Shown here: one piece after another, positions 1-64,000 of the stretch | Position numbering within the stretch: position 1 is the first letter of the stretch | Layout: the number at the start of each line of letters is the position of its first letter | Assembly: GCF_007474545.1 (NCBI RefSeq) | Contig: NZ_VKOG01000001.1 | Location: forward strand, 1,054,001 to 1,118,000 | Reading direction: 5' to 3' | Source: Chryseobacterium binzhouense | GTDB taxonomy: Bacteria > Bacteroidota > Bacteroidia > Flavobacteriales > Weeksellaceae | DNA length: 64,000 nucleotides | Position numbers and translations under genes: made by a program | The notes under the pieces: model-generated | The model's database searches: none | The model's input: only the letters and a program-made list of their open reading frames with translations | Told to the model about the DNA's origin: nothing

Positions 1-5
1 GCTAA

Positions 6-95
6 ACAAAGGCACTTCGTTTATTGAAAAAAGACAAAAATGGTATTACTTTGATAAGTTAAAGTTTATATTGAGCGTAGTCGAAGTGCCTTTGT
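6..95. repeat. Long inverted repeat, possible bidirectional terminator
   Basis: Two perfectly complementary 14-base arms, ACAAAGGCACTTCG at 6-19 and CGAAGTGCCTTTGT at 82-95, enclose about 62 bases. The right arm is part of a GAGCGTAGTCGAAGTG stretch of the kind dispersed between genes in flavobacterial genomes. It lies downstream of the small lipoprotein gene read on the minus strand and could end its transcript. No gene is seen in bases 1-179. Confidence 0.6.
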
Positions 96-179
96 GTATA
101 TTACAGAATTACAGATAATTTCAGAATAATTTACACGCAAAATTAAAAGCTGTAATTAAACTGAAAAAACAAAATAGTT

Positions 180-368
180 TTAATTTTTGTGACTTCGATC
201 TTGATTGATTTGTGCAGTATCAGAAACTTCCTGTAAGGTACGAATGCTATCACTTTGAGGATTGTTAACCGATTGTTTTTTGTTTTCCTTATCAATATAC
301 TGAGTTTCAGATTTTGTACATGAAGCAGCGAAGGAAATAATGATCATTACTGATAATAACTTTTTCAT
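180..368 (-). CDS. Small lipoprotein of unknown function
   Basis: A 62-residue protein beginning MKKLLSVMIIISFAASC, a classic lipoprotein signal: two lysines, a hydrophobic stretch and a lipobox ending in Cys17. The rest is hydrophilic, rich in Lys, Ser and Gln, with no recognisable domain. The frame stays open upstream to 512, but the lipoprotein signal makes the methionine at 368 the likely start. It would be exported and lipid-anchored. No function is assigned. Confidence 0.6.
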   Translation of the reverse strand: MKKLLSVMIIISFAASCTKSETQYIDKENKKQSVNNPQSDSIRTLQEVSDTAQINQDRSHKN

Positions 369-644
369 AGGTAAATATTTATTGTTTTTATTTCTGATAT
401 TTAATCGCATGATATTGATGATGAATGTTTTACAGTCACAGCGATACAATATAGAGGATTTGGTATTCCAAATGTAATCAATATCTTCTATAGATCTTAT
501 GACAGCGATCATAAGAAATTTACCACTACTGATGAGATATGCTTTGGGTCATAATTTAAACAACGGTTATATTGATAGTTTTACAAAAAATATGTTGTGT
601 TCTTTTTTGTAATGGTGAAGCGGACAACATTATAAACCGGTATA

Positions 645-1106
645 ATGATTAAAGCCTATATTCTCGTTCTTTCGTTTTTGTGTGTAAATTTTTGCTTCTG
701 CCAACAGCTTAGTATAAAAATTCTGGAGGATGCCGCAGAAAATGAATTTCTGTTGCTTGATGAATTGATGAGGAATCATCAGTACACCAGAGAATACGAT
801 CCTGAAGAGACAAAGTACAGAGTTTACAGCAACAGTTCTAAAGATACAGAAAAGCTCGTTGTTCTGACAGTAATTGCTGTAAAAGATAAAACGTGTAAAA
901 ATATAGTGAGTGCAGTTTCCGGAAAAAAGACAGATATGAGGGACCTTAGAAAACAACTGTCGGATTCAGAATATATTTTTCAGGGAGAAAAAAGTCTTAC
1001 AGATCAGATAAAGCTTCTGCATTATTCTAAAAATAATAAAGGAATATCTTTTACAGAAGAAATTACGCAATCTGGTGGTTATCAGATTTTATTTACCTGC
1101 AGATAA
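645..1106 (+). CDS. Putative secreted protein of unknown function
   Basis: A 153-residue protein with an N-terminal signal peptide (hydrophobic residues 4-16, likely cleavage near Cys-Phe-Cys-Gln at 17-20). The mature part is a mixed alpha/beta sequence with two cysteines (in KTCKN and at the C terminus, FTCR) that could form a disulfide after export. No family is recognised. It is followed on the same strand by another unknown gene. Confidence 0.6.
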   Translation: MIKAYILVLSFLCVNFCFCQQLSIKILEDAAENEFLLLDELMRNHQYTREYDPEETKYRVYSNSSKDTEKLVVLTVIAVKDKTCKNIVSAVSGKKTDMRDLRKQLSDSEYIFQGEKSLTDQIKLLHYSKNNKGISFTEEITQSGGYQILFTCR

Positions 1107-1207
1107 GCTTATAACTGATTTATGTTTACCGTAACAGGCATTTGTTTTTACTAAAAGCATTTGTATGGCATACATTCTGTAATATAACAGCCAAGCAAAT
1201 ATTATTT

Positions 1208-1591
1208 ATGGAACAAATCAACATTAAGGTAGCATTCTGCCTGCAGTGCGGAGGCTATCATTCATCGGCACCTGCTGATTTTAGCCAGGTTAATGATCCT
1301 GAAGTTACTGATCATTTTTTCTATCATGGGGAACCGTGGTTTACATTAAATAAGGAGACTTTCGAAAAGACTCTGCTGCTTGAAGACACAGTAGTAAAAA
1401 CATTGAGCTTATCAAACCATAAAATAAACGATAAAAAATACTGTAAGTGCACACGGTCGCCAAAACCTGTCAATAAAATACAGGTCTATTCATTTCCTGT
1501 GTCTGACGAAATTTTAATGAATAAAAATCAGGTTTCGGATAGTGAGCTTTATTTTACAGAAGTGTACAGATTATGCTATAATTTTCATTAA
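1208..1591 (+). CDS. Hypothetical protein with N-terminal CxxC
   Basis: A 127-residue protein starting MEQINIKVAFCLQCGGYH. The frame opens further upstream only through a TTG codon, and the upstream residues look like non-coding sequence, so ATG at 1208 is preferred. The early Cys-Leu-Gln-Cys with a following histidine, and a later Cys-Lys-Cys pair (in KKYCKCTRS), hint at metal binding, but no known zinc-ribbon family is recognised. A strong hairpin terminator follows about 80 bases downstream. Confidence 0.6.
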   Translation: MEQINIKVAFCLQCGGYHSSAPADFSQVNDPEVTDHFFYHGEPWFTLNKETFEKTLLLEDTVVKTLSLSNHKINDKKYCKCTRSPKPVNKIQVYSFPVSDEILMNKNQVSDSELYFTEVYRLCYNFH

Positions 1592-1672
1592 TTTTTTTAT
1601 ATTCTAATTTTAATGAGAATCTAAAGAAAGATTTAAATTATTACAATTACATTAATTGAGGTTTATACTCGA

Positions 1673-1716
1673 AATAATCCGTCTTGTAAAACGATACAGG
1701 ACGGATTATTTTATTT
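1673..1716 (+). terminator. Rho-independent-type terminator
   Basis: Perfect 11-bp stem AATAATCCGTC (1673-1683) with GACGGATTATT (1700-1710), followed by a T-rich tract. It lies downstream of the 1208-1591 gene. Bases 1717-2001 hold nothing recognisable. Confidence 0.8.
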
Positions 1717-2001
1717 GAAAATGCTTAACACGTATTGCGGAAGTTATTCTAGAATCTATAAACTTTTAATCTCTTTTGTGTAAATTAATCTTTACTACAG
1801 CTTAAATTTTTTGTAAGAGAAAGTCATATTTATGAATCTTCAGAATTTCTTTTTTTATGATCAGACTAATACACATTATTTGTTTCAAAAATTAATAATT
1901 TTTAGAAATAGGTTATTGTTTTTATGTTGAAAATCAGTATTTTACTATAGTATTAAGTTAATAAAAGCTAAAAACGTTAAAATTATCAAAAAACTTTAAT
2001 A

Positions 2002-2017
2002 TATGACTTTGATCATA
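2002..2017. promoter_or_regulatory. CRP/FNR-family-like dyad
   Basis: TATGA-CTTTGA-TCATA, a perfect dyad with the TGA-N6-TCA core typical of CRP/FNR-family sites. It stands about 50 bases before a short ORF at 2069 and about 360 bases before the KGG-protein gene. Similar dyads occur at 8714 and 49803. Confidence 0.4.
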
Positions 2018-2043
2018 AATAATGGTAAGTATATTCTCGTAAA

Positions 2044-2057
2044 TTTGGTATACCAAA
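2044..2057. promoter_or_regulatory. Perfect palindrome, possible operator
   Basis: TTTGGTATACCAAA, a perfect 14-base palindrome 11 bases upstream of the ATG at 2069. The same stretch (TAAATTTG at 2040-2047) also fits a Bacteroidota -7 box, so a repressor bound here would cover the promoter. No regulator can be assigned. Confidence 0.35.
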
Positions 2058-2068
2058 CCAGATATATT

Positions 2069-2176
2069 ATGAAAACAAGTAATGCTACAGCATATTTGCT
2101 TTCTGCATTTTTATTACAAAAAATTGCAGACCTATTAGAGAAGTCCCAATTTTCTACCCAAAATTCAACAGGGTAA
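2069..2176 (+). CDS. Possible 35-residue peptide
   Basis: A short ORF, MKTSNATAYLLSAFLLQKIA to the stop at 2174-2176, with an amphipathic or weakly hydrophobic N-terminal half (residues 9-22) and a polar tail. A -7-like box and a palindrome sit directly upstream, the main reason for listing it. It may be a small membrane-associated peptide, a leader of the stress block downstream, or chance. Confidence 0.3.
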   Translation: MKTSNATAYLLSAFLLQKIADLLEKSQFSTQNSTG

Positions 2177-2378
2177 TTACCATAATTTTCACGGTATATT
2201 TTAAAGATTTTTGATTGAACGTCAATAATCTTTCATCGTATGCTTTCATTATATCATTGATCATCCTGAACGAGAATACGTTCAAGGCTGTCAACTAATG
2301 CTTAAAAAAAACAGAAATCCGAATACTAGTCAAGGGTTTTTGAAATCACTCAATATTTAATATTTAAAAAATTCAGTT

Positions 2379-3347
2379 ATGAACAACAGAAATTCAAACA
2401 GAAGAAATTCAGGTAACCGATCTTCGCAAAATGACAGATCAACACTGGAAGAAGTTTATCAATTAGGTTATGATCACGGTTTTACCGATGCATCGGAAGA
2501 TGAAGATTATGATGATGATTTCTCAGATTATGAGGATTATTATGATGATGACAATGAGGACGACGATTATGAAGATTACGATAATTATGATGACGACGAT
2601 GATTATGATGATGACGAAGACTATGACGACGATGATTATGACGACGATGACTATGATGACGACGATGATGATAATGGTGGAAGTCGTGGAAGATCTGGAC
2701 GTTCAGGAAACAGAAATCCAAACAGAGACAGTCAGGGCAGATTTACTTCAGGTGGAAGAGGCTCCAGAGGCGGAAATTCAGGTTCTGGATCAGGATCTGG
2801 AAGAGGAAGATCAAATAGCGGCAGCTCCGGCAACTCAGGACGAGGTTCAAATTCAGGAAGGGGTTCCAATTCAGGAAGATCTGGAAATTCAGGGAATTCA
2901 GGTAGAGGTTCCAATTCAGGTTCAGGAAGACAGGGATTTGCATCTATGAGCAAATCTGAACGTACCAGAATCGCACGTATGGGAGGCGAAGCTTCTCACG
3001 GTGGAGGAAGAGGTTCAAATTCAGGTTCTGGAAGATCTAACAGCAGTAACTCGGGAAGCAGTTCTAGAGGAGGAAACTCAGGTTCTGGATCAGGATCAGG
3101 AAGAGGCAGATCAAATAGTGGCAACTCTGGTAATTCTGGAAGAGGTTCCAATTCAGGAAGATCTGGAAATTCAGGTAACTCTGGAAGAGGTTCCAATTCA
3201 GGTTCAGGAAGACAGGGATTTGCATCGATGAGCAAATCTGAACGTACTAGAATCGCACGTATGGGAGGTCAGGCTTCTCATGGTGGAGGCAGAAGTTCAA
3301 ATTCAGGATCAGGAAGATCTGGTTTTGGAGGAAGAAGAGATTCATAA
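2379..3347 (+). CDS. KGG-motif stress protein with acidic and Gly/Ser/Arg-rich tracts
   Basis: A 322-residue low-complexity protein. Residues about 20-38 (LEEVYQLGYDHGFTDAS) look folded. Residues 40-98 are almost only Asp, Glu and Tyr. The rest is a Gly/Ser/Arg/Asn-rich linker holding two copies (about 186-205 and 280-299) of a GFASMSKSERTRIARMGG motif. That motif, and RDSQGRFTSGG at about 116-126, resemble the KGG repeats of general-stress proteins such as GsiB and Con-10. DNA at about 2768-3010 is duplicated at about 3068-3292 with one 18-base in-frame difference, showing recent internal duplication. The head-to-tail charge separation suggests a disordered polyampholyte. It leads a same-strand group with a YciF-like ferritin, consistent with desiccation or osmotic stress. 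Confidence 0.75.
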   Translation: MNNRNSNRRNSGNRSSQNDRSTLEEVYQLGYDHGFTDASEDEDYDDDFSDYEDYYDDDNEDDDYEDYDNYDDDDDYDDDEDYDDDDYDDDDYDDDDDDNGGSRGRSGRSGNRNPNRDSQGRFTSGGRGSRGGNSGSGSGSGRGRSNSGSSGNSGRGSNSGRGSNSGRSGNSGNSGRGSNSGSGRQGFASMSKSERTRIARMGGEASHGGGRGSNSGSGRSNSSNSGSSSRGGNSGSGSGSGRGRSNSGNSGNSGRGSNSGRSGNSGNSGRGSNSGSGRQGFASMSKSERTRIARMGGQASHGGGRSSNSGSGRSGFGGRRDS

Positions 3348-3357
3348 TTTATAACCC

Positions 3358-3391
3358 AGACTGCCTTTTTTATAAGAAAGGGCAGTCTTTC
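3358..3391 (+). terminator. Hairpin terminator after the KGG-protein gene
   Basis: AGACTGCC (3358-3365) pairs with GGCAGTCT (3381-3388), followed by a short T/C tract. It separates the KGG-protein gene from the YciF-like gene, which starts 32 bases later. Confidence 0.65.
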
Positions 3392-3419
3392 ATTAATTAA
3401 TCTTAAAATTTATAATAAT

Positions 3420-4043
3420 ATGGCAACTAAAACAAACAGTACAGCTGCTCAGACCACTGATACACCAGATATACAAAGCAAAACAGCAGAAAAAGATTCT
3501 TCTACAATGAAAGTAGATAATGCAACAGTAGAAAAAGATCAAATGAAAAACGCACCATTGCATAAATTCTTTGTAGACGCTTTAAAAGACATTTATTATG
3601 CAGAGGAAGCAATAGTTTCTGCATTGGGAAAAATGCAGGAAGCTGCAACAACAGAAGAACTGAAAGATGCATTTGAGGATCATCAGCTTCAGACTAAAAA
3701 ACACATCAGTCGATTGGAAAAAGTTTTCAAATCTATTGATGAAAAACCAGAGAAGAAAAAATGTGATGCTATCGAAGGGATCATTAAAGAAGGTGAGGAA
3801 GTAATCAAATCAACTCAGGAAGGAAGTATGACAAGAGATGCAGCTCTTATTATAGCTGCACAGAAAGTTGAGCATTACGAAATTGCTACTTATGGCGGTC
3901 TTGTACAGCTTGCCATTACGATGGGTCACGATAAAGCAGCAGATCTCCTGGAAAAAACGCTTCAGGAAGAAGAAGATACAGACTATGATCTTACTGAAAT
4001 TGCAGAAACGTATATCAACTTTGAGGCAGAACAAGAAGATTAA
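3420..4043 (+). CDS. YciF/YciE-family ferritin-like protein (DUF892)
   Basis: A 207-residue protein. Residues 1-42 are a Lys/Thr/Asp-rich disordered leader. From about 43 (LHKFFVDALKDIYYAEEAIV) to the end it follows the DUF892 ferritin-like four-helix fold. The usual carboxylate and histidine ligands are visible in YYAEEA, DHQLQTKKHISRLE, KVEHYEIATYGG and LQEEEDTDYDLTEIA. Family members bind a di-iron centre and are induced by osmotic or oxidative stress in other bacteria; a protective iron-related role is inferred. It follows the KGG protein and precedes two oxidoreductases. Confidence 0.85.
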   Translation: MATKTNSTAAQTTDTPDIQSKTAEKDSSTMKVDNATVEKDQMKNAPLHKFFVDALKDIYYAEEAIVSALGKMQEAATTEELKDAFEDHQLQTKKHISRLEKVFKSIDEKPEKKKCDAIEGIIKEGEEVIKSTQEGSMTRDAALIIAAQKVEHYEIATYGGLVQLAITMGHDKAADLLEKTLQEEEDTDYDLTEIAETYINFEAEQED

Positions 4044-4057
4044 GTCCCACTTTATTC

Positions 4058-4093
4058 AGCCATACGGTCAATGATTTCGTATGGCTTTATTTT
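4058..4093 (+). terminator. Hairpin terminator between YciF-like and SDR genes
   Basis: AGCCATACG (4058-4066) pairs perfectly with CGTATGGCT (4078-4086), followed by TTATTTTTT. The next gene starts only about 17 bases after the T-tract, leaving almost no room for its own promoter, so partial read-through is likely. Confidence 0.75.
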
Positions 4094-4109
4094 TTAATAC
4101 TATGAATTT

Positions 4110-4907
4110 ATGAATCAACAAAAAAAATATGCTCTGATTACCGGAGCTACAAGTGGTATAGGATACGAACTTGCAAAGTTATTTGCCAAAGAAGGCTTTA
4201 ACCTGATCATTATTGGAAGGAAAAAAGAAATTCTGGAAGATAAAGCTAACGAATTCAAAAAGTTAGGGGTTGAAGTAATTCCATTGGTCAAAGATCTATT
4301 CAACAGTGATGAGGCAGGTTCTATTTACGAAGATCTGAAGAAATTAAATGTGAGTCCGGAAATATTAGTTAATGATGCCGGTCAGGGAGCTTACGGAAAG
4401 TTTCAGGATACAGACATCAATAGGGAAACAGATATCGTAAATCTCAATATTTCATCAGTTATTATTCTTACCAAATCATTTCTAAAAGACCGCCTTCCGC
4501 AAAAATCTGGTAAAATACTGAATCTTGCATCTATTGCCAGCAAGGCTCCCGGACCATGGCACTCAGTATATCACGGGACAAAAGCGTTTATTCTTTCATG
4601 GTCTGAAGCTATCCGCGAAGAGCTTAAATATACAGGAATTTCTGTGACAGCTCTTTTACCGGGACCTACAGATACAGATTTCTTTAATAAAGCGGATATG
4701 AACCGAAGCAAAATTCTCGAAGACAGAGATAATCTTTCTTCACCAGAAGAAGTGGCAGAAGATGGGTTCAAAGCTTTAATGAATGGCGATGATAAAATTA
4801 TTTCAGGAATGAAAAATAAGCTTACTGTGGCGATGTCTAACATCTCTCCAGACAGTATGGCAGCTCACCGCATGAGCGAAATGCAGAAGCCTGCAGATGA
4901 GAAATAA
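4110..4907 (+). CDS. Short-chain dehydrogenase/reductase, DltE/YqjQ-like
   Basis: A 265-residue cytoplasmic Rossmann enzyme of the classical SDR family. The cofactor loop TGATSGIG lies at about 11-18. The usual NNAG motif is present as NDAG, and the catalytic Ser and Tyr-x-x-x-Lys appear in NLASIASK and YHGTK. The basic residues after beta-2 (IIGRKKE) suggest NADP(H). The substrate cannot be read from the sequence. It sits 66 bases after the YciF-like gene and 32 bases before the Rieske oxidoreductase, so it is probably co-transcribed with the latter. Confidence 0.85.
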   Translation: MNQQKKYALITGATSGIGYELAKLFAKEGFNLIIIGRKKEILEDKANEFKKLGVEVIPLVKDLFNSDEAGSIYEDLKKLNVSPEILVNDAGQGAYGKFQDTDINRETDIVNLNISSVIILTKSFLKDRLPQKSGKILNLASIASKAPGPWHSVYHGTKAFILSWSEAIREELKYTGISVTALLPGPTDTDFFNKADMNRSKILEDRDNLSSPEEVAEDGFKALMNGDDKIISGMKNKLTVAMSNISPDSMAAHRMSEMQKPADEK

Positions 4908-4939
4908 CAGTTTTTTTACAATAAATAAAATCAGACAAA

Positions 4940-6463
4940 ATGTTTAGAGACGGAGCAAGAAAAAGTGCTTGGCAGGAAGAAATAAAAAGATTTTCTTCTG
5001 TGAAAGTAAATTCAGATCATATTAAATTTGACGTTATTATTGCAGGTGGCGGAATTACAGGGATTTCGACTGCACTGCATCTTCAGAAGCTAGGGAAAAA
5101 ATGCCTTCTTATAGAAGCTTCAAATATCGGATTTGGTACAACAGGCGGAACAACCGCTCATCTCAATACTTTTTTTGATACTACTTTTGATGAAGCAATC
5201 AGCAAATACGGTGAAGATCAGGCTAAGTTGCTGGCCGAGGTTGGGAAGGATGCTATTGCAATTATTCAGAATAATATTGCGGCACATGAGATTGATTGTG
5301 ATTTTGAGACAAAATCGGGATATGTTTTTGCTCTGGATGATGCACAGAATAAAAAGCTGGAGAAAATGGTAGAAGGCTCAAAAAAAGTAGGCGTAAATAT
5401 GGAATTTTGTAAGGGAATTTCGTTTCCTGTTCCGTTTATAAGTGTTGCTATGGTTCCTAATCAGGCTCAGTTTCATCCGGTGAAATATATCAAAAAACTA
5501 GCAGAAGCGTTTATTTCTTCAGGCGGTACTATATTAGAAGATTGTATCTGTATAAGCCATCTTGAAGAAGATTCCACTATTACTGTGAAAACTTCTCAAG
5601 GCGAATTTAAGACAGAGAATCTTGTTTACGCCACTCATACGCCACCCGGAGTCAATATTCTTAATATGATGACGGCTCCTTACAGAAGTTATGCAATAGC
5701 TTTCGAAATTAAAGATAATAAGTATTCTGACGATCTGATTTATGATCTGGAAGATCCTTATCATTATTACCGAACCCATATTATCAATGGACAAAAACTT
5801 CTCATTGCAGGTGGTGAGGATCACAAAACAGGGCATGAGGATACGGGAGTCTGTTTTTCAAACCTGGAAAACTATGTTAGAAAATATTTTGATGTAGGAG
5901 CAGCGGCATACAGTTGGTCAAGTCAGTATTACGAATCGGTAGACGGCTTGCCTTTCATAGGAAAACTGCCCGGAAGCATCGGAAATGTTTTTACGGCAAC
6001 AGGTTTTATGGGTAACGGAATGATTTTCGGAACCATCAGTTCGCAGGTTATTGGTGATTTAATTATCAGAAAAGAAAATAAATATGAAAAGCTTTTTGGT
6101 CCGGGAAGAGTGAGACCTGTTTCAGGCTTTAGTGATTTTGTAAAAGAAAATGCAACATCAGCATTTGATTTTATTAAAGATAAGCTCTTTATGACAAAAA
6201 TCGACAGTCTTGCGGAAATAAAAGATGGTGAAGCTAAAGTAGTGAAGTATGAAGGTGAATCTTATGCCGTTTACAAAGAATCTTCTGACAAGATTCATGT
6301 ACTCAAAAGTACCTGTCCTCATACCCGCTGTGAAGTACGGTGGAATTCCGCAGAAATAAGCTGGGACTGCCCTTGTCACGGCTCCAGATTCTCTGTAAAC
6401 GGAAGACTTCTTACTGCGCCCTCTACCCAGGATTTGCAGAGAATAATGCTGGATGATAAGTAA
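4940..6463 (+). CDS. FAD-dependent oxidoreductase with C-terminal Rieske [2Fe-2S] domain
   Basis: A 507-residue fusion. The N-terminal part is a DAO-type FAD oxidoreductase with a dinucleotide-binding GGGITGIS motif at about 35-42 and a second FAD-contact region GFMGNGMIFG near 355. Residues about 420-505 form a Rieske domain whose ligands are visible as Cys-Pro-His (CPHTRC) and Cys-Pro-Cys-His (CPCHGSRF). This arrangement resembles ferredoxin-like FAD/Rieske proteins beside stress genes in other Bacteroidota and Bacilli. The electron acceptor and substrate are unknown. It is cytoplasmic, with no signal peptide. It probably shares a transcript with the SDR upstream and the unknown gene downstream. 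Confidence 0.85.
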   Translation: MFRDGARKSAWQEEIKRFSSVKVNSDHIKFDVIIAGGGITGISTALHLQKLGKKCLLIEASNIGFGTTGGTTAHLNTFFDTTFDEAISKYGEDQAKLLAEVGKDAIAIIQNNIAAHEIDCDFETKSGYVFALDDAQNKKLEKMVEGSKKVGVNMEFCKGISFPVPFISVAMVPNQAQFHPVKYIKKLAEAFISSGGTILEDCICISHLEEDSTITVKTSQGEFKTENLVYATHTPPGVNILNMMTAPYRSYAIAFEIKDNKYSDDLIYDLEDPYHYYRTHIINGQKLLIAGGEDHKTGHEDTGVCFSNLENYVRKYFDVGAAAYSWSSQYYESVDGLPFIGKLPGSIGNVFTATGFMGNGMIFGTISSQVIGDLIIRKENKYEKLFGPGRVRPVSGFSDFVKENATSAFDFIKDKLFMTKIDSLAEIKDGEAKVVKYEGESYAVYKESSDKIHVLKSTCPHTRCEVRWNSAEISWDCPCHGSRFSVNGRLLTAPSTQDLQRIMLDDK

Positions 6464-6528
6464 GTATTGAGCATATCTGAATTCTTTTAAATAATTAAAT
6501 ATATTACTGAATTATTTATAATAAAACC

Positions 6529-7128
6529 ATGAAACCTAAGAACATCCCCGGAGTTCCCAAACATTATAAGGGAAGCTACCATGATACTGAAAGTGTAAAA
6601 AATATTGAAAAACATGAAGATATTGATTTTCAGTTTAATATTCTGAAACAACGTTTTTTTGCAATTAATAACTGGCGGAAATATTGTCCGGAAAGCACTA
6701 CAGATTTTAAACTTTTCGATTCTGCGGGAATCAGTACAGAACGGATTCCCGAAATTGGAGATTACATCAGAATTGATATTCCCGGACCTGGCGGAAGTGA
6801 AGGCAGATCATTCGATTGGGTTCAGATCGTAATGTTGGATAAAGAATCTGAAGATTTTGTATTAATGCAATGCAGACCCTGTCATGATCCTGCAAAATCA
6901 GGAAGCAGAAAAGTTGCCCATTTTTATTCTAATGCGGCAACTTCTACTTTTGTTGTTTCAAAACATACAACCTTTATAAAAGCCGGTATTTATGGCAGAA
7001 ATGAATCGCCTAATTTCAATTCCGGTTTTTTTAACAGTTTAAGAAACCTTTTGGTCGCTATCGGAGGAATGCTTGGTTTTTCAAAGATACAATGGAAATG
7101 TCTGAGCAACGGTCTTGTTGATTTTTGA
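6529..7128 (+). CDS. Conserved-looking protein of unknown function
   Basis: A 199-residue soluble protein with no signal peptide or membrane helix. It has a well-ordered mixed composition, a proline/glycine turn (IDIPGPGGSEGRSFDWVQI) and a CRPCH motif (about 121-125) that could bind metal or haem; a lone CxxCH can also be coincidental. No family is recognised. It lies 65 bases after the Rieske oxidoreductase on the same strand and is the last gene of the stress block, converging with ccoG. Confidence 0.65.
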   Translation: MKPKNIPGVPKHYKGSYHDTESVKNIEKHEDIDFQFNILKQRFFAINNWRKYCPESTTDFKLFDSAGISTERIPEIGDYIRIDIPGPGGSEGRSFDWVQIVMLDKESEDFVLMQCRPCHDPAKSGSRKVAHFYSNAATSTFVVSKHTTFIKAGIYGRNESPNFNSGFFNSLRNLLVAIGGMLGFSKIQWKCLSNGLVDF

Positions 7129-7149
7129 TAAAAAAACACAGCTTCATTT

Positions 7150-8607
7150 TCATTTAAATTGCAGCCTAAACGGACCTTCAAAATACGTTTCATAAGAATC
7201 TACCAGATTTCCTTTAAGGTCGTAAACACCAATTTCTATATTTTGTTTGGATAATTTCATCTCATTCTCAGGGAATGAGATTGTAATTGTCCCTTTGGCT
7301 ATTTTGTCTCTTTCTACTGTAATTTTTTCTGATTGCGTGAAGCTGATTCTGCCATGTTCCGGCGAAATAACTTTGACTGTCAGAATTTTCTTGTCATTCG
7401 ATTTATTCAGAAAAGTATAATTGTATGAGTTAGTAATCATGCCATCTCTTACAAAAAAGGTACTTCCTGCAGGCTTTATGAATTTGGCTTCAAGGTCTCC
7501 TCTGCTGTAAAGCAAAAAGCCTAATAGAAGCTGTAATCCAACCAGCAGAACAACAAAAATCTTCATTCTTCCGGTAAATCTGGTTGGTTTTCTGGTTTCA
7601 ATTTCTTTTTCTGAAGCATATCTGATAAGACCTTTAGGCAGACCCACTTTTACCATTACCTCATCACAGGCATCTATACAGGCGGTACAGTTTACACATT
7701 CAAGCTGTTGTCCGTCACGTATATCAATACCTGTAGGACATACTACTACACACTGAAAACAATCTATACAGTCTCCTTTTCCGGCAGCTTCACGATCTTC
7801 GCCTTTTCTCCATTTTGCTCTGTTTTCACCTCTTTTATAATCATAAAATACATTGATGGTTTCTTTATCTATCAAAACTCCCTGCAATCTTCCGTAAGGA
7901 CATACCAATGTACATACCTGCTCTCTGAACCACGCAAAAACAAAATAAAAAGCCAGGGTGAAAAGCATGATAACAATAAAATTGGTAGGATGTGCCAAAG
8001 GTCCTTCTGCAATAGTCTGAAATACTTTTTCGTATCCAACAATCGTCATCATCATAAAATGCGTAAAGATTAAAGACAGAATAAAAAAGATGGTCCATTT
8101 TAGTGATCTTTTCCAGATTTTCTCACTGTTCCATTCCTGCCGGTCGAGTTTCATTTGTCTGTTTCTGTCTCCTTCAATAGCAAATTCAATTTTTCTGAAA
8201 ACACTTTCCAGAAAGATGGTCTGCGGACAAATCCATCCGCAGAATATTCTTCCGAAAGCGATGGTAAATAAAATAATACAAACTAATCCGACAATAGCTC
8301 CCAAAGTAAGAAGGAAAAAATCCTGGGGATAAAACGGCTGTCCTAAGATAAAGAATTCACGATCTATCACGTTCAGCATCAGAAAAGGATTTCCGCCGAT
8401 TCTGATAAATGGAATAATTAAATAGATGGCAAGAAGAATATAGGCAACAATGGTTCTGTAATTGGTGTATTTACCTTTAGGTTTTTTAGGAAAAACCCAT
8501 TTTCTTTTTCCGGACTGTTCCATAGTTCCAATGGCGTCCCGATAAGTTTCCGGATCTAAGACCTGACCTTGTCCACCGCGTATTTCTGAGTTTTCATTTA
8601 AAGACAT
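7150..8607 (-). CDS. ccoG: Cytochrome c oxidase accessory protein CcoG (FixG/RdxA)
   Basis: A 485-residue polytopic membrane protein with N-terminal helices (about 45-65, 95-120, 165-190, 205-225) and two 4Fe-4S ferredoxin clusters: CIDCFQCVVVCP and CVNCTACIDACD. Further cysteines lie in CGWICPQT and CTLVCPYGR, as in the NapH/FixG family. CcoG acts in copper reduction for assembly of cbb3-type oxidase. A C-terminal helix (about 345-365) precedes an Ig-like periplasmic domain. The rest of the cco cluster is not adjacent, so the gene is solitary here. Two CRP/FNR-like dyads lie in the upstream intergenic region. Confidence 0.92.
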   Translation of the reverse strand: MSLNENSEIRGGQGQVLDPETYRDAIGTMEQSGKRKWVFPKKPKGKYTNYRTIVAYILLAIYLIIPFIRIGGNPFLMLNVIDREFFILGQPFYPQDFFLLTLGAIVGLVCIILFTIAFGRIFCGWICPQTIFLESVFRKIEFAIEGDRNRQMKLDRQEWNSEKIWKRSLKWTIFFILSLIFTHFMMMTIVGYEKVFQTIAEGPLAHPTNFIVIMLFTLAFYFVFAWFREQVCTLVCPYGRLQGVLIDKETINVFYDYKRGENRAKWRKGEDREAAGKGDCIDCFQCVVVCPTGIDIRDGQQLECVNCTACIDACDEVMVKVGLPKGLIRYASEKEIETRKPTRFTGRMKIFVVLLVGLQLLLGFLLYSRGDLEAKFIKPAGSTFFVRDGMITNSYNYTFLNKSNDKKILTVKVISPEHGRISFTQSEKITVERDKIAKGTITISFPENEMKLSKQNIEIGVYDLKGNLVDSYETYFEGPFRLQFK

Positions 8608-8713
8608 TTGTAATTGGATTGTTTGGTGTGAAATAATAAAATCTGTAAAGCCTAATACAATTATAAGACCACATTATCTTAGTGAAAACAATAATTATTT
8701 GATAGTCTGTGGT

Positions 8714-8731
8714 TTATGATTTCAGTCATAA
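8714..8731. promoter_or_regulatory. CRP/FNR-family-like dyad upstream of ccoG
   Basis: TTATGATTTCAGTCATAA, a perfect 6-6-6 dyad with TGA-N6-TCA core, about 107 bases upstream of the ccoG start and in the gap shared with the divergent CinA-SDR gene. FNR-type control fits the microaerobic role of CcoG. Confidence 0.45.
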
Positions 8732-8814
8732 TAATTTATGTGAGAATCTTTTAAAAGAAAAATTAAACCGCTGTGATTGTAAGCATAAAGAGAATAAATC
8801 TAAATTATGTAATT

Positions 8815-8828
8815 TCGATTAAAATCAA
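8815..8828. promoter_or_regulatory. FNR-box-like site
   Basis: TCGAT-TAAA-ATCAA matches the FNR consensus TTGAT-N4-ATCAA at nine of ten positions. It is about 130 bases upstream of the CinA-SDR gene and 208 bases upstream of ccoG. The rest of the 353-base gap (8608-8960) shows nothing else recognisable. Confidence 0.45.
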
Positions 8829-8960
8829 CTTAATCACAATCATTGTACGAACTATTAATATGGAAGTTTATTCTGGACAGCCTTATAAATGGATATGCCG
8901 TTTTCAATTGAGAAGTGATTCAATCTAAGGAATATATTTCCTGCTTAATTCTTATATTTT

Positions 8961-10223
8961 ATGGAACTTGAAAAAAATCTTCTTTCCGAAATCGGACAGT
9001 TGTTAGCAGATATTGATGAAACTGTAGCTGTTGCAGAAAGTGTTACCTCTGGTTATCTTCAGTTTTGCCTTTCTCAGATGAAAGATGCCTCAAAATTTTA
9101 TTGGGGCGGAATTACCACTTATACCCTTGATGAAAAAGTAAAATTTCTACAGATCAGCAGGAAAGAAGGCGAGAAATGCGATTGTGTATCAGAAAATATC
9201 TCTGAAGTAATGGCATTGAATGTTGCAAAATCTTTCCAGACCGACTGGGGAATATCAGTAACAGGTTATGCTACTCCTGTAGAAGAATCAGATTTTAAAC
9301 TTTTTGCCTACTTTAGTTTTAGTCATAAAGGCAAAATTGTTTACAACAAAAGATTAGACCTGCATCCGCGTACACAGTCTCAGAATGCGCAGATTTGTTA
9401 TGCAGAATATATTTTAGGATGCTTTAAAATACAATTGGAAAAACATCTTTCACAACAATATGATAATACTATGGAAAATTTAACTTTAAAAGATAAAACT
9501 GCACTTATTACCGGTGGCAACAGCGGAATAGGAAAAGCCATTGCTCTTCTTTTTGCAGAACATGGAGCCAATGTTGCCATTATGTACTATGATGGAGATG
9601 ATGAAGCAAAATCTACTGAGGAAGAAATTGTTGCATCCGGTAACAAATGCATGATGATGAAGGGAGACGTCGGTGACAGCAGTTTCTGCGAGCAATCTGT
9701 GCAGAAAATAATGGATGAATGGGGACAGATTGATATTTTGATTAATAATGCAGGAACACAGATTCCTTCAGATAATATTGTCAATCTAAAAGAAGACGAC
9801 ATCCGCAAAACTTTCAATTCAAATATTATCGGGATGATATTGCTTACAAAAGCTGTTTTTCCACACTTGAAGGAGGGCGGATGTATTATCAATACAACAT
9901 CAGCCGTAGCGTATCAGGGACACGCAGAATTACTGGATTATTCTGCGACAAAAGGAGCAATAGTTTCATTTACCCGTTCACTTGCTTTACAGGCAAAACC
10001 ATTGGGAATAAGAGTAAATGCTGTAGCTCCCGGTCCGGTAGCAACACCGCTTACAAAAAAAACTTTCGGAGAAGAGGAAGAAGATCAAAGCCAACCGCCT
10101 TTGCAGAGAAATGCTTCTACAGAAGAAATTGCTCACAGCTACTTATTTCTGGTTAGTGACGGATCCGTACAAATGACAGGTCAGGTTTTGCATCCGAACG
10201 GCGGAATTATTGTAAATGGCTAA
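8961..10223 (+). CDS. Fusion of a CinA C-terminal-like domain with a short-chain dehydrogenase
   Basis: A 420-residue protein in one open frame. Residues 1-165 resemble the CinA/PncC nicotinamide-nucleotide amidase domain: AESVTSG replaces the usual AESCTGG, followed by GGITTYTLDEKVKFL and GISVTGYA. Residues 171-420 are a complete SDR: LITGGNSGIG, NNAGTQ, catalytic YSATK and a C-terminal QVLHPNGG motif. An in-frame ATG at 9471 opens the SDR half, so a shorter SDR protein could also be translated. Normally these are two separate proteins, so this is either a true fusion or loss of a stop codon between neighbours. Only 12 bases separate it from the alpha-amylase gene, indicating an operon. Confidence 0.8.
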   Translation: MELEKNLLSEIGQLLADIDETVAVAESVTSGYLQFCLSQMKDASKFYWGGITTYTLDEKVKFLQISRKEGEKCDCVSENISEVMALNVAKSFQTDWGISVTGYATPVEESDFKLFAYFSFSHKGKIVYNKRLDLHPRTQSQNAQICYAEYILGCFKIQLEKHLSQQYDNTMENLTLKDKTALITGGNSGIGKAIALLFAEHGANVAIMYYDGDDEAKSTEEEIVASGNKCMMMKGDVGDSSFCEQSVQKIMDEWGQIDILINNAGTQIPSDNIVNLKEDDIRKTFNSNIIGMILLTKAVFPHLKEGGCIINTTSAVAYQGHAELLDYSATKGAIVSFTRSLALQAKPLGIRVNAVAPGPVATPLTKKTFGEEEEDQSQPPLQRNASTEEIAHSYLFLVSDGSVQMTGQVLHPNGGIIVNG

Positions 10224-10235
10224 AAATCTGTAACC

Positions 10236-11711
10236 ATGATTAACGGAGTTATTTTTCAGTTTTTTCACTGGTATCATGAGGGCGATCTCTGGAATGAATT
10301 TGCAGAAAAGGCATCATATCTGAATGAATTAGGAATAACGGCTGTTTGGCTGCCGCCTGCAACAAAGTGTTTTCTTGGTACGGAGGGAAGGGGTTATGAT
10401 GTTTACGATCATTATGATTTGGGGGAATTTTTCCAGAAAGGAACGGTGAGAACAAGATACGGAACTAAGCAGGAATATCTTAATGCTATTCAGAAAGCAC
10501 ACGAGTGCAACATTCAGGTATATGCCGATGTGGTGTTAAATCATAAAATGGGCGGTGATAAAACTGAAAGCGTAACTGTGCATGAAGTTGATGCTGAAAA
10601 CCGGACTCAGAAAATAGGAAATCCTTTTCAGGCGGAAACTAAGACATATTTTAATTTTCCAGGCAGAAACGGAATGTATTCTGATTTTGTATGGGATTAT
10701 CAATGTTTTAGCGGAATTGATATTATTAAAGTAAACGGAGAAGAAAAAAAAGGAATTTTTAAGATCCACAATAATTCCGGCACCGAATGGGATGATTCTG
10801 CAAGTCACCAGTTCGGAAACTATGACTATCTCATGGGTGCAGATGTTGAATATCGAAACCCTGAAGTAGCAGAGCAAGTAAAAAACTGGTTAAAATGGTA
10901 TTTGGACCTTACCAAAGCAGATGGTATAAGGCTGGATGCGCTTAAGCATATTTCATCAGATTTCCTTATACAACTTATTGATTTTATTAAGAATGAAATT
11001 AATGAAGATTGTTTTATAATAGGTGAGTACTGGAAAGATAAGCCTGATATGATGTCTGCTTTTTCGGAAAAGATTAATCATCAGATTTCATTGTTTGATG
11101 TGCCTCTTCATTACAATTTTCATGAAGCTTCAAAAAAATACAGTAAATATGACCTGCGAACAATTTTAAAAAACAGCTTTTTAGAAGAGCATGCCCGGAT
11201 TTCTGTATCATTTGTTGAAAATCATGATACACAGCCTTTGCAGGGATTAGAATCTTCGGTTAATGAATGGTTTAAACCTTTAGCTTATGCGATAATATTA
11301 CTTATGGAAAAGGCATATCCGTGTGTTTTTTATGCAGATTTTTATGGAGCTGAATATTGTGATGCTAAAGATGGCGCAATTCAGAGAATAACATTAAACA
11401 AAGTTGAAATTCTTCCGAAATTACTTGAAGCCAGAAAGAGATTTGCTCTGGGCAACCAGATCAATTATTTTGATCATCCCAACTGTATCGCATGGCTTAG
11501 AAAGGGGAGTGATATCTCTTTATCCTGTCTGGTTATTATTTCTAATGGTAATGTTGATCGAAAAGCAATTACCCTTGGAAGCTGTTTCGGCAAAAGTAAA
11601 TTTGTTGATTTTTTAGGTTACAGATCCGAAACTGTTGAGTGTGATGAAAATGGCAAAGGAACCTTCATGGTAAACCCCAAATCTGTAAGTATTTGGGTAA
11701 TGGAATCCTAA
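10236..11711 (+). CDS. Cytoplasmic alpha-amylase (GH13, AmyA type)
   Basis: A 491-residue glycoside hydrolase without signal peptide, close in length to cytoplasmic AmyA (about 495). The GH13 conserved regions are present in order: DVVLNHK (I), GIRLDALKH with the nucleophile Asp (II), IIGEYW with the acid/base Glu (III) and FVENHDTQ (IV). It hydrolyses internal alpha-1,4 bonds of maltodextrins or glycogen. It begins 12 bases after the CinA-SDR gene, an operon partner without an obvious metabolic link. Confidence 0.9.
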   Translation: MINGVIFQFFHWYHEGDLWNEFAEKASYLNELGITAVWLPPATKCFLGTEGRGYDVYDHYDLGEFFQKGTVRTRYGTKQEYLNAIQKAHECNIQVYADVVLNHKMGGDKTESVTVHEVDAENRTQKIGNPFQAETKTYFNFPGRNGMYSDFVWDYQCFSGIDIIKVNGEEKKGIFKIHNNSGTEWDDSASHQFGNYDYLMGADVEYRNPEVAEQVKNWLKWYLDLTKADGIRLDALKHISSDFLIQLIDFIKNEINEDCFIIGEYWKDKPDMMSAFSEKINHQISLFDVPLHYNFHEASKKYSKYDLRTILKNSFLEEHARISVSFVENHDTQPLQGLESSVNEWFKPLAYAIILLMEKAYPCVFYADFYGAEYCDAKDGAIQRITLNKVEILPKLLEARKRFALGNQINYFDHPNCIAWLRKGSDISLSCLVIISNGNVDRKAITLGSCFGKSKFVDFLGYRSETVECDENGKGTFMVNPKSVSIWVMES

Positions 11712-11730
11712 AAGTTCCTTTGCCTTGTAA

Positions 11731-12138
11731 TTATTTTATTCTGTTGTATATCAATTTGGTAACTATTGCTCCAAATGTGTAATATCCTATGGTCATTAGC
11801 TTTTTCTTGTTGTTTTCGGCTACAGGTGTATCGTCTAATCCTAATTTTTCGGGAAGCATTATAGCACCAACGCCTGCTGCAATACCGCTGAGAACTTCAT
11901 GATTGGTTGCCGTTCCTGCATAATAAACTGCATTGCTGATAACGTCACCAGCTAACGTAGCTGCGTAAATAGTATCAGGATCAGATAATTGTATATCATT
12001 GGCTTCAGCAGCTTTTTGCAATGCTTCTTCTCCAATTTCATTAATGTGCGGAACGTCTTCAAAATTCTTTCTGATGACTTCATGCAGGATGTTGAGGGCG
12101 ATCGCTCCTCCCAGTCCTGCGATTAATTTCTTAAGCAT
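11731..12138 (-). CDS. Hypothetical membrane-associated protein
   Basis: A 135-residue protein with hydrophobic, Gly/Ala-rich stretches at about 4-20, 62-82 and 85-97 and near the C terminus (YYTFGAIVTKLIY). No family is recognised. It lies 24 bases downstream of the type II NADH dehydrogenase gene on the same strand, so the two probably form an operon and it may act at the membrane beside that enzyme. Confidence 0.65.
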   Translation of the reverse strand: MLKKLIAGLGGAIALNILHEVIRKNFEDVPHINEIGEEALQKAAEANDIQLSDPDTIYAATLAGDVISNAVYYAGTATNHEVLSGIAAGVGAIMLPEKLGLDDTPVAENNKKKLMTIGYYTFGAIVTKLIYNRIK

Positions 12139-12162
12139 AATATATTTATTTTAAGTGATAAT

Positions 12163-13428
12163 TTATGATTTACTGTTCTTTCCGGGCTGCATGATCATTC
12201 TGATAGAAGGATTATTGGTAATAAACAATCTGAACCATTCTGTAGCCAGTCTTATTTTAGTTCTGAAACCGGTCAGCGGAATTATATGGATAAAAAGCCA
12301 GGTAAGCCAGGCAAAAAATCCGGTGTAGGAAAAAGCCGGGAGATCTACTACGGCTTTAAATTTAGATATAATAGCCATACTTCCTTTATTCTTGTAGATA
12401 AATGGCTGCATAGCCTCTCTTTTTCTATGTTTCTGAATATTTTTAGCAGCCAGTTTCGCCTGTTGAATAGCGACCTGTGCAACTTGAGGATGACCTTTTG
12501 GATATTCTTTATCATTAAGCTGCAGGCAAATATCGCCTAATGCAAAAATATTTTCAAAACCGGCAACACGGTTGTACTCATCAACCAGGATTCTTCTTCC
12601 TTTTCCTAAAGCATCTTCAGGAATCCCCGGAACTTCTTTTCCTATAACTCCTGAAGTCCAGATCAGGCTTTCTGTCTGGATTTTCTTTCCGTCAGATAAG
12701 ATGACATTTCCGTCAATATAGTCTTTCACCGAGACATTCAGAAGGATGTTTACACCAAGTCTTTGTAGATTTTCATAAGCTGATTTTTGTGCCTCATCAC
12801 TCATAGGAGATAATAGAGTAGGGAGCGCATCCACAAGGTAAAGGTGAGAAAGATTAAGCGGAATCTCCGGATATTCTTTTTCGGCAATATAAGATCCCAT
12901 CTCTGCGATCATTCCGGCAAGTTCCACACCTGTTGGTCCGCCTCCTGCAATTACAATATTCTGCAGACGTTCTGCTTTTTCTGGATCTTTGTTTCTGGAT
13001 GCCTCTTCTAAGGTTAGCAAAATATGATTTCTAAGATATAACGCTTCATGGATAGTTTTCATCGGAAGAGCGCATTTTTTTACATTTTCCATACCAAAAA
13101 AATTGGTCTCGGTTCCCATACAGATTACCAGATAATCATAAGATATAATGCCATTGTCGGTCTCAATAGTTTTTGTTTCAGAATTAATTTTTTTAAGACT
13201 TCCCATGTGAAAATTAAAATTTTCATAGTCTGCAAAAAGCTTTCTGAAAGGATAGCTGATGTGTGAAGGCTCTATAAAGGCTGTAGCAACCTGGTAAATA
13301 AGAGGAGGAAAAAAGTGGTAATTATTTCTGTCAACCAAAGTTATTGTGAAATTCTTATTATCAGCAATATTTTTTATCAAATTAATTCCGGCAAAACCTC
13401 CTCCAAGTATAACGATGTGGTTTTTCAT
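12163..13428 (-). CDS. ndh: Type II NADH:quinone oxidoreductase (NDH-2)
   Basis: A 421-residue FAD enzyme. The FAD-binding beta-alpha-beta motif ILGGGFAGINL is at the N terminus and the NAD(P)H motif IAGGGPTGVELAG at about 157-169. A conserved AxGD motif (FALGDI) follows near 290. A hydrophobic stretch near 375-395 (FFAWLTWLFIHIIPL) fits membrane attachment. NDH-2 passes electrons from NADH to menaquinone without proton pumping. The promoter presumably lies in the 273-base gap 13429-13701 shared with the divergent lipoprotein gene. Confidence 0.88.
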   Translation of the reverse strand: MKNHIVILGGGFAGINLIKNIADNKNFTITLVDRNNYHFFPPLIYQVATAFIEPSHISYPFRKLFADYENFNFHMGSLKKINSETKTIETDNGIISYDYLVICMGTETNFFGMENVKKCALPMKTIHEALYLRNHILLTLEEASRNKDPEKAERLQNIVIAGGGPTGVELAGMIAEMGSYIAEKEYPEIPLNLSHLYLVDALPTLLSPMSDEAQKSAYENLQRLGVNILLNVSVKDYIDGNVILSDGKKIQTESLIWTSGVIGKEVPGIPEDALGKGRRILVDEYNRVAGFENIFALGDICLQLNDKEYPKGHPQVAQVAIQQAKLAAKNIQKHRKREAMQPFIYKNKGSMAIISKFKAVVDLPAFSYTGFFAWLTWLFIHIIPLTGFRTKIRLATEWFRLFITNNPSIRMIMQPGKNSKS

Positions 13429-13640
13429 AAGTAAAATAAAATGTGAGTAGTGTATAATGACCGCTTCAATAATAAGACCAAAGAAGATTGCAATAGGATC
13501 ATTTTAATACATAGGTACTAATTATTGCTTTAAATTTTAATTTTTAGTAATGAAAAATTGGATTTGAATAATTTATTTCAGGATATTTTCAGGGATAGAT
13601 ATTATTAAAATAATTGATTATTTTTAAAATTCTGATAATT

Positions 13641-13655
13641 TGGCAGCAAAATTGT
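13641..13655 (+). promoter_or_regulatory. Sigma-54-like promoter
   Basis: TGGCAG-CAAAA-TTGT matches the -24/-12 consensus TGGCAC-N5-TTGC except for the last base of each element, with exact spacing. It would start transcription near 13666, about 36 bases before the DUF4142 gene. Confidence 0.4.
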
Positions 13656-13701
13656 TAGTAAAACACAAAACAAATTACATTAATCAACCAAATAAAATAT
13701 T

Positions 13702-14313
13702 ATGAAAAATTCAATTCTTACAGTTCTGGCTGTTGCAGCTATGGTTTCATGTAACAAAAAAGAAACAACCACTGCAGACAATTCTTCTGATACTATGATG
13801 ATGACAAATTCTGATTCTATGACAACGCTGGATGACTCGGCTACAACTGCAGGTACAATGGGAACAGAAAACTCAATGCTTAGCTCGCAGGACAAAATGT
13901 TTGCAGATGCAGCAGCAAGCGGAGGAATGATGGAAGTAATGATGGGAAAATTAGCTGAAACCAATGCAACCAGCGAAACTGCAAAATCTTTAGGGGCAAT
14001 GATGGTAAAAGATCACAGTGCAGCTAATGAAGAGCTTAAAAAATGGGCTGAAGCAAACAATTACACATTGCCTACGTCAATGAAAGCAGAACATCAAAAA
14101 AAATATGATGAACTGAAAATGAAAAAAGGAGCAGAATTTGATAAAATGTATGCCGACATGATGGTTACAGATCATAAAAAAGATATTGCTGAATTCAAAA
14201 AGCAAGCTGCTGAAGGAACTGAATCTTCTCTTAAAACATTTGCAGGTAATAAGGTTTCTACCTTAGAGCATCATTTGATGGAAGCTGAAAAAGCAAAATC
14301 TACTTTAAAATAA
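13702..14313 (+). CDS. DUF4142 lipoprotein
   Basis: A 203-residue protein with a lipoprotein signal (MKNSILTVLAVAAMVSC, lipid Cys17), a Thr/Ser/Asp/Met-rich linker (20-65) and a C-terminal helical domain from about 68. The segment KSLGAMMVKDHSAANEELKKWA followed by MVTDHKKDIAEFKK is typical of DUF4142, a ferritin-like helical domain with paired Asp-His motifs (KDH, TDHKKD). It would be anchored in an outer or cytoplasmic membrane. Function is unknown; members are often linked to envelope stress. A sigma-54-like promoter precedes it. Confidence 0.82.
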   Translation: MKNSILTVLAVAAMVSCNKKETTTADNSSDTMMMTNSDSMTTLDDSATTAGTMGTENSMLSSQDKMFADAAASGGMMEVMMGKLAETNATSETAKSLGAMMVKDHSAANEELKKWAEANNYTLPTSMKAEHQKKYDELKMKKGAEFDKMYADMMVTDHKKDIAEFKKQAAEGTESSLKTFAGNKVSTLEHHLMEAEKAKSTLK

Positions 14314-14330
14314 TTGATTAGTCAGATAAA

Positions 14331-14370
14331 AAAAGCCGTTGTTTAAATATAAATAACGGCTTTTAATTTT
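14331..14370. terminator. Bidirectional terminator
   Basis: AAAAGCCGTTGTTTA (14331-14345) pairs with TAAATAACGGCTTTT (14350-14364) with one wobble or mismatch. It has A- and T-tracts on both sides and serves the convergent lipoprotein and MarR genes. Confidence 0.85.
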
Positions 14371-14376
14371 TAAAAT

Positions 14377-15024
14377 TTATTTGATTATTTCATTAATTTT
14401 AGAAATATTTTCGTTTTTGTATTCTGTATAAACATGAGAATGAAAATCATTTAATTTTCTGAGTAATTCCAAAAGCTCGGTCTTCTCTTTATTTTCAAGT
14501 TTTCCGGCGAGAATTCTGGAAGTCATATTCACTTTTTCAACGGAACGGTGGAAATAATCTTCGCCTTTTTCGGTGAGGTTCAAACGTTTGCTTCTTTTAT
14601 CTTCGCTGTCGTTTTTTTCCTCAATTAAGCCATATTCCAGCAGACGTTTGATGATTTGAGTTCCGGTTTGCTTTTCGTGTCCGTTTCTTTCAATCAACTG
14701 AATTTTAGTAAGATTAGGCTCATCTTTTAGTCGGTAGAGATAGGTAAATTCTTCATTGGCAAGTTCTGGAAAATCATTCAAACCTTTTCGAATGAGTTGT
14801 TTAGAATATCGTCCCAAAAGCAAAACCTGTTTGCAGATCTCATTTTCTGTGAACGAAACCTGATGCTGTTCTTTCTTAAAAAGCTTGGTCGGACTTTCTT
14901 TTCTGTATTTTTTATCATTCAGCCATAACCTGAAATCCTCAACGGTGGAGTGAGGTCTGTAAGCATCGGAATTTTCAAATTCTTTAACCTGATGAAGCAG
15001 ATCAATGAAAAAGTCAGTATTCAT
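14377..15024 (-). CDS. MarR-family winged-helix transcriptional regulator
   Basis: A 215-residue regulator. The winged helix-turn-helix lies at about 95-165 (FTYLYRLKDEPNLTKIQLIERN, then GTQIIKRLLEYGLIEEKNDSEDKRSKRLNLTEKG), with the MarR wing motif DxRSKxxxLTxxG. Flanking helices would form the dimer. It is 32 bases downstream of an SDR gene on the same strand. A TAAATTTG box ends only four bases before the ATG, so a leaderless transcript is possible. Its position at the edge of the photolyase island suggests local control, but this is inference. Confidence 0.85.
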   Translation of the reverse strand: MNTDFFIDLLHQVKEFENSDAYRPHSTVEDFRLWLNDKKYRKESPTKLFKKEQHQVSFTENEICKQVLLLGRYSKQLIRKGLNDFPELANEEFTYLYRLKDEPNLTKIQLIERNGHEKQTGTQIIKRLLEYGLIEEKNDSEDKRSKRLNLTEKGEDYFHRSVEKVNMTSRILAGKLENKEKTELLELLRKLNDFHSHVYTEYKNENISKINEIIK

Positions 15025-15028
15025 AGTA

Positions 15029-15036
15029 CAAATTTA
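15029..15036 (-). promoter_or_regulatory. -7 box (TAAATTTG) before the MarR gene
   Basis: On the minus strand TAAATTTGTACTAT runs into the ATG at 15024. The same 14 bases occur at the ribA promoter (21905-21918). A start point 5-7 bases after the box would coincide with the ATG. Confidence 0.4.
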
Positions 15037-15056
15037 ATATAAATATTTTTTCTTTT

Positions 15057-15755
15057 TTACAGTTTTACACTTCCCATTCCGCCATCAATTCCAAAAATCT
15101 GTCCCGTAATCCACGATGACTTATCGGAAACAAGGAAAGCTGCCATTTCAGCAATTTCTTCAGCAGTTCCTACTCTTTGCAAAGGATGTCTTTTCGCAGA
15201 GGCTTCCCTTTTCTCGGATGTTGCTAAAAGCTGTGAAGCTAGGTTCGTATCCGTTAAAGAAGGTGCAATTGCATTCACTCTGATTTTTTGTACCGAAAAT
15301 TCTGCCGCCAGACTTTTCGTAAGACCTTCTACTGCGTTTTTGCTGGCTGCAATTGAAGCGTGAAAAGGCATTCCCAGTTTTGCCGCTACGGAACTGAAAA
15401 GCACAACCGAAGCTGAATCTGATTTTTTAAGATTCGGTAACAGTTTCTGAATCAATTTTACCGCTCCCAAAACATTGATCTCAAAATCATTCTTAAAATC
15501 ATCCACAGAAAGTCGGTTAAAAGGTTTTAAATTAATACTTCCCGGTGCATAAATCAATCCGTCGATAATTTCCGGAAAACTGATTTCCTCTAAATTTCCC
15601 GAAAGAATATCCATTGTGTGGAATTCGATATTCGGATGATTCAATTCAGGATTTTCCGTTCTGGAAATTCCGATAATTTTGTTTTGTTCTGAAAGGATTT
15701 TTGCCGTTGCCAATCCAATTCCTTTTCCGCAACCGATGATGACGATATTTTTCAT
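15057..15755 (-). CDS. Short-chain dehydrogenase/reductase
   Basis: A 232-residue SDR. The cofactor loop IIGCGKGIGLATA is at 5-17, a variant of TGxxxGIG in which Gly-Cys replaces Thr-Gly. The usual NNAG is changed to YAPGS. The catalytic Ser is in FSSVAAK, but the tyrosine of YxxxK is replaced: the segment reads HASIAASKNAV, with Ser where Tyr is expected. The C-terminal QIFGIDGGM motif is normal. The changes at NNAG and YxxxK make it uncertain whether it is a working dehydrogenase. It lies upstream of the MarR gene in the same direction. Confidence 0.8.
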   Translation of the reverse strand: MKNIVIIGCGKGIGLATAKILSEQNKIIGISRTENPELNHPNIEFHTMDILSGNLEEISFPEIIDGLIYAPGSINLKPFNRLSVDDFKNDFEINVLGAVKLIQKLLPNLKKSDSASVVLFSSVAAKLGMPFHASIAASKNAVEGLTKSLAAEFSVQKIRVNAIAPSLTDTNLASQLLATSEKREASAKRHPLQRVGTAEEIAEMAAFLVSDKSSWITGQIFGIDGGMGSVKL

Positions 15756-15776
15756 AATGATTTATTTTTATGTTTT

Positions 15777-15980
15777 TGAACACGAAGTTCACAAGGTTTA
15801 CATTTTGAGACACTTCGACAAGCTCAGTGTGACATCTCTAATACTAACTGTTTTTACGTTGTCAGGCTGAACTTAGTTTATCCTGAGTCTGGCGAAATAA
15901 AGTCTCTATTTACAATGCTTTTTTGCTCTTTTACAAACTTTATTTTCAAACAATTCTTTTGTGGCTTTTGCGGTTAAATC
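15777..15980. repeat. Flavobacterial-type intergenic repeats
   Basis: The gap holds fragments that recur between genes in this group: CTTCGACAAGCTCAGTGTGACA at 15813-15834, a related TTGTCAGGCTGAAC at about 15860, and a 65-base block (15917-15980) ending CTTTTGCGGTTAAAT. The last block resembles 19386-19452; both end right at the 3' end of a minus-strand gene. Confidence 0.5.
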
Positions 15981-15982
15981 AA

Positions 15983-16264
15983 CTACCTTTTCGAAATTTT
16001 ATTATTGCTGATAACTCTCTGTCTGCTGCATTTAAAGCGGTTAATCTCTTCACTTCTTTTTTTCAAATGTTTCTGGCTCACTCCCGAATTCACTCTTTTT
16101 CTCCAAAGCTTAAAACTCGATTCCTTCAGTTCCGAACGCATCAGTTCAATGACTTCCGAGTCACTGATTCCAAACTGAAATTGTATCGCTTCAAACGGCG
16201 TTCGGTCTTCCCACGCCATTTCGATGATTCTGTCGATTTGCTGTATGTTGAGGTTTTTGTTCAT
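15983..16264 (-). CDS. TIGR03643-family protein
   Basis: A 93-residue protein. Its first 75 residues (IDRIIEMAWEDRTPFEAIQF, then FGISDSEVIELMRSELKESSFKLWRKRV) match the small helical TIGR03643 family, which is typically encoded beside cryptochromes and photolyases. The biochemical role is unknown; the helical, basic sequence could bind nucleic acid. It lies downstream of the two photolyase-family genes on the same strand, as expected for the family. Confidence 0.82.
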   Translation of the reverse strand: MNKNLNIQQIDRIIEMAWEDRTPFEAIQFQFGISDSEVIELMRSELKESSFKLWRKRVNSGVSQKHLKKRSEEINRFKCSRQRVISNNKISKR

Positions 16265-16299
16265 TTTTTATTTTGATAAATATTCTATCAATTGCCTCG

Positions 16300-16379
16300 G
16301 GCTTTAGCCAAAATATATTTTAAGTTTTGGCTAAAGCCAACCATTTTATTCCTTTTTTGCAAACGGGTTAAAACCCGTT
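16300..16379. repeat. Two-hairpin dispersed repeat element
   Basis: GGCTTTAGCCAAAA (16300-16313) pairs perfectly with TTTTGGCTAAAGCC (16325-16338), and AACGGGTT (16362-16369) with AACCCGTT (16372-16379). This GGCTAAAGCC plus AACGGGTT...AACCCGTT arrangement is of the kind often seen between genes in Chryseobacterium and relatives. It lies between the TIGR03643 and photolyase genes and could act as an mRNA processing or termination structure. Confidence 0.6.
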
Positions 16380-16416
16380 CCTATTGATATTAAATTCTTG
16401 TATGATTAAAAAATCA

Positions 16417-17892
16417 TTACAGATTTTCAATAACTTCCTTCGCTGTTTTAAAATGCTGTTTTCGTTTTTCTTTCGGCATTTTTTCCAGTGTTCTCAGCAT
16501 CATTCCCAATCTTGGATTTTTAGCAAAAAATTCTTGGTTATCGTTGATGAAGTTCCAAAAAAGCGCATCCCATTTTTCATTCCATTCTCCGTCGGGATAA
16601 TCGCTCATTTTTTTGATGTAATTGCTTCCGCTGATGTACGGTTTCGTACTCATCTTTCCGCCGTCCGAAAAACTGCTCATTCCATACACATTCGGAACCA
16701 TTACCCAATCGTAGGAATCGATAAACATTTCCATAAACCATTGATAGACTTCATCCGGATTGAACTGAGCAAGATTCATAAAGTTGGCAAAAATCATCAG
16801 TCTTTCGATGTGATGTGCATAACCAGTTTTCAGGATTTTCTGAAGCGAACTGTCAATCGGTCGGATTCCTGTTTTGGCGGTGTAAAAAGATTCCGTAAGT
16901 TTTTGCTTGTGTTTCCAGTAATTTTTATTTCGTTGATACGTTCCCTGATAGATGTAAACACCACGCACAAATTCTCTCCAACCCAAAATCTGGCGGACAA
17001 AACCTTCCAGAGAATTCACTGGAATATCATTGTCTTGTGCAAATGAAATCGCTTTTTCCAGCACATTTTCAGGTGTTAAAAGTCCGACGTTCATTAATGG
17101 AGACAGCACGCTGTGATGAAGGAAATGTTCCTTTTCCACGATGCTGTCTTCGTAAACGCCAAATTCCATAAAACGGTTTTCAAGAAACTGTTCCAGCCAA
17201 TGTTCAGCTTCTTTAAAAGTCGTTGGATAGAGCTGTTCATCCGTAAGAGTTCCGTAATTCTTGGTGAAATGTTTTTCGGTGTAATCTTTTGCTTCCTCGT
17301 AAAATTCATTGCTTTTCGGAAAATGAATGGCAGGCGCTTTTTTGTTTTTTGGGTATTTTTTTCGGTTTTCCGTGTCGTACGTCCATTTTCCACCCAACGG
17401 TTTTCCGGCTTTCATCAGGATATTTCGGGTGATTCTCTGCTGCTTGTAAAAATCAGTCTGATGATAAGATTTTTTACCCTCAAAATAATCTTTCAGGTCA
17501 TCTTTGGTATTGATGAAAAGCGGACTGTCAAGAATTTTGAGTTCCAGTTTTGTTTCCTTTAATCTTTTTTCCAGCCAATTGTCGCAAACATCCGTTATTT
17601 TTATCGTTGTAAAATTTTCTTTTTCAAGCTTCGGAATTAAATTTCGGATGTCTGAATATTTCGAAGAACTTTCAATATATTCAACTTCAAAACCTACCTT
17701 TTTTAGTTCATTTTCATAAAATTTCATTGTCGCACGATGAAACGCAATCTTCTGTTGATGAAAAGAATACTGCTTAAAAAACAGAAATTCCTCAATCAAA
17801 AACACAGGCTGACTTTTATCCAGATAATCCGTATCCTCAAAAAGCTGATGCGGAAAGATTAATTGGGCGGTATGTTTTACTACTTTAGCCAT
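16417..17892 (-). CDS. (6-4) photolyase / CryB-like protein lacking iron-sulfur ligands
   Basis: A 491-residue member of the photolyase-related family (FeS-BCP, the PhrB/CryB type). An N-terminal Rossmann antenna domain covers about 8-135. The helical FAD domain has GWREFVRGVY near 308, the HIERLMIFANF helix near 362, and YDWVMVPNVYGMSSFSDGG followed by STKPYISGSNYI near 395-425. Typical members ligate a 4Fe-4S cluster with four cysteines, three just after the last motif. Here that segment reads KKMSDYPDGEWNEKWDALFW, and the whole protein has one cysteine (near 102). The cluster is therefore almost certainly absent. The gene overlaps the DASH cryptochrome gene by 13 bases. Confidence 0.88.
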   Translation of the reverse strand: MAKVVKHTAQLIFPHQLFEDTDYLDKSQPVFLIEEFLFFKQYSFHQQKIAFHRATMKFYENELKKVGFEVEYIESSSKYSDIRNLIPKLEKENFTTIKITDVCDNWLEKRLKETKLELKILDSPLFINTKDDLKDYFEGKKSYHQTDFYKQQRITRNILMKAGKPLGGKWTYDTENRKKYPKNKKAPAIHFPKSNEFYEEAKDYTEKHFTKNYGTLTDEQLYPTTFKEAEHWLEQFLENRFMEFGVYEDSIVEKEHFLHHSVLSPLMNVGLLTPENVLEKAISFAQDNDIPVNSLEGFVRQILGWREFVRGVYIYQGTYQRNKNYWKHKQKLTESFYTAKTGIRPIDSSLQKILKTGYAHHIERLMIFANFMNLAQFNPDEVYQWFMEMFIDSYDWVMVPNVYGMSSFSDGGKMSTKPYISGSNYIKKMSDYPDGEWNEKWDALFWNFINDNQEFFAKNPRLGMMLRTLEKMPKEKRKQHFKTAKEVIENL

Positions 17893-19175
17893 AATTTTCT
17901 GAATTCTTTATTAGAATCATACATTTCTGCCTGTTTTTCAGGGTTAAAAGTCCGGTCACGATTGTCATTTCCGACTCCGGCGAGATACATCCAGTTTCCG
18001 TAATTGCTGTGAACATCATAATCAATCAGCATTTCCTCAAAGTAAGCCGCTCCGATTCTCCAGTCCTGTTTCAGAATTTTGCAGAAATACGAAGCTACAT
18101 TCTGTCGACCACGATTGCTCATCCAGCCGGTATTTTTGAGTTCGAGCATATTTGCATTCACAAAATCGGAATCTGTTTCTCCGTCTTTCCATTTTTCAAT
18201 CAATGTTTTATTGTTTTCAACGAAATATTTCTGATGATTGATTCCGCTTTTCCAGAAAATCAAATCTTTGTACTGTAAGGAAATATATCTGAAAAAATCC
18301 CGCCAGAGCAATTCGAAAATCAACCAATAGGTCGAATCATTGGCTCCGAATTCCTCTTCATATTTCTTAATTTCATAGTAAATCGTTACCGCAGATATAC
18401 TTCCGTCCGACAACCAAGCGGAAAATTTTGAACTATAATCTGTTCCTACCAAACCGTTTCGGGTTTGTTTGTATTGACTCAAATTTTGTGTTCCAGAAAA
18501 ATATTGATGCAGCCTTTTCAGAGCTTCATTTTCTCCGCCCGAAAAAGGAAAAGCAGTTCTTTCATCCATTCCAAAATCTTCAAAACCGAGCGATTTCAAT
18601 GAAATGATATCGCTTTTAAAATGAATTTCCAATTTATTGTACACCAAGTCTTCCGATTCAAATTCTGGACGAATCAGCAGATTTTTTTCAATTTTTTGTC
18701 TAAAACTGGTAAAAAGCATCGGGATTTTATCCAAAGTTTTAAATACAAAAAGCGGATGAACCAAAAATTGTGAATACGATTTTTCCCAAACGGCTTTCGG
18801 AATTGCTTTTTCAATTTTAGCTTGTAAATCAACTTCTTCCTTCGTCCATTCTTCCTGACAGAAAATTTTCACGATTTCAAATTCCTCGGAAATTTCTTTG
18901 AAAACATCCTCTGTTTTGCCGTATCTGACTGAAAAAGGAATTTTCTGTTTTGCTAAATTCTGTTTTAAATCTTCTATACTTTCCAGCAAAAATTTTACAC
19001 GGTATTTTCCGATTTTCCTGAAACCAAATTGTTTTTGAGCAAAAAATTCAGTGTCAAAAACATACACCGCAAGAAAAGGCAAATCTTCCTGCATCGCTTT
19101 GTATAAGGAATCTGAATCTCTCGTTCTCAAATCTTTGGTGAACCAGAGGATGTTGATTTTTTGTTTTTCCGGCAT
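17880..19175 (-). CDS. DASH-type cryptochrome / photolyase
   Basis: A 431-residue photolyase-superfamily protein. [20 protein letters not shown] begins the antenna domain and gives the start at 19175; the frame is open 14 residues further, but those bases belong to the DUF2256 gene. FAD-domain signatures are [31 protein letters not shown] and [20 protein letters not shown], the last characteristic of Cry-DASH. It repairs UV lesions (mainly in single-stranded DNA in studied members) or senses light. Its start overlaps DUF2256 by 49 bases and its end overlaps the CryB-like gene, implying translational coupling. Confidence 0.92.
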
Positions 19176-19282
19176 CTTTCGCTGCAATATTTTACTTCGT
19201 CCCAGTTTTTCTTCCACTTTTTGCGCCAGTTGAAGGGTAGTCCGCAGACTTCACAGATTTTGGAAGGTAATTGTGAAGGCAT
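19127..19282 (-). CDS. DUF2256 zinc-ribbon protein
   Basis: A 51-residue protein starting [20 protein letters not shown]. Cysteines at 10, 13, 33 and 37 (CEVC and CSERC) with basic Trp/Lys residues between ([19 protein letters not shown]) match the DUF2256 family, small zinc-binding proteins encoded next to photolyases and cryptochromes. The last 16 codons overlap the beginning of the DASH cryptochrome in another frame. It is easily missed because of its size and overlap. Nucleic-acid or partner-protein binding is plausible. Confidence 0.85.
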
Positions 19283-19302
19283 ATTTTAAACTTTTTATTT
19301 AT

Positions 19303-19452
19303 TATAACCACAAAAGACACAAAAGAAAGTATAAATTGAAAAGGCAACTGAAAGCTAACAAAAATCTTGTGAATATCTATTTTCAGCCTTTTTTGCTCTT
19401 TTGAATAACTTAAAATTCATTAAAATCTTTTGTTACTTTTGCGGTTAAATAT
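19303..19452. repeat. Imperfect inverted repeat with AACCnCAAAAG arms
   Basis: The gap between the ABC1 kinase and DUF2256 genes has AACCACAAAAGACACAAAAG near 19303 and its near-inverse CTTTTGTTACTTTTGCGGTT near 19427-19446. The right half matches 15917-15980. A stem-loop in the intercistronic mRNA or a dispersed repeat is likely. Confidence 0.45.
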
Positions 19453-20768
19453 CATTTACAATAATTTTTAAAATTATTTATTGCCACATCTTTCGATTTC
19501 AAATCGTGCATCATATTATACAATCCGAAAAATGTTCGGTTCAGGTAAATGAAATGTCTGGAACCACGATTGGTATTCATTCCCTTCATATCACTGGCTT
19601 TGGCGTATTTTTGTCCCAAATCGGCAATCTCCTGAAAGAAAGATTCGTCTGAAAAATCAAACATTTCTTGATTGAAAGGTCTTGTAAATAGTTCCAACAA
19701 TTCGTAGAATAATTTTGCAAAAAACTCTTTTTCCTGTGGCGAATCATCTTCACGCAAAATTTCCAGTGTAAACAATTTCTCACGGAAAACTTCAGGATTT
19801 TTAAGATTTTCCTCTTTTGCCAGTTCGAAATACGGAATGTAAAAATCTTCCGGAATTTCTTTGATACAGCCAAAATCGATAACCAATAATTCCTTGTCTT
19901 CAGAAATCAGGAAATTTCCCGGATGCGGGTCGGCGTGTACTTTTTTTAGAATATGCATCTGATACATATAAAAATCCCAAAGCGTTTGTCCGATTTTATT
20001 CAAATCTTCCTGAGAATTTTGTTTTTTGGTAAACTCAGAGAAATGAATTCCCGACATCCAGTCCATCGTAATGATTTTTTCGCAGGAAAATTCAGGATAA
20101 TAATGTGGAAATTTTACATTCGGAAGGTGACTGCATTCTTCTGCAAAATGTTGACTGCGTTTCAGTTCCAAGTTATAATCTGTTTCCTCAAATAGTTTGT
20201 CTTCTACTTCCTGAAAATAAGATTCTGAACCTTCTTTTTTGATGTTGAACATCTTCATCGCAATCGGTTTTACCATTTTCAGGTCACTCGAAATGCTTTC
20301 TCTCACACCGGGATACTGGATTTTAACCGCCAGTTTTTTGCCGTCTTTTTTTGCGGTATGAACCTGTCCGATGCTCGCTGCATTAACCGATTCGGCGGAA
20401 AATTCATCAAAAATATCTTCCGGATTTTTCCCGAAATATTTTCTGAATGTTTTCTTCACCAAAGCACCCGACAAAGGCGGAACGGAAAATTGCGAAAGCG
20501 AGAATTTTTCCACATATTCCACCGGAAGAATGTTTTTTTCCATACTCAGCATTTGGGCAACTTTGAGCGCGGAACCTTTCAATTCTTTCAGTGAGTCGTA
20601 GATGTCGGTTGCATTGTCCTCGTTCAGAATTTTGCGGGCTTCATCTTCATCTTTTGTTATTTTATTTCCGTAATATTTCAGGTAATTAACACCAACTTTC
20701 GCTCCTGCTTTGAGCAGGCTGCTTGTCCGTTCTAATTTTCCTGTAGGAATTTTATCTAATGTTTTCAT
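19452..20768 (-). CDS. ABC1/UbiB-family atypical kinase
   Basis: A 438-residue protein of the ABC1/AarF/UbiB family. The KxGQ-type helix is present as LKGSALKVAQMLS (about 64-76), with Gly-Ser instead of the usual Gly-Gln; the Ala-rich loop is AASIGQVH. The catalytic and metal motifs are HADPHPGNF and VIDFGCIKE. Members support quinone biosynthesis or lipid-linked processes through ATPase/kinase activity. In photolyase neighbourhoods the substrate is not known. The protein has no membrane helix at its C terminus. Confidence 0.88.
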   Translation of the reverse strand: MKTLDKIPTGKLERTSSLLKAGAKVGVNYLKYYGNKITKDEDEARKILNEDNATDIYDSLKELKGSALKVAQMLSMEKNILPVEYVEKFSLSQFSVPPLSGALVKKTFRKYFGKNPEDIFDEFSAESVNAASIGQVHTAKKDGKKLAVKIQYPGVRESISSDLKMVKPIAMKMFNIKKEGSESYFQEVEDKLFEETDYNLELKRSQHFAEECSHLPNVKFPHYYPEFSCEKIITMDWMSGIHFSEFTKKQNSQEDLNKIGQTLWDFYMYQMHILKKVHADPHPGNFLISEDKELLVIDFGCIKEIPEDFYIPYFELAKEENLKNPEVFREKLFTLEILREDDSPQEKEFFAKLFYELLELFTRPFNQEMFDFSDESFFQEIADLGQKYAKASDMKGMNTNRGSRHFIYLNRTFFGLYNMMHDLKSKDVAINNFKNYCK

Positions 20769-20802
20769 TTTTAAATTTTGTTTGTAATGTGTTTGATGTA
20801 CT

Positions 20803-20975
20803 AAGCTCCTTTGGGAGCTTTATCTGTGTAGCTTAAAGCATTTGTTCTTGGCGGCACTCCGTAGGAGTGCAATCTATTAATCTTAATCTTTTTTCATTTT
20901 AAGATTGAACTCCTACGGAGTTCTCTTCAATACGATTATTCGTAATTTCTAAACAGATTCCGCTCCTACGGAGCG
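20803..20975. repeat. Cluster of short palindromic hairpins (CTCC-n3-GGAG type)
   Basis: Four perfect small hairpins lie within 175 bases: AAGCTCC/GGAGCTT (20803-20820), GCACTCC-GTA-GGAGTGC (20854-20870), GAACTCC-TAC-GGAGTTC (20907-20923) and CGCTCC-TAC-GGAGCG (20961-20975). The last three share the core CTCC-TAC/GTA-GGAG. They occupy the 416-base gap between the ABC1 kinase and TetR genes, where no convincing gene is seen. Confidence 0.55.
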
Positions 20976-21057
20976 CAACATTCTGCTGTCTATTTTCTTT
21001 CATTTTGCATCCGAAGTGCTTTATTCTTTTACTTTTACTTTTGAATTGGCAAATCTC

Positions 21058-21143
21058 GCAGCCCGACCTGAGTGGAGCTCTTTTTGTAAGACTGGCAAAA
21101 GCATTGGCACAAAAAAGCGGGAACGGAGGGCGGAAATAGCTGC
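21058..21143. repeat. Structured intergenic element
   Basis: The segment starts GCAGCCCGACC and ends GCGGAAATAGCTGC: outer arms GCAGC/GCTGC, and inner arms GCTCTTTTTGT near 21077 and ACAAAAAAGC near 21109. It has a higher GC than its surroundings. Elements of similar design (conserved GCCCGA...GAGTGGA and GCGGGAAC blocks around a T/A-rich stem) are recalled from flavobacterial intergenic regions. Its role is unknown. Confidence 0.4.
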
Positions 21144-21184
21144 CCAAATAAATATTAGCTTTATTTGAAGCCAAAAGCTATACA

Positions 21185-21844
21185 TCAACTCATTTTAAAC
21201 TTTTCCTTCCACAGAAATTTCCCAAGGTCGAAAACTTTTCTTAACGGTTCATTATCCATTAATTCAAAACCGGTGTCGATGGTTTTTTCAATAAAAATAT
21301 CGGTCTTTTCAAAATCCGGCGAAGTGTCTTTTTTCCAGAAATCAATAGCGGAAATCAAATGGAGCCAAAGTGCTTCCTGTCTTGATTTTTCGTTGAATTT
21401 TCGGATGTCTTCCTTCGCTTTTTCAATCATTTCCCATTCGTTGAAATTAAGGGTATTGACAAATTGTTTGTGGGTTTCCCTAAGATTCTGAAGCGTTTTG
21501 ATGTTCTGAATTTTATTGCTTCCCAAAATTGATAATACCAGAGAACGGTTCATCGTCATATTTTCAAAGAAAATATAATAGACATTCAGGAGTTTTTCTT
21601 TGGTTGTCACTTCGCTCGAAGAATTAACTTCCGAAGCGAGTTCCAGAGATTTTGTGAAAAGATGATTCACAATTTCTCTTTCGATTTGCTCAAATCCTGA
21701 AAAATAATGGTAAAACTCTTTTTCCTCAAAATTATTTTCTTTGGCAAAAAGATAGACGTTTTTAGGTTTTTCTCCGTGATTCAAAAGATAATCTCCGTAT
21801 AATTCAAATATTTTTTCCTGCGTGATATTGGCTTGTTCTTGCAT
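21185..21844 (-). CDS. TetR/AcrR-like transcriptional regulator
   Basis: A 219-residue regulator. The N-terminal helix-turn-helix covers about 10-55 (EKIFELYGDYLLNHGEKPKNVYLFAKENNFEEKEFYHYFSG), where LFAKE...EFYHYF is the TetR recognition-helix pattern. The C-terminal helical ligand-binding domain carries the segment KDTSPDFEKTDIFIEKTIDTGFEL found in flavobacterial TetR proteins linked to photolyase loci. It is divergent from ribA with a 97-base gap containing a GTAAAT/ATTTAC dyad, the likely operator. Confidence 0.82.
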   Translation of the reverse strand: MQEQANITQEKIFELYGDYLLNHGEKPKNVYLFAKENNFEEKEFYHYFSGFEQIEREIVNHLFTKSLELASEVNSSSEVTTKEKLLNVYYIFFENMTMNRSLVLSILGSNKIQNIKTLQNLRETHKQFVNTLNFNEWEMIEKAKEDIRKFNEKSRQEALWLHLISAIDFWKKDTSPDFEKTDIFIEKTIDTGFELMDNEPLRKVFDLGKFLWKEKFKMS

Positions 21845-21863
21845 AATAGAATTTATTTATTGA

Positions 21864-21912
21864 CAAATTTAGTAAATAAATTTACATTTAATTAAAATAA
21901 AGTATAAATTTG
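21864..21912. promoter_or_regulatory. Divergent promoters with a central operator-like dyad
   Basis: TAAATTTG boxes occur in both directions: minus strand at 21864-21871 for the TetR gene and plus strand at 21905-21912 for ribA. Between them lies GTAAAT-AA-ATTTAC (21872-21885), next to the TetR -7 box and over the expected -33 region of ribA. Neither promoter has a good TTTG -33 element, as expected if they are regulated. Confidence 0.5.
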
Positions 21913-21941
21913 TACTATATAAACCATTTAATTTTTGAATT

Positions 21942-22532
21942 ATGTTGACAATACAGGCACAATCGAATATACCTACAGATTTTGGAATGTTTACTGTTTA
22001 TGCGTTCTCAGAACACGAAGAAGACTGGAATCCGCACTTGGTTTGGGTGGCAGAAAATACAGATTTCAGCAAAACGGTAAACGTGCGTTTTCATTCTGAA
22101 TGCATCACAGGCGAGATTTTTCATTCTAAAAAATGTGAATGTGGACAGCAGTTGGACGCAGCAATGAAATATATGTCGGAAAACGGCGGAATGATTATTT
22201 ATCTTCGACAGGAAGGGCGTAATATCGGAATCATCAATAAATTAAGAGCGTATGCGCTTCAGGAAAAAGGTTTTGATACGGTGGAAGCAAATTTGAAATT
22301 GGGTTTGCCTGCGGATGGAAGAAATTTTGATGTGGCAGTTGAAATGCTTAAGATTCTGAACGTTAAAGAAATTAACCTATTGACCAATAATCCGGATAAG
22401 CTTAAATCTTTGGAAAACAGCGGAATTAAACTTAACCATCGGGTTTCTTTGGAAATAGAATCGAATGAGGTGAATGAAAGTTATCTTTCAAAAAAGAAAG
22501 ATTATTTCGGGCATCTGTTGGAAAAGGTATGA
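21942..22532 (+). CDS. ribA: GTP cyclohydrolase II
   Basis: A 196-residue stand-alone enzyme, without the DHBP synthase domain usually fused to it in this phylum. Zinc ligands are in CITGEIFHSKKCEC, the active-site motif is YLRQEGRNIGI (Asn where Gly is usual), and LLTNNPDKL completes the family signature. It converts GTP to the pyrimidine that begins riboflavin synthesis. That pathway yields FAD and 6,7-dimethyl-8-ribityllumazine, the cofactor and antenna of photolyases like those encoded nearby, so a second, regulated copy here makes sense as light-inducible flavin supply. It lies 48 bases before the DUF2867 gene. Confidence 0.9.
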   Translation: MLTIQAQSNIPTDFGMFTVYAFSEHEEDWNPHLVWVAENTDFSKTVNVRFHSECITGEIFHSKKCECGQQLDAAMKYMSENGGMIIYLRQEGRNIGIINKLRAYALQEKGFDTVEANLKLGLPADGRNFDVAVEMLKILNVKEINLLTNNPDKLKSLENSGIKLNHRVSLEIESNEVNESYLSKKKDYFGHLLEKV

Positions 22533-22580
22533 TTTTCTCACTAGCTGAGAAATAATTTTACACACCAAAACTCAAATCTA

Positions 22581-24011
22581 ATGCAAAAAATTCTGCTTAC
22601 CGGAGCTACCGGATATATCGGAAAACGAATGATTAACGTAATCGCTGCACAAGGTTATCAGGTAATCTGCTGTTGCAGAGATAAAAACCGTTTTTCTAAA
22701 AGTGTGGATATTGATGATGCACAGATTGAAGTGGTGGAAGTGGATTTCCTGAAACCTGAAACGCTGGAAAAAATTCCAAAAGATATTTCCGGAGCGTATT
22801 ACCTGATGCATTCGATGAGCAACAGCAATGATTATGCAGAAATTGAAAAACAATGCGCCGTTAATTTTTCAGATTATATTGAAAAAACCGATTGCAAACA
22901 CATCATCTATCTTTCGGGTTTGGCGAATGAAAAAGAATTATCTCAACATTTGAGTTCAAGATTTGAAGTTGAAAAAATCCTGATGAAATGTAAAGTTCCG
23001 GCAACAGTTTTACGGGCTGGAATTATCATTGGCTCAGGAAGTGCCTCGTTCGAAATCATAAGAGATTTGGTGGAAAAATTACCAGTGATGGTGGCTCCGA
23101 AGTGGCTCCATACAAAATGTCAGCCGATTGGAATTGCCAATGTGCTGGATTTTCTGATTTTTACTTTATTTAAAGAACAGGCATATCATAAAAATTTCGA
23201 TATCGGATGCGATAATGTTTTGACATATAAAGAAATGCTTTTGGAGTTTGCCAAAATCAGAGGACTGAAACGAAAAATTTTTACGGTTCCTGTAATGACT
23301 CCGAAATTGTCTTCGTACTGGCTCTATTTTATTACTTCGACATCTTATAATTTAGCTTCTGCATTGGTGGGAAGTATGAAGATTGAAGTCATTTGCAGAC
23401 CGGAAAGCCTTGCGGAAATTAAACAGATTACCGGAGTTCAGCCATTTTCTTATGATACGGCTCTGAGAAGAACGCTGGCTAAAATTCAAGACAACGAAAT
23501 TGCCTCAAGCTGGAAAGACAGTTTTATCAGCAGCAGAAGCGATTCCAGCCTGAAGGATTATCTTGATGTTCCGAAGTATGGCTGTTTTACAGATTTGAGA
23601 ACTGAAGAATATGATGACCGTGAAAAATGTCTCGACAGAGTTTTTTCGTTGGGCGGCGCAAACGGATGGTATGGTCAAAGTCTCTGGAAGATCCGTGGAT
23701 TTATGGATTTACTGGTGGGCGGACCCGGATTGAGACGCGGAAGAACACATCCCGACAAGCTTCACGAAGGCGATGCCCTGGATTTCTGGCGTGTTCTTTA
23801 TGCCAATAAAGATGAAGGAAAACTGATTCTTTTTGCTGAAATGAAACTTCCGGGTGAAGCGTGGTTAATGTTTAAAGTCTACAAAGGTAAACTTTGGCAA
23901 AAAGCGGTTTTCCGACCGCACGGATTATCTGGAAGATTATACTGGTATTCCGTTTTGCCGTTTCACGGAATTATTTTTAAAGGAATGGTGAAGAGATTGG
24001 TTGGCAAATAG
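22581..24011 (+). CDS. NAD(P)-binding epimerase-like protein with DUF2867 domain
   Basis: A 476-residue cytoplasmic protein. Residues 1-290 form an atypical/extended SDR Rossmann domain (ILLTGATGYIGKRM at 4-17, VLRAGIIIGSGSASFEI near 145). Residues about 330-476 form a DUF2867 domain (SLGGANGWYGQSLWKIRGFMDLLVGGPGLRRGR, then PFHGIIFKGMVKRL). This two-domain protein is common near photolyase, cryptochrome and ABC1 kinase genes. The substrate is unknown. It is co-directional with ribA and probably co-transcribed. Confidence 0.87.
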   Translation: MQKILLTGATGYIGKRMINVIAAQGYQVICCCRDKNRFSKSVDIDDAQIEVVEVDFLKPETLEKIPKDISGAYYLMHSMSNSNDYAEIEKQCAVNFSDYIEKTDCKHIIYLSGLANEKELSQHLSSRFEVEKILMKCKVPATVLRAGIIIGSGSASFEIIRDLVEKLPVMVAPKWLHTKCQPIGIANVLDFLIFTLFKEQAYHKNFDIGCDNVLTYKEMLLEFAKIRGLKRKIFTVPVMTPKLSSYWLYFITSTSYNLASALVGSMKIEVICRPESLAEIKQITGVQPFSYDTALRRTLAKIQDNEIASSWKDSFISSRSDSSLKDYLDVPKYGCFTDLRTEEYDDREKCLDRVFSLGGANGWYGQSLWKIRGFMDLLVGGPGLRRGRTHPDKLHEGDALDFWRVLYANKDEGKLILFAEMKLPGEAWLMFKVYKGKLWQKAVFRPHGLSGRLYWYSVLPFHGIIFKGMVKRLVGK

Positions 24012-24025
24012 TATTTCCTGTAGCA

Positions 24026-24041
24026 TTTACTTATAAGTAAA
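24026..24041. repeat. Perfect 16-base palindrome between convergent genes
   Basis: TTTACTTATAAGTAAA lies 15 bases after the DUF2867 gene and 28 bases before the end of the Ppx/GppA gene. It could be a weak terminator hairpin or a protein site. Confidence 0.35.
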
Positions 24042-24068
24042 ACAATCAATCTCTATATCGGTTGTTGA

Positions 24069-24956
24069 TTACAAATTTTTCGAGCTTACTTTGTTATAAA
24101 TATGATGGATAAGACCGTCTGCAACAGATATTTTTGGAACAAAAATCTTCGTGATTTCTGACCATGTCATAACATTGTTGTAAATTTTGAGAGCATGAAC
24201 CAAAACGTCGGCTCTGTCTTGTCTGAAACCATATTTTGTCATTCTTTCTTCCACCGTAAGCTCATTAAACTCTTTATAAACTTTTTTAAGGTGAGCCGAA
24301 GAAATTGGTCTGCCGTCTTTTGTTTTGCTCATTGAGAAAACTTTATTGATATTTCCGCCGGATCCAATAGCCACAATAGGTTTTTTGCTGGAAATATTTT
24401 TCTTTATTTCTTCTTTCATTTCCTTCCAATTGCTCTCTGTAACGAGATTATTAAGCAATCTTATAGTCCCAATATTGAAGGATCTTTCGTAGATCATTTC
24501 ACCGTTTTCATAAAAAGTAAGTTCTGTGGAGCCACCACCAACATCTACATAAAGGTAAGCAAAATTTTTATCAAGTCCTTCTGCCACGTGGTTTTCATAG
24601 ATAAGTGTAGCTTCTTCGTCCCCCGAAATAATTTCAATATCTATTTCTGAAGTCTGCTTCACCTGCTGTATAATTTCCTGACCATTGGCTGCATCACGCA
24701 TTGCACTGGTTGCACAGGCTCGGTAATGATCTACTTTATAAATTCGCATCAGATCACTGAAAATCTTCATAGAATCAATGACCATTTTTTTTCGTTCATC
24801 ACCAATTTTTCCTATGGTGAAAACATCCATTCCCAATCTCAAAGGAATTCTGAGCAGATTAAGTTTAATAAACTCAGGTTTACTGTTCTGAATTTTCACT
24901 TCATTGATTAAAAGTCTGGCTGCATTACTTCCTATGTCTATCGCTGCAATGATCAT
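24069..24956 (-). CDS. Ppx/GppA-family phosphatase
   Basis: A 295-residue protein of the sugar kinase/Hsc70 fold: IAAIDIGSNAARLL (phosphate 1 loop) at the N terminus, DVGGGSTELTFY (phosphate 2) near 138-149 and AIGSGGNINK near 197. The length matches the short form that lacks the C-terminal HD domain of long Ppx proteins. It would hydrolyse polyphosphate or (p)ppGpp-type substrates; which one cannot be decided. It is monocistronic, upstream of dnaK in map order but separately terminated. Confidence 0.88.
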   Translation of the reverse strand: MIIAAIDIGSNAARLLINEVKIQNSKPEFIKLNLLRIPLRLGMDVFTIGKIGDERKKMVIDSMKIFSDLMRIYKVDHYRACATSAMRDAANGQEIIQQVKQTSEIDIEIISGDEEATLIYENHVAEGLDKNFAYLYVDVGGGSTELTFYENGEMIYERSFNIGTIRLLNNLVTESNWKEMKEEIKKNISSKKPIVAIGSGGNINKVFSMSKTKDGRPISSAHLKKVYKEFNELTVEERMTKYGFRQDRADVLVHALKIYNNVMTWSEITKIFVPKISVADGLIHHIYNKVSSKNL

Positions 24957-25059
24957 ATCTGATGATGAATTTTATTGAAAACTTTAAATATTACACAAAT
25001 ATAGGATAAATGGTGAAAAGATTATTGCCATGACATTCTTTAAGGCAACTTAATAATAT

Positions 25060-25088
25060 AAAAAATCCCCAAGCTTTCGCTCAGGGAT
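25060..25088 (-). terminator. Terminator downstream of dnaK
   Basis: On the minus strand ATCCC...AGC-GAAA-GCT...GGGGAT forms a hairpin with a GAAA loop followed by TTTTTT (plus-strand A-tract at 25060-25065). Confidence 0.8.
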
Positions 25089-25112
25089 CATATTTAATAA
25101 GTTCTAGACTTC

Positions 25113-27005
25113 TTATTTCACTTCTTCGAAATCTGCGTCCTGTACATCTTCTGCACCTCCTGCATTTCCTGCGTTCTGTGCTCCTGCATCAGCTCCCGGC
25201 TGTTGACCTGCTGCATACAATTCTTCTGAAGCTGCCATCCATGCTGCGTCTAAAGCTTCTGTTTTAGCTTTTACATCGTCTGCATTTTTAGCTTCAAAGG
25301 CTGTTTTTAATTCTCCATGAGCAGTTTCGATGGCTGCTTTTTTATCCGCAGATAATTTCTCACCAAACTCTTTCAATTGCTTTTCAGTCTGGAAGATCAA
25401 TCCGTCTGCTTTATTAAAGATTTCAACTTCTTCTTTTTTCTTAGCATCGGCAGAAGCATTTTCCTGAGCTTCTTTCTTCATTCTCTCAATTTCTTCGTCA
25501 GAAAGACCAGAAGAAGCCTGAATTTTGATAGACTGCTCTTTACCAGTTCCTTTATCTTTAGCAGAAACACTTAATATACCGTTTGCGTCGATATCGAAAG
25601 TTACCTCGATCTGAGGAACTCCTCTTGGCGCAGGTGGAATATCTGTAAGGTCGAATCTGCCGATTTCTTTGTTATCGTTGAACATTGGTCTCTCTCCCTG
25701 TCCAACTCTGATGCTTACAGCCGGCTGATTGTCAGACGCTGTAGAGAATACCTCAGATTTTTTAGTTGGAATCGTAGTGTTTGCTTCAATTAATTTAGTG
25801 AAAACAGAACCCATTGTTTCGATACCTAAAGAAAGTGGCGTAACGTCTAATAAAAGAACATCTTTTACATCTCCTGTCAATACACCTCCCTGAATTGCAG
25901 CACCAATCGCTACAACCTCATCCGGGTTAACTCCTTTAGATGGTTTTTTACCAAAGAATTTTTCAACTTCTTCCTGGATGATCGGGATTCTTGTAGAACC
26001 TCCTACCAAAATTACTTCGTCGATATCTGAAGTAGATAAACCTGCATCTTTCAACGCTTTCGCAACAGGCTCCATAGATCTTCTTACCAAATCAGCAGAC
26101 AATTGCTCGAATTTAGCTTTCGTTAAAGTCTTCACTAAGTGTTTAGGACCTGTAGCGGTAGCGGTAATATATGGAAGGTTGATTTCAGTTTGTGGAGAAG
26201 AAGACAATTCGATTTTAGCTTTTTCAGCAGCTTCTTTCAATCTCTGTAATGCAATTGCATCAGATTTTAAATCTACACCTTCTTCAGATTTGAATTCATC
26301 TGCCATCCAGTTGATAATTACATCATCAAAGTCATCACCTCCTAAGTGTGTATCTCCATTTGTAGACAATACTTCGAATACACCATCTCCTAAATCAAGG
26401 ATAGAGATATCGAAAGTACCACCTCCTAAATCGTATACAGCAATCTTTTGGTCTTTATGATTTTTATCTAAACCGTAAGCTAATGCCGCAGCAGTTGGTT
26501 CGTTGATGATTCTTTCTACTTTAAGACCTGCGATTTCACCTGCTTCTTTCGTAGCCTGTCTTTGAGCATCGTTGAAGTATGCAGGAACAGTAATTACCGC
26601 TCTTGTTACTTCCTGACCAAGATAATCTTCAGCAGTTTTCTTCATTTTCTGAAGCGTCATTGCAGAAATTTCCTGTGGAGTATATTCTCTGTCGTCAATT
26701 TTTACTTTTACCGTATCGTTTGGTCCTGATACTACTTTATATGGTACTCTTGTGATTTCAGAAGCATCATCTTTAAAATGCGTTCCAATAAATCTTTTAA
26801 TAGAATAAACCGTTTTTGTTGGGTTGGTTACCGCCTGTCTTTTTGCAGGATCTCCTACTTTTCTTTCACCATCTTCTGTAAATGCCACAATAGACGGTGT
26901 TGTTCTTTTGCCTTCTGCGTTAGGAATAACAACAGGGTCTTTTCCCTCCATTACAGCAACACAAGAGTTGGTTGTTCCTAAGTCAATTCCAATTATTTTA
27001 CTCAT
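25113..27005 (-). CDS. dnaK: Molecular chaperone DnaK (Hsp70)
   Basis: A full-length 630-residue Hsp70. The nucleotide-binding domain has [17 protein letters not shown] at the start, [15 protein letters not shown] near 190 and VGGSTRIP near 335. The substrate-binding domain begins with [13 protein letters not shown], and the helical lid ends in a Gly/Ala/Asp-rich tail finishing DADFEEVK. It folds and protects proteins with DnaJ and GrpE, which are not encoded adjacently. A sigma-54-like promoter lies about 50 bases upstream. Confidence 0.98.
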
Positions 27006-27055
27006 AATATTTTATATTTTTTCTAAATTTTAAATTCAATTTACACTCACACTTT

Positions 27056-27071
27056 CTCAATATCTGTACCA
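27056..27071 (-). promoter_or_regulatory. Sigma-54-like promoter of dnaK
   Basis: Minus-strand TGGTACAGATATTGAG fits TGGCAC-N5-TTGC with two differences (T for C in the -24 box, A for C in the -12 box) and correct spacing. A start near 27046 gives a 40-base leader. Just upstream, TGTCAATTTGTCA (plus strand 27081-27096 region) contains two TGTCA units that may bind an activator. The remainder of the 290-base gap to the GH97 gene shows nothing else. Confidence 0.5.
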
Positions 27072-27295
27072 TTCATTTTTTTGTGACAAATTGACATATT
27101 AAATTAAAATAGCCTGATTAAATAATTCTAAAAGTAAGCTTATTCCAAACAGAACAGCGTTTTTGCTATGAGAACAAAAAAATAAATATCAATGGCGATT
27201 ATTTAAAAAATGGATTATTATCAGTTTATTAAGTTTAAAATTAAAGCTGGTATCGTACTTGTACTCTTCACAAACCTTTCACAATTTATACCGAT

Positions 27296-29452
27296 ATGAA
27301 AAAATATAATCTCACCATTGTTGTATTTTTATTCAGCCAATTTCTTTTTCATGCTCAAAAACTAAAGTCGCCGGACGGAAAACTGGAAATGACTTTTACG
27401 ATTACAGACGGAGTTCCATTTTATAATCTGAAATATAAAGGGGATTTGGTAATTGAAGATTCAAAATTGGGATTAAGAATATTCGACGACACTTACGTAC
27501 ATTTTGCTTCCGAACAGGAGAAAGCAACAGATAACAATTGGGATCTCAACCGTGGTTTCATTAAATTGTCGGAAAAAAGGGATAATAAAAATGAAGAATG
27601 GCAGCCGGTCCTCGGAGAAAAGAAAATGTATATCAATCATTATAATGAGCTGAGCGTGACATTGCATCAGTCATCTTCCGACAGAAATATGATTATAAGA
27701 TTTCGATTGTTTAATGATGGTCTAGGGTTCAGATATGAATTTCCTTATCAGAAAAATTTTGAGCATTTCAGAATTAAGGAAGAAGATACTGAGTTTGATT
27801 TTCCTTCAGATATGAAAGCATGGTGGATTGTTGCAGATTACGACTCACAGGAATATCAACCGCAAACGACATTAATTTCTGAAATTCCCGGACGGTGGGA
27901 CAAAGCCTACGATAAACATTCATCCCAAACTTTAGTAAAAAATGCTGTGCAGTCGCCGCTACTTTTGAAAAAAGAAGGGAAAAATGAATTGTATGTCAAT
28001 GTGGCGGAAGCTGCTGTCCTGAATTATCCGGCATCTCATTTGGAAGTGGATGCAGAGCGTTATAAATTTAAAACCCATCTTACCCCTAACAAACTAGGCA
28101 TTAAGGCGTATCTTCAGACACCATCTGTTACACCTTGGCGAACCGTTATTGTATCTGATAAAGCCGCACAAGTTTTAGATTCTAAACTTTTATTCAACCT
28201 TAATGAACCTACGAAGTATAAAGATACTTCTTACATTCATCCTACAAAGTATATGGGAGTTTGGTGGGAAATGATTATTGGAAAATCAAAATGGTCTTAT
28301 TCTACCAATACAAGTGTAAATTTACAGGAAACCGATTTTTCTAAACTTACGCCAAACGGAAAGCATGGCGCAAACAATGAAAAAGTGAAAGAATATATTG
28401 ATTTTGCATCAGAAAACGGTTTTGACGGGCTATTGATTGAAGGCTGGAATATTGGGTGGGAAGACTGGATGGGACATGACAAAGAATTTGTCTTTGATTT
28501 TATTACTCCTTACCCTGATTTTGATATTAAAATGCTGAATGAATATGCACATTCTAAAGGATTAAAGCTCATTATGCATCATGAAACGTCTGCTTCAGCA
28601 ACCAACTACGAACATTGGGCAGATGAAGCCTTCAGGCTGATGAATAAATATGGTTATGATGCCGTGAAAACAGGCTATGTTGGTGATATTATTCCCAGAG
28701 GAGAGCATCACTATTCTCAATGGACTGTTAATCATTATTATCGAATTGCAGAGAAAGCCCATGAATACAAAATTATGGTTAATTCCCACGAGTCAATAAG
28801 ACCGGGTGGAGAAAGCAGAACTTATCCCAATTGGATTACCTCCGAAGCTGCACGAGGAACTGAGCATGAAGCTTTTAAAGGAAATAATCCTGATCAACAG
28901 ACTATTCTTCCTTTCACCCGATGGATAGGGGGTTCTATGGATTATACACCTGGAATATTCCAGACTAAGCTAGATTATTATTTCCCGGGAGATAAACGAT
29001 TTGTAAAAACAACTTTAGCAAAACAGCTTGCTCTGTATGTTGTCATGTATATGCCCTTGCAGATGGCTGCAGATTTGCCGGAAAATTACAAAAAACATAT
29101 GGATGCTTTTCAGTTTATAAAAGATGTAGCAGCAGATTGGGACGACACAAAGATTCTTGCAGCAGAGCCGGGAGATTATATTGTGACTGCGCGTAAAGAA
29201 AAAAATACTGAAAACTGGTTTGTAGGAGGTATTACAGATGAAAATCAAAGAGAATTTATGGTTGATTTTTCATTTCTCGCCAGCAAAAAACGATATGAAG
29301 CTACGATATACGAAGATGGGAAAGATGCCGATTATATTGATAATCCCCAAAGCTATCATATTTATAAAAAAGATATTACCAGAAGTACTAAAATCAAAAT
29401 TAAAATGGCACGCAGCGGTGGTTTTGCTATCAGCATTAAGCCTAAAACCTAA
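27296..29452 (+). CDS. Glycoside hydrolase family 97 (SusB-like alpha-glucosidase)
   Basis: A 718-residue exported enzyme with signal peptide MKKYNLTIVVFLFSQFLFHAQ. An N-terminal beta-sandwich (about 25-280) is followed by the (beta/alpha)8 barrel and a C-terminal beta domain. Family residues are recognisable: Glu430 in MHHETS, Glu499 in NSHES and Glu523 in RGTEHEAF, in spacing like the base and acid residues of inverting GH97 members (SusB Glu439, Glu508, Glu532). The retaining-type aspartate position (KxDF) is KTGY here, also favouring inversion. A periplasmic alpha-glucosidase-like activity is inferred. It is monocistronic. Confidence 0.9.
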   Translation: MKKYNLTIVVFLFSQFLFHAQKLKSPDGKLEMTFTITDGVPFYNLKYKGDLVIEDSKLGLRIFDDTYVHFASEQEKATDNNWDLNRGFIKLSEKRDNKNEEWQPVLGEKKMYINHYNELSVTLHQSSSDRNMIIRFRLFNDGLGFRYEFPYQKNFEHFRIKEEDTEFDFPSDMKAWWIVADYDSQEYQPQTTLISEIPGRWDKAYDKHSSQTLVKNAVQSPLLLKKEGKNELYVNVAEAAVLNYPASHLEVDAERYKFKTHLTPNKLGIKAYLQTPSVTPWRTVIVSDKAAQVLDSKLLFNLNEPTKYKDTSYIHPTKYMGVWWEMIIGKSKWSYSTNTSVNLQETDFSKLTPNGKHGANNEKVKEYIDFASENGFDGLLIEGWNIGWEDWMGHDKEFVFDFITPYPDFDIKMLNEYAHSKGLKLIMHHETSASATNYEHWADEAFRLMNKYGYDAVKTGYVGDIIPRGEHHYSQWTVNHYYRIAEKAHEYKIMVNSHESIRPGGESRTYPNWITSEAARGTEHEAFKGNNPDQQTILPFTRWIGGSMDYTPGIFQTKLDYYFPGDKRFVKTTLAKQLALYVVMYMPLQMAADLPENYKKHMDAFQFIKDVAADWDDTKILAAEPGDYIVTARKEKNTENWFVGGITDENQREFMVDFSFLASKKRYEATIYEDGKDADYIDNPQSYHIYKKDITRSTKIKIKMARSGGFAISIKPKT

Positions 29453-29668
29453 TGGTTGTATGATTGGATTTTTTAATAGCAACTTATATTGTCATTTAAA
29501 AATTCAAATGGTTAAAATATTCGGGTTAGCCGGACATTTTAAAATTGTTTTTCTATTGGAAGTGATTAGTATCATAAGATTTTAGATCACTTATTTTATA
29601 AGTTTGATGAGCCAACAAATCAATTTGGCAAAATTGATAAGGAGACCAATTTAAAAGACTTATAAATT

Positions 29669-30505
29669 ATGAATGCAAAAGGAAAATTGCTGATTATTGG
29701 GGGGCATGAAGATCGAAGTGACAACCATATTGATATGGAAGAAGCTAATAATCATTTCTCACCTTATGAAATTCTTAAACTTTTAGCACAATTTAAAGAT
29801 CACAGGATCGAAATTATTACAGCGGCAAGTTCTGAACCTGAAGATATGAGGAAGACGTATAAGGAAACATTTTCTAAAATCGGATTCACCAACTTTGGAT
29901 TTATGCATTTGTCTGATGAATCTAAAATTGAAGAGTATATTGAAAGAATAAAGCAGGCAAAAACTGTTTTTTTTACAGGCGGGGATCAAAACAATATCTG
30001 TAAAAAGCTTAACAATTCGCCTATAAATGCTGTATTAAAGGAGAGATACTATAATGATAAAGATTTTATGGTGGCGGGAACAAGTGCTGGAGCTATGTGT
30101 ATGCCGGAGATCATTATCGTTGAAGCAGAGAACGGCGAAGCAATTATTGATAATGATATCCAGCTTGGCAAAGGTCTTGGTCTGTTGAATAGTTCTTTGG
30201 TAGATACTCATTTTATACATCGCGGGAGGTTTGGGCGTTTAGCTCATGCCGTACTGAAAAATCAGGAATTATTTGGATTGGGTCTTGGAGAAGATACCGC
30301 GCTTCTTATTGAAAATGGAAATCGTGCTATGTGCAAAGGCTCCGGAATGGTAATCGTGATTAGTGCAAAAGAAGTTATGCAGACCAACGTTGAAACTGTT
30401 GATAAAGATTGTCCGATATATGCTGAAAATTTGAAGGTAAATCTTTTAACTGACGGATGTATCATTGACTTATCCAGCGGTAATATGGAAAATACACAAT
30501 GCTAA
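29669..30505 (+). CDS. cphB: Cyanophycinase (peptidase family S51)
   Basis: A 278-residue serine peptidase of the S51 fold, related to peptidase E. It carries LLIIGGHEDR at the start, FFTGGDQNNIC near 106, the nucleophile serine in VAGTSAGAMCMP, and DTHFIHRGRFGRLAHAV near 185. Cyanophycinases cut the arginyl-aspartate polymer cyanophycin to beta-Asp-Arg dipeptides. No signal peptide is present, indicating intracellular action. Cyanophycin synthetase is not encoded in the window, so the substrate is unproven. GGAG near 29640 is a plausible ribosome-binding sequence but lies about 28 bases before the ATG. Confidence 0.88.
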   Translation: MNAKGKLLIIGGHEDRSDNHIDMEEANNHFSPYEILKLLAQFKDHRIEIITAASSEPEDMRKTYKETFSKIGFTNFGFMHLSDESKIEEYIERIKQAKTVFFTGGDQNNICKKLNNSPINAVLKERYYNDKDFMVAGTSAGAMCMPEIIIVEAENGEAIIDNDIQLGKGLGLLNSSLVDTHFIHRGRFGRLAHAVLKNQELFGLGLGEDTALLIENGNRAMCKGSGMVIVISAKEVMQTNVETVDKDCPIYAENLKVNLLTDGCIIDLSSGNMENTQC

Positions 30506-30538
30506 ATGAAAAACAAATAATAGATTTAATCATTGTCT

Positions 30539-30645
30539 ATTGGAATTGTAGACTATTTGTTGTAAATTTGTACCCAGATTCTCATGTTTAATTTGAGTTT
30601 TCATGGTTATTAGTTTTTATCCTCGGCATTGCCGGGGATTTTTTA
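30539..30645 (+). ncRNA. Candidate small RNA 1 (promoter plus terminator)
   Basis: ATTG (30539-30542), 20 bases, then TAAATTTG (30563-30570) make a good Bacteroidota promoter. A start near 30576 and the terminator at 30619-30645 define a transcript of about 70 nt with no ORF. It contains GTTTTCATG, also found in the second candidate. Confidence 0.5.
30619..30645 (+). terminator. Terminator hairpin
   Basis: ATCCTCGG-CATTG-CCGGGGAT followed by TTTTTTAT. It lies 114 bases after cphB and at the end of candidate small RNA 1. Confidence 0.8.
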
Positions 30646-30819
30646 TATTATTACTAGTAATAAAACAAAATGAATCGGGTGAATGATTAATTGTTTCCCT
30701 TTTTATATCTTAAAAACACATGTTATATAAATATTTATGTATTAGTTACTTATATTTATTAGTTCATGTGATAATTTCAAAATTTTTACGTCGATATTGA
30801 TAAATCATAACCACATACG

Positions 30820-30950
30820 TTTGTTATTGCTCTCAGATCATTCTACTTTTGTCTAAGAAATCAAGGACACCAAATTACAAATATATTTTCATCATTCAGT
30901 TTTCATGTAGATCAAGGGTTCAGATCACTAGGGAGAGCGAACCCTTTTTT
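30820..30950 (+). ncRNA. Candidate small RNA 2 (promoter plus terminator)
   Basis: TTTG (30820-30823), exactly 20 bases, then TACTTTTG (30844-30851) match the Bacteroidota promoter consensus. The terminator AAGGGTTC (30914-30921) / GAACCCTT (30939-30946) plus T-run ends a transcript of about 95 nt starting near 30857. No ORF of note is inside. GTTTTCATG stands just before the terminator stem. Confidence 0.5.
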
Positions 30951-30990
30951 CTACATTTCTTACTAAATCAATAACACAATAATTGTATAT

Positions 30991-31034
30991 AAATGGTAAA
31001 GCGAATCCAGATGGAATTCGCTTCCATTTTTTCA
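30991..31034 (+). terminator. Third hairpin of the intergenic region
   Basis: AAATGG and AAGCGAATCC pair with GGAATTCGCTT and CCATTT, followed by TTTT. No clear promoter lies between it and candidate small RNA 2. It may end read-through or fold in the leader of the kinase gene at 31139. Confidence 0.55.
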
Positions 31035-31138
31035 TATAAAGAGAAACAGTTATTATTGATCCTGATTAAGTATCATAATAGCTTTAAAAATTCATTTATT
31101 CTTAAAAAAATGAATAAGTAAATTAGGAGATAATATTA

Positions 31139-33160
31139 ATGGCAATAATGGTTCTTTTATATATATTTGTCAAATTTATGATCCCCGAAGAAAATCCTTT
31201 CAATAATAACTTTAGTTCTGATTTAATTATTCAGGCACTAACTTCTTCTTCTGCACCAACAGCTATTTATTCAGGCGAAAATATGGTCATACGTTTCGTA
31301 AATGAAGGTATGCTTGCAATTTGGGGCAGGGATTCTTCGGTGGTAGGAAAACCATTAATGGAAGCAATTCCAGAGTTGGAAGGTCAGCCTTTTTTAGGAT
31401 TGCTTCAGGAAGTTTGGCATACTGGTAAAACTTATTCCGTGTCTGAGGCTCCTGCCAAACTGATCATCAATGGTAAAGAAACGCTTGATTATTTTGACTA
31501 TGAATACAAAGCACTCACTGATGCTCACAATAAAACATGGTGCATTATCAATACAGCTCTTAAGGTAACTTCAAGACGTGAATTTTTACAGCAGATACGT
31601 AAAAAAGAAGAGCTAGAACAGGCACTCAACAGAGAAATGGCAGCAACTCTTGAAGAACTCACTTTAACTAATAAAGAGCTAAACCATTCTTTAAAGCAAC
31701 TTGCGCACAGCAGAGAATATATCCGTACAATCATTGAGCAGGCTCCTGTAGGAATTGCTATGCTGAAAGGACCCGAACATATTATTGAAATTGCTAATCC
31801 GGCAATTCTTAAGATTTGGGGACGCACAGAATCAGAAGTAATTGGTTTTCCACACGAAAAGGTGCGTCCGGAATTACGTGGGCAGCCGGTGAATAACTGG
31901 CTTAGAGAAGTTTATCATAGCGGAAATCTTAGAATAAATACAGAATTCCTTGTCAGATTGCGTCATAATGATGGTTTGAGAGATGCTATAGTAAATTCTG
32001 TGTATCAACCCATACGCTCCGCTGACGGAGATATTTCAGGTGTTCTGGTAATCCTTGAAGAGATCACCCAACAGGTTTTACAACGCAGAAAAAACGAAAA
32101 TGATCAGCAAATGCTTGCTCTTGCTATAGATGCAGGGGAACTGGCTACCTTTTATTATCAGCCTTCAACAAATCTTTTTTCGGGAAATACGCTGCTTAAA
32201 ACTTGGTTTGGACTGGCTTCCCATGAAAATATTGATCTTTCACTTGCATTAGCTGTTATTTTGCCGGAAGATAGAGACCGTGTATTTGAAGCTATCAACA
32301 AAAGTCTCAGTAAAGATTCTGACGGAAATTATTTTGTAGAATATCGCATCAGAAATAATACAGATAAAAAAATAAGGCTGCTGCAGGCTAATGGAAGAGT
32401 TTTCTATGATCAGCAGGGCAATCCTTTGAGCCTTAATGGTACGCTTAGAGATATCACCGAACAGAAAAAAGAAGAAGAAAGAAAAGATGATTTTATGGGA
32501 ATGGTAAGTCACGAACTTAAAACACCTCTCACGTCACTTAAAGCGTATCTTCAGGTTTTGCAGCGTATGTCAATGAATACAGAAAACCTTTTTCAGCAAA
32601 ATACACTTGAAAAATCTTTAAAGCAGGTGGATAATATGAACAGCATGATTAATGGTTTTCTTAATGTATCAAGACTTGATTCTGGACAGATGTATATAGA
32701 TAAAACTCTTTTTGATGTGGAGTTGTTATTCTCTGAAATTAAGGATGAAGTTCTGGCAACTAACCATACGCACCAGATTATGTTCAAAACATCCGGGCAA
32801 ATATTTGTACTTGCAGACAGAGAAAAAATATCACAGGTGCTTCATAACCTTATTGGGAATGCAGTCAAGTATTCTCAGCCGGAAACTATAATTACAGTAG
32901 AATATCAAACCATTGGTAATACTTTAAAGATTAGTGTTCATGATCAGGGAAAAGGAATTTCCCTAGAAGATCAGCAGCGGATATTTGAACGATATTACCG
33001 GATAAAAGGTATCAATAGCGAATCTATTGCAGGATTTGGTATCGGACTTTATCTTTGTAAAGAAATTGTTGAGCTTCACAGCGGTACCATTGAAGTTCAA
33101 AGCTCAGAAAACAATGGGAGTATATTTTCATTTGTTTTGCCACTGAATGAACAGAAATAA
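31139..33160 (+). CDS. PAS-domain sensor histidine kinase
   Basis: A 673-residue kinase. Three PAS-type domains lie at about 28-150, 198-320 and 325-445, with a coiled coil (about 150-195) between the first two. The HisKA domain (MGMVSHELKTPLTSLKAYL, near 455) and HATPase_c (N box HNLIGNAVKYS, G boxes HDQGKGIS and GFGIGLYLC) complete it. There is only a weak hydrophobic N-terminal stretch, so it is probably cytoplasmic. AGGAG nine bases before the ATG at 31139 supports this start; 31178 is the alternative. It lies 91 bases before the NtrC-type regulator, which may be its partner. Confidence 0.88.
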   Translation: MAIMVLLYIFVKFMIPEENPFNNNFSSDLIIQALTSSSAPTAIYSGENMVIRFVNEGMLAIWGRDSSVVGKPLMEAIPELEGQPFLGLLQEVWHTGKTYSVSEAPAKLIINGKETLDYFDYEYKALTDAHNKTWCIINTALKVTSRREFLQQIRKKEELEQALNREMAATLEELTLTNKELNHSLKQLAHSREYIRTIIEQAPVGIAMLKGPEHIIEIANPAILKIWGRTESEVIGFPHEKVRPELRGQPVNNWLREVYHSGNLRINTEFLVRLRHNDGLRDAIVNSVYQPIRSADGDISGVLVILEEITQQVLQRRKNENDQQMLALAIDAGELATFYYQPSTNLFSGNTLLKTWFGLASHENIDLSLALAVILPEDRDRVFEAINKSLSKDSDGNYFVEYRIRNNTDKKIRLLQANGRVFYDQQGNPLSLNGTLRDITEQKKEEERKDDFMGMVSHELKTPLTSLKAYLQVLQRMSMNTENLFQQNTLEKSLKQVDNMNSMINGFLNVSRLDSGQMYIDKTLFDVELLFSEIKDEVLATNHTHQIMFKTSGQIFVLADREKISQVLHNLIGNAVKYSQPETIITVEYQTIGNTLKISVHDQGKGISLEDQQRIFERYYRIKGINSESIAGFGIGLYLCKEIVELHSGTIEVQSSENNGSIFSFVLPLNEQK

Positions 33161-33224
33161 TATATTTTTGAAGTAATCCTAAAGATAAAGTGTTCAGTTT
33201 AATATTATTTCGATAGGTAATAAT

Positions 33225-33232
33225 TACATTTG
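33225..33232 (+). promoter_or_regulatory. -7 box before the NtrC-type regulator
   Basis: TACATTTG matches TAnnTTTG, about 20 bases before the TTG start codon. The expected -33 TTTG is only TTTA (20 bases upstream). Confidence 0.35.
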
Positions 33233-33251
33233 CAACACAATTTTTCATCCA

Positions 33252-34601
33252 TTGAACAAAATTCTCATCATTGACGACGAAGAAAAGATCAGGACACTGC
33301 TTTCCAGAATTATCGGTCTGGAAGGTTTTGAGGTTTTTCAGGCTTCTGATCTGAAAAATGCCAGAAAAAGACTTGAAGTTTCTGAAATTGATGTCATTAT
33401 CAGCGATGTGAAGCTTCCGGACGGAAGTGGTGTGGAGTTTTCTAAAATTATCAAAGACAATTATCCTGCTTCAGAAGTGATTCTCCTGACAGCATTCGGA
33501 AATATTCCCGACGGTGTACAGGCTATCAAAAACGGTGCTTTTGATTATATTACTAAAGGTGATGACAATAACCGGATTATTCCGCTCGTGTATAAGGCTT
33601 TGGAAAAGGTAAAGCTCAACAAACGTCTTTTCCAGCTGGAAAAACAGTTGGGTGACAAACAGTCTTTCGATAATATTATCGGGAAATCTTCGCTTATAAA
33701 ATCTGCCATTGTTTCTGCAAAAAAAGTTGCGGTGACAGATGCTACGGTGCTTTTAACGGGCGAAACAGGAACAGGAAAAGAGGTTTTTGCACAAGCCGTT
33801 CATAATGCAAGTAACCGAAGCAGACAAAATTTTGTAGCCATAAACTGTTCTGCTTTTGGCAAAGATCTACTGGAAAATGAGCTGTTCGGACACAAAGCCG
33901 GAGCCTTTACAGGCGCAATGAAAGATTCTAAAGGTATTTTTGAGGAAGCTAATAACGGAACGGTTTTCCTGGATGAGATCGGAGAAATGCCTTTGGATCT
34001 GCAGGCAAAGCTGCTTCGTGTTTTGGAATCCGGCGAATTTCTGAAAGTTGGCGACAGTAAACCGACGAAAGTCAACGTAAGAATAATTGCTGCAACCAAC
34101 CGGGATTTGCAAAAAGAAATTGATAACGGAAACTTCCGGGAAGATTTATATTATCGGATCAATATTTTCAATATAGTTTTGCCATCTTTGAGAGAAAGAC
34201 CTTCAGACATTGAAGAACTTGCCTATTTTTTTCTCAGAAAATTTTCAGGTAAGATCGGAAAAAAAACAACCGGTATTTCCGATGAGTATCTTAATTCACT
34301 CAAAAAACATTCCTGGAAAGGAAACATCCGTGAGCTTAGAAATATTATTGAAAGGAGCGTGATTTTGGAAGAAAGTCAGGAATTGTCTGTCAGTAGTCTG
34401 CCGTTTGATTTACAGCAAAATTCCAGCACAAATTTATCTGAGAATAAAATTTTATCGGCTTTTTCAATGGCAAGTGCAGAGAAACTTCATATCCAGAAAA
34501 TCCTCAATCACACCAAAGGTAACAAAGCTGAAGCCGCTCGTTTGCTGGAAATCGGCATTGCGACACTTTACCGTAAGATTGAAGAATATAAAATATCATA
34601 A
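33252..34601 (+). CDS. NtrC-family sigma-54-dependent response regulator
   Basis: A 449-residue regulator: receiver domain 1-118 (DDEE acid pair, phospho-Asp in IISDVKLPDG), AAA+ domain about 136-375 (GETGTGKE Walker A, the sigma-54-contacting GAFTGA loop, VFLDEIGEM Walker B) and a Fis-type helix-turn-helix at the end (GNKAEAARLLEIGIATLYRKI). It starts at TTG; no ATG precedes it in frame near the promoter. It activates sigma-54 promoters. It sits between a PAS kinase and the kdp genes, where an OmpR-type KdpE would be expected, and is the best candidate regulator of the potassium operon. Confidence 0.9.
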   Translation: MNKILIIDDEEKIRTLLSRIIGLEGFEVFQASDLKNARKRLEVSEIDVIISDVKLPDGSGVEFSKIIKDNYPASEVILLTAFGNIPDGVQAIKNGAFDYITKGDDNNRIIPLVYKALEKVKLNKRLFQLEKQLGDKQSFDNIIGKSSLIKSAIVSAKKVAVTDATVLLTGETGTGKEVFAQAVHNASNRSRQNFVAINCSAFGKDLLENELFGHKAGAFTGAMKDSKGIFEEANNGTVFLDEIGEMPLDLQAKLLRVLESGEFLKVGDSKPTKVNVRIIAATNRDLQKEIDNGNFREDLYYRINIFNIVLPSLRERPSDIEELAYFFLRKFSGKIGKKTTGISDEYLNSLKKHSWKGNIRELRNIIERSVILEESQELSVSSLPFDLQQNSSTNLSENKILSAFSMASAEKLHIQKILNHTKGNKAEAARLLEIGIATLYRKIEEYKIS

Positions 34602-34625
34602 TCAGCCTATCATTCTGATAACGAG

Positions 34626-34649
34626 CCTATCATTTTGATAGGTTTTTTT
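34626..34649 (+). terminator. Terminator after the NtrC-type regulator
   Basis: CCTATCATTTTGATAGG followed by seven T. A partial copy of the stem (GCCTATCATTCTGATA) precedes it at 34604-34620. Confidence 0.8.
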
Positions 34650-34696
34650 ATTTATTTAAATCTCAAAATTTAATGTATTTAATTGTAAATGAATAT

Positions 34697-34713
34697 ATTA
34701 AATTCAATTTAAT
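34697..34713. promoter_or_regulatory. Perfect dyad upstream of the kdp region
   Basis: ATTAAATT-C-AATTTAAT lies between the regulator's terminator and the first small ORF. It would suit a dimeric activator such as the NtrC-type protein. A poor sigma-54-like element (TTGGCAT...ATTC, 34730-34744) follows. Confidence 0.35.
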
Positions 34714-34758
34714 TAAATCGGAATATATCTTGGCATAGTTGATTCAAATAATTAAAGA

Positions 34759-34920
34759 ATGAATCATCGAAAAACATTACATCCAATCACAAGATTTACT
34801 CCACAATCTTCACAAAAAGAAACTGAAAATCCATTAAAGGTTGTTCCCTGGAATCTGTTGGTTACATTTTACGGAATAATCATTTGCGCTGGAATTATTT
34901 ACAGAACATTCAATCCATAA
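34759..34920 (+). CDS. Small single-span membrane protein before kdpF
   Basis: A 53-residue ORF starting MNHRKTLHPITRFTPQSSQK. The hydrophilic N-terminal half is followed by one predicted membrane span (about 29-48, VVPWNLLVTFYGIIICAGII). It ends one base before the next small ORF, in an ordered row leading to kdpF and kdpA. No family is recognised. It may be an accessory subunit of the potassium pump. Confidence 0.5.
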   Translation: MNHRKTLHPITRFTPQSSQKETENPLKVVPWNLLVTFYGIIICAGIIYRTFNP

Positions 34921-34921
34921 A

Positions 34922-35005
34922 ATGATGACATTTATACTCACGTTATCAGGAATTTTCCTGTTTATCATCTTTTTTTTAACAGTTAAATATTTTGAAAAGA
35001 TATGA
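34922..35005 (+). CDS. 27-residue membrane peptide upstream of kdpF
   Basis: MMTFILTLSGIFLFIIFF followed by a short charged end (KYFEKI): a single membrane span. Its stop codon overlaps the kdpF start (ATGA), which argues for translational coupling and real expression. Family unknown. Confidence 0.5.
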   Translation: MMTFILTLSGIFLFIIFFLTVKYFEKI

Positions 35006-35079
35006 TTGCATTATTCATCATTGCGATAGCCGTATTCGGATATATGTGCTACGTGCTGATAAAACCAGAAAAATTTTAA
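35002..35079 (+). CDS. kdpF: KdpF small subunit of the potassium-transporting ATPase
   Basis: A 25-residue peptide, MIALFIIAIAVFGYMCYVLI ending KPEKF. A single span with the YVLIKPEKF end is typical of KdpF, which stabilises the KdpFABC complex. It overlaps the preceding ORF by four bases and precedes kdpA by 77 bases. Confidence 0.8.
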   Translation: MIALFIIAIAVFGYMCYVLIKPEKF

Positions 35080-35084
35080 AAAGT

Positions 35085-35147
35085 AAAAATGTGAGAAGTT
35101 AAAATTTAAGGTCAATCCTTCGTACGTTTTACATCTCACTTCTAACG
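35085..35147. repeat. GTGAGAAGT-type inverted repeat between kdpF and kdpA
   Basis: AAAAATGTGAGAAGTTAAAA on the left and TTTTACATCTCACTTCTAAC on the right form imperfect inverted arms. The same simple motif family returns at 40669-40812 in this operon. Confidence 0.45.
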
Positions 35148-35156
35148 AATATAATT

Positions 35157-36854
35157 ATGAATACAGAAATTTTAGGAATTATCCTGATGTTTGCTATCAC
35201 CGTAACTCTGGCGATACCCTTAGGAAGATACATAGGAAAGATCTTTACCAAAGAAAAAACCTGGCTGGATGGGATTTTTAACCCAATCGACAAATTATTT
35301 TACAAAATTTCAGGAATTGATCCCGAAAAGGAAATGAACTGGAAGCAGCATCTTGCCGCATTGCTTACCATTAATGCGGTTTGGTTTCTCATTTCAATGT
35401 TTGTACTTACCAATATGAGCTGGCTTCCCCTGAATCCCGACAACAACCCTTCAATGAGCGGAGATTTGGCTTTTAATACCGCCGTAAGTTTTGTGACCAA
35501 CACCAACCTTCAGCATTATTCGGGAGAATCCGGATTGTCTTACTTAGGACAATTAACCTTAATGCTTTGGCAGTTTATTTCTGCAGGTTGTGGTATTGCG
35601 ATTGCCGCTGTGGTTTTCCTTGCCATGAAAGAGAAAACGACTGATAAATTGGGGAATTTTTATTTTCTATTCATCAGAACCTGCACCAGAATTTTATTTC
35701 CGGTTGCAGTAATTGTAGCTTCATTATTGGCTCTAAACGGTACTCCGATGACGTTTGAAGGTAAGGAAAAAATTATTACTCTTCAGGGAGATGAGGTTGA
35801 GGTAAGCCGTGGTCCGGTGGCAGGATTTGTAGCAATCAAACAGTTAGGAACCAATGGTGGGGGTTTTTTTGGACCTAACTCTTCGCATCCGCTGGAAAAT
35901 CCTAGCTATTTTACTAACATGGTCGAAACCATATCGATTATGCTGATTCCGATAGCGATGGTATTTGCAATGGGTTATGTTTTAAAAAGAAAAAAGCTGG
36001 CGTTGACTGTTTTCGGAGTAATGACCGTTGGATTTTTACTTTTATTGATTCCAACAGTAATTAACGAAATGAATGGCAATTCAGCTATTGAAAAAATGGG
36101 AATTACTCAGAATTTGGGTAGTATGGAAGGAAAAGAAGTTCGATTCGGACCGGCTGCTTCCGCATATTGGGCAATCAATACAACGGTGACGAGTAATGGT
36201 TCCGTTAATTCCATGCACGATTCATTAACCCCGCTTTCCGGAATGAATGCTATGCTCGGGATGATGGTGAATGCATTTTACGGAGGTGTTGGTGTTGGTT
36301 TTCTTAATTTTTACATCTTCATTATCCTGGCGGTTTTCATCAGCGGATTGATGGTCGGCAGAACACCGGAATTTCTTGGTAAAAAAGTCGAAGCCAAGGA
36401 AATGAAAATTGCCATGATGATTGCACTTCTTCATCCTTTTCTAATTCTTACAGGAACTGCCATCTCCAGTTTTATGGTTGCACACAATCCCGATGAATAC
36501 GGAAGCTGGCTAAATAATCCTGGGTTTCACGGTTTCAGCGAAATGTTGTATGAGTTTACCTCATCCAGTGCCAACAACGGAAGCGGTTTCGAAGGATTGG
36601 GAGACAACACACCATTCTGGAATATTGCCTGCGGAATCGTAATGCTGATGGCAAGATATTTACCGATTATCGGTCCGGTAGCTATTGCAGGAAGCCTTGC
36701 TGCCAAAAAATACATTCCTGAAAGCGCGGGAACTTTAAAAACAGATACCGCAACATTCGGCTTAATGGTATTTGTAGTAATTGCTATTGTAGCAGCTTTA
36801 TCATTCTTCCCGGCTCTGGCTTTGGGACCTATCGCTGAATATTTTTCAATGTAA
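35157..36854 (+). CDS. kdpA: Potassium-transporting ATPase subunit KdpA
   Basis: A 565-residue polytopic membrane protein, the potassium channel-like subunit. Selectivity-filter regions are recognisable (SFVTNTNLQHYSGE, TNGGGFFGPNSSHPLENP, TVTSNGSVNSMHDS, SANNGSGFEGL). GFFGPNS replaces the more common GFFNANS. Length matches the family. It couples with KdpB in high-affinity K+ uptake. kdpB starts 15 bases downstream. Confidence 0.97.
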   Translation: MNTEILGIILMFAITVTLAIPLGRYIGKIFTKEKTWLDGIFNPIDKLFYKISGIDPEKEMNWKQHLAALLTINAVWFLISMFVLTNMSWLPLNPDNNPSMSGDLAFNTAVSFVTNTNLQHYSGESGLSYLGQLTLMLWQFISAGCGIAIAAVVFLAMKEKTTDKLGNFYFLFIRTCTRILFPVAVIVASLLALNGTPMTFEGKEKIITLQGDEVEVSRGPVAGFVAIKQLGTNGGGFFGPNSSHPLENPSYFTNMVETISIMLIPIAMVFAMGYVLKRKKLALTVFGVMTVGFLLLLIPTVINEMNGNSAIEKMGITQNLGSMEGKEVRFGPAASAYWAINTTVTSNGSVNSMHDSLTPLSGMNAMLGMMVNAFYGGVGVGFLNFYIFIILAVFISGLMVGRTPEFLGKKVEAKEMKIAMMIALLHPFLILTGTAISSFMVAHNPDEYGSWLNNPGFHGFSEMLYEFTSSSANNGSGFEGLGDNTPFWNIACGIVMLMARYLPIIGPVAIAGSLAAKKYIPESAGTLKTDTATFGLMVFVVIAIVAALSFFPALALGPIAEYFSM

Positions 36855-36869
36855 TTAATTATTAAAACA

Positions 36870-38891
36870 ATGAAAGGAAATAACAATTTGTTTCAGGCAG
36901 AATTAGTCAATGAGGCACTGAAACAATCAATTATAAAACTTCACCCTTCAAAAATGTTCCGCAACCCGGTGATGTTTATGGTATACATCGGAACTCTGGT
37001 AATGACCGGAGTATGTATCTGGATTGCGATGGGTGAAAAAAGCCAGGGAAGCCTGGGGTACAATATCATCGTAACCTTTATTTTATTCATCACGCTTTTT
37101 TTTGCCAATTTTGCAGAGGCTATCGCTGAAGCAAGAGGTAAAGCACAGGCGGATTCTTTAAGAAAAACAAGAGAAGAAACTCCAGCTAAAATACTGGCTT
37201 CAAATGGAGAAGTTAAAATAGTTCCGTCCAATCAGCTTAGAAAAGGAGATGTATTTGTTTGTGAAGCAGGAGACATCATCCCGTCTGACGGAGAAATTAT
37301 CGAAGGTTTGGCTACGATTGACGAAAGTGCCATTACGGGAGAATCTGCTCCGGTAATCCGTGAATCTGGCGGAGATAAAAGCAGTGTAACCGGAGGAACA
37401 AAAGTGCTTTCTGATAAAATTAAAGTAAAAGTAACAACAGAGCCTGGGGAAAGCTTCCTTGATAAAATGATTGCTTTGGTGGAAGGTGCTTCCAGGCAGA
37501 AGACACCCAATGAAATTGCTTTAACCATTCTTTTGGCAGGTTTCACATTGGTTTTCATCATTGTAACGGTCACTTTAAAACCTTTCGGTGATTACGCCAA
37601 TACACCGATCACGATTGCGGCGTTCATCTCCTTATTTGTTTGTCTGATCCCAACAACGATTGGAGGATTATTATCAGCCATCGGTATTGCAGGAATGGAC
37701 AGAGCTTTAAGAGCCAATGTGATCACCAAAAGTGGTAAAGCGGTAGAAACTGCAGGAGATATTGACGTTCTTTTATTGGACAAAACAGGAACTATCACGA
37801 TCGGAAACAGAAAGGCTACTCATTTTTATCCGGCAAACAGCATAGACGAAGCCGTTTTAGTTAAAGCAGCCGTACTCAGCTCAATGGCCGACGATACACC
37901 GGAAGGAAAATCAATTATTGAACTCGCAGGTATCAATCCTTTGAGCTATGAAGTAAAAGAACCGCAATTCATCAGTTTTACGGCAGAAACAAGAAGTTCG
38001 GGAATTGATTATGAAAACATACGAATCAGAAAAGGAGCAACTGACGCAATTAAAAATATTGTTACAAATTCGGGCAATCTATTTCCGGCAGAGGTTGAGC
38101 AAAAGGTCAGAGAAATCTCGCAAAACGGAGGAACACCGCTCGTGGTTTCAGAGAATGAAAGAGCGCTTGGGGTTATAGAACTTCAGGATATCATCAAGCC
38201 GGGAATCAAAGAACGTTTTGACCGTTTAAGAAAAATGGGAATCAAAACCGTTATGGTTACGGGAGACAATCCTTTAACTGCCAAATTTATTGCTGAAAAA
38301 GCCGGTGTAGATGATTTTATCGCAGAGGCAAAACCTGAAGATAAAATGAATTACATCAAAAAAGAGCAATCGGAAGGAAGATTGGTAGCGATGATGGGAG
38401 ACGGAACCAACGATGCTCCAGCTCTTGCTCAGGCAGACGTAGGTGTTGCGATGAACAGCGGAACACAGGCTGCCAAAGAAGCCGGAAATATGGTGGATTT
38501 GGATAACGACCCGACTAAACTGATTGAAGTGGTTGAAATCGGAAAGCAGTTATTGATGACCCGTGGAACGCTTACAACATTCAGTATTGCGAATGACGTA
38601 GCCAAATATTTTGCAATCGTTCCGGCATTGTTTATTGCTTCGATTCCGGCATTGCAGGGTCTTAATATTATGGGACTTCATTCTCCGGAATCAGCGATTC
38701 TTTCTGCAGTAATTTTCAACGCGATTGTCATCCCGATGCTGATTCCTCTGGCTTTGAAAGGTGTAGCTTATAAACCAATTGGAGCTAGTGCATTATTGAG
38801 AAGAAATCTTCTGATTTACGGTTTGGGAGGTGTTTTAATACCATTTATCGGAATCAAATTAATTGATTTACTCGTGTCAGTATTTATTTAA
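36870..38891 (+). CDS. kdpB: Potassium-transporting ATPase ATP-binding subunit KdpB
   Basis: A 673-residue P-type ATPase: actuator motif TGES ([12 protein letters not shown], near 155), phosphorylation motif DKTGTIT near 304, nucleotide-binding residues, and the hinge [18 protein letters not shown] near 510. Four N-terminal and three C-terminal membrane spans are apparent. It energises KdpA. Complete, with no missing catalytic residues. kdpC follows after 113 bases. Confidence 0.98.
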
Positions 38892-39004
38892 ACTAAAAAT
38901 AATTAATGTTAGGACACCGGTACAGGTGGATTTATCTGAAATTTTAATAGTAAATTACTATCCATCTGCCCGGATTCTAACAATCAATTTTAACAATAAA
39001 AGAA

Positions 39005-39565
39005 ATGAAACAAAATATATTACCAGCCATCAGATTAACACTTTTCTGCGCTGTATTTTTCTCAGGAATCTACACATTTCTCATCTATGGAATCGCTCAG
39101 ACTGCCCCGAATAACGGAAAAGGAGAAATCATTGAGCATAATGGGAAAAAATTTTACGCTAATGTAGGACAGAAATTCGATAAAGACGAATATTTTTGGT
39201 CTCGTCCGTCGGCTGTAGATTACAACGCTGCGGGAGCAGGGGGAAGTAATAAAGGACCTTCAAATCCTGATTACCTAAAAGAAGTTGAAGGCAGGATTGA
39301 AAACTTTATGAAGCACAATCCAACGGTTAAGAAATCTGAAATCCCTTCTGATATTGTGACGGCGAGTGGAGCGGGTTTGGATCCGAATATTTCGGTTCAG
39401 GCCGCTAAGGTTCAGGCTCAAAGAATTGCCAACGTTAGAAAAATTGACCTCAGCAGGGTGAATTCACTCATCCAAAACAGTATCGAACCTCCTTTCCTTG
39501 AGATGTTCGGAACAGAAAAAATCAATGTTTTAAAACTCAATATCGCATTAGACGGTTTGAAGTAA
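39005..39565 (+). CDS. kdpC: Potassium-transporting ATPase subunit KdpC
   Basis: A 186-residue protein with one N-terminal membrane anchor (about 7-30) and the conserved FWSRPSAVDYNAAGAGGSNKGPSNP and ASGAGLDPNISVQAAKVQAQRIA segments of KdpC. It stabilises the KdpFABC complex. A porin gene follows 15 bases later, so they share a transcript. Confidence 0.97.
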   Translation: MKQNILPAIRLTLFCAVFFSGIYTFLIYGIAQTAPNNGKGEIIEHNGKKFYANVGQKFDKDEYFWSRPSAVDYNAAGAGGSNKGPSNPDYLKEVEGRIENFMKHNPTVKKSEIPSDIVTASGAGLDPNISVQAAKVQAQRIANVRKIDLSRVNSLIQNSIEPPFLEMFGTEKINVLKLNIALDGLK

Positions 39566-39580
39566 ATTATATTACTAAAA

Positions 39581-40669
39581 ATGAAGAAATTATCATTACT
39601 TGCATTTGCAATGCTTGGCGCATTTTCTACACTGCACGCTCAGGAAGAAACAGAAACTAAAAACCCTTTAAAAATCTCTGGATATGCAGAGGTGTATTAC
39701 CAGTACGATTTCAATAATCCTGAAAACAACACAAGACCCGGATTTGTGTACAGCCACAACAGAAACAATGAGGTAAACCTTAATTTGGGATTTGTAAAGG
39801 CTAATTACGAAACCGAAAAATTCAGAGCCAATGTAGCTTTAGGTGTGGGAACTTACATGAATGCCAATTATGCGGCAGAACCGGGTGTTCTTAAAAATAT
39901 TTATGAGGCCAATGTTGGGGTAAAAATATCAAAAAACAAAAACCTCTGGATTGATGCGGGTGTAATGCCATCACATATCGGTTTTGAAAGTGCAGTAAGC
40001 AAAGATTGTTTTACTTTGACCAGAAGTATGTTGGCAGACAACTCGCCTTATTTTGAAAGCGGTGCCAAAATCTCTTACACCAGCGACAGCGGAAAATGGT
40101 TTGTAAGTGCTTTAGTTCTTAACGGATGGCAAAGAATCCAGCGTGTAGACGGAAATTCAACCGTAGCGTTCGGACATCAGTTGACTTATAAACCTAACGA
40201 TAAAATTACCCTGAACAGCAGTTCTTTCATCGGTAACGATAAGCCGGACAGCATCAGACAGGTGAGATACTTTCACAATCTGTACGGAAGTTTTCAAATC
40301 AGTAAAAAGTTTGCTCTGATTACAGGGTTCGACATCGGAGCTGAGCAGAATGCCAAAGGCAGCGAGCAATATAATATTTGGTATTCACCTGTGGTTATTG
40401 CAAAATACAGTCCTGCAGAAAAATTGAGTTTTGCTGCGAGAGGCGAATATTACCAAGATAAAAATGGTGTTATTGTGCCTACAGGAACAGAAAAAGGTTT
40501 TCAGACTTTTGGATATTCAATGAATGTAGATTACTGGATTCTTCCTAATTTGGTTTGGAGAACGGAAGTAAAAAACCTGAACAGCAAAGACCAGATTTTC
40601 TTTAACAGAGATAATGAATTAAGGAAAAATAATTTATCGGCTGTTACATCACTGGCTGTTAGCTTCTAA
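39581..40669 (+). CDS. Outer-membrane porin-like beta-barrel protein
   Basis: A 362-residue protein with signal peptide MKKLSLLAFAMLGAFSTLHAQ. It has alternating beta strands throughout (SGYAEVYYQYDF, RANVALGVGTYM, ISYTSDSGKWFVSALVL) and a C-terminal Phe (SLAVSF) required for outer-membrane insertion. It resembles the putative beta-barrel porin-2 type found in Bacteroidota kdp operons. Its place between kdpC and kdpD suggests it lets K+ cross the outer membrane when K+ is scarce; this is inference from context. Confidence 0.85.
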   Translation: MKKLSLLAFAMLGAFSTLHAQEETETKNPLKISGYAEVYYQYDFNNPENNTRPGFVYSHNRNNEVNLNLGFVKANYETEKFRANVALGVGTYMNANYAAEPGVLKNIYEANVGVKISKNKNLWIDAGVMPSHIGFESAVSKDCFTLTRSMLADNSPYFESGAKISYTSDSGKWFVSALVLNGWQRIQRVDGNSTVAFGHQLTYKPNDKITLNSSSFIGNDKPDSIRQVRYFHNLYGSFQISKKFALITGFDIGAEQNAKGSEQYNIWYSPVVIAKYSPAEKLSFAARGEYYQDKNGVIVPTGTEKGFQTFGYSMNVDYWILPNLVWRTEVKNLNSKDQIFFNRDNELRKNNLSAVTSLAVSF

Positions 40670-40812
40670 TAAGTGAGAAGTTTGAAGTGAAAATGTAAAA
40701 GTGGAAACGGTATTTATTGGTAAAAATTAAAGTTTTTTTTCTCACTTTAAGTCTTAATTTCTCGTTCTACATTACATATCACTTTTTTACTTCTAACTTT
40801 TTACTTCTAACT
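40669..40812. repeat. Complex inverted repeats of GTGAGAAGT/ACTTCTAAC units
   Basis: Left arm units AAGTGAGAAG and GAAGTGAAAATGTAAAAGTG (40671-40702) face right arm units ACATTACATATCACTTTTTT and ACTTCTAACTTTTTACTTCT (40769-40812). The 152-base gap between porin and kdpD genes would fold into a large intercistronic stem. Related units lie at 35085-35147. Confidence 0.5.
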
Positions 40813-40821
40813 GAAAAAATT

Positions 40822-41943
40822 ATGGACGAAAAAAAATCTGCTCAGGATTTCCTCAGTCTGATCAAAAAATCAAGACGCGGAAAATTCAAGATCTATATCG
40901 GGATGAGTGCAGGCGTCGGAAAAACTTATCGGATGCTGCAGGAAGCGCATTCACTTCTGTCAAACGGCATTGATGTAAAAATCGGTTATATTGAAACGCA
41001 TCACCGTAAGGAAACACACGCATTGCTGGAAGGTCTGCCAATCATTCCCAGAAGAAAATTGTTTTACAAAGGAAAAGAGCTGGATGAACTGGATGTACAA
41101 GCAGTCATTAATCTTCGTCCGGAAGTAGTGATTGTGGATGAATTAGCACATACCAATATAGAAGGCAGCAAAAACCAAAAACGATGGCAGGATGTTTTAG
41201 AAATTCTGGAAGCAGGAATTAATGTCATTAGTGCGGTTAACATTCAGCATATCGAAAGCCTGAATGAAGACATCAAAAGCATAACGGATATCGAAGTAAA
41301 AGAAAGGATTCCCGACAGCGTTTTGGCTCAGGCGGATGAGGTAGTGAACATCGACCTGACCGCAGAAGAGCTGATTGACCGACTGAAAGCTGGAAAAATA
41401 TATGATCAATCAAAAATCAATTCTGCACTGAGCAATTTCTTTAAAAGTGAAAACATCCTCCAGCTTCGTGAATTAGCTTTAAAAGAAGTGGCATCACAAG
41501 TGCAGCGAAAAGTGGAAACAGAAGTGTCGGTCATTAAAAATATCCGGAAAGAACGTTTTCTGGCCTGCATCAGTTCCAATGAAAAAACCGCAAAAAATGT
41601 GATCCGAAAAGCGGCAAGACTTGCGAATTATTACAACAGTCAGTGGTATCTGCTGTATGTTCAGATTCCAAAGGAAAAACCGGATAAAATTGCGCTGGAT
41701 AAGCAGAGATATCTTATTAATAATTTTAAATTAGCAACAGAATTGGGAGCAGAAATTATCAAGGTTGAAGGCTCAAATGTTGCACAAACCATTATGCAGC
41801 AATGCGAGGATAGGAAAATTACGACTGTATGCATCGGGAAACCTCATCTCAGTATCTGGAAAATCATTGCTGCAACAGATACTTTCAATTCACTGCTCAA
41901 TAAATTATCAAAAGAAAATATAGACTTAGTTATATTAAGTTGA
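40822..41943 (+). CDS. kdpD: Separate KdpD sensor half (KdpD domain plus USP domain)
   Basis: A 373-residue cytoplasmic protein corresponding only to the N-terminal sensor of KdpD. The KdpD domain has Walker A GMSAGVGKTYRML at about 28-40, GYIETHHRKET and VDELAHTN; a universal-stress-protein-like domain covers about 245-373. The DUF4118 membrane spans and kinase core of full-length KdpD are absent. ATG at 40822 is preferred over an upstream open stretch that overlaps repeat DNA. The kinase function is presumably provided by the separate gene at 42360. Confidence 0.92.
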   Translation: MDEKKSAQDFLSLIKKSRRGKFKIYIGMSAGVGKTYRMLQEAHSLLSNGIDVKIGYIETHHRKETHALLEGLPIIPRRKLFYKGKELDELDVQAVINLRPEVVIVDELAHTNIEGSKNQKRWQDVLEILEAGINVISAVNIQHIESLNEDIKSITDIEVKERIPDSVLAQADEVVNIDLTAEELIDRLKAGKIYDQSKINSALSNFFKSENILQLRELALKEVASQVQRKVETEVSVIKNIRKERFLACISSNEKTAKNVIRKAARLANYYNSQWYLLYVQIPKEKPDKIALDKQRYLINNFKLATELGAEIIKVEGSNVAQTIMQQCEDRKITTVCIGKPHLSIWKIIAATDTFNSLLNKLSKENIDLVILS

Positions 41944-41960
41944 AAATTTAAAATTGAAAT

Positions 41961-42323
41961 ATGAAAAATCAAAATATTTTAAAAGATAAGTCTTACCTTT
42001 TTGCGGTAAGAATTGTAAAGTTTTATAAATTTTTGAAAGACGATAAAAAAGAGTTTATTCTATCAAAACAAGTTTTAAGGAGCGGAACTTCTATCGGTGC
42101 AATGGTGGAAGAAGCTTTGCAGGGAGAAAGTAAAATGGATTTTATTCATAAACTTTCAATTGCAAACAAGGAAGCAAATGAAACGAGATATTGGATAAGA
42201 TTATTGAAAGATACAGATTTTATAGACGAAAAATTATCACAGTCTCTTATTTTTGATTTGGAAGAATTGATAAAACTTTTGGTTTCAATCATTAAAACAA
42301 CTAAGAATTCTGTTGCTAAGTAA
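41961..42323 (+). CDS. Four-helix-bundle protein (23S rRNA-IVS type)
   Basis: A 120-residue helical protein with the signatures of the four-helix-bundle family: KSYLFAVRIVKFYKFL, VLRSGTSIGAMVEEAL, DFIHKLSIANKEANETRYWI and FDLEELIKLLVSIIKT. Members were first noted in 23S rRNA intervening sequences but are widespread as free-standing genes of unknown role. It is wedged between the KdpD sensor gene (17 bases) and the kinase gene (36 bases), splitting the sensor pair. Confidence 0.88.
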   Translation: MKNQNILKDKSYLFAVRIVKFYKFLKDDKKEFILSKQVLRSGTSIGAMVEEALQGESKMDFIHKLSIANKEANETRYWIRLLKDTDFIDEKLSQSLIFDLEELIKLLVSIIKTTKNSVAK

Positions 42324-42359
42324 TTTCAATTTCTAATTCACAATTATCAATTTATTAAA

Positions 42360-44090
42360 GTGAAAATTAAAACAAAACTCAATATTGGTGTCGGTTTGCT
42401 CTTTATCATGATTTTTGTATTGTCGGTTCTGAGCGGATGGTACATTAATCAATTGAAAAAAGATACCAATAACATCCTGAAAGCCAACTACAACACATTA
42501 GAATATTCCCGAAATATGCTTTTGGCGCTGGAGGAAATAAATTCTGACCCGCTTGCTTATCAGGTTTTTCAGAAATATTTACACAAACAGCAGAAAAATG
42601 TAACAGAATCCGGTGAGAAAGAAGCCACAGATAATGTTTCCGTACATTTTGAAGCATTGAAAAAAGACACCGGAAATATATTTCTTCAATCATCCATAAG
42701 AAAGGATATTGCAGAACTGATGCAGCTGAATATGAGTGCGATCGAACACAAAAGTAGCATTGCAGATTCTACTGCTGAAACTGCGATAATGGTAATTTCC
42801 GTTACGGGAATGCTGTGTTTCATTGTTGCGTTTATTCTTTTGGTAAATCTGCCGTCTAATATTGCGGATCCTATTAAGATTCTGACAGAAAGCATCCGGC
42901 AGATCGCCAATCAGAACTATAAAGAAAGGGTTCATTTCCAAAGCAAAAGTGAGTTTGGCGAACTGGCAAAATCCTTCAATACAATGGCGGAAAAACTTCA
43001 GGAATATTCTGAAAGTAAGCTGGATAAGATCATAAGAGGCAAAAAACGTATTGAGACTTTGATTGATAATATGCACGATCCCGTAATCGGTATTGATGAA
43101 AATAAAAAAGTGCTTTTTGTGAATGATGAAGCTCTTAAAATTACAGGATTGAAAAAAGAAGCTTTTGTAGGAAAACTGATTCAGGATGTAGCAGTAACCA
43201 ATGACCTTGTGAGAGATTTGATCAGAGAATTGATAAAGCCTGACAATATCAATCCAGATAAAGAACCTGTAAAAATATTTGCTGACAGTAAGGAAAGTTA
43301 TTTCGAAAAAGAAATAATTGATATTAACGTAGTTCCAACCGGAGAGCAGGAAAGCCGCTTTATTGGTCAGGTAATAATGCTGAGAAACATTACCCCTTTT
43401 AAAGAATTGGATTTAGCTAAAACCAACTTTTTAGGAACAGTCTCGCATGAATTTAAAACGCCAATTTCTTCTATTAAAATGGGCTTACAACTCTTAGAAA
43501 ACGAACAAATCGGAAACCTGAATAACGAGCAGAAAAATTTGGTGAATGGAATCAAAGAAGATGCTAACCGACTTCTGAAAATTACTGGTGAACTGCTCAA
43601 TATTACTCAGGTAGAAAGCGGTTCCATACAGTTGAATATAAAGTCTTCGGACATCAAAGCAATTATTGATGATGCCGTAAAAGCCAACAAGTCTGCCTCG
43701 GAACAGAAAAATATTCACATTAATGTTACAATTGATGATAATATTACAAACGTCTTGGCAGATAGTGAGAAAACATCCTGGGTTTTGAATAATCTGTTGT
43801 CTAATGCCATCCGCTATTCATATGAAAATGCTGAAATTGATATTGAGGTTTTCGGTGATAGTGAGCATATTTGTTTTTCGGTGCAGGATTATGGAAGAGG
43901 GATTGAAGAAGAATATTTAGACAGAATTTTTGAACGCTACTTTAAAATTCCGGGAACAAAAAAACAGGGGACAGGTCTTGGATTAAATATCAGCAAACAG
44001 TTTATTGAAGCACAAGGTGGAAAAATTACTGCTAAAAGCGAATTGGGAGCAGGAAGTATATTTACTTTTTTGTTGAAAAGAGATAAGTAA
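42360..44090 (+). CDS. HAMP-PAS sensor histidine kinase of the kdp locus
   Basis: A 576-residue kinase starting at GTG. Membrane spans at about 9-31 and 140-163 enclose a sensor region of about 110 residues; then HAMP (about 165-215), PAS (about 228-340), HisKA (LGTVSHEFKTPISSIKMGL, near 360) and HATPase_c (NNLLSNAIRYS, QDYGRGIEEE, GTGLGLNIS). It lies in the kdp transcript after the separate KdpD sensor and probably works with it. No KdpE follows; the NtrC-type protein at 33252 may receive the phosphate. Confidence 0.9.
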   Translation: MKIKTKLNIGVGLLFIMIFVLSVLSGWYINQLKKDTNNILKANYNTLEYSRNMLLALEEINSDPLAYQVFQKYLHKQQKNVTESGEKEATDNVSVHFEALKKDTGNIFLQSSIRKDIAELMQLNMSAIEHKSSIADSTAETAIMVISVTGMLCFIVAFILLVNLPSNIADPIKILTESIRQIANQNYKERVHFQSKSEFGELAKSFNTMAEKLQEYSESKLDKIIRGKKRIETLIDNMHDPVIGIDENKKVLFVNDEALKITGLKKEAFVGKLIQDVAVTNDLVRDLIRELIKPDNINPDKEPVKIFADSKESYFEKEIIDINVVPTGEQESRFIGQVIMLRNITPFKELDLAKTNFLGTVSHEFKTPISSIKMGLQLLENEQIGNLNNEQKNLVNGIKEDANRLLKITGELLNITQVESGSIQLNIKSSDIKAIIDDAVKANKSASEQKNIHINVTIDDNITNVLADSEKTSWVLNNLLSNAIRYSYENAEIDIEVFGDSEHICFSVQDYGRGIEEEYLDRIFERYFKIPGTKKQGTGLGLNISKQFIEAQGGKITAKSELGAGSIFTFLLKRDK

Positions 44091-44281
44091 TTTACTGAAT
44101 AAAGCCGCTTAAAATTAATCAGGCTAAGATTTGTTATTAAAAGTACCTTTTAAGGAACATTAATTGCACTATAATTTTGCATTCATAATACAATTATGAA
44201 GTTTAACTATTAATTACAAAGATAGTTTGTCATTAGAATGAACATCTCATGATAATCTGTTATAAAAATCACAAAATTATT

Positions 44282-44806
44282 ATGGAAAATTTGTTTTTTG
44301 ACAATTGGGAAAGTCTTGTCAGAACTTTTATAGTGGGATTATTAGGCTACTTCGCATTGATATTGATGCTTAGAATATCTGGTAAAAGAACATTATCACA
44401 AATGAAAGAATTTGATTTTATTGTTACCGTTGCTTTAGGCTCTACGTTGGCAACATTGTTATTAAGCAAAGAAGTTTCACTGGCAGACGGTATTTTAGCT
44501 CTTGCAATGCTAATCTCATTACAATACCTTTTGGCATATCTGTCTTTAAGATCCAATAAAGTTTCTAAACTCATCAGCTCAGATCCAACATTGTTGTTTT
44601 ACAAAGGAGAATTTCTTTGGAGCGCATTAAAAAAAGAAAGAGTAACAGAAGCAGAGGTGCGTTCTGCATTGCGTAGCAATCAAATTACTTCTCTGGAAAA
44701 TGTTGAAGCTGTTGTCATGGAAGCAAATGGTAAATTCACAGTAGTGAAAACGGGTTCGCTTTCAGATAAAGATTCGCCTTTGTCCAATGTAAAGAGAATT
44801 GATTGA
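44282..44806 (+). CDS. YetF/DUF421 membrane protein
   Basis: A 174-residue protein with two to three membrane spans in the first 85 residues, followed by a soluble domain (LISSDPTLLFYKGEFLWSALKKERVTEAEVRSALR) typical of DUF421/YetF. The canonical RISGKRTLSQM...FDFIVTVALGS segment is present. ATG at 44282 fits the family start; an ATG 33 bases upstream in frame is the alternative. Function is unknown. Confidence 0.88.
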   Translation: MENLFFDNWESLVRTFIVGLLGYFALILMLRISGKRTLSQMKEFDFIVTVALGSTLATLLLSKEVSLADGILALAMLISLQYLLAYLSLRSNKVSKLISSDPTLLFYKGEFLWSALKKERVTEAEVRSALRSNQITSLENVEAVVMEANGKFTVVKTGSLSDKDSPLSNVKRID

Positions 44807-44869
44807 TCTTCAATATTCCAAAAAAATTGTAATCATAGGTAAGTTGATTTGCTTATAAAAATTTGAACC

Positions 44870-46093
44870 ATGAATAAAAATATATTCAAGTCTGTAAGAA
44901 AGATCTATAAAAATATTACCAACAGTATCGCATTTATTCCCGGAACAGTAGCATTTGCGTTTTTGGTATTATCGTTTTTTATGGTTCAGTTTGATTTTTC
45001 TGATGCAGGAAAAGAAATAAAAAGCAATGCATATTGGCTTACATTAAAGGACGCAAGTACCGCAAGAACCATCATTTCAACCATTACAGGAGGAATTATC
45101 TCTTTGACTGTTTTCAGTTTCAGTATGGTAATGATTTTACTCAATCAGGCGGCATCGCAGATGAGCAACCGCATTTTAGACAAACTCATAGGAAATCGTT
45201 TTCAACAGACTATCTTAGGCTTTTATATCGGAACAATTGTGTATGCACTTTTTTTGTTGAGTACCATAAGAGATATAAATTCAGGTATTTATGTACCGGC
45301 TATCAGTACTTATTTTTTGATCGCTCTTACAGTTGTAGATATTTTTTTATTTATATATTTCCTGCATTATGTTACTCAATCGGTGAAATATGATACAATT
45401 ATCCATAGAATTTATGATGCTGCCTGTCATTCACTTAAAGAAAATTGTATTTCGGAAGATATTTCCGATCCTAGCTTTTCTGTAAATGACTACTTTCCAA
45501 TCAACGCATATAAGTCCGGCATATTTCAGGGATTTCTGCGTGACAGCATGTTGAGAATCTGTGAAAAAGAAGATATCATTATTGCTTTTAATTATCCTGT
45601 AGGAACCTTTGTTATACAAGATACACCATTGATGAAGGTTAACAGAGACGACATTTCTGAGGATTTGCTGAATGAGATCAATAGTTTGATAGACATTCAT
45701 CGGGGTCAGAATATTGATTCATCATACCATTACGGATTCCGGCAGTTAATGGAAGTTGCTATCAGAGCTTTAAGTCCGGGAATAAATGATCCGGGAACTG
45801 CTGTTTTGAGTTTACAATCACTAAGTCAGTTATTAGCATTTCGGTTGAAAAACAATCCGTCAAATCAAATTAAAGGTGACAATGGTTGGGTAAGGATTAT
45901 AACCAAAGAACGCTCGTTTACTGATCTTTTTAATGAATATATCTATCCTATATGGGACTATGGTAAAGATGACCGCCTTTTGATCAACGAGATGCATCAC
46001 ATTCTAACTCAGCTACAAGAATTGCACGATACAAAAGCAATACGTGAACTTTTAGCGGTTGTAAAGGAGGCTAAAATTAAAAAGGGTATTTAG
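44870..46093 (+). CDS. DUF2254 membrane protein
   Basis: A 407-residue protein with four spans in the N-terminal half (about 20-40, 65-90, 115-135, 145-165) and a soluble C-terminal half. Family hallmarks are visible: ARTIISTITGGIISLTVFSFSMVMILLNQAASQMSNRIL and ALSPGINDPGTA. DUF2254 proteins have no settled function. It follows the YetF-like gene by 63 bases on the same strand. Confidence 0.88.
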   Translation: MNKNIFKSVRKIYKNITNSIAFIPGTVAFAFLVLSFFMVQFDFSDAGKEIKSNAYWLTLKDASTARTIISTITGGIISLTVFSFSMVMILLNQAASQMSNRILDKLIGNRFQQTILGFYIGTIVYALFLLSTIRDINSGIYVPAISTYFLIALTVVDIFLFIYFLHYVTQSVKYDTIIHRIYDAACHSLKENCISEDISDPSFSVNDYFPINAYKSGIFQGFLRDSMLRICEKEDIIIAFNYPVGTFVIQDTPLMKVNRDDISEDLLNEINSLIDIHRGQNIDSSYHYGFRQLMEVAIRALSPGINDPGTAVLSLQSLSQLLAFRLKNNPSNQIKGDNGWVRIITKERSFTDLFNEYIYPIWDYGKDDRLLINEMHHILTQLQELHDTKAIRELLAVVKEAKIKKGI

Positions 46094-46235
46094 GCCGCTC
46101 GCAATAAAAATTACACAAGCCTTTACTAAATAATTTTTTTTGAAAATAAAAATTCAGACAGAATTTAAAGTCTGTTAAGAAAAATATTGGATATTCCATT
46201 TATGTTTTTTTGTTTTTTCCTCGTAAATTTAGTCA

Positions 46236-48257
46236 ATGAATATTTTAAAAAAATATAAAATAAGAAGCACTCTCAAAAAAGGGATCATTGTTCCCAGTAT
46301 GATTTTTATTGTCGGAATCTGTCTGGTTTCAGCAATATATCCTAAAATAACCGACGGTTTATTAACAATCGTTAAAAATTTTATTTTTGTGAATCTCAAC
46401 TGGATTTACGTTTGGGCAGTAACGATATTTGTGATTTTTCTGGTATATATCATGACAAGTTCATACGGAAATATCCGTCTTGGCAGAAATGACAGCAAAC
46501 CGGATTACAGCTTTTTTTCGTGGCTCTCTATGCTTTTTGCTGCAGGAATGGGAATTGGTCTGATGTATTTTAGTGTGGCAGAGCCAATGCAGCATTATTC
46601 TAATGATATTTTTTCAGGAAAATCTTCTGTTCAAAGAGCTCAAAATGCTCAGCTTTATACTTTTTTCCATTGGGGTATTCATGCCTGGGCAATTTATGGT
46701 GTTGTCGGGCTGGCTCTTGCTTATTTTTCCTACAGGTACCGGCTTCCATTGTCACTGAGAAGTTGTTTTTACCCGTTACTTAAAGATAAAATTAAAGGAA
46801 AATGGGGAAATGTTATTGATGTTTTTGCATTATGCAGTACTTTTTTCGGAATTACCACAACATTGGGATTTGGTGTTGTACAGATCAATTCGGGACTTGT
46901 AACGCTTGATATTTTACCTGAAACCAGTTTTTTATATCAAATTCTGATCGTCGCTGTTTTGGTTTCACTTGCCATATTATCTGCAGTAACAGGATTAGAT
47001 AAAGGAGTGAAAATTTTAAGCAATGTCAATATTATTGCTGTCGTAGTTCTGTTGATTTTTGTATTGGCTTTGGGACCAACGGTTTATCTGATCGGAAGCT
47101 TTACTGAAGGAATTGGGACGTATATCAACAGCTTTTTCAGCCTTACTTTTAATACTCATGTTTATGAAGAAAATACCCAGTCATGGTTCTATGACTGGAC
47201 GATTTTGTACTGGGCATGGTGGATATCATGGTCGCCGTACGTAGGACTTTTTATAGCAAGAATCTCAAAAGGAAGAACAATAAGAGAATTTGTATCTGCG
47301 GTGTTGATTTTACCAACTCTTTTCAATTTTATTTGGATGTCTGTTTTTGGTAATAGTGCAATATGGTTTGATGCCAATGTTGCCGACGGATTTTTGAGTA
47401 AAATGGCTAGAGATCCGGACGGATTGATGTTCCAGTTTCTTGAATATCTTCCTTTTACTCAACTGGTAAGCTTCTTAGTCATAGGCATTATTATCATTTT
47501 TTTCATAACGTCTGCAGACAGCGGTATTTATGTGATGAATAGTATTGCTACAAAAAATTCGAGAGTTTCACCAAGATGGCAGACCGTTGGTTGGGGATTA
47601 TTGCTGGCAGTATTGTCATTAATGTTGCTCAATGCAGGCGGTTTAGCTGCTTTGCAAAGTATGACACTTATTACGGCACTGCCTTTTTCAATCATTATGC
47701 TCTTATTTATCATAAGTCTTGCCAAAGCATTGATCATAGATAAAAATTATTACGAAAAAGATTTTTCATCAACAACGGTTCCCTGGTCGGGTGAGCACTG
47801 GAAGGAAAGACTGAAACAGATTGTCTCATTTAATGATGCTCAATCAACCGAAAAATATATCCAAACCACCGTAATGCAGGCATTTGAGGAGCTGCTTTCC
47901 GAATTTGCGGTAAATAAAGTGGAGGCAAAGATCAATTCTGAAAACATTCCGCAAAGTATTGAAATTGAAATCAGGTATGATATCATCAACAACTTTATCT
48001 ATGGTGTAAAAAGTGAGCCTAAAGTTGTTTCAGAGCATTTGCTGAATGAGGAAAATCTTCCCGGATCTGAAGAGGATCTCATTTATTTCCCAAAATCATA
48101 TTTTGGTGACAACAGGGAAGGATATGATGTAAAACTTTTTACAAAAAACGAACTCATTTCCGATGTTTTAAAACACTACGAACGCTTTTTAGAAATAATT
48201 TCTGAAGAAAAAAATACAATGTTTATCAGCAGTGATGCTAATCACCGTTTCAAGTAA
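46236..48257 (+). CDS. BCCT-family transporter (betaine/choline/carnitine type)
   Basis: A 673-residue transporter with twelve spans and the BCCT core: FAAGMGIGLMYFSVAEPMQHY and FHWGIHAWAIYG, then the aromatic signature WTILYWAWWISWSPYVGLFIARISKGRT. The C-terminal 150 residues are cytoplasmic, longer than in small BCCT members, and could sense osmotic conditions as in BetT-like proteins. It imports a quaternary ammonium compound with Na+ or H+; the exact substrate cannot be read. Confidence 0.92.
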   Translation: MNILKKYKIRSTLKKGIIVPSMIFIVGICLVSAIYPKITDGLLTIVKNFIFVNLNWIYVWAVTIFVIFLVYIMTSSYGNIRLGRNDSKPDYSFFSWLSMLFAAGMGIGLMYFSVAEPMQHYSNDIFSGKSSVQRAQNAQLYTFFHWGIHAWAIYGVVGLALAYFSYRYRLPLSLRSCFYPLLKDKIKGKWGNVIDVFALCSTFFGITTTLGFGVVQINSGLVTLDILPETSFLYQILIVAVLVSLAILSAVTGLDKGVKILSNVNIIAVVVLLIFVLALGPTVYLIGSFTEGIGTYINSFFSLTFNTHVYEENTQSWFYDWTILYWAWWISWSPYVGLFIARISKGRTIREFVSAVLILPTLFNFIWMSVFGNSAIWFDANVADGFLSKMARDPDGLMFQFLEYLPFTQLVSFLVIGIIIIFFITSADSGIYVMNSIATKNSRVSPRWQTVGWGLLLAVLSLMLLNAGGLAALQSMTLITALPFSIIMLLFIISLAKALIIDKNYYEKDFSSTTVPWSGEHWKERLKQIVSFNDAQSTEKYIQTTVMQAFEELLSEFAVNKVEAKINSENIPQSIEIEIRYDIINNFIYGVKSEPKVVSEHLLNEENLPGSEEDLIYFPKSYFGDNREGYDVKLFTKNELISDVLKHYERFLEIISEEKNTMFISSDANHRFK

Positions 48258-48508
48258 AATAGGCAAACGCAAGATCAGTTTTTCACTTGCTACAACAGAA
48301 AGTTTATTATAGTTTTCTAATTCTTTCATAAATAATTTTTAATTCATGGAAAATTAGCTGTCAACCAGTTTATATAACCTATCTTTGTTAAAACCATATA
48401 TTAAATTATTTCGTATATGATATAAGTTGTCGGGCAATTTTATGTTTAGGTATTTCTATTGCACTGCTGACCATATTCAGAGTTCAATTGATATATAAAC
48501 AAGATTTC

Positions 48509-49231
48509 ATGGCTATACTTATTTTCATTATCATTCATTGGTATGCATCACTTTTTTTTCAGTCGGTATTTCATCACAGATATGCGGCACATAATCTCTT
48601 CACGATGTCAAAACTTTGGGAGAGAGTGTTTTATTTTGGATGTTTTATAACGCAGGGGTCGTCTTATATCAGTGCCTATACTTACGGTCTTATGCACAGG
48701 CTTCATCATGCTCATACAGATAAGGCAGAAGATCCGCATTCGCCGCATAATGATCCCAATCCTTTTTTGATGATGTGGACTACGAGAAACAATTATTTCA
48801 ATTTACATATCGGAAAAACCGGAGCCGAAGACAAATACAAAAAAGATCTGCCGGATTGGGAAAAGTTTGATAAAATTGCTCACAATTATATTACCAGATT
48901 TATCTGGATCGGGATTTATGTTTTTATTTACTGGCTTTTAGCAACAGCTTGGTGGCAATGGTTGTTTCTTCCTGCTACAATTATTATGGGTTCTTTGCAG
49001 GGTATGGCAGTTAACTGGTGGGCTCATAAATTTGGTTATGAGAATTATAAGATGAAAAATACTTCAAAAAATATTCTTCCATTTGACTTTATTTTCTGGG
49101 GTGAAGCCTATCATAACAATCATCACAGACATCCACAGAGACCCAATAACGCATCAAGATGGTTTGAATGGGATATGGGATTTCAGACCATGGTTATTTT
49201 ACATAAACTTCGCGTAATCAGAATTAAATAA
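48509..49231 (+). CDS. Acyl-CoA / fatty acid desaturase
   Basis: A 240-residue integral membrane di-iron enzyme with the three histidine boxes: HHRYAAH, HRLHHAH and HNNHHRHP, plus NWWAHKFGY. Four membrane spans are arranged around them. The family's usual start aligns with ATG at 48509; a TTG start at 48488 would add seven residues. It introduces a double bond (delta-9 type likely) in membrane lipids. It ends in a terminator shared with the convergent response regulator. Confidence 0.9.
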   Translation: MAILIFIIIHWYASLFFQSVFHHRYAAHNLFTMSKLWERVFYFGCFITQGSSYISAYTYGLMHRLHHAHTDKAEDPHSPHNDPNPFLMMWTTRNNYFNLHIGKTGAEDKYKKDLPDWEKFDKIAHNYITRFIWIGIYVFIYWLLATAWWQWLFLPATIIMGSLQGMAVNWWAHKFGYENYKMKNTSKNILPFDFIFWGEAYHNNHHRHPQRPNNASRWFEWDMGFQTMVILHKLRVIRIK

Positions 49232-49256
49232 CTTTTGGAACAATCAATAAAATAAT

Positions 49257-49283
49257 AAAACCTACTGGAAATCGGTAGGTTTT
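49257..49283. terminator. Bidirectional terminator
   Basis: AAAACCTAC (49257-49265) pairs with GTAGGTTTT (49275-49283), with A and T tracts on both sides, between the convergent desaturase and response-regulator genes. Confidence 0.8.
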
Positions 49284-49294
49284 ATAGTGTCAAA

Positions 49295-49672
49295 TCAATT
49301 GGTTACTGATTTGGGTTTATTGATCAGATTTTCAATTTTTACCAGAACATCGTCAATATCAAATGGTTTACCGATAAATTCATCCGCTTCACAGGCATTA
49401 GTTACCTGTTCTGCTTTAGCGTGGGCACTGATAATCATTACAGGAATATCAGAAGTTGAAGGATCTTGCTTTATTTCATTGCACAGATCTGTACCGAGTC
49501 CGTCAGGAAGTTTCACATCTAAAATAAAGATATCTGGAATTACCGATTTGTCTCTGCTGTTAAACAACGCTGCAGTCGAAAAAGAGCGTACGTCATAATT
49601 CTCAAATGACAGGAGTAGTTGCAATGCATCTCTGATGCCTGTCTCATCTTCTACGATAAATATTGTTTTCAT
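49295..49672 (-). CDS. Single-domain response regulator
   Basis: A 125-residue receiver domain: acid residues in VEDE (8-11), phospho-Asp in FILDVKLPDG near 55, Thr/Ser in MIISAHA and Lys in IGKPFD. There is no output domain. ATG at 49672 (MKTIFIVEDE) is the natural start. It probably relays phosphate within the sensory cluster, which begins divergently 363 bases away. Confidence 0.88.
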   Translation of the reverse strand: MKTIFIVEDETGIRDALQLLLSFENYDVRSFSTAALFNSRDKSVIPDIFILDVKLPDGLGTDLCNEIKQDPSTSDIPVMIISAHAKAEQVTNACEADEFIGKPFDIDDVLVKIENLINKPKSVTN

Positions 49673-49802
49673 ATCACCATCATGACAAAAACAAAGCCAA
49701 CCCAGATTGAAATTTAAAAATTTGTTCAAAATTTAAGATGCAACCACACAACTTTGAACAATAAAACAAAAATATAACTGAAGATACGCACACCTTAGAT
49801 AA

Positions 49803-49818
49803 AATGATTTTTATCATA
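49803..49818. promoter_or_regulatory. CRP/FNR-family-like dyad
   Basis: AATGA-TTTTTA-TCATA has the TGA-N6-TCA core. It lies in the 363-base gap between the divergent single-domain regulator and the REC-PAS kinase. Nothing else in 49673-50035 is recognised. Confidence 0.35.
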
Positions 49819-50035
49819 AAATACACTATAGAAAGCCTTTTCCTGCGATTTGGGGGATTTGGCAGAATTAATTAAGCATTAGGATAAAGTTTTGTATAAT
49901 TTTTGCTTCTAAAATTTGATTAAATTTTAAGAATATTAAAATATAGATAAAAATACACTATTCATAAGTTTTTATCTGTTAGTTATAATTATTTTTGAAA
50001 TGTAGATCCTGTAACTAAACTGAATTTTTTCTGTT

Positions 50036-51508
50036 ATGATTTTAATTGTTGACGACAATCCAAGCAATCTTTATTCACTAAAAAAACTTTTAGAATCAAA
50101 AGATTTTGAGGTTGATACAGCAGATTCCGGTCAGCAAGCATTGGGGAAAGCACTGAAAAATGATTATGCACTGATTATTCTGGATGTTCAGATGCCCGAA
50201 ATGGATGGTTTTGAAGTAGCAGAAGCTTTAGCGGGATACAGTAAAACAAAGGATATTCCTATTATATTCTTATCTGCAGTAAATACTGAGAAAAGATTTA
50301 TCACTAAAGGATATGCTTCGGGAGGTAAAGATTACGTTACAAAACCTGTAGATCCGGAAATTCTGATGCTGAAAGTAAAAACTTTTTACAATCTTCAGGA
50401 GAAAAATGTAGAGATGAAAAAAGCTCATCAGAGTCTTGAGCTGGAGGTAAAAGGCAGAAGAGAATCTCAGGTCACCATGAAATCGCAGATAGATCATTTT
50501 CATCTGATGCTTGAGTCTCTTCCACAGATTGCTTTTACCATGAATGAAGAAGGATGGGTAGATTTTGTCAACTGCAAATGGTACCAGTATTCTAAATCGG
50601 AAAAACATTTTCCGGAAACTCATCCTGATGATCCGGATATAAACGAAGAACTTGAAAGGTGCAGAAAAAAAGCAAAAGCATTAGATTTAGAAATAAGAAT
50701 TAAAAATATTGAATCTGGTGATTTCAGATATCACTTACTTCGTATAACTCCTGTACTTGAAGATAACATTGCAAAAAAGTGGGTGGGAACTTTCACTGAT
50801 ATTGATGCTCAGAAAAAAGTAGAAAAAGAAAAAGATGAGTTTTTAAGTATTGCAAGCCATGAGCTTAAAACCCCTTTAACCAGTATTAAAGCCTACATTC
50901 AGTTATTAGACAGAAAGCTGAAGCTCAGCGAAAGCAGTACAGAATCTGGTTTTATGGTAAAAGTACACGATCAGATCGAAAAGCTTAATATGCTGATAAC
51001 AGATCTTCTGGATGTATCTAAGATTGAAAATGGCAAGCTTAAAATAAGTAAACAGCCTACCAATCTTGAAAATCTTATTCAAAACACCATAGAAAATATT
51101 CTTCAGACCAACGAAAACAAAGTGAAGATTGAACGTCACGGTGTAATTACCGATATTCTCATTCCATTGGATGCTATAAGGATAGAGCAGGTTCTGATCA
51201 ATTTTTTAACCAATGCCATCAAATATTCTCCACAGAACAATCAGGTAATCGTTACTACTTTTGTAGATGAGGAGGAGCAGGAAGTGAAAGTGAGTGTTAC
51301 CGATTTTGGAATTGGTATTCCGGATTACAAACAGGAATCGGTTTTTCAGAAATTTTACAGAGTAGATGAGTCGTCGCTTCAGTTTCAGGGAATGGGAATC
51401 GGGCTTTATATTTGTTCGGAAATCATCAAGCAGCATCACGGAAATATTGGAGTTTCCAGCATTGTAGACGAAGGTTCAACATTCTATTTTACATTACCAT
51501 TAAATTAA
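50036..51508 (+). CDS. Receiver-PAS histidine kinase
   Basis: A 490-residue soluble kinase with an N-terminal receiver (1-118; ILIVDDN, LDVQMPEMDG, VTKPVD), a coiled coil, a PAS domain (about 150-262), HisKA (LSIASHELKTPLTSIKAYI, near 270) and HATPase_c (INFLTNAIKYS, GIGIPDY, GMGIGLYIC). A receiver in front of a kinase core points to a relay that takes input from another kinase. The next gene starts five bases downstream. Confidence 0.9.
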   Translation: MILIVDDNPSNLYSLKKLLESKDFEVDTADSGQQALGKALKNDYALIILDVQMPEMDGFEVAEALAGYSKTKDIPIIFLSAVNTEKRFITKGYASGGKDYVTKPVDPEILMLKVKTFYNLQEKNVEMKKAHQSLELEVKGRRESQVTMKSQIDHFHLMLESLPQIAFTMNEEGWVDFVNCKWYQYSKSEKHFPETHPDDPDINEELERCRKKAKALDLEIRIKNIESGDFRYHLLRITPVLEDNIAKKWVGTFTDIDAQKKVEKEKDEFLSIASHELKTPLTSIKAYIQLLDRKLKLSESSTESGFMVKVHDQIEKLNMLITDLLDVSKIENGKLKISKQPTNLENLIQNTIENILQTNENKVKIERHGVITDILIPLDAIRIEQVLINFLTNAIKYSPQNNQVIVTTFVDEEEQEVKVSVTDFGIGIPDYKQESVFQKFYRVDESSLQFQGMGIGLYICSEIIKQHHGNIGVSSIVDEGSTFYFTLPLN

Positions 51509-51512
51509 TTTT

Positions 51513-54500
51513 ATGCCTAAAAAAATACTTAGGAATTTACAGTTTGGAGTAGGTTTTTCTTTGATTATTTTGATTGCGAGTTCTATCTCGTCCTATCTAA
51601 GTATTCAGAATCAGATGAATCACCGCGAAAGCGTTGGAAAAAGCCGGCGGTCTGTAACGGCTGTAAAGGATATTCTGGTATCGCTTCTGGATGCCGAAAC
51701 AGGAAACCGGGGCTATCAGCTTACAGGTAAAGAAAGTTTCTTAGAACCGTACAACCGAAGTATGCGCGAATATTCGCAGGCTATAGAACGTGCAGAAAGT
51801 TTGGATATTGAAGATCCAAAGCAGGAAGAAAGACTGATGTATCTCAAAAAAAATGTAGAAAGTAATATCAGTAATCTCAAGCTTTTTGTAGAAAACAGGA
51901 AAAAAGGTATTGTGATGACTCAGGATCAGATTTTACAAAGTAAAATCTACATGGATCGTTGCAGGAAAATGGTAGATGAATTTGTGAAATATGAAGATTT
52001 TAATCTTGAGAAGAAAACAATATCGCTCAATAACTCTTCCAATACAACAGTTCTTTTCATTATTTTTTCAGCGCTTTCTGCCATTGCTGTTACTGCGTTT
52101 TTTTATTTTAAACTAAGATCAGATCTTATAAGGAGAGAAAAGCTTGAAAACGCATTAAAGCTTAAAGATATAGAAATTACCAGAAGGGTAAGTGCTATAC
52201 AACAGATAGCCAACAGAGTTGCCAACGGAGACTACAGCCAAAAAGCAGAAGATGATTCTCAGGATGATTTGGGTGATCTTGCAGATTCGCTGAATCACAT
52301 GACAGAGTCTCTTAAAATTTCGTTTGATAAAATTAATAAAAGTGAATGGAGGCAAAAAGGACTTGTTATTCTGAATGAGTCTTTGGTTGGAAACAAATCT
52401 GTGAAGGATGTATCTGAAAAGTCTCTTCAGCAACTCTTAGAATACGGAAACTGCATCAACGGTTCGCTGTATTTATATGACGAAGGAATTCTCAGACTTT
52501 CTGCTGCGTTCGGCTTAGAAAATAATATGAAGAAAACCTTTGATCCGGGAGAAGGCATGGTAGGACGGGTTTTCATGACTGAGAAAATGAAGGTTTATAA
52601 TAATCTGCATCAGGATGATTTTGTGGTAACTTTTGCCAGCAGTACAATCCAGATTTACGGAATTATGCTGTTACCTGTTTTTGGAGACGGATTCTGTATT
52701 GGTGTTATTGAATTAGGCTCTACCGTAAATTTTGAAGAAGATAGAATTGATTATTTTATTGAATGCAGCAGAAACATCGGGATTGCTCTAAGTGCAGCAA
52801 AAAGAAGAGAAAAAGAACAGCAGCTGCTTGAAGAAACACAGGCGCAGTCAGAAGAATTGCAGGTGCAGCATTCTGAACTTGAAAATCTGAATACAGAACT
52901 TGAAGCACAGACTCAGAAACTTCAGGCTTCGGAAGAGGAGCTGAAAGTACAGCAGGAAGAGCTGATGCAGGCAAATGCCGAGCTGGAAGAACGTTCCAGA
53001 TTATTAGAAGAGAAAAACCACCTCATTGCCGAAAGAAATATTGAGATTCAGAAAAAAGTAGAAGAGCTTGCGCTGAGTACAAAGTATAAATCTGAGTTTT
53101 TGGCAAATATGTCTCATGAATTGCGTACACCGCTGAATTCTATTCTCTTGCTGTCAAGACTGATGGCAGAAAATCCTGAAGAAAACCTTAATGAAGATCA
53201 GGTAGAATCTGCCAAAGTTATCCAAAGTTCAGGAAGCAGTTTGCTTACACTGATTGACGAAATTTTAGATTTGGCTAAAATTGAATCCGGAAAAATGACT
53301 TTGGAATATGAAGATGTAAATGTGATTGATGTTGTGAAAGATCTGCAGAGTCTGTTTAATCCTGTTTTCCAGGAGAAAAGGCTGCTGTTTAATATAGACA
53401 TTGAAGATAATTTAAATAAAATTATCAAAACAGATCGCCTGAGAGTAGATCAGGTATTAAGAAATTTACTTTCTAATGCGTTGAAATTTACCAGAAAGGG
53501 AAGCATCAGTCTTTCCATCAAAGCAGATACAAAAAAGAAAGATTTTGTCGTGTTTTCGGTAAAAGATACGGGAATCGGTATTCCGGAGGACAAACAGAAA
53601 ATCATTTTTGAAGCCTTCCAGCAGGCAGACGGATCTACAAGACGGAAGTTCGGAGGTACGGGTCTTGGGCTCTCCATCAGCCGTGAGATTGCAAGATTAC
53701 TGGGTGGTGAACTTGTATTGGAAAGTAAGGTAGATGAAGGAAGCGAATTCAGCCTGATCATTCCGGTAAAAGAAATATCGGAGATCGTTCATCTGGAAAC
53801 TGATCAGGATATTGTAGAAATTATCCGTGAAGATGTAGAGCAGATACAGCATATTCTGGAAGATGGCGAGCAAAAAGAGATGGTAAATACGCTGGAAATT
53901 CCGGAGGATGTGGAAGACGACAGAAATGATATAGGTGAAGATGATAAAGTAATTTTAATTATTGAAGATGACACCAATTTTGCCAAAGCTCTTTTAAAAT
54001 ATTCCAGAATGCAGAATTATAAAGGAGTAGTTGTTGTAAGAGGAGATTACGGACTTTCTTCTGCGTTAAAATACAATCCGAAAGCAATTTTGTTAGATGT
54101 TCAGCTTCCCGTAAAAGACGGATGGCAGGTAATGGATGATTTAAAATCTAACCCTAAAACAAAGCATATTCCCGTACATATGATGTCGGCGTTGCACGTA
54201 AAAAAAGAAAGCCTGATGAGAGGTGCAATTGATTTTATCAATAAGCCTGTTGCTTTGGATCAGATGGATGATATGTTCCGAAAGATTGAAGATGCGCTCA
54301 AAAAAGCTCCGCAAAAGGTTTTGATTGTGGAAGAAAATGCAAAACATGCAAGTGCACTTTCTTATTTCCTCAGCAATCTCAACATTTCTTTATCTGTAGA
54401 AAACAATGTGAAAGATAGTGTAAAGGCTTTTAAAGAAAATCAGATTGACTGTGTGATTCTGGACATCAGTGCTTCTAAAGGCAATGAATACCAGATTGTA

Positions 54501-55118
54501 GAATCTATAAAAAGTTTTGAAGGACTTGAAAATCTTCCGATTATTATTTTTAAAGAGAATAATTTATCTAAATCTGAAGAGCTTAAAATAAAGCAGTATG
54601 CAGATTCTATTGTTGTAAAAACTGCGCACTCTTACCAGAGAATTTTGGATGAGGTTGGCTTATTCCTTCATTTGGTGGAAGAAAAAAACAGCGCACTTGA
54701 AGTAGTGAGAAGCAAAACATTAGGTTCACTGACAGAAGTTCTGAGCGGTAAAAAAATACTGATTACCGATGATGATGCAAGAAATATATTTTCGCTTACC
54801 AAAGCTCTGGAGAAATATAAAGTGGAAGTTGTTGTCGCAATGGATGGGAAGCAGGCTTTGCAGCAGATAAAGGAAAATCAGGATGTGGATGTGGTATTGA
54901 TGGATATGATGATGCCCGAGATGGATGGTTATGAAACAATAAAAGAGATACGGAAAATGCCTAAGTTTGCAAAACTTCCGATTATTGCCATCACCGCAAA
55001 ATCTATGATTGGTGAAAGAGAAAAATGTATTACTGCAGGAGCATCAGATTATATCTCAAAGCCGGTAGATATAGATCAGTTGCTATCCTTGCTTCGTGTT
55101 TGGTTATATGAAAGTTAA
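51513..55118 (+). CDS. CHASE3-HAMP-GAF hybrid histidine kinase with three receivers
   Basis: A 1201-residue hybrid sensor. Membrane span about 11-31, CHASE3 sensor (about 40-170, with LLDAETGNRGYQLTGKESFL), second span (178-198), HAMP (205-258), GAF (about 285-415), a long Gln/Glu-rich coiled coil (425-530), HisKA (LANMSHELRTPLNSILLL near 535) and HATPase_c (LRNLLSNALKFT, GTGLGLSIS). Three receivers follow: about 812-930 (LDVQLPVKDG), 935-1045 (LDISASKG, degenerate, KTA instead of KP) and 1075-1195 (MDMMMPEMDG). Central kinase of the cluster; signal unknown. Confidence 0.92.
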   Translation: MPKKILRNLQFGVGFSLIILIASSISSYLSIQNQMNHRESVGKSRRSVTAVKDILVSLLDAETGNRGYQLTGKESFLEPYNRSMREYSQAIERAESLDIEDPKQEERLMYLKKNVESNISNLKLFVENRKKGIVMTQDQILQSKIYMDRCRKMVDEFVKYEDFNLEKKTISLNNSSNTTVLFIIFSALSAIAVTAFFYFKLRSDLIRREKLENALKLKDIEITRRVSAIQQIANRVANGDYSQKAEDDSQDDLGDLADSLNHMTESLKISFDKINKSEWRQKGLVILNESLVGNKSVKDVSEKSLQQLLEYGNCINGSLYLYDEGILRLSAAFGLENNMKKTFDPGEGMVGRVFMTEKMKVYNNLHQDDFVVTFASSTIQIYGIMLLPVFGDGFCIGVIELGSTVNFEEDRIDYFIECSRNIGIALSAAKRREKEQQLLEETQAQSEELQVQHSELENLNTELEAQTQKLQASEEELKVQQEELMQANAELEERSRLLEEKNHLIAERNIEIQKKVEELALSTKYKSEFLANMSHELRTPLNSILLLSRLMAENPEENLNEDQVESAKVIQSSGSSLLTLIDEILDLAKIESGKMTLEYEDVNVIDVVKDLQSLFNPVFQEKRLLFNIDIEDNLNKIIKTDRLRVDQVLRNLLSNALKFTRKGSISLSIKADTKKKDFVVFSVKDTGIGIPEDKQKIIFEAFQQADGSTRRKFGGTGLGLSISREIARLLGGELVLESKVDEGSEFSLIIPVKEISEIVHLETDQDIVEIIREDVEQIQHILEDGEQKEMVNTLEIPEDVEDDRNDIGEDDKVILIIEDDTNFAKALLKYSRMQNYKGVVVVRGDYGLSSALKYNPKAILLDVQLPVKDGWQVMDDLKSNPKTKHIPVHMMSALHVKKESLMRGAIDFINKPVALDQMDDMFRKIEDALKKAPQKVLIVEENAKHASALSYFLSNLNISLSVENNVKDSVKAFKENQIDCVILDISASKGNEYQIVESIKSFEGLENLPIIIFKENNLSKSEELKIKQYADSIVVKTAHSYQRILDEVGLFLHLVEEKNSALEVVRSKTLGSLTEVLSGKKILITDDDARNIFSLTKALEKYKVEVVVAMDGKQALQQIKENQDVDVVLMDMMMPEMDGYETIKEIRKMPKFAKLPIIAITAKSMIGEREKCITAGASDYISKPVDIDQLLSLLRVWLYES

Positions 55119-55133
55119 ACAGCTAAAATTCTG

Positions 55134-55499
55134 ATGAATAAGAAAGTACTCATTGTGGATGATGATCCACGTAATATATTTGCTCTTACACTTACACTGA
55201 AGGCAAAAGGCTATCAGATAGAAAGCTGTACAATGGCGCAGGAAGCAATTGATATTTTGAAAAAAGATAATCAGTTTTCTATTGTCTTAATGGATATGAT
55301 GATGCCGGAAATGGACGGCTATGAAGCGGTGAAAATTATCCGTGAAACTCCGGATATCAGCCATATTCCAATCATAGCTGTTACCGCACAGGCGATGCCG
55401 GAAGACCGGCAGAAATGCATTGATGCCGGAGCACAGGATTATGTCTCAAAACCTATTAATGTAGATCAGCTGATGGCTGTTATTCAAAAATATTCTTAA
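55134..55499 (+). CDS. Single-domain response regulator
   Basis: A 121-residue receiver (VLIVDDDPRNIFAL, LMDMMMPEMDG, VTAQA, VSKPIN) closely resembling the last receiver of the hybrid kinase upstream, suggesting duplication. It lies 15 bases after that gene and one base before cheR. Confidence 0.9.
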   Translation: MNKKVLIVDDDPRNIFALTLTLKAKGYQIESCTMAQEAIDILKKDNQFSIVLMDMMMPEMDGYEAVKIIRETPDISHIPIIAVTAQAMPEDRQKCIDAGAQDYVSKPINVDQLMAVIQKYS

Positions 55500-55500
55500 A

Positions 55501-56328
55501 ATGCTGGAACCAAGTATAATAAAAGATGAAGAAATTGAATATCTTATAAAAGATGTTTATGATCTCTACGGATATGATTTTTCTGAGTACAGCAGAGCAT
55601 CTTTTAAAAGAAGGGTAAACCGTATCTGTCTGATCGACAGATTTACAAGTTTTGCTGAACTTCGTTATACTTTGATCAACGAACCTGAATATCTGAAAAG
55701 ATTTATTGAAGAAATCACAGTAAATGTAACAGAGATGTTCAGAGATCCTCATTTTTTTAAAGCTTTGCGGGAAAAAATTCTTCCGCAGTTGGGTACATAT
55801 CCGCTGATAAGAGTTTGGGTTGCGGGCTGTTCTACCGGTGAAGAAGCATATTCAATGGCAATTCTCCTGAAAGAAGCCAACCTTTATCATAAATGTCTGC
55901 TGTACGGAACAGATCTGAATCCTTCCGTTTTGGAATCAGCCAGAGCAGGAGTTTTCCCGTTACATCAGATGAAGCTGTACTCTGAAAACTATATGCTTTC
56001 GGGAGGAAAGAGAGATTTTTCAGATTACTATACCGCCAATTATGACAGTGTAGTTTTTGATAAAAGTCTGAAAGAAAAATTGATTTTATCTACGCACAAT
56101 CTGGTTTCGGATAGCTCGTTCAACAGCTTTCAGTTGATCATTTGCAGAAATGTTCTGATTTATTTTGACAGAGGTTTGCAGGAAAGAGTTTTCCGCTTGT
56201 TTGATAACAGTCTGGAAAATCTCGGATTTTTAGCTCTTGGAGCAAAAGAAACACTTAGATTTTCTAAGCTGGATAAAAATTATCAGCAGATAGAAGACCA
56301 GAGAATCTGGAAAAAAACTGATTCATAA
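55501..56328 (+). CDS. cheR: CheR-type protein-glutamate methyltransferase
   Basis: A 275-residue SAM-dependent methyltransferase. An N-terminal helical domain with RASFKRRVNRIC (about 34-45) is followed by the SAM motif VWVAGCSTGEEAYSMAILL (about 104-122), YGTDLNPSVLESARAGVF and CRNVLIYFDRGLQERVF. CheR methylates glutamates of chemoreceptors. No receptor gene is nearby, so the target here may be a sensor kinase or other coiled-coil protein. It is seven bases upstream of cheB. Confidence 0.9.
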   Translation: MLEPSIIKDEEIEYLIKDVYDLYGYDFSEYSRASFKRRVNRICLIDRFTSFAELRYTLINEPEYLKRFIEEITVNVTEMFRDPHFFKALREKILPQLGTYPLIRVWVAGCSTGEEAYSMAILLKEANLYHKCLLYGTDLNPSVLESARAGVFPLHQMKLYSENYMLSGGKRDFSDYYTANYDSVVFDKSLKEKLILSTHNLVSDSSFNSFQLIICRNVLIYFDRGLQERVFRLFDNSLENLGFLALGAKETLRFSKLDKNYQQIEDQRIWKKTDS

Positions 56329-56335
56329 AACTAGT

Positions 56336-56917
56336 ATGGAAACAAAATTCAATACCACAGAATTAGTATTAATAGGAGGATCAGCAGGAAGTCTGCAGGT
56401 TATCCTGGAATTTATTAAAAATCTGAACAGAAAAGTTTCGTTTCCTATCGTTTTGGTGCTTCACAGAAAGGCTCATTCCAATAATGTATTACAGGTTTTG
56501 CTGCAACAGTTTACAGATTCTGAGGTGGTTGAGATTGATGACAAAACAGAAATAATGCCCAACAAAATATACATTGCTCCTGCAGATTATCATTTATTAT
56601 TTGAAAACAAAAAAACCATGTCTTTAGACGGCTCCGAAAAAATGAATTATTCCCGCCCTTCAATAGATGTAACTTTTAAATCCGGTGCTGAAGTTTTCGG
56701 TAAAAACCTTCTGGGAATTTTGCTTTCCGGAGCCAATGCAGATGGAGTGGAAGGATTGGTATACATAAAAAAAAACAACGGAAAAGTATGGATTCAAAAT
56801 CCGGATACAGCCGAAGTAGATTATATGCCGCGACAGGCAGCAGAACGGGTTGCTTATGATTTAATGATTAGTCCTCAAGATCTTGCAGAGCAGATTAATC
56901 TTCTTGATATAAACTAA
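56336..56917 (+). CDS. cheB: CheB-type methylesterase without receiver domain
   Basis: A 193-residue catalytic domain only. The triad is recognisable: Ser in IGGSAGSLQV, His in LVLHRKAHSN and Asp in LLSGANADGVEGL. The regulatory receiver of classical CheB is missing; control may come from the separate receivers next to it. It removes methyl groups placed by CheR. Confidence 0.9.
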   Translation: METKFNTTELVLIGGSAGSLQVILEFIKNLNRKVSFPIVLVLHRKAHSNNVLQVLLQQFTDSEVVEIDDKTEIMPNKIYIAPADYHLLFENKKTMSLDGSEKMNYSRPSIDVTFKSGAEVFGKNLLGILLSGANADGVEGLVYIKKNNGKVWIQNPDTAEVDYMPRQAAERVAYDLMISPQDLAEQINLLDIN

Positions 56918-56949
56918 TTTAAACTAATAACTGAATAATTTTCAATTCT

Positions 56950-57306
56950 ATGAATAAAAAAATATTGATTTTTGATGATGATAAAACCATTTTGGAGGTT
57001 ATAACGATCATTTTTGAAGAAAATGGCTATCAGGTCGAAATTTCTGAAACTTCTCATGATATTTTGGAGAAAGTTTCCCAATTCCGTCCGGATGTTATTT
57101 TAATGGACAACTGGATTCCGAAGATTGGTGGAGTAGAGGCGACACGGCTGCTGAAGAACAGTACAGATTTTAAAGATATCCCTGTCATTTATGTAACGGC
57201 AAATAATGATATTGTAGCACTTGCAAAAGAAGCAATGGCAGATGATTATGTTGCCAAGCCATTCAATCTTGATGATCTCGAAGAAAAAGTAGCAAAATAT
57301 ATATAA
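56950..57306 (+). CDS. Single-domain response regulator
   Basis: A 118-residue receiver: FDDDK acid residues, phospho-Asp in VILMDNWIPKIGG, Thr in YVTAN and Lys in VAKPFN. It is the last gene of the sensory transcript, followed by a terminator. Confidence 0.88.
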   Translation: MNKKILIFDDDKTILEVITIIFEENGYQVEISETSHDILEKVSQFRPDVILMDNWIPKIGGVEATRLLKNSTDFKDIPVIYVTANNDIVALAKEAMADDYVAKPFNLDDLEEKVAKYI

Positions 57307-57311
57307 GAAAG

Positions 57312-57346
57312 ATCCTGCAACATATACTGATGCAGGATTTTTTTTG
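57312..57346 (+). terminator. Terminator of the sensory cluster
   Basis: ATCCTGCA (57312-57319) pairs with TGCAGGAT (57331-57338), followed by seven to eight T. Confidence 0.85.
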
Positions 57347-57347
57347 A

Positions 57348-57632
57348 TTAGCTAATCTCTTTTAAGTCCTGTGAGCTTTCCAGCATTGTTCTGATGCGGG
57401 TTTCAATAACAGATTGATCACAGTTTTCAAGATTAATCTCATTAATCATCGCCGTGAAAAATTGTTTTAAATCCGAATGCTCTGTAATTTCGTCACTAAA
57501 AGTTGGGGCAACAATTACTTTCTTTGATACTAGATTTTCAATAAGAGAAAATTCACATTCTGTATTCAGGTCTATATTGAATTGTTGTTTTATACTCAGC
57601 TTAAAATAATCATTCAGTAAATCTTTTTCCAT
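57348..57632 (-). CDS. Hypothetical protein
   Basis: A 94-residue acidic, helical protein (MEKDLLNDYFKLSIKQQFNI). No family is recognised. The frame is open 14 residues further, but MEKDLL is preferred because the added residues look like non-coding sequence. It stands between the sensory cluster and the cassette array. Bases 57633-57840 upstream of it show no gene or clear signal. Confidence 0.5.
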   Translation of the reverse strand: MEKDLLNDYFKLSIKQQFNIDLNTECEFSLIENLVSKKVIVAPTFSDEITEHSDLKQFFTAMINEINLENCDQSVIETRIRTMLESSQDLKEIS

Positions 57633-57840
57633 TTTCGTATTTTTGTTTATATACATATAACTTTTATGCCACAAATGGTATTTTTCAGTTATTTGTTAAA
57701 AATAATTGGTTCTTCGCCAAAACTGTGAAATGGGATTTTAAATATTTGTTTTAATAATCGGATATATTTATCAAATTCTGAATACGCTAGCTCTATGCAT
57801 ATTTTAGTGTTATCATTTAGATTTTTAATTCAGGGTTCAT

Positions 57841-57977
57841 AAATAACGGTTTAGGACTTTAAGTTCAAGCAGGAAATCGAAGCACAAAAGCTTGTATTAT
57901 TACTAAAGTTCAATTGAAAAACTGCAATTGAACTTTGTACTTCAGCCCGCCTGACGCAAAACCCTTGTTACCTGCCG
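57841..57977 (-). repeat. attC-like hairpin site A
   Basis: Read on the minus strand: GGCAGGTAACAAGGG (ending near 57963), inner GTCAGGCGGG, a perfect 12-bp inner stem AAAGTTCAATTG/CAATTGAACTTT (57905-57936), inner CCTG, then ACCGTTATTT. Outer cores TAAC and GTTA face each other as in integron attC sites. The stop codon of the 57968-58771 gene lies inside the first core (GCAGGTAAC). Confidence 0.6.
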
Positions 57978-58771
57978 TTTTTCTTCTGTCCATTTTGTAT
58001 TACTTCTATTTTCGTGTATCTAAAAACCTTTCCTTCTTCGTCTTTTTCAACTTTACCCAATTTCATTTTTGGAAATCCGTTTTCAGTTACAACTTGCCCT
58101 GTAACTTTAATAATTATGGGTAAATTTTCTCCATTGAAAAGTGTGTCAGCATTAATTAGCTTTTCCTTTGCTGGTTCTAACCAATAATTTTGTTTTCTGT
58201 TTTTATTTTCTGTTTTTCGAGTATCACTCCATTGAGCACAAGTACAAGAAATTGCATTGTAGATTAAAGTTAATGTTTCAACTTTACTGTTGGGTTTGAA
58301 GTTTGGATTGTCAATTACTTCAATTTTTGTATATCTAAAAACCTTTGCTTTCGGCATTGGTTCTTCCATTTCAATTGTTCCTTTAGGATAATCTTCTTTT
58401 TCATAAAATTGTCCTGTAACTTTAACTTTGTGTCTGTATGGTTGAAAATAAATCGGAATTTTTAATGTGCTATCTGCTGGTTCAATATAAAAATGTTTAT
58501 CAATAAATTTTGTAGTTGTATCTTTGATTTTAAGGTCTTTAGACTTTGTCCATTGAGGACAAGCACAACCCCAAATTGTGTATTCAATTTCTAAATTTTC
58601 AACTTTATCATTAAGTTTGTTAGTCGGGTCAGAAATTACTTTTGTGTAATTCTTCTCGACTTCTTTAGTCATTGTAACTTCATCAACTCTTTTTTTAGTT
58701 TCTGCCTGTCCACAAGAAATCAATATTAAGCTACAAAGTAAAATTGTCAATATGTTTTTATGTCTCATCAT
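57968..58771 (-). CDS. Lipoprotein with duplicated CxCxQW module
   Basis: A 267-residue protein with a lipoprotein signal (MMRHKNILTILLCSLILISC). The mature part holds two copies of one module: VENLEIEYTIWGCACPQW then VKVTGQFYEKEDYPKGTIEM and KAKVFRYTKIEVI, and VETLTLIYNAISCTCAQW then IKVTGQVVTENGFPKMKL and EGKVFRYTKIEVI. Each copy has a Cys-x-Cys-x-Gln-Trp motif. An upstream open extension lies in the hairpin site and is not counted. Family not recognised; periplasmic or outer-membrane location is likely. It is the last unit of the cassette array. Confidence 0.75.
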   Translation of the reverse strand: MMRHKNILTILLCSLILISCGQAETKKRVDEVTMTKEVEKNYTKVISDPTNKLNDKVENLEIEYTIWGCACPQWTKSKDLKIKDTTTKFIDKHFYIEPADSTLKIPIYFQPYRHKVKVTGQFYEKEDYPKGTIEMEEPMPKAKVFRYTKIEVIDNPNFKPNSKVETLTLIYNAISCTCAQWSDTRKTENKNRKQNYWLEPAKEKLINADTLFNGENLPIIIKVTGQVVTENGFPKMKLGKVEKDEEGKVFRYTKIEVIQNGQKKNGR

Positions 58772-58797
58772 TTTATTTGGTGTGTCGCTCAGAAATT

Positions 58798-58935
58798 GCA
58801 GGTAAGGTTCTACGGCTTTGCGATGTGACGGCTTTTTAGCACAAAAATTCAACAGAATTACTGCTGTTGAACCTTGCACAAATGTTTCATAGAAGCACTT
58901 CCGCCGCTATATTGCCAAACCGGTGTTAGCGGTAG
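58798..58935 (-). repeat. attC-like hairpin site B
   Basis: On the minus strand it runs from CTACCGCTAACACCGG to CATCGCAAAGCCG and CTTACCTGC. The centre holds a perfect TTCAACAG/CTGTTGAA stem (58848-58871). The outer arms pair imperfectly, as in attC sites with extrahelical bases. It follows the GyrB-like gene and precedes the lipoprotein gene. Confidence 0.55.
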
Positions 58936-58949
58936 TTATTTTCATTTCG

Positions 58950-59960
58950 TTAATACATTCCACTTTTCAATTGTGTTGTGTCAAACCGCCAAAGAAACTT
59001 ATCTGCTTTTTCCTTTTGGTTGTTAAAAAAGTCTAAAGCTAATTTTTTCACCAACTTTTTAGCTTCTTTCTTTACTACAGCATCTTCTAATGTTTCTTTC
59101 CAACTACCACCATATTTGTAATCTTCTCCACGAACAGCACAAATAAGAATAAGTCCGTTTACGAATTTCTTTTTATTGATTTTATAGGTAGTCAAGTTGT
59201 TTTCTTTTGCATAAATTTTACAGGCATTTATTAAGCCTTCTAAAATTCCATTAACCAATGAACCACCACAAATAGTGTAAACATTGTTTGCAAAACTTAT
59301 AACGTTTGCTGATGGAAACCAGTCTGTGCGATATGCAAGACCTATTTGATATTTGTTAGAATTTATCTTATTGTCAAATGTTAACTTAAATTCTGGTTTC
59401 CCTAAAACCTCTGTTGTTGCAAGGTCGAACAAATAGAAAACACCTTGTGGATAGTGATAATAGTTTTGAGTTAAATATTTCTGTCTTTTGTCAATTGTAA
59501 TTACTTCGCATTGTCGGTTTAACAAAGCAAATTGTAACACTTTTTCGGTGAGTTTTAAGTAGTCAATATTTGTGTTTGAAATTACTGTTTTGTCAAATGA
59601 AAAGGCAACTTCTGTTTTTGAATTCTCTTTGGTTATTATCTCAAATGTCTCTGAAACGATCTTGAGAACCTTAGGGAAATAATTTGAGAACTCTTTACTT
59701 ACATCCGTGAACTGTTTAATAAATGGATTTATGTCGTGCCGTGATGTCAGCCCGAAAGTAAAGTCGTTTTCCCCTGATATTATTATTTCAAAAGTGATTT
59801 CGTCAGTCTTACAAAGTTTAATGCAGTCTGTTAATAGTCCTTCAAAAAGTCCAACAATACCGTCATTGCCGATATACATAAAAGGTCGTTTCCTAACGTG
59901 TTCTGAAAAATTAAGAACTTTTATGTCGTCAGAGGAATATTTATTGTCTGTGTCTGTCAT
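58950..59960 (-). CDS. GyrB-like protein lacking ATP-binding motifs and TOPRIM
   Basis: A 336-residue protein. Residues 10-31 (IKVLNFSEHVRKRPFMYIG) match the N-terminal arm of DNA gyrase subunit B. Residues about 215-310 (SANVISFANNVYTICGGSLVNGILEGL, then KKFVNGLILICAVRGEDYKYGGSWKETL) match its transducer domain, including the lysine of the ATP-contacting loop. Between them the GHKL motifs are gone: VVDNSxDEA is replaced by LLTDCIKLC and DNGRGIP by LTSRHDINPF. There is no TOPRIM or C-terminal domain. It cannot be a working gyrase subunit; a role in sensing or modulating topoisomerases, or defence, is possible. Start taken at MTDTDNKYSS. Confidence 0.75.
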   Translation of the reverse strand: MTDTDNKYSSDDIKVLNFSEHVRKRPFMYIGNDGIVGLFEGLLTDCIKLCKTDEITFEIIISGENDFTFGLTSRHDINPFIKQFTDVSKEFSNYFPKVLKIVSETFEIITKENSKTEVAFSFDKTVISNTNIDYLKLTEKVLQFALLNRQCEVITIDKRQKYLTQNYYHYPQGVFYLFDLATTEVLGKPEFKLTFDNKINSNKYQIGLAYRTDWFPSANVISFANNVYTICGGSLVNGILEGLINACKIYAKENNLTTYKINKKKFVNGLILICAVRGEDYKYGGSWKETLEDAVVKKEAKKLVKKLALDFFNNQKEKADKFLWRFDTTQLKSGMY

Positions 59961-59966
59961 TATAAT

Positions 59967-60103
59967 GGCTTGTAACGTTTTGGGGCTTTGCGAATGTGGG
60001 GAAATTGAAGCACATATGTTCAATTTAGAACAAATGATGATTAGAATTCCAATGCTCAAATTTAGCACAAATGCCCCACTTTTGCAAAACCCCTGTTATA
60101 GCC
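59967..60103 (-). repeat. attC-like hairpin site C
   Basis: The clearest of the three sites. On the plus strand GGCTTGTAACG pairs with TGTTATAGCC, GGGG (59982-59985) with CCCC (60090-60093), TTTGC (59987-59991) with GCAAA (60084-60088), and GTGGGG (59996-60001) with CCCCAC (60074-60079). Single unpaired bases on one arm and a variable central loop fit attC architecture. Confidence 0.65.
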
Positions 60104-60110
60104 AGTGCTT

Positions 60111-61364
60111 TTAGTTCATAATTGATTCATATAGTTCATTTTCAAAATTTTCTCGTCCCATCTTTTCGGCAATTTCACTTGCCTTTAATTTGTATTTTTT
60201 GTTCTCTAATAAATCTACAATAAGAGGTTTTAAATTTTGTTCAGTGATTTTATTTATAGCTACCCCTTTTGGACCTAAGTCTTTTTTTGCTATTAAATTA
60301 TTCCAACCGAATTGGTCAAAAATATGGGGTAAAATCATTGAAACGCAACCATACTTTATACTGCTGTGAGTTGTTCCCGAACCACCGTGATGTATAATCC
60401 CATAACATTTTTCCAAAACCCAATCGTAGGGGATTTGCTTTGTAAAATAAAATAAGTCGTTTTTTTTAAACTCTTCCAGTTGGACTAGACCACCCGCAGC
60501 AAGGTTAATAATAGTTGGAACTTTCAGTTGGTTAAGTACATTTAAGATAGTTTGAGTGGTCTTTTCTGGATTTGAATTAATCATACTTCCAAATGTCAAA
60601 AACAGTATTTTCGTATGTTTTTTTGTAAACTGTATAATCATTTCGTCAGGTAGCCAATCCATTTTTTTATCTCTCTCGTGGTATCCTAAAACCTGAACAT
60701 TTGAAGTCCAATTCGTAGGTTTGGTAAATAATGAAGGTGATATAGCATATATTAATTTTTCTGAAAACAACTTCTCTTTTATTACATTTTTAGTTACTTT
60801 ATTACTTGTGGATGGTAGTATTTTTTGTGCGTCATAAATGGTTTTTACAAGTCCAAAGTTGGCGATTTTGTATGTTAATTTGTTTATGAACTCTCCATAG
60901 TAAAAACTAAACCCTGTATGTCCGAAACCTTTTACATAGTGAATGAAATATGGAATAGGGCTTATTAAAACTATTTTTTTACCTGTTGATAAATTCCATA
61001 GTAAAGGATAATTGCATTTTCCATTATGTATGACTAGTTCAGGCTCTTCGGTTTTTAAAATATTGAATTGTTCGATTACCAATATTTTATTGACAGTCAT
61101 TCCTTCTTTGTAAAGCCTTACGATTGCATTCAATTTTTTTAATCCCATAGAACCACCCATTACAATTTTTCCATCTTCTCCTTCAATAAGGTCTAAAAAT
61201 CTGGAAGTAAAACCATAGCTTTTAGCATTGTCTGGCATCAAATGATTGTATTGTTCTGGAAAGGCATAAGTAATACTATGCCCTTTTTTAGATAGAATTT
61301 CTCCAATTGCCAAAAAAGGTTCAATGTCTCCACGTGTTCCAATTGACATTAATAGTATTTTCAT
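60111..61364 (-). CDS. UDP-glycosyltransferase-like protein (GT1/MGT type)
   Basis: A 417-residue glycosyltransferase of the GT-B fold. MKILLMSIGTRGDIEPFLAIG at the start is the acceptor-domain signature (GTRGD-P) of sterol and macrolide glucosyltransferases. The donor-binding region HHGGSGTTHSSIKYGCVSMILP and FDQFGWNNLI correspond to the HHGGAGTT/PxxxDQxxWA motif. It adds a sugar from a nucleotide donor to a small lipophilic acceptor, possibly an antibiotic or lipid; the acceptor is not readable. Start set at MKILL (61364); an upstream extension crosses the cassette junction. First unit of the array. Confidence 0.85.
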   Translation of the reverse strand: MKILLMSIGTRGDIEPFLAIGEILSKKGHSITYAFPEQYNHLMPDNAKSYGFTSRFLDLIEGEDGKIVMGGSMGLKKLNAIVRLYKEGMTVNKILVIEQFNILKTEEPELVIHNGKCNYPLLWNLSTGKKIVLISPIPYFIHYVKGFGHTGFSFYYGEFINKLTYKIANFGLVKTIYDAQKILPSTSNKVTKNVIKEKLFSEKLIYAISPSLFTKPTNWTSNVQVLGYHERDKKMDWLPDEMIIQFTKKHTKILFLTFGSMINSNPEKTTQTILNVLNQLKVPTIINLAAGGLVQLEEFKKNDLFYFTKQIPYDWVLEKCYGIIHHGGSGTTHSSIKYGCVSMILPHIFDQFGWNNLIAKKDLGPKGVAINKITEQNLKPLIVDLLENKKYKLKASEIAEKMGRENFENELYESIMN

Positions 61365-61404
61365 TCTTCGGTGTTGTTTTTTAGCATTGGCTATAACGTT
61401 TACA

Positions 61405-61458
61405 TTGACGCATTGCGTCAAACTATCAATAAACTCTGGTATTGACGCAATTCGTCAA
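61405..61458. promoter_or_regulatory. Twin TTGACGC palindromes at the array edge
   Basis: TTGACGCATTGCGTCAA (61405-61421, perfect 8-1-8 palindrome) and TTGACGCAATTCGTCAA (61442-61458), centres 37 bases apart. They stand directly outside the first cassette junction (61389-61397) and 41-94 bases upstream of the glycosyltransferase start. They may be repressor sites, or recombinase-binding repeats of an attI-like site. The rest of 61459-61736 shows nothing recognisable. Confidence 0.5.
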
Positions 61459-61730
61459 TCCAAATTATCAATTCTCAAATATAAAAAAAACAATTCAATA
61501 AAAAATTGCGGTTTTCCGTAATTAATTTTATACTTCATGGGTGTTAATGAGTTATTAAATTAATTAATGGGATGAAATAACTGATGATTCCTTAATCCGG
61601 ATTTTTTTTATCAAATTTCCTTAATGCCTCCGTTTTCTGTGTCGAGACAAATCCAATCAATAATAATTTAATTTTCATATTTTTTGGTGAAAAGCTAAAC
61701 AGTTTAATAATTTTTTAAAACTTTTCAAAA

Positions 61731-61770
61731 ACAAAAAAAGAGCAGTAATACATGATGATTACCACTCTTT
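61731..61770 (-). terminator. Terminator of the outer-membrane receptor gene
   Basis: On the minus strand AAAGAGTGGTAAT pairs with ATTACTGCTCTTT (one internal mismatch), followed by a T-run (plus-strand A-tract 61733-61739). Confidence 0.8.
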
Positions 61771-61790
61771 TGAACAAGATAAAATAAAAT

Positions 61791-63953
61791 CTATTTACCG
61801 CCGCCGCCGTTTTTCTCGACATCGGTTTTGGAGTTTTCTTTAACTTTCTGGTTTCCAAATCTTTTCACAAAAGATAAAGAAAATCCGTACCAGTCTGATC
61901 TTACAGAATTTCTGAAAGTTCCTGTCTGGCTGAATGTTGTTACATCAAAATTGGGTCTCTGAAGAATATTCATCAGCTGAAGACTGATTTCCATCTGTGT
62001 TTTAGGGAAAATTTTAGTTGCTGAAATATTATGGAAAACATTGGTGAGGTTGGCGTAAGAGTTTCCGTTGTTCTGATTAGAAACTTCTACCCATGCACTC
62101 AGATTGATATTTTGGTTGAATAAATTGGTATATGAAACATTGGCAGAACTGCTCCAGAAGCTGATGTAGTCTCTGGCTCTGAGGTCATTTCTCTGGTTAA
62201 AATCACTGTTGTCAATATAATTCCAGCCAAATCCTACATTTACATTAAGCTTGTTTTTGAAGAATGTCTGGTTGGTATTGGCATTGATAAAGTATTTATG
62301 CACTTTTCCATTAAAATTTTGTGGCTGTGCAATAGTTTTATCAAATTCCGGAGTTGCTCCTTTTTCGGAAACATAGGCAGTCCAGTAATCCTGATTGGTA
62401 AATGAATATCTTGCAGAAAGGAAATACTTCTTGAGAATCCCAAATTTCATATAAAGCCTGTCACTCGGATTAGGATTAAGATTCAGGTTGCCACGGTAAT
62501 AAATTCCGTCATTATTCGGAATAAGAAAAGGATTAAATTCCGAATACCAAGGTCTCCAAAGGTATCTGTTGTACGTTAAACTCAGATCGTAGTTTTTGGA
62601 AAAAGAATACTTCAGCAACAAGTTGGGTAATAATGTTCCGTACGATTCTTTTCTTTTTGCTCCTGAAACATCCTGACCTACAGAATAGTCAATATGTTCA
62701 TAGCGCAATCCGACTCTGGTTTCTAATTTTTCAAAAAAAGTTTTACTGAAATTTGCATAAAGAGAATTGATGTTATCTTTATAACGGAAGATGTCATAAG
62801 TCGGCAGGTTGCTCAGGTTATTCCCGTAAAGCTGATAAGGAATGACATTATTATTAAAATCCATTTTACCTCCTACTTCCATATTTCCTCCGGATTTTCC
62901 CAAAGGCTGTGTGTAATCTACTTTAATATAGTAATTTCTTGACTGCTGTTCAGACAATATTCCTATTTTGTTGGCTTCAGTAAGAGCAGAAGATGTTTTG
63001 ATGAATAAATTGTCTTCATTGGAACCATCATAGTTTGACCCGATATTAACGTCCAGAATTTTATTCTTTTCTTTATCGTAATATTTGTAGAAGAAGTTTG
63101 TTCCTAAAGTTTTATTCAATACGGATGCGTTTTGGCTTTGACTGTATGAACTGTTGAATGCTCCATCCAAAAATCTTGTTCCATCTGCCTGAGAATAGCT
63201 GTTTCTGTTACCTTGATACGCTTCAAGGATGATTCCAACAGAGTTTTTATCATTAAGTTCGTATTCCGATGTAGAAGAAAGCGATGGATTTTTGCCTTTA
63301 AAAATATTTTCAGAGTCAATTTGTGTAACATCATTATTTTCGTACAGAGTATTGATGATAGAGTTTTTCTGAACGAAAGTATTATCACTATAGCTTCCGA
63401 TTAAAGTCTGTGTGAATTTATTTTTATGGTAATTCAGGTTAAAATTGGTGTATTGCGAGTTCTTGGTATTCTGACGGTTGTTGACGGTTACACTTCCTTT
63501 AATTCCTTCGTCATCACGTTTTTTTAGAACAATATTGATCACAGATCCCGATGTTTCATATCTTGATGACGGACTTGTAATGACCTCAATTTTCATTAAA
63601 TTATCAGCAGGGATGGTCTGCAGATAATCTTTCAGTTCCTTTCCTGTAAAAACAGATTTTCTGTCGTTGATATAAACAGTAACCTGTTCGCCTTCAGCTT
63701 TCAGAGCATCATTATTGTCAACACTTACCAATGGAGTCATTCTCAATACATCCCAAGTAGTATTTCCAGCCAGTATAGAGCTGTTGGCAACATTGAAAAC
63801 TGTACGGTCTACTTTGGATTCTACGGTGGGTTTGCGTGCGGTAAAAGTTACAGCTTCAATCTCTTTTTCTTTAGTTTTTACCGTATCGGTTTTTGCCTGA
63901 GCAAAAGTAAAGGTACCTGCCAATAGTGCAATAGGTACGAAAATGTTTCTCAT
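61791..63953 (-). CDS. Outer-membrane beta-barrel receptor (TonB-dependent-receptor-like)
   Basis: A 720-residue protein with a signal peptide (MRNIFVPIALLAGTFTFAQA). A plug domain follows (KVDRTVFNVANSSILAGNTTWDVLRMTPLVSVDNN and YETSGSVINIVLKK), then a large beta-barrel of the OMP_b-brl_3 type found in Bacteroidota. The N-terminal carboxypeptidase-like domain of many relatives is missing, so it is the short form. The C terminus is a Gly-rich tail (NGGGGK) rather than a terminal aromatic. The ligand is unknown. Bases 63954-64000 upstream carry no gene. Confidence 0.88.
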   Translation of the reverse strand: MRNIFVPIALLAGTFTFAQAKTDTVKTKEKEIEAVTFTARKPTVESKVDRTVFNVANSSILAGNTTWDVLRMTPLVSVDNNDALKAEGEQVTVYINDRKSVFTGKELKDYLQTIPADNLMKIEVITSPSSRYETSGSVINIVLKKRDDEGIKGSVTVNNRQNTKNSQYTNFNLNYHKNKFTQTLIGSYSDNTFVQKNSIINTLYENNDVTQIDSENIFKGKNPSLSSTSEYELNDKNSVGIILEAYQGNRNSYSQADGTRFLDGAFNSSYSQSQNASVLNKTLGTNFFYKYYDKEKNKILDVNIGSNYDGSNEDNLFIKTSSALTEANKIGILSEQQSRNYYIKVDYTQPLGKSGGNMEVGGKMDFNNNVIPYQLYGNNLSNLPTYDIFRYKDNINSLYANFSKTFFEKLETRVGLRYEHIDYSVGQDVSGAKRKESYGTLLPNLLLKYSFSKNYDLSLTYNRYLWRPWYSEFNPFLIPNNDGIYYRGNLNLNPNPSDRLYMKFGILKKYFLSARYSFTNQDYWTAYVSEKGATPEFDKTIAQPQNFNGKVHKYFINANTNQTFFKNKLNVNVGFGWNYIDNSDFNQRNDLRARDYISFWSSSANVSYTNLFNQNINLSAWVEVSNQNNGNSYANLTNVFHNISATKIFPKTQMEISLQLMNILQRPNFDVTTFSQTGTFRNSVRSDWYGFSLSFVKRFGNQKVKENSKTDVEKNGGGGK

Positions 63954-64000
63954 GAAAACTTAATTTTATAAATAAGACACTTTAAAGGGAATATTTGTTA

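Follow-up and report, generated by a model that had tools for sequence, protein, structure and literature searches.

Organization of the window array

The window, a 64,000-nt stretch of the Chryseobacterium binzhouense genome, carries at positions 57847–61396 three minus-strand cassettes, each closed by an imperfect hairpin of 136–137 nt. This matches a preliminary description of the locus, which had reported three genes with downstream hairpins of about 137 bp. Cassette unit 3 (59976–61396, minus strand) combines gene 3 (60111–61364, minus strand), encoding a 417-aa glycosyltransferase with a Glyco_transf_28 N terminus and an EryCIII-like C terminus, with the attC-like site C (59968–60103, folding strand plus). 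Unit 2 (58806–59975, minus strand) comprises gene 2 (58950–59960, minus strand), encoding a 336-aa protein with a DNA gyrase B-like domain, and site B (58798–58933, plus strand). Unit 1 (57847–58805, minus strand) contains gene 1 (57968–58771, minus strand; 267 aa from the ATG, with a start that by eye resembles that of a lipoprotein and without a match in Pfam) and site A (57839–57975, plus strand), the last of the array. The TAA stop codon of gene 1 falls inside the TAAC core of site A, as had been noticed earlier. The accompanying claim that inner arms pair with single mismatches or bulges does not apply to site A, where these arms are degenerate.

At the head of the array lies an attI-like site (TTTGACGCAATGCGTCAATGTAAACG|TTATAGCC; 61397–61527, minus strand), found by pattern match and containing two TTGACGCA..CGTCAA repeats (61404–61421 and 61441–61458). 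The preliminary description was right about the array and overlooked this site. It had also stated that the window lacks an integrase; no recombinase gene adjoins the attI-like site.

Sites A, B and C scored 97.7, 84.2 and 122.3 bits with our site model R1; the 62 rows from which this model was built include these three sites. The z-scores for single-stranded DNA folding favor the plus strand, opposite the genes, for sites B and C (−1.67 and −4.13, versus −0.52 and −2.79 on the gene strand), and site A folds equally well on both strands (−2.44 and −2.52). Taken alone, the site B fold is weak.

Two of the units were previously thought to begin with the inverse of the outer arm of their own downstream site, and the match proved longer than claimed. 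The ends of unit 3 (GTT-ATAGCCAGTGCT and ATAGCCAATGCT) are complementary at 12 of 12 positions when the G·T pair formed by G/A at position 8 is counted, and those of unit 1 (ACCTGCCGTTTT/ACCTGCAATTTC) at all except positions 7 and 12. Unit 2 (AGCGGTAGTTAT/ACAAGCCATTAT) is an exception to the unit-end rule described below, with mismatches at positions 2–7, and is possibly a fused or old unit. A protein search of 148 genomes of the family detected gene 2 in its own genome and no homologue outside it; evidence for mobility was therefore drawn from other units.

A hairpin site family across Bacteroidota

The site family was detected in 167 of the 395 Bacteroidota genomes sampled and in 92 of 170 genera. 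One locus (G110) packs 44 sites into 40 kb. The hairpins recur next to unrelated genes in related genomes, as expected from the earlier suggestion of an orphan integron-like array. A typical site is 136 nt long with recurring loop motifs and has a conserved C·A mismatch and a one-sided 4-nt bulge, candidates for comparison with the extrahelical bases and unpaired central spacer of known attC sites. In an alignment covariation test, 96.5% of 1,487 stem cells were paired, and 123 cells had changed on both sides, compared to 33.2 in shuffles (s.d. 4.4; 0 of 500 shuffles). Wobble pairs were distributed unevenly: read as bottom strand, the stems had 218 G·T and 17 A·C cells. In 185 of 193 units, the longest ORF of at least 100 aa lay opposite the fold. 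On the basis of both observations, we assigned the fold to the strand opposite the genes. The sites thus appear to share with integrons an imperfect palindrome that folds as bottom strand. A scan of viral contigs with one exact 26-base site pattern, which does not reach diverged sites, gave no matches.

These data bear on the view that the sites, lying between genes acquired horizontally, are conserved hairpins that act as terminators or regulatory RNAs and play no role in recombination. In favor of it, each gene does have one hairpin 3′ of it, but the wobble bias assigns folding to the strand that does not carry the genes, and an Rfam scan of the window returned zero families at the gathering threshold. 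As the view also leaves unexplained the complementary unit ends, AACG breakpoints, attI-like junctions and linked recombinase presented below, we give it almost no credence.

For the analysis of cores and unit ends, we used 252 of the 358 R1 matches, after excluding opposite-strand shadows, end-cut matches and weak or unlisted ones by hand. GTT was present in 244 and AAC in 231 of these sites, while GTTRRRY occurred in six and RYYYAAC in three. The cores of this family, as had been noted for the window, therefore deviate from the textbook attC pattern RYYYAAC…GTTRRRY and would not qualify as classical.

Complementary unit ends and movement of single units

In a set of 211 units, the opposite ends of the same unit matched each other at a mean of 6.05 of seven positions, compared to 3.3 within the same hairpin and 3.15 for random pairs; pairing within a single in-array hairpin is thus near chance. 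The own-end match exceeded the in situ match in 181 of 210 units, with 11 ties. In the 170 of 211 units that matched at six or more of seven positions, pairing stops after 12 nt beyond AAC/GTT, and position 8 is a G·T pair in 151. These position counts cover the 170 units only, so that positions 1–7 were selected for and positions 8–12 were not. The remaining 41 units, with ends matching at fewer than six of seven positions, count against the explanation proposed below, as do unit 2 of the window and, with respect to the folding of resident sites for excision, the broken outer helix inside arrays. The preliminary description had included neither the 12-nt ends with their G·T pair nor the strand evidence, the recombinase or the breadth of the family.

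Twenty pairs of homologous units had none of 30 neighbors in common. Seventeen of these pairs were compared for breakpoints, three being unreadable; some units recur in several pairs, and the comparisons are not independent. In 13 of 17 comparisons, identity ended on the left no more than 3 nt from AAC, and in 11 of 17 it ended on the right between AACG and 3 nt beyond it. The breakpoints fit an exchange in AACG, located to the core rather than to an exact cut. Together with the unshared neighbors, they suggest that cassettes are mobilized individually by exchange at G|TT, as in integrons.

An IS200/IS605-type single-strand transposase, or MITE-like elements with terminal hairpins, would also suit the subterminal position of the hairpins and the mobility of individual units that lack an enzyme of their own. 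Against this origin, the units follow an attI-like junction head to tail and all oriented alike, their ends are specific to the unit and not to an element, and in searches that covered tyrosine recombinases, one of these recurred at array starts. We regard such an origin as extremely improbable.

attI-like junctions and cassette turnover

Sequences like the window attI occur in the same genome at C10:60684, C10:151190 (junction-proximal part only) and C1:911928. The orthologous locus of a sister species (G580) also carries a similar sequence, and the cassette joined to this attI is another one; two other species, G603 among them, have neither attI nor cassette there. The possibility that the three genes form a vertically conserved block, which had been named as a refutation of the cassette reading, is thereby removed. 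Among 13 divergent loci read, an attI-like junction lay between the recombinase and the first cassette in 11, and the other two (L083 and L084) showed another kind of junction. Codirectional recombinase loci had like junctions in six of six cases. The attI core pattern is mildly specific (12 matches versus 2.5 expected), and at least three attI-like consensus types were recognized. An attI site that adjoins the recombinase and is joined to the first cassette, as in integrons, therefore appears to belong to the system.

A linked recombinase distinct from IntI

In relatives, a tyrosine recombinase gene adjoins the attI-like site at divergent and codirectional loci, in agreement with the earlier conjecture of a divergent recombinase. 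These array-linked enzymes lack the IntI-specific insert and form a clade apart from IntI (clade support 90) in a quick tree, for which 63 of 80 named loci had a usable ORF and which included 11 of 15 site-bearing loci. Nine linked-type recombinases matched TIGR02249 at 183–210 bits in two pieces, with the insert missing. Since sub-cut-off matches to this model occur in all 148 genomes of the family and in 13 of 14 controls, TIGR02249 alone is misleading, and the linked recombinases were told apart by gene neighborhood and the missing insert.

Site and recombinase tended to co-occur: of the 395 genomes, 91 had the two together, 76 had the site alone, 24 had the recombinase alone and 204 lacked both (P = 1e-21, with five candidates scored per genome at the cut-off used). 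The 76 of 167 site-bearing genomes without a recombinase at this cut-off, again with five candidates scored, count against the explanation proposed below; they may have orphan arrays, as the window does, or recombinases that were missed. Also counted against it are two arrays with a different kind of recombinase nearby (L092 and L043) and a region with an IS91 transposase and a tyrosine recombinase (L270). In the window's genome, no recombinase of the linked type was found, with five candidates scored; the window copy is therefore an orphan.

Ordinary IntI integrons or CALINs with divergent attC sites would share the general plan of attI, array, 3′ hairpin site and bottom-strand folding, with IntI as the present or past enzyme and the linked recombinases as bystanders. 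Canonical IntI does exceed the cut-off in 105 of the 395 phylum genomes, and one genome (G152) has three weak R1 matches within 6 kb of it. However, IntI over 265 bits (TIGR02249) was found in none of the 148 family genomes, including G110 with its 44-site locus, so that IntI with its specific insert seems not to be part of the system. Where site and IntI occur in the same genome (33 genomes), a site lay within 20 kb of IntI in one and of the new recombinase in 15, as read by eye; overall, the association between IntI (107 genomes, E 1e-55) and sites was negative (33 both, odds ratio 0.51). Together with the scarcity of classical cores and the separate, insert-less recombinase clade, this makes the IntI account very unlikely.

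A proposed integron-like capture system

The window array very probably derives, as an orphan fragment, from a Bacteroidota capture system that resembles integrons and has an XerA/IntI-type recombinase. This system looks to have its own recombination sites and recombinase family, separate from known integron machinery, and to be widespread in the phylum. In the mechanism we propose, genes would travel singly as units with a hairpin site of ~136 nt at the 3′ end. The enzyme, a tyrosine recombinase of the XerA/IntI type that is dedicated to the system and encoded next to attI in other genomes, would join the folded bottom (gene-opposite) strand to attI or a resident site, with exchange in the AACG/CGTT core. 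Insertion would split the outer stem of the site and place the halves of its 12-nt unit-specific helix at both ends of the inserted unit, which would account for the complementary unit ends. The window's genome would have lost the recombinase gene and retained short attI-led arrays. Sequence comparison establishes the site family with its structure and strand bias, the rule for unit ends, the breakpoints at the core, the independent movement of units, the attI-like junctions, the linkage to a separate recombinase clade and the turnover of cassettes at the window locus; catalysis by the linked recombinase, folded single-stranded DNA as its substrate, circular intermediates and the mode of cassette expression are inferred. 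The system would work like an integron yet fails tests for IntI and classical cores.

More broadly, and with somewhat less assurance, we consider it likely that Bacteroidota harbor a second integron class without IntI. This class would be defined by an insert-less XerA-like clade, by separate attI types and by folded single-strand sites whose outer helix, 12 nt long and specific to each unit, is distinguished by a single G·T pair; the sites occur in about four in ten of the genomes sampled. A passage in PMC8138268 describes the insert of integron integrases as essential for integron function. A working insert-less capture system would show folded-single-strand recombination arising from an Xer-type enzyme, and its arrays would provide a pool of accessory genes. 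Searches of the R1 type allow direct testing of this idea.

Relation to known systems

A literature search found no description of such a system. Integrons (IntI, attI, attC), including CALINs, are alike in their head-to-tail units, 3′ hairpin sites, bottom-strand folding bias, GTT-core breakpoints, attI beside the recombinase, often divergent recombinase gene and orphan arrays. Besides its recombinase, the system described here differs in its core (GTTRnnnGnnG instead of GTTRRRY), in unit ends that pair for 12 nt past the core with G·T at position 8, in the 136-nt length and recurring loop motifs of most sites, in its attI-like consensus types and in one recombinase family that points toward the array. 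XerA, XerC and XerD resemble the linked enzymes in length and catalytic domain, and the best PDB matches by sequence for one of these (L079) were archaeal XerA (131 bits) and IntI4 (130.9), followed by XerD (92). In contrast to Xer recombinases, the genes studied here are array-linked, and the linked clade does not include the XerC- and XerD-like proteins encoded in the window's genome.

Another close named group is NCBIfam NF040815 (‘site-specific tyrosine recombinase/integron integrase’), a name that gives no site, array or tested function for the linked enzymes. All ten scanned proteins scored below its cut-off of 220 bits, nine at 201.5–219.8 and the tenth, the different kind from L092, at 161.9. 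The record of plasmid NZ_CP041688 labels its member with the NF040815 product name.

Three cassette units and their hairpins

The array in the window consists of three minus-strand units, each pairing a gene with a downstream hairpin. The hairpins, estimated at ~137 bp in the preliminary description, measured 136–137 nt and lie 3′ of gene 1 (site A, 57839–57975), gene 2 (site B, 58798–58933) and gene 3 (site C, 59968–60103). Two further features of that description held on inspection: the TAA stop codon of gene 1 falls within the site A core, and the opening bases of units 1 (57847–58805) and 3 (59976–61396) are the reverse complement of each unit's own outer arm. The ends of unit 2 (58806–59975) mismatch at positions 2–7 and agree at positions 1 and 9–12, with G/A at position 8; this may be a fused unit. 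Site B alone folds weakly, and its family membership rests on R1, a model of the site family that scored it at 84.2 bits and whose 62 building rows include site B itself.

A widespread site family with a probable bottom-strand fold

A pattern drawn from sites B and C matched 70 of 148 family genomes, with up to 21 matches per genome, versus 28 of 148 and at most two per genome for a reversed-pattern control (counted by hand from tabulated matches). Across the phylum, 167 of 395 genomes, from 92 of 170 genera, carried sites by R1 (E ≤ 0.001, eight candidates scored per genome), bearing out the expected recurrence of the hairpins in related genomes. In an alignment of 62 sites, 11 of the 24 stem pairs showed changes on both sides; paired cells reached 96.5%, compared to 85.2% in shuffles and 43–53% when slid. 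Because non-Watson–Crick cells comprised 218 G·T versus 17 A·C when modeled on the bottom strand (opposite the genes, + in the window), we consider this the folding strand. The longest open reading frame of at least 100 aa lay on the other strand in 185 of 193 between-site units and on the bottom strand in eight. R1 also matched a ~196–202-nt subclass with family-type arms and cores, whose loop contains an additional long hairpin (for example, L054 1570–1767, L055 6966–7161, L058 645–841 and L088 1512–1709). In a Flavobacterium aciduliphilum locus (L175 11055–17819), genes beside and between the sites match a cytosine methylase, HaeII restriction endonuclease and Eco57I-type methylase; phage-defense functions may be plentiful among array genes.

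Complementary unit ends and movement of single units

From 252 sites, we obtained 211 adjacent same-strand units in 29 genomes. Over seven bases, the two ends of the same unit matched at 6.05 positions, versus 3.3 for flanks of a single hairpin and 3.15 for random pairs. Among the 170 units selected for at least six of seven matches, pairing at positions 9–12, which played no part in selection, was 0.84–0.93, with position 13 at chance or below; position 8 had G opposite T in 151 and C opposite T in 15. In integrons, the paired core spans about seven bases. Complementary ends of this kind are what would remain if a unit were inserted, as in integrons, through a cut in the outer stem of the site it carries.

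Twenty pairs of units shared homology along 60% or more of their length, 14 of them between genomes, with identities of 93.5–100%, and none of 30 comparisons of their neighbors revealed homology. Units, thus, move alone, without their neighbors. Edges were compared for 17 pairs: in 13, identity started no more than 3 nt from the AAC belonging to the unit's own site, and in 11 it ended at the next site, between AACG and 3 nt past it. As exceptions, in three pairs the identity extended into a next site that is itself similar, and another three had lengths or site positions out of line.

Array-linked recombinases and attI-like junctions

At the start of the window array stands TTTGACGCAATGCGTCAATGTAAACG|TTATAGCC. 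A like junction (for example, TTGACGCAATGCGTAGATTTGGATG|TTAGCGGC) separates the recombinase gene from the first cassette in 11 of 13 loci with a divergently oriented tyrosine recombinase; it differs in L083 and L084 (AACAATG|TT). For a second recombinase family, whose members are 347–373 aa long and face the array, all six loci show another junction type (CATATAAnNAAG|TT-like). The attI pattern is mildly specific, with 12 matches versus 2.5 expected in 541,776 bases. A gene-less ~172-bp unit (TTGGGAAAAATCG ... CGATTTTTCCCAACGG ... GAGCTGGCCG) directly follows attI and later sites (L269 12919–13090, 15014–15185 and from 17395; L086 ~5050–5240) and looks like a mini cassette consisting of a GC-rich site alone.

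Nine of ten scanned recombinases scored 183–210 bits with the IntI profile TIGR02249 (cutoff, 265) and 201.5–219.8 with the tyrosine recombinase/integron integrase profile NF040815 (cutoff, 220), while the tenth, from L092, is of another kind. The match between the L079 recombinase and IntI4 (2a3v) splits at 178/200 against 177/242; therefore, ~43 IntI residues lack a counterpart. XerA (5hxy), unlike IntI4, aligns through without a split. In a quick tree of 110 rows, the array-linked rows present fell within one 58-row clade (SH-aLRT 90) and IntI rows formed a separate clade (SH-aLRT 100).

Among the 395 genomes, 91 contained both sites and the new recombinase (profile A3, E 1e-60), 76 sites only, 24 the recombinase only and 204 neither (p 1e-21). 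For IntI (E 1e-55, 107 genomes), the counts were 33, 134, 74 and 154, with the joint count below expectation. Within those 33 genomes, sites lay at most 20 kb from IntI in one (G152) and from the new recombinase in 15 (read by eye). In G152, three weak R1 matches (L268 4780–6510) lie <6 kb from a canonical IntI (~10335–11216); either sites of similar form are substrates for this IntI or R1 is detecting its attC. The recombinase profile retrieved 80 named loci, of which 15, all taken to be Bacteroidota, had R1 matches at E ≤ 0.05, some weak. A Chryseobacterium sp. SNU WT5 plasmid carries a recombinase and five sites. The plasmid array includes an annotated group II intron reverse transcriptase (L269 18534–19850).

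These data provide strong sequence evidence that the system works like an integron. By two tests, IntI and the classical core, it is not part of the IntI integron family; the preliminary description had already recognized that the cores deviate from the textbook form. Bottom-strand folding and attC features of integrons are set out in Unbridled Integrons (PMC8946536), The Natural History of Integrons (PMC8618304) lists Bacteroidota among carriers, and further integron literature includes IntegronFinder 2.0 (PMC9024848) and Smyshlyaev et al. Titles and abstract openings of the searched literature, with preprints and most subscription journals outside, contained no earlier description, although one may exist.

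Orphan arrays and cassette turnover

The window's genome has ten R1 sites (one opposite-strand match left out) in six short arrays. All six start with an attI-like sequence, four identified by the pattern and two by their resemblance to the window attI region, which in one case is confined to the part adjoining the junction. These arrays occupy separate places (window attI, 61397–61527; C1:911928; C1 ~1049k; C10:60684; C10:151190; C9 ~68.6k) in a genome in which profile A3 found no array recombinase at E 1e-60. Those of its recombinases that were compared directly scored no higher than 131 bits against array types, below the minimum of 157 among array types themselves; XerD-like and XerC-like proteins gave the two top scores. 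Because the array recombinase was not found in this genome, the window copy is an orphan, as initially proposed. A same-genus relative of the array recombinase in G082 (L285 6445–7278) has altered conserved positions and is likely a decaying remnant; the 12.5 kb examined around it contains no R1 match.

Vertical conservation of the three genes as one block is contradicted by the sister species G580 (flanks 89% identical), which retains the attI region and carries one 2.64-kb unit in place of the three cassettes. Its ends follow the complementarity rule (ATATGCCGTTTT/ATATGCCATTTT) and its own site is shortened. The 853-aa product has restriction-type helicase domains (ResIII, DEAD), with an HNH match below cutoff. 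The flanks of G603 (80%) align with 247 bp between them, versus 4.1 kb in the window, and neither attI nor a site was found; those of G583 (77%) are separated by 496 bp that show neither attI similarity nor an R1 match. A flank match was present in 93 of 99 genus genomes; in all but the window's genome and G580, the match at this locus begins only near or inside the TonB-like gene.
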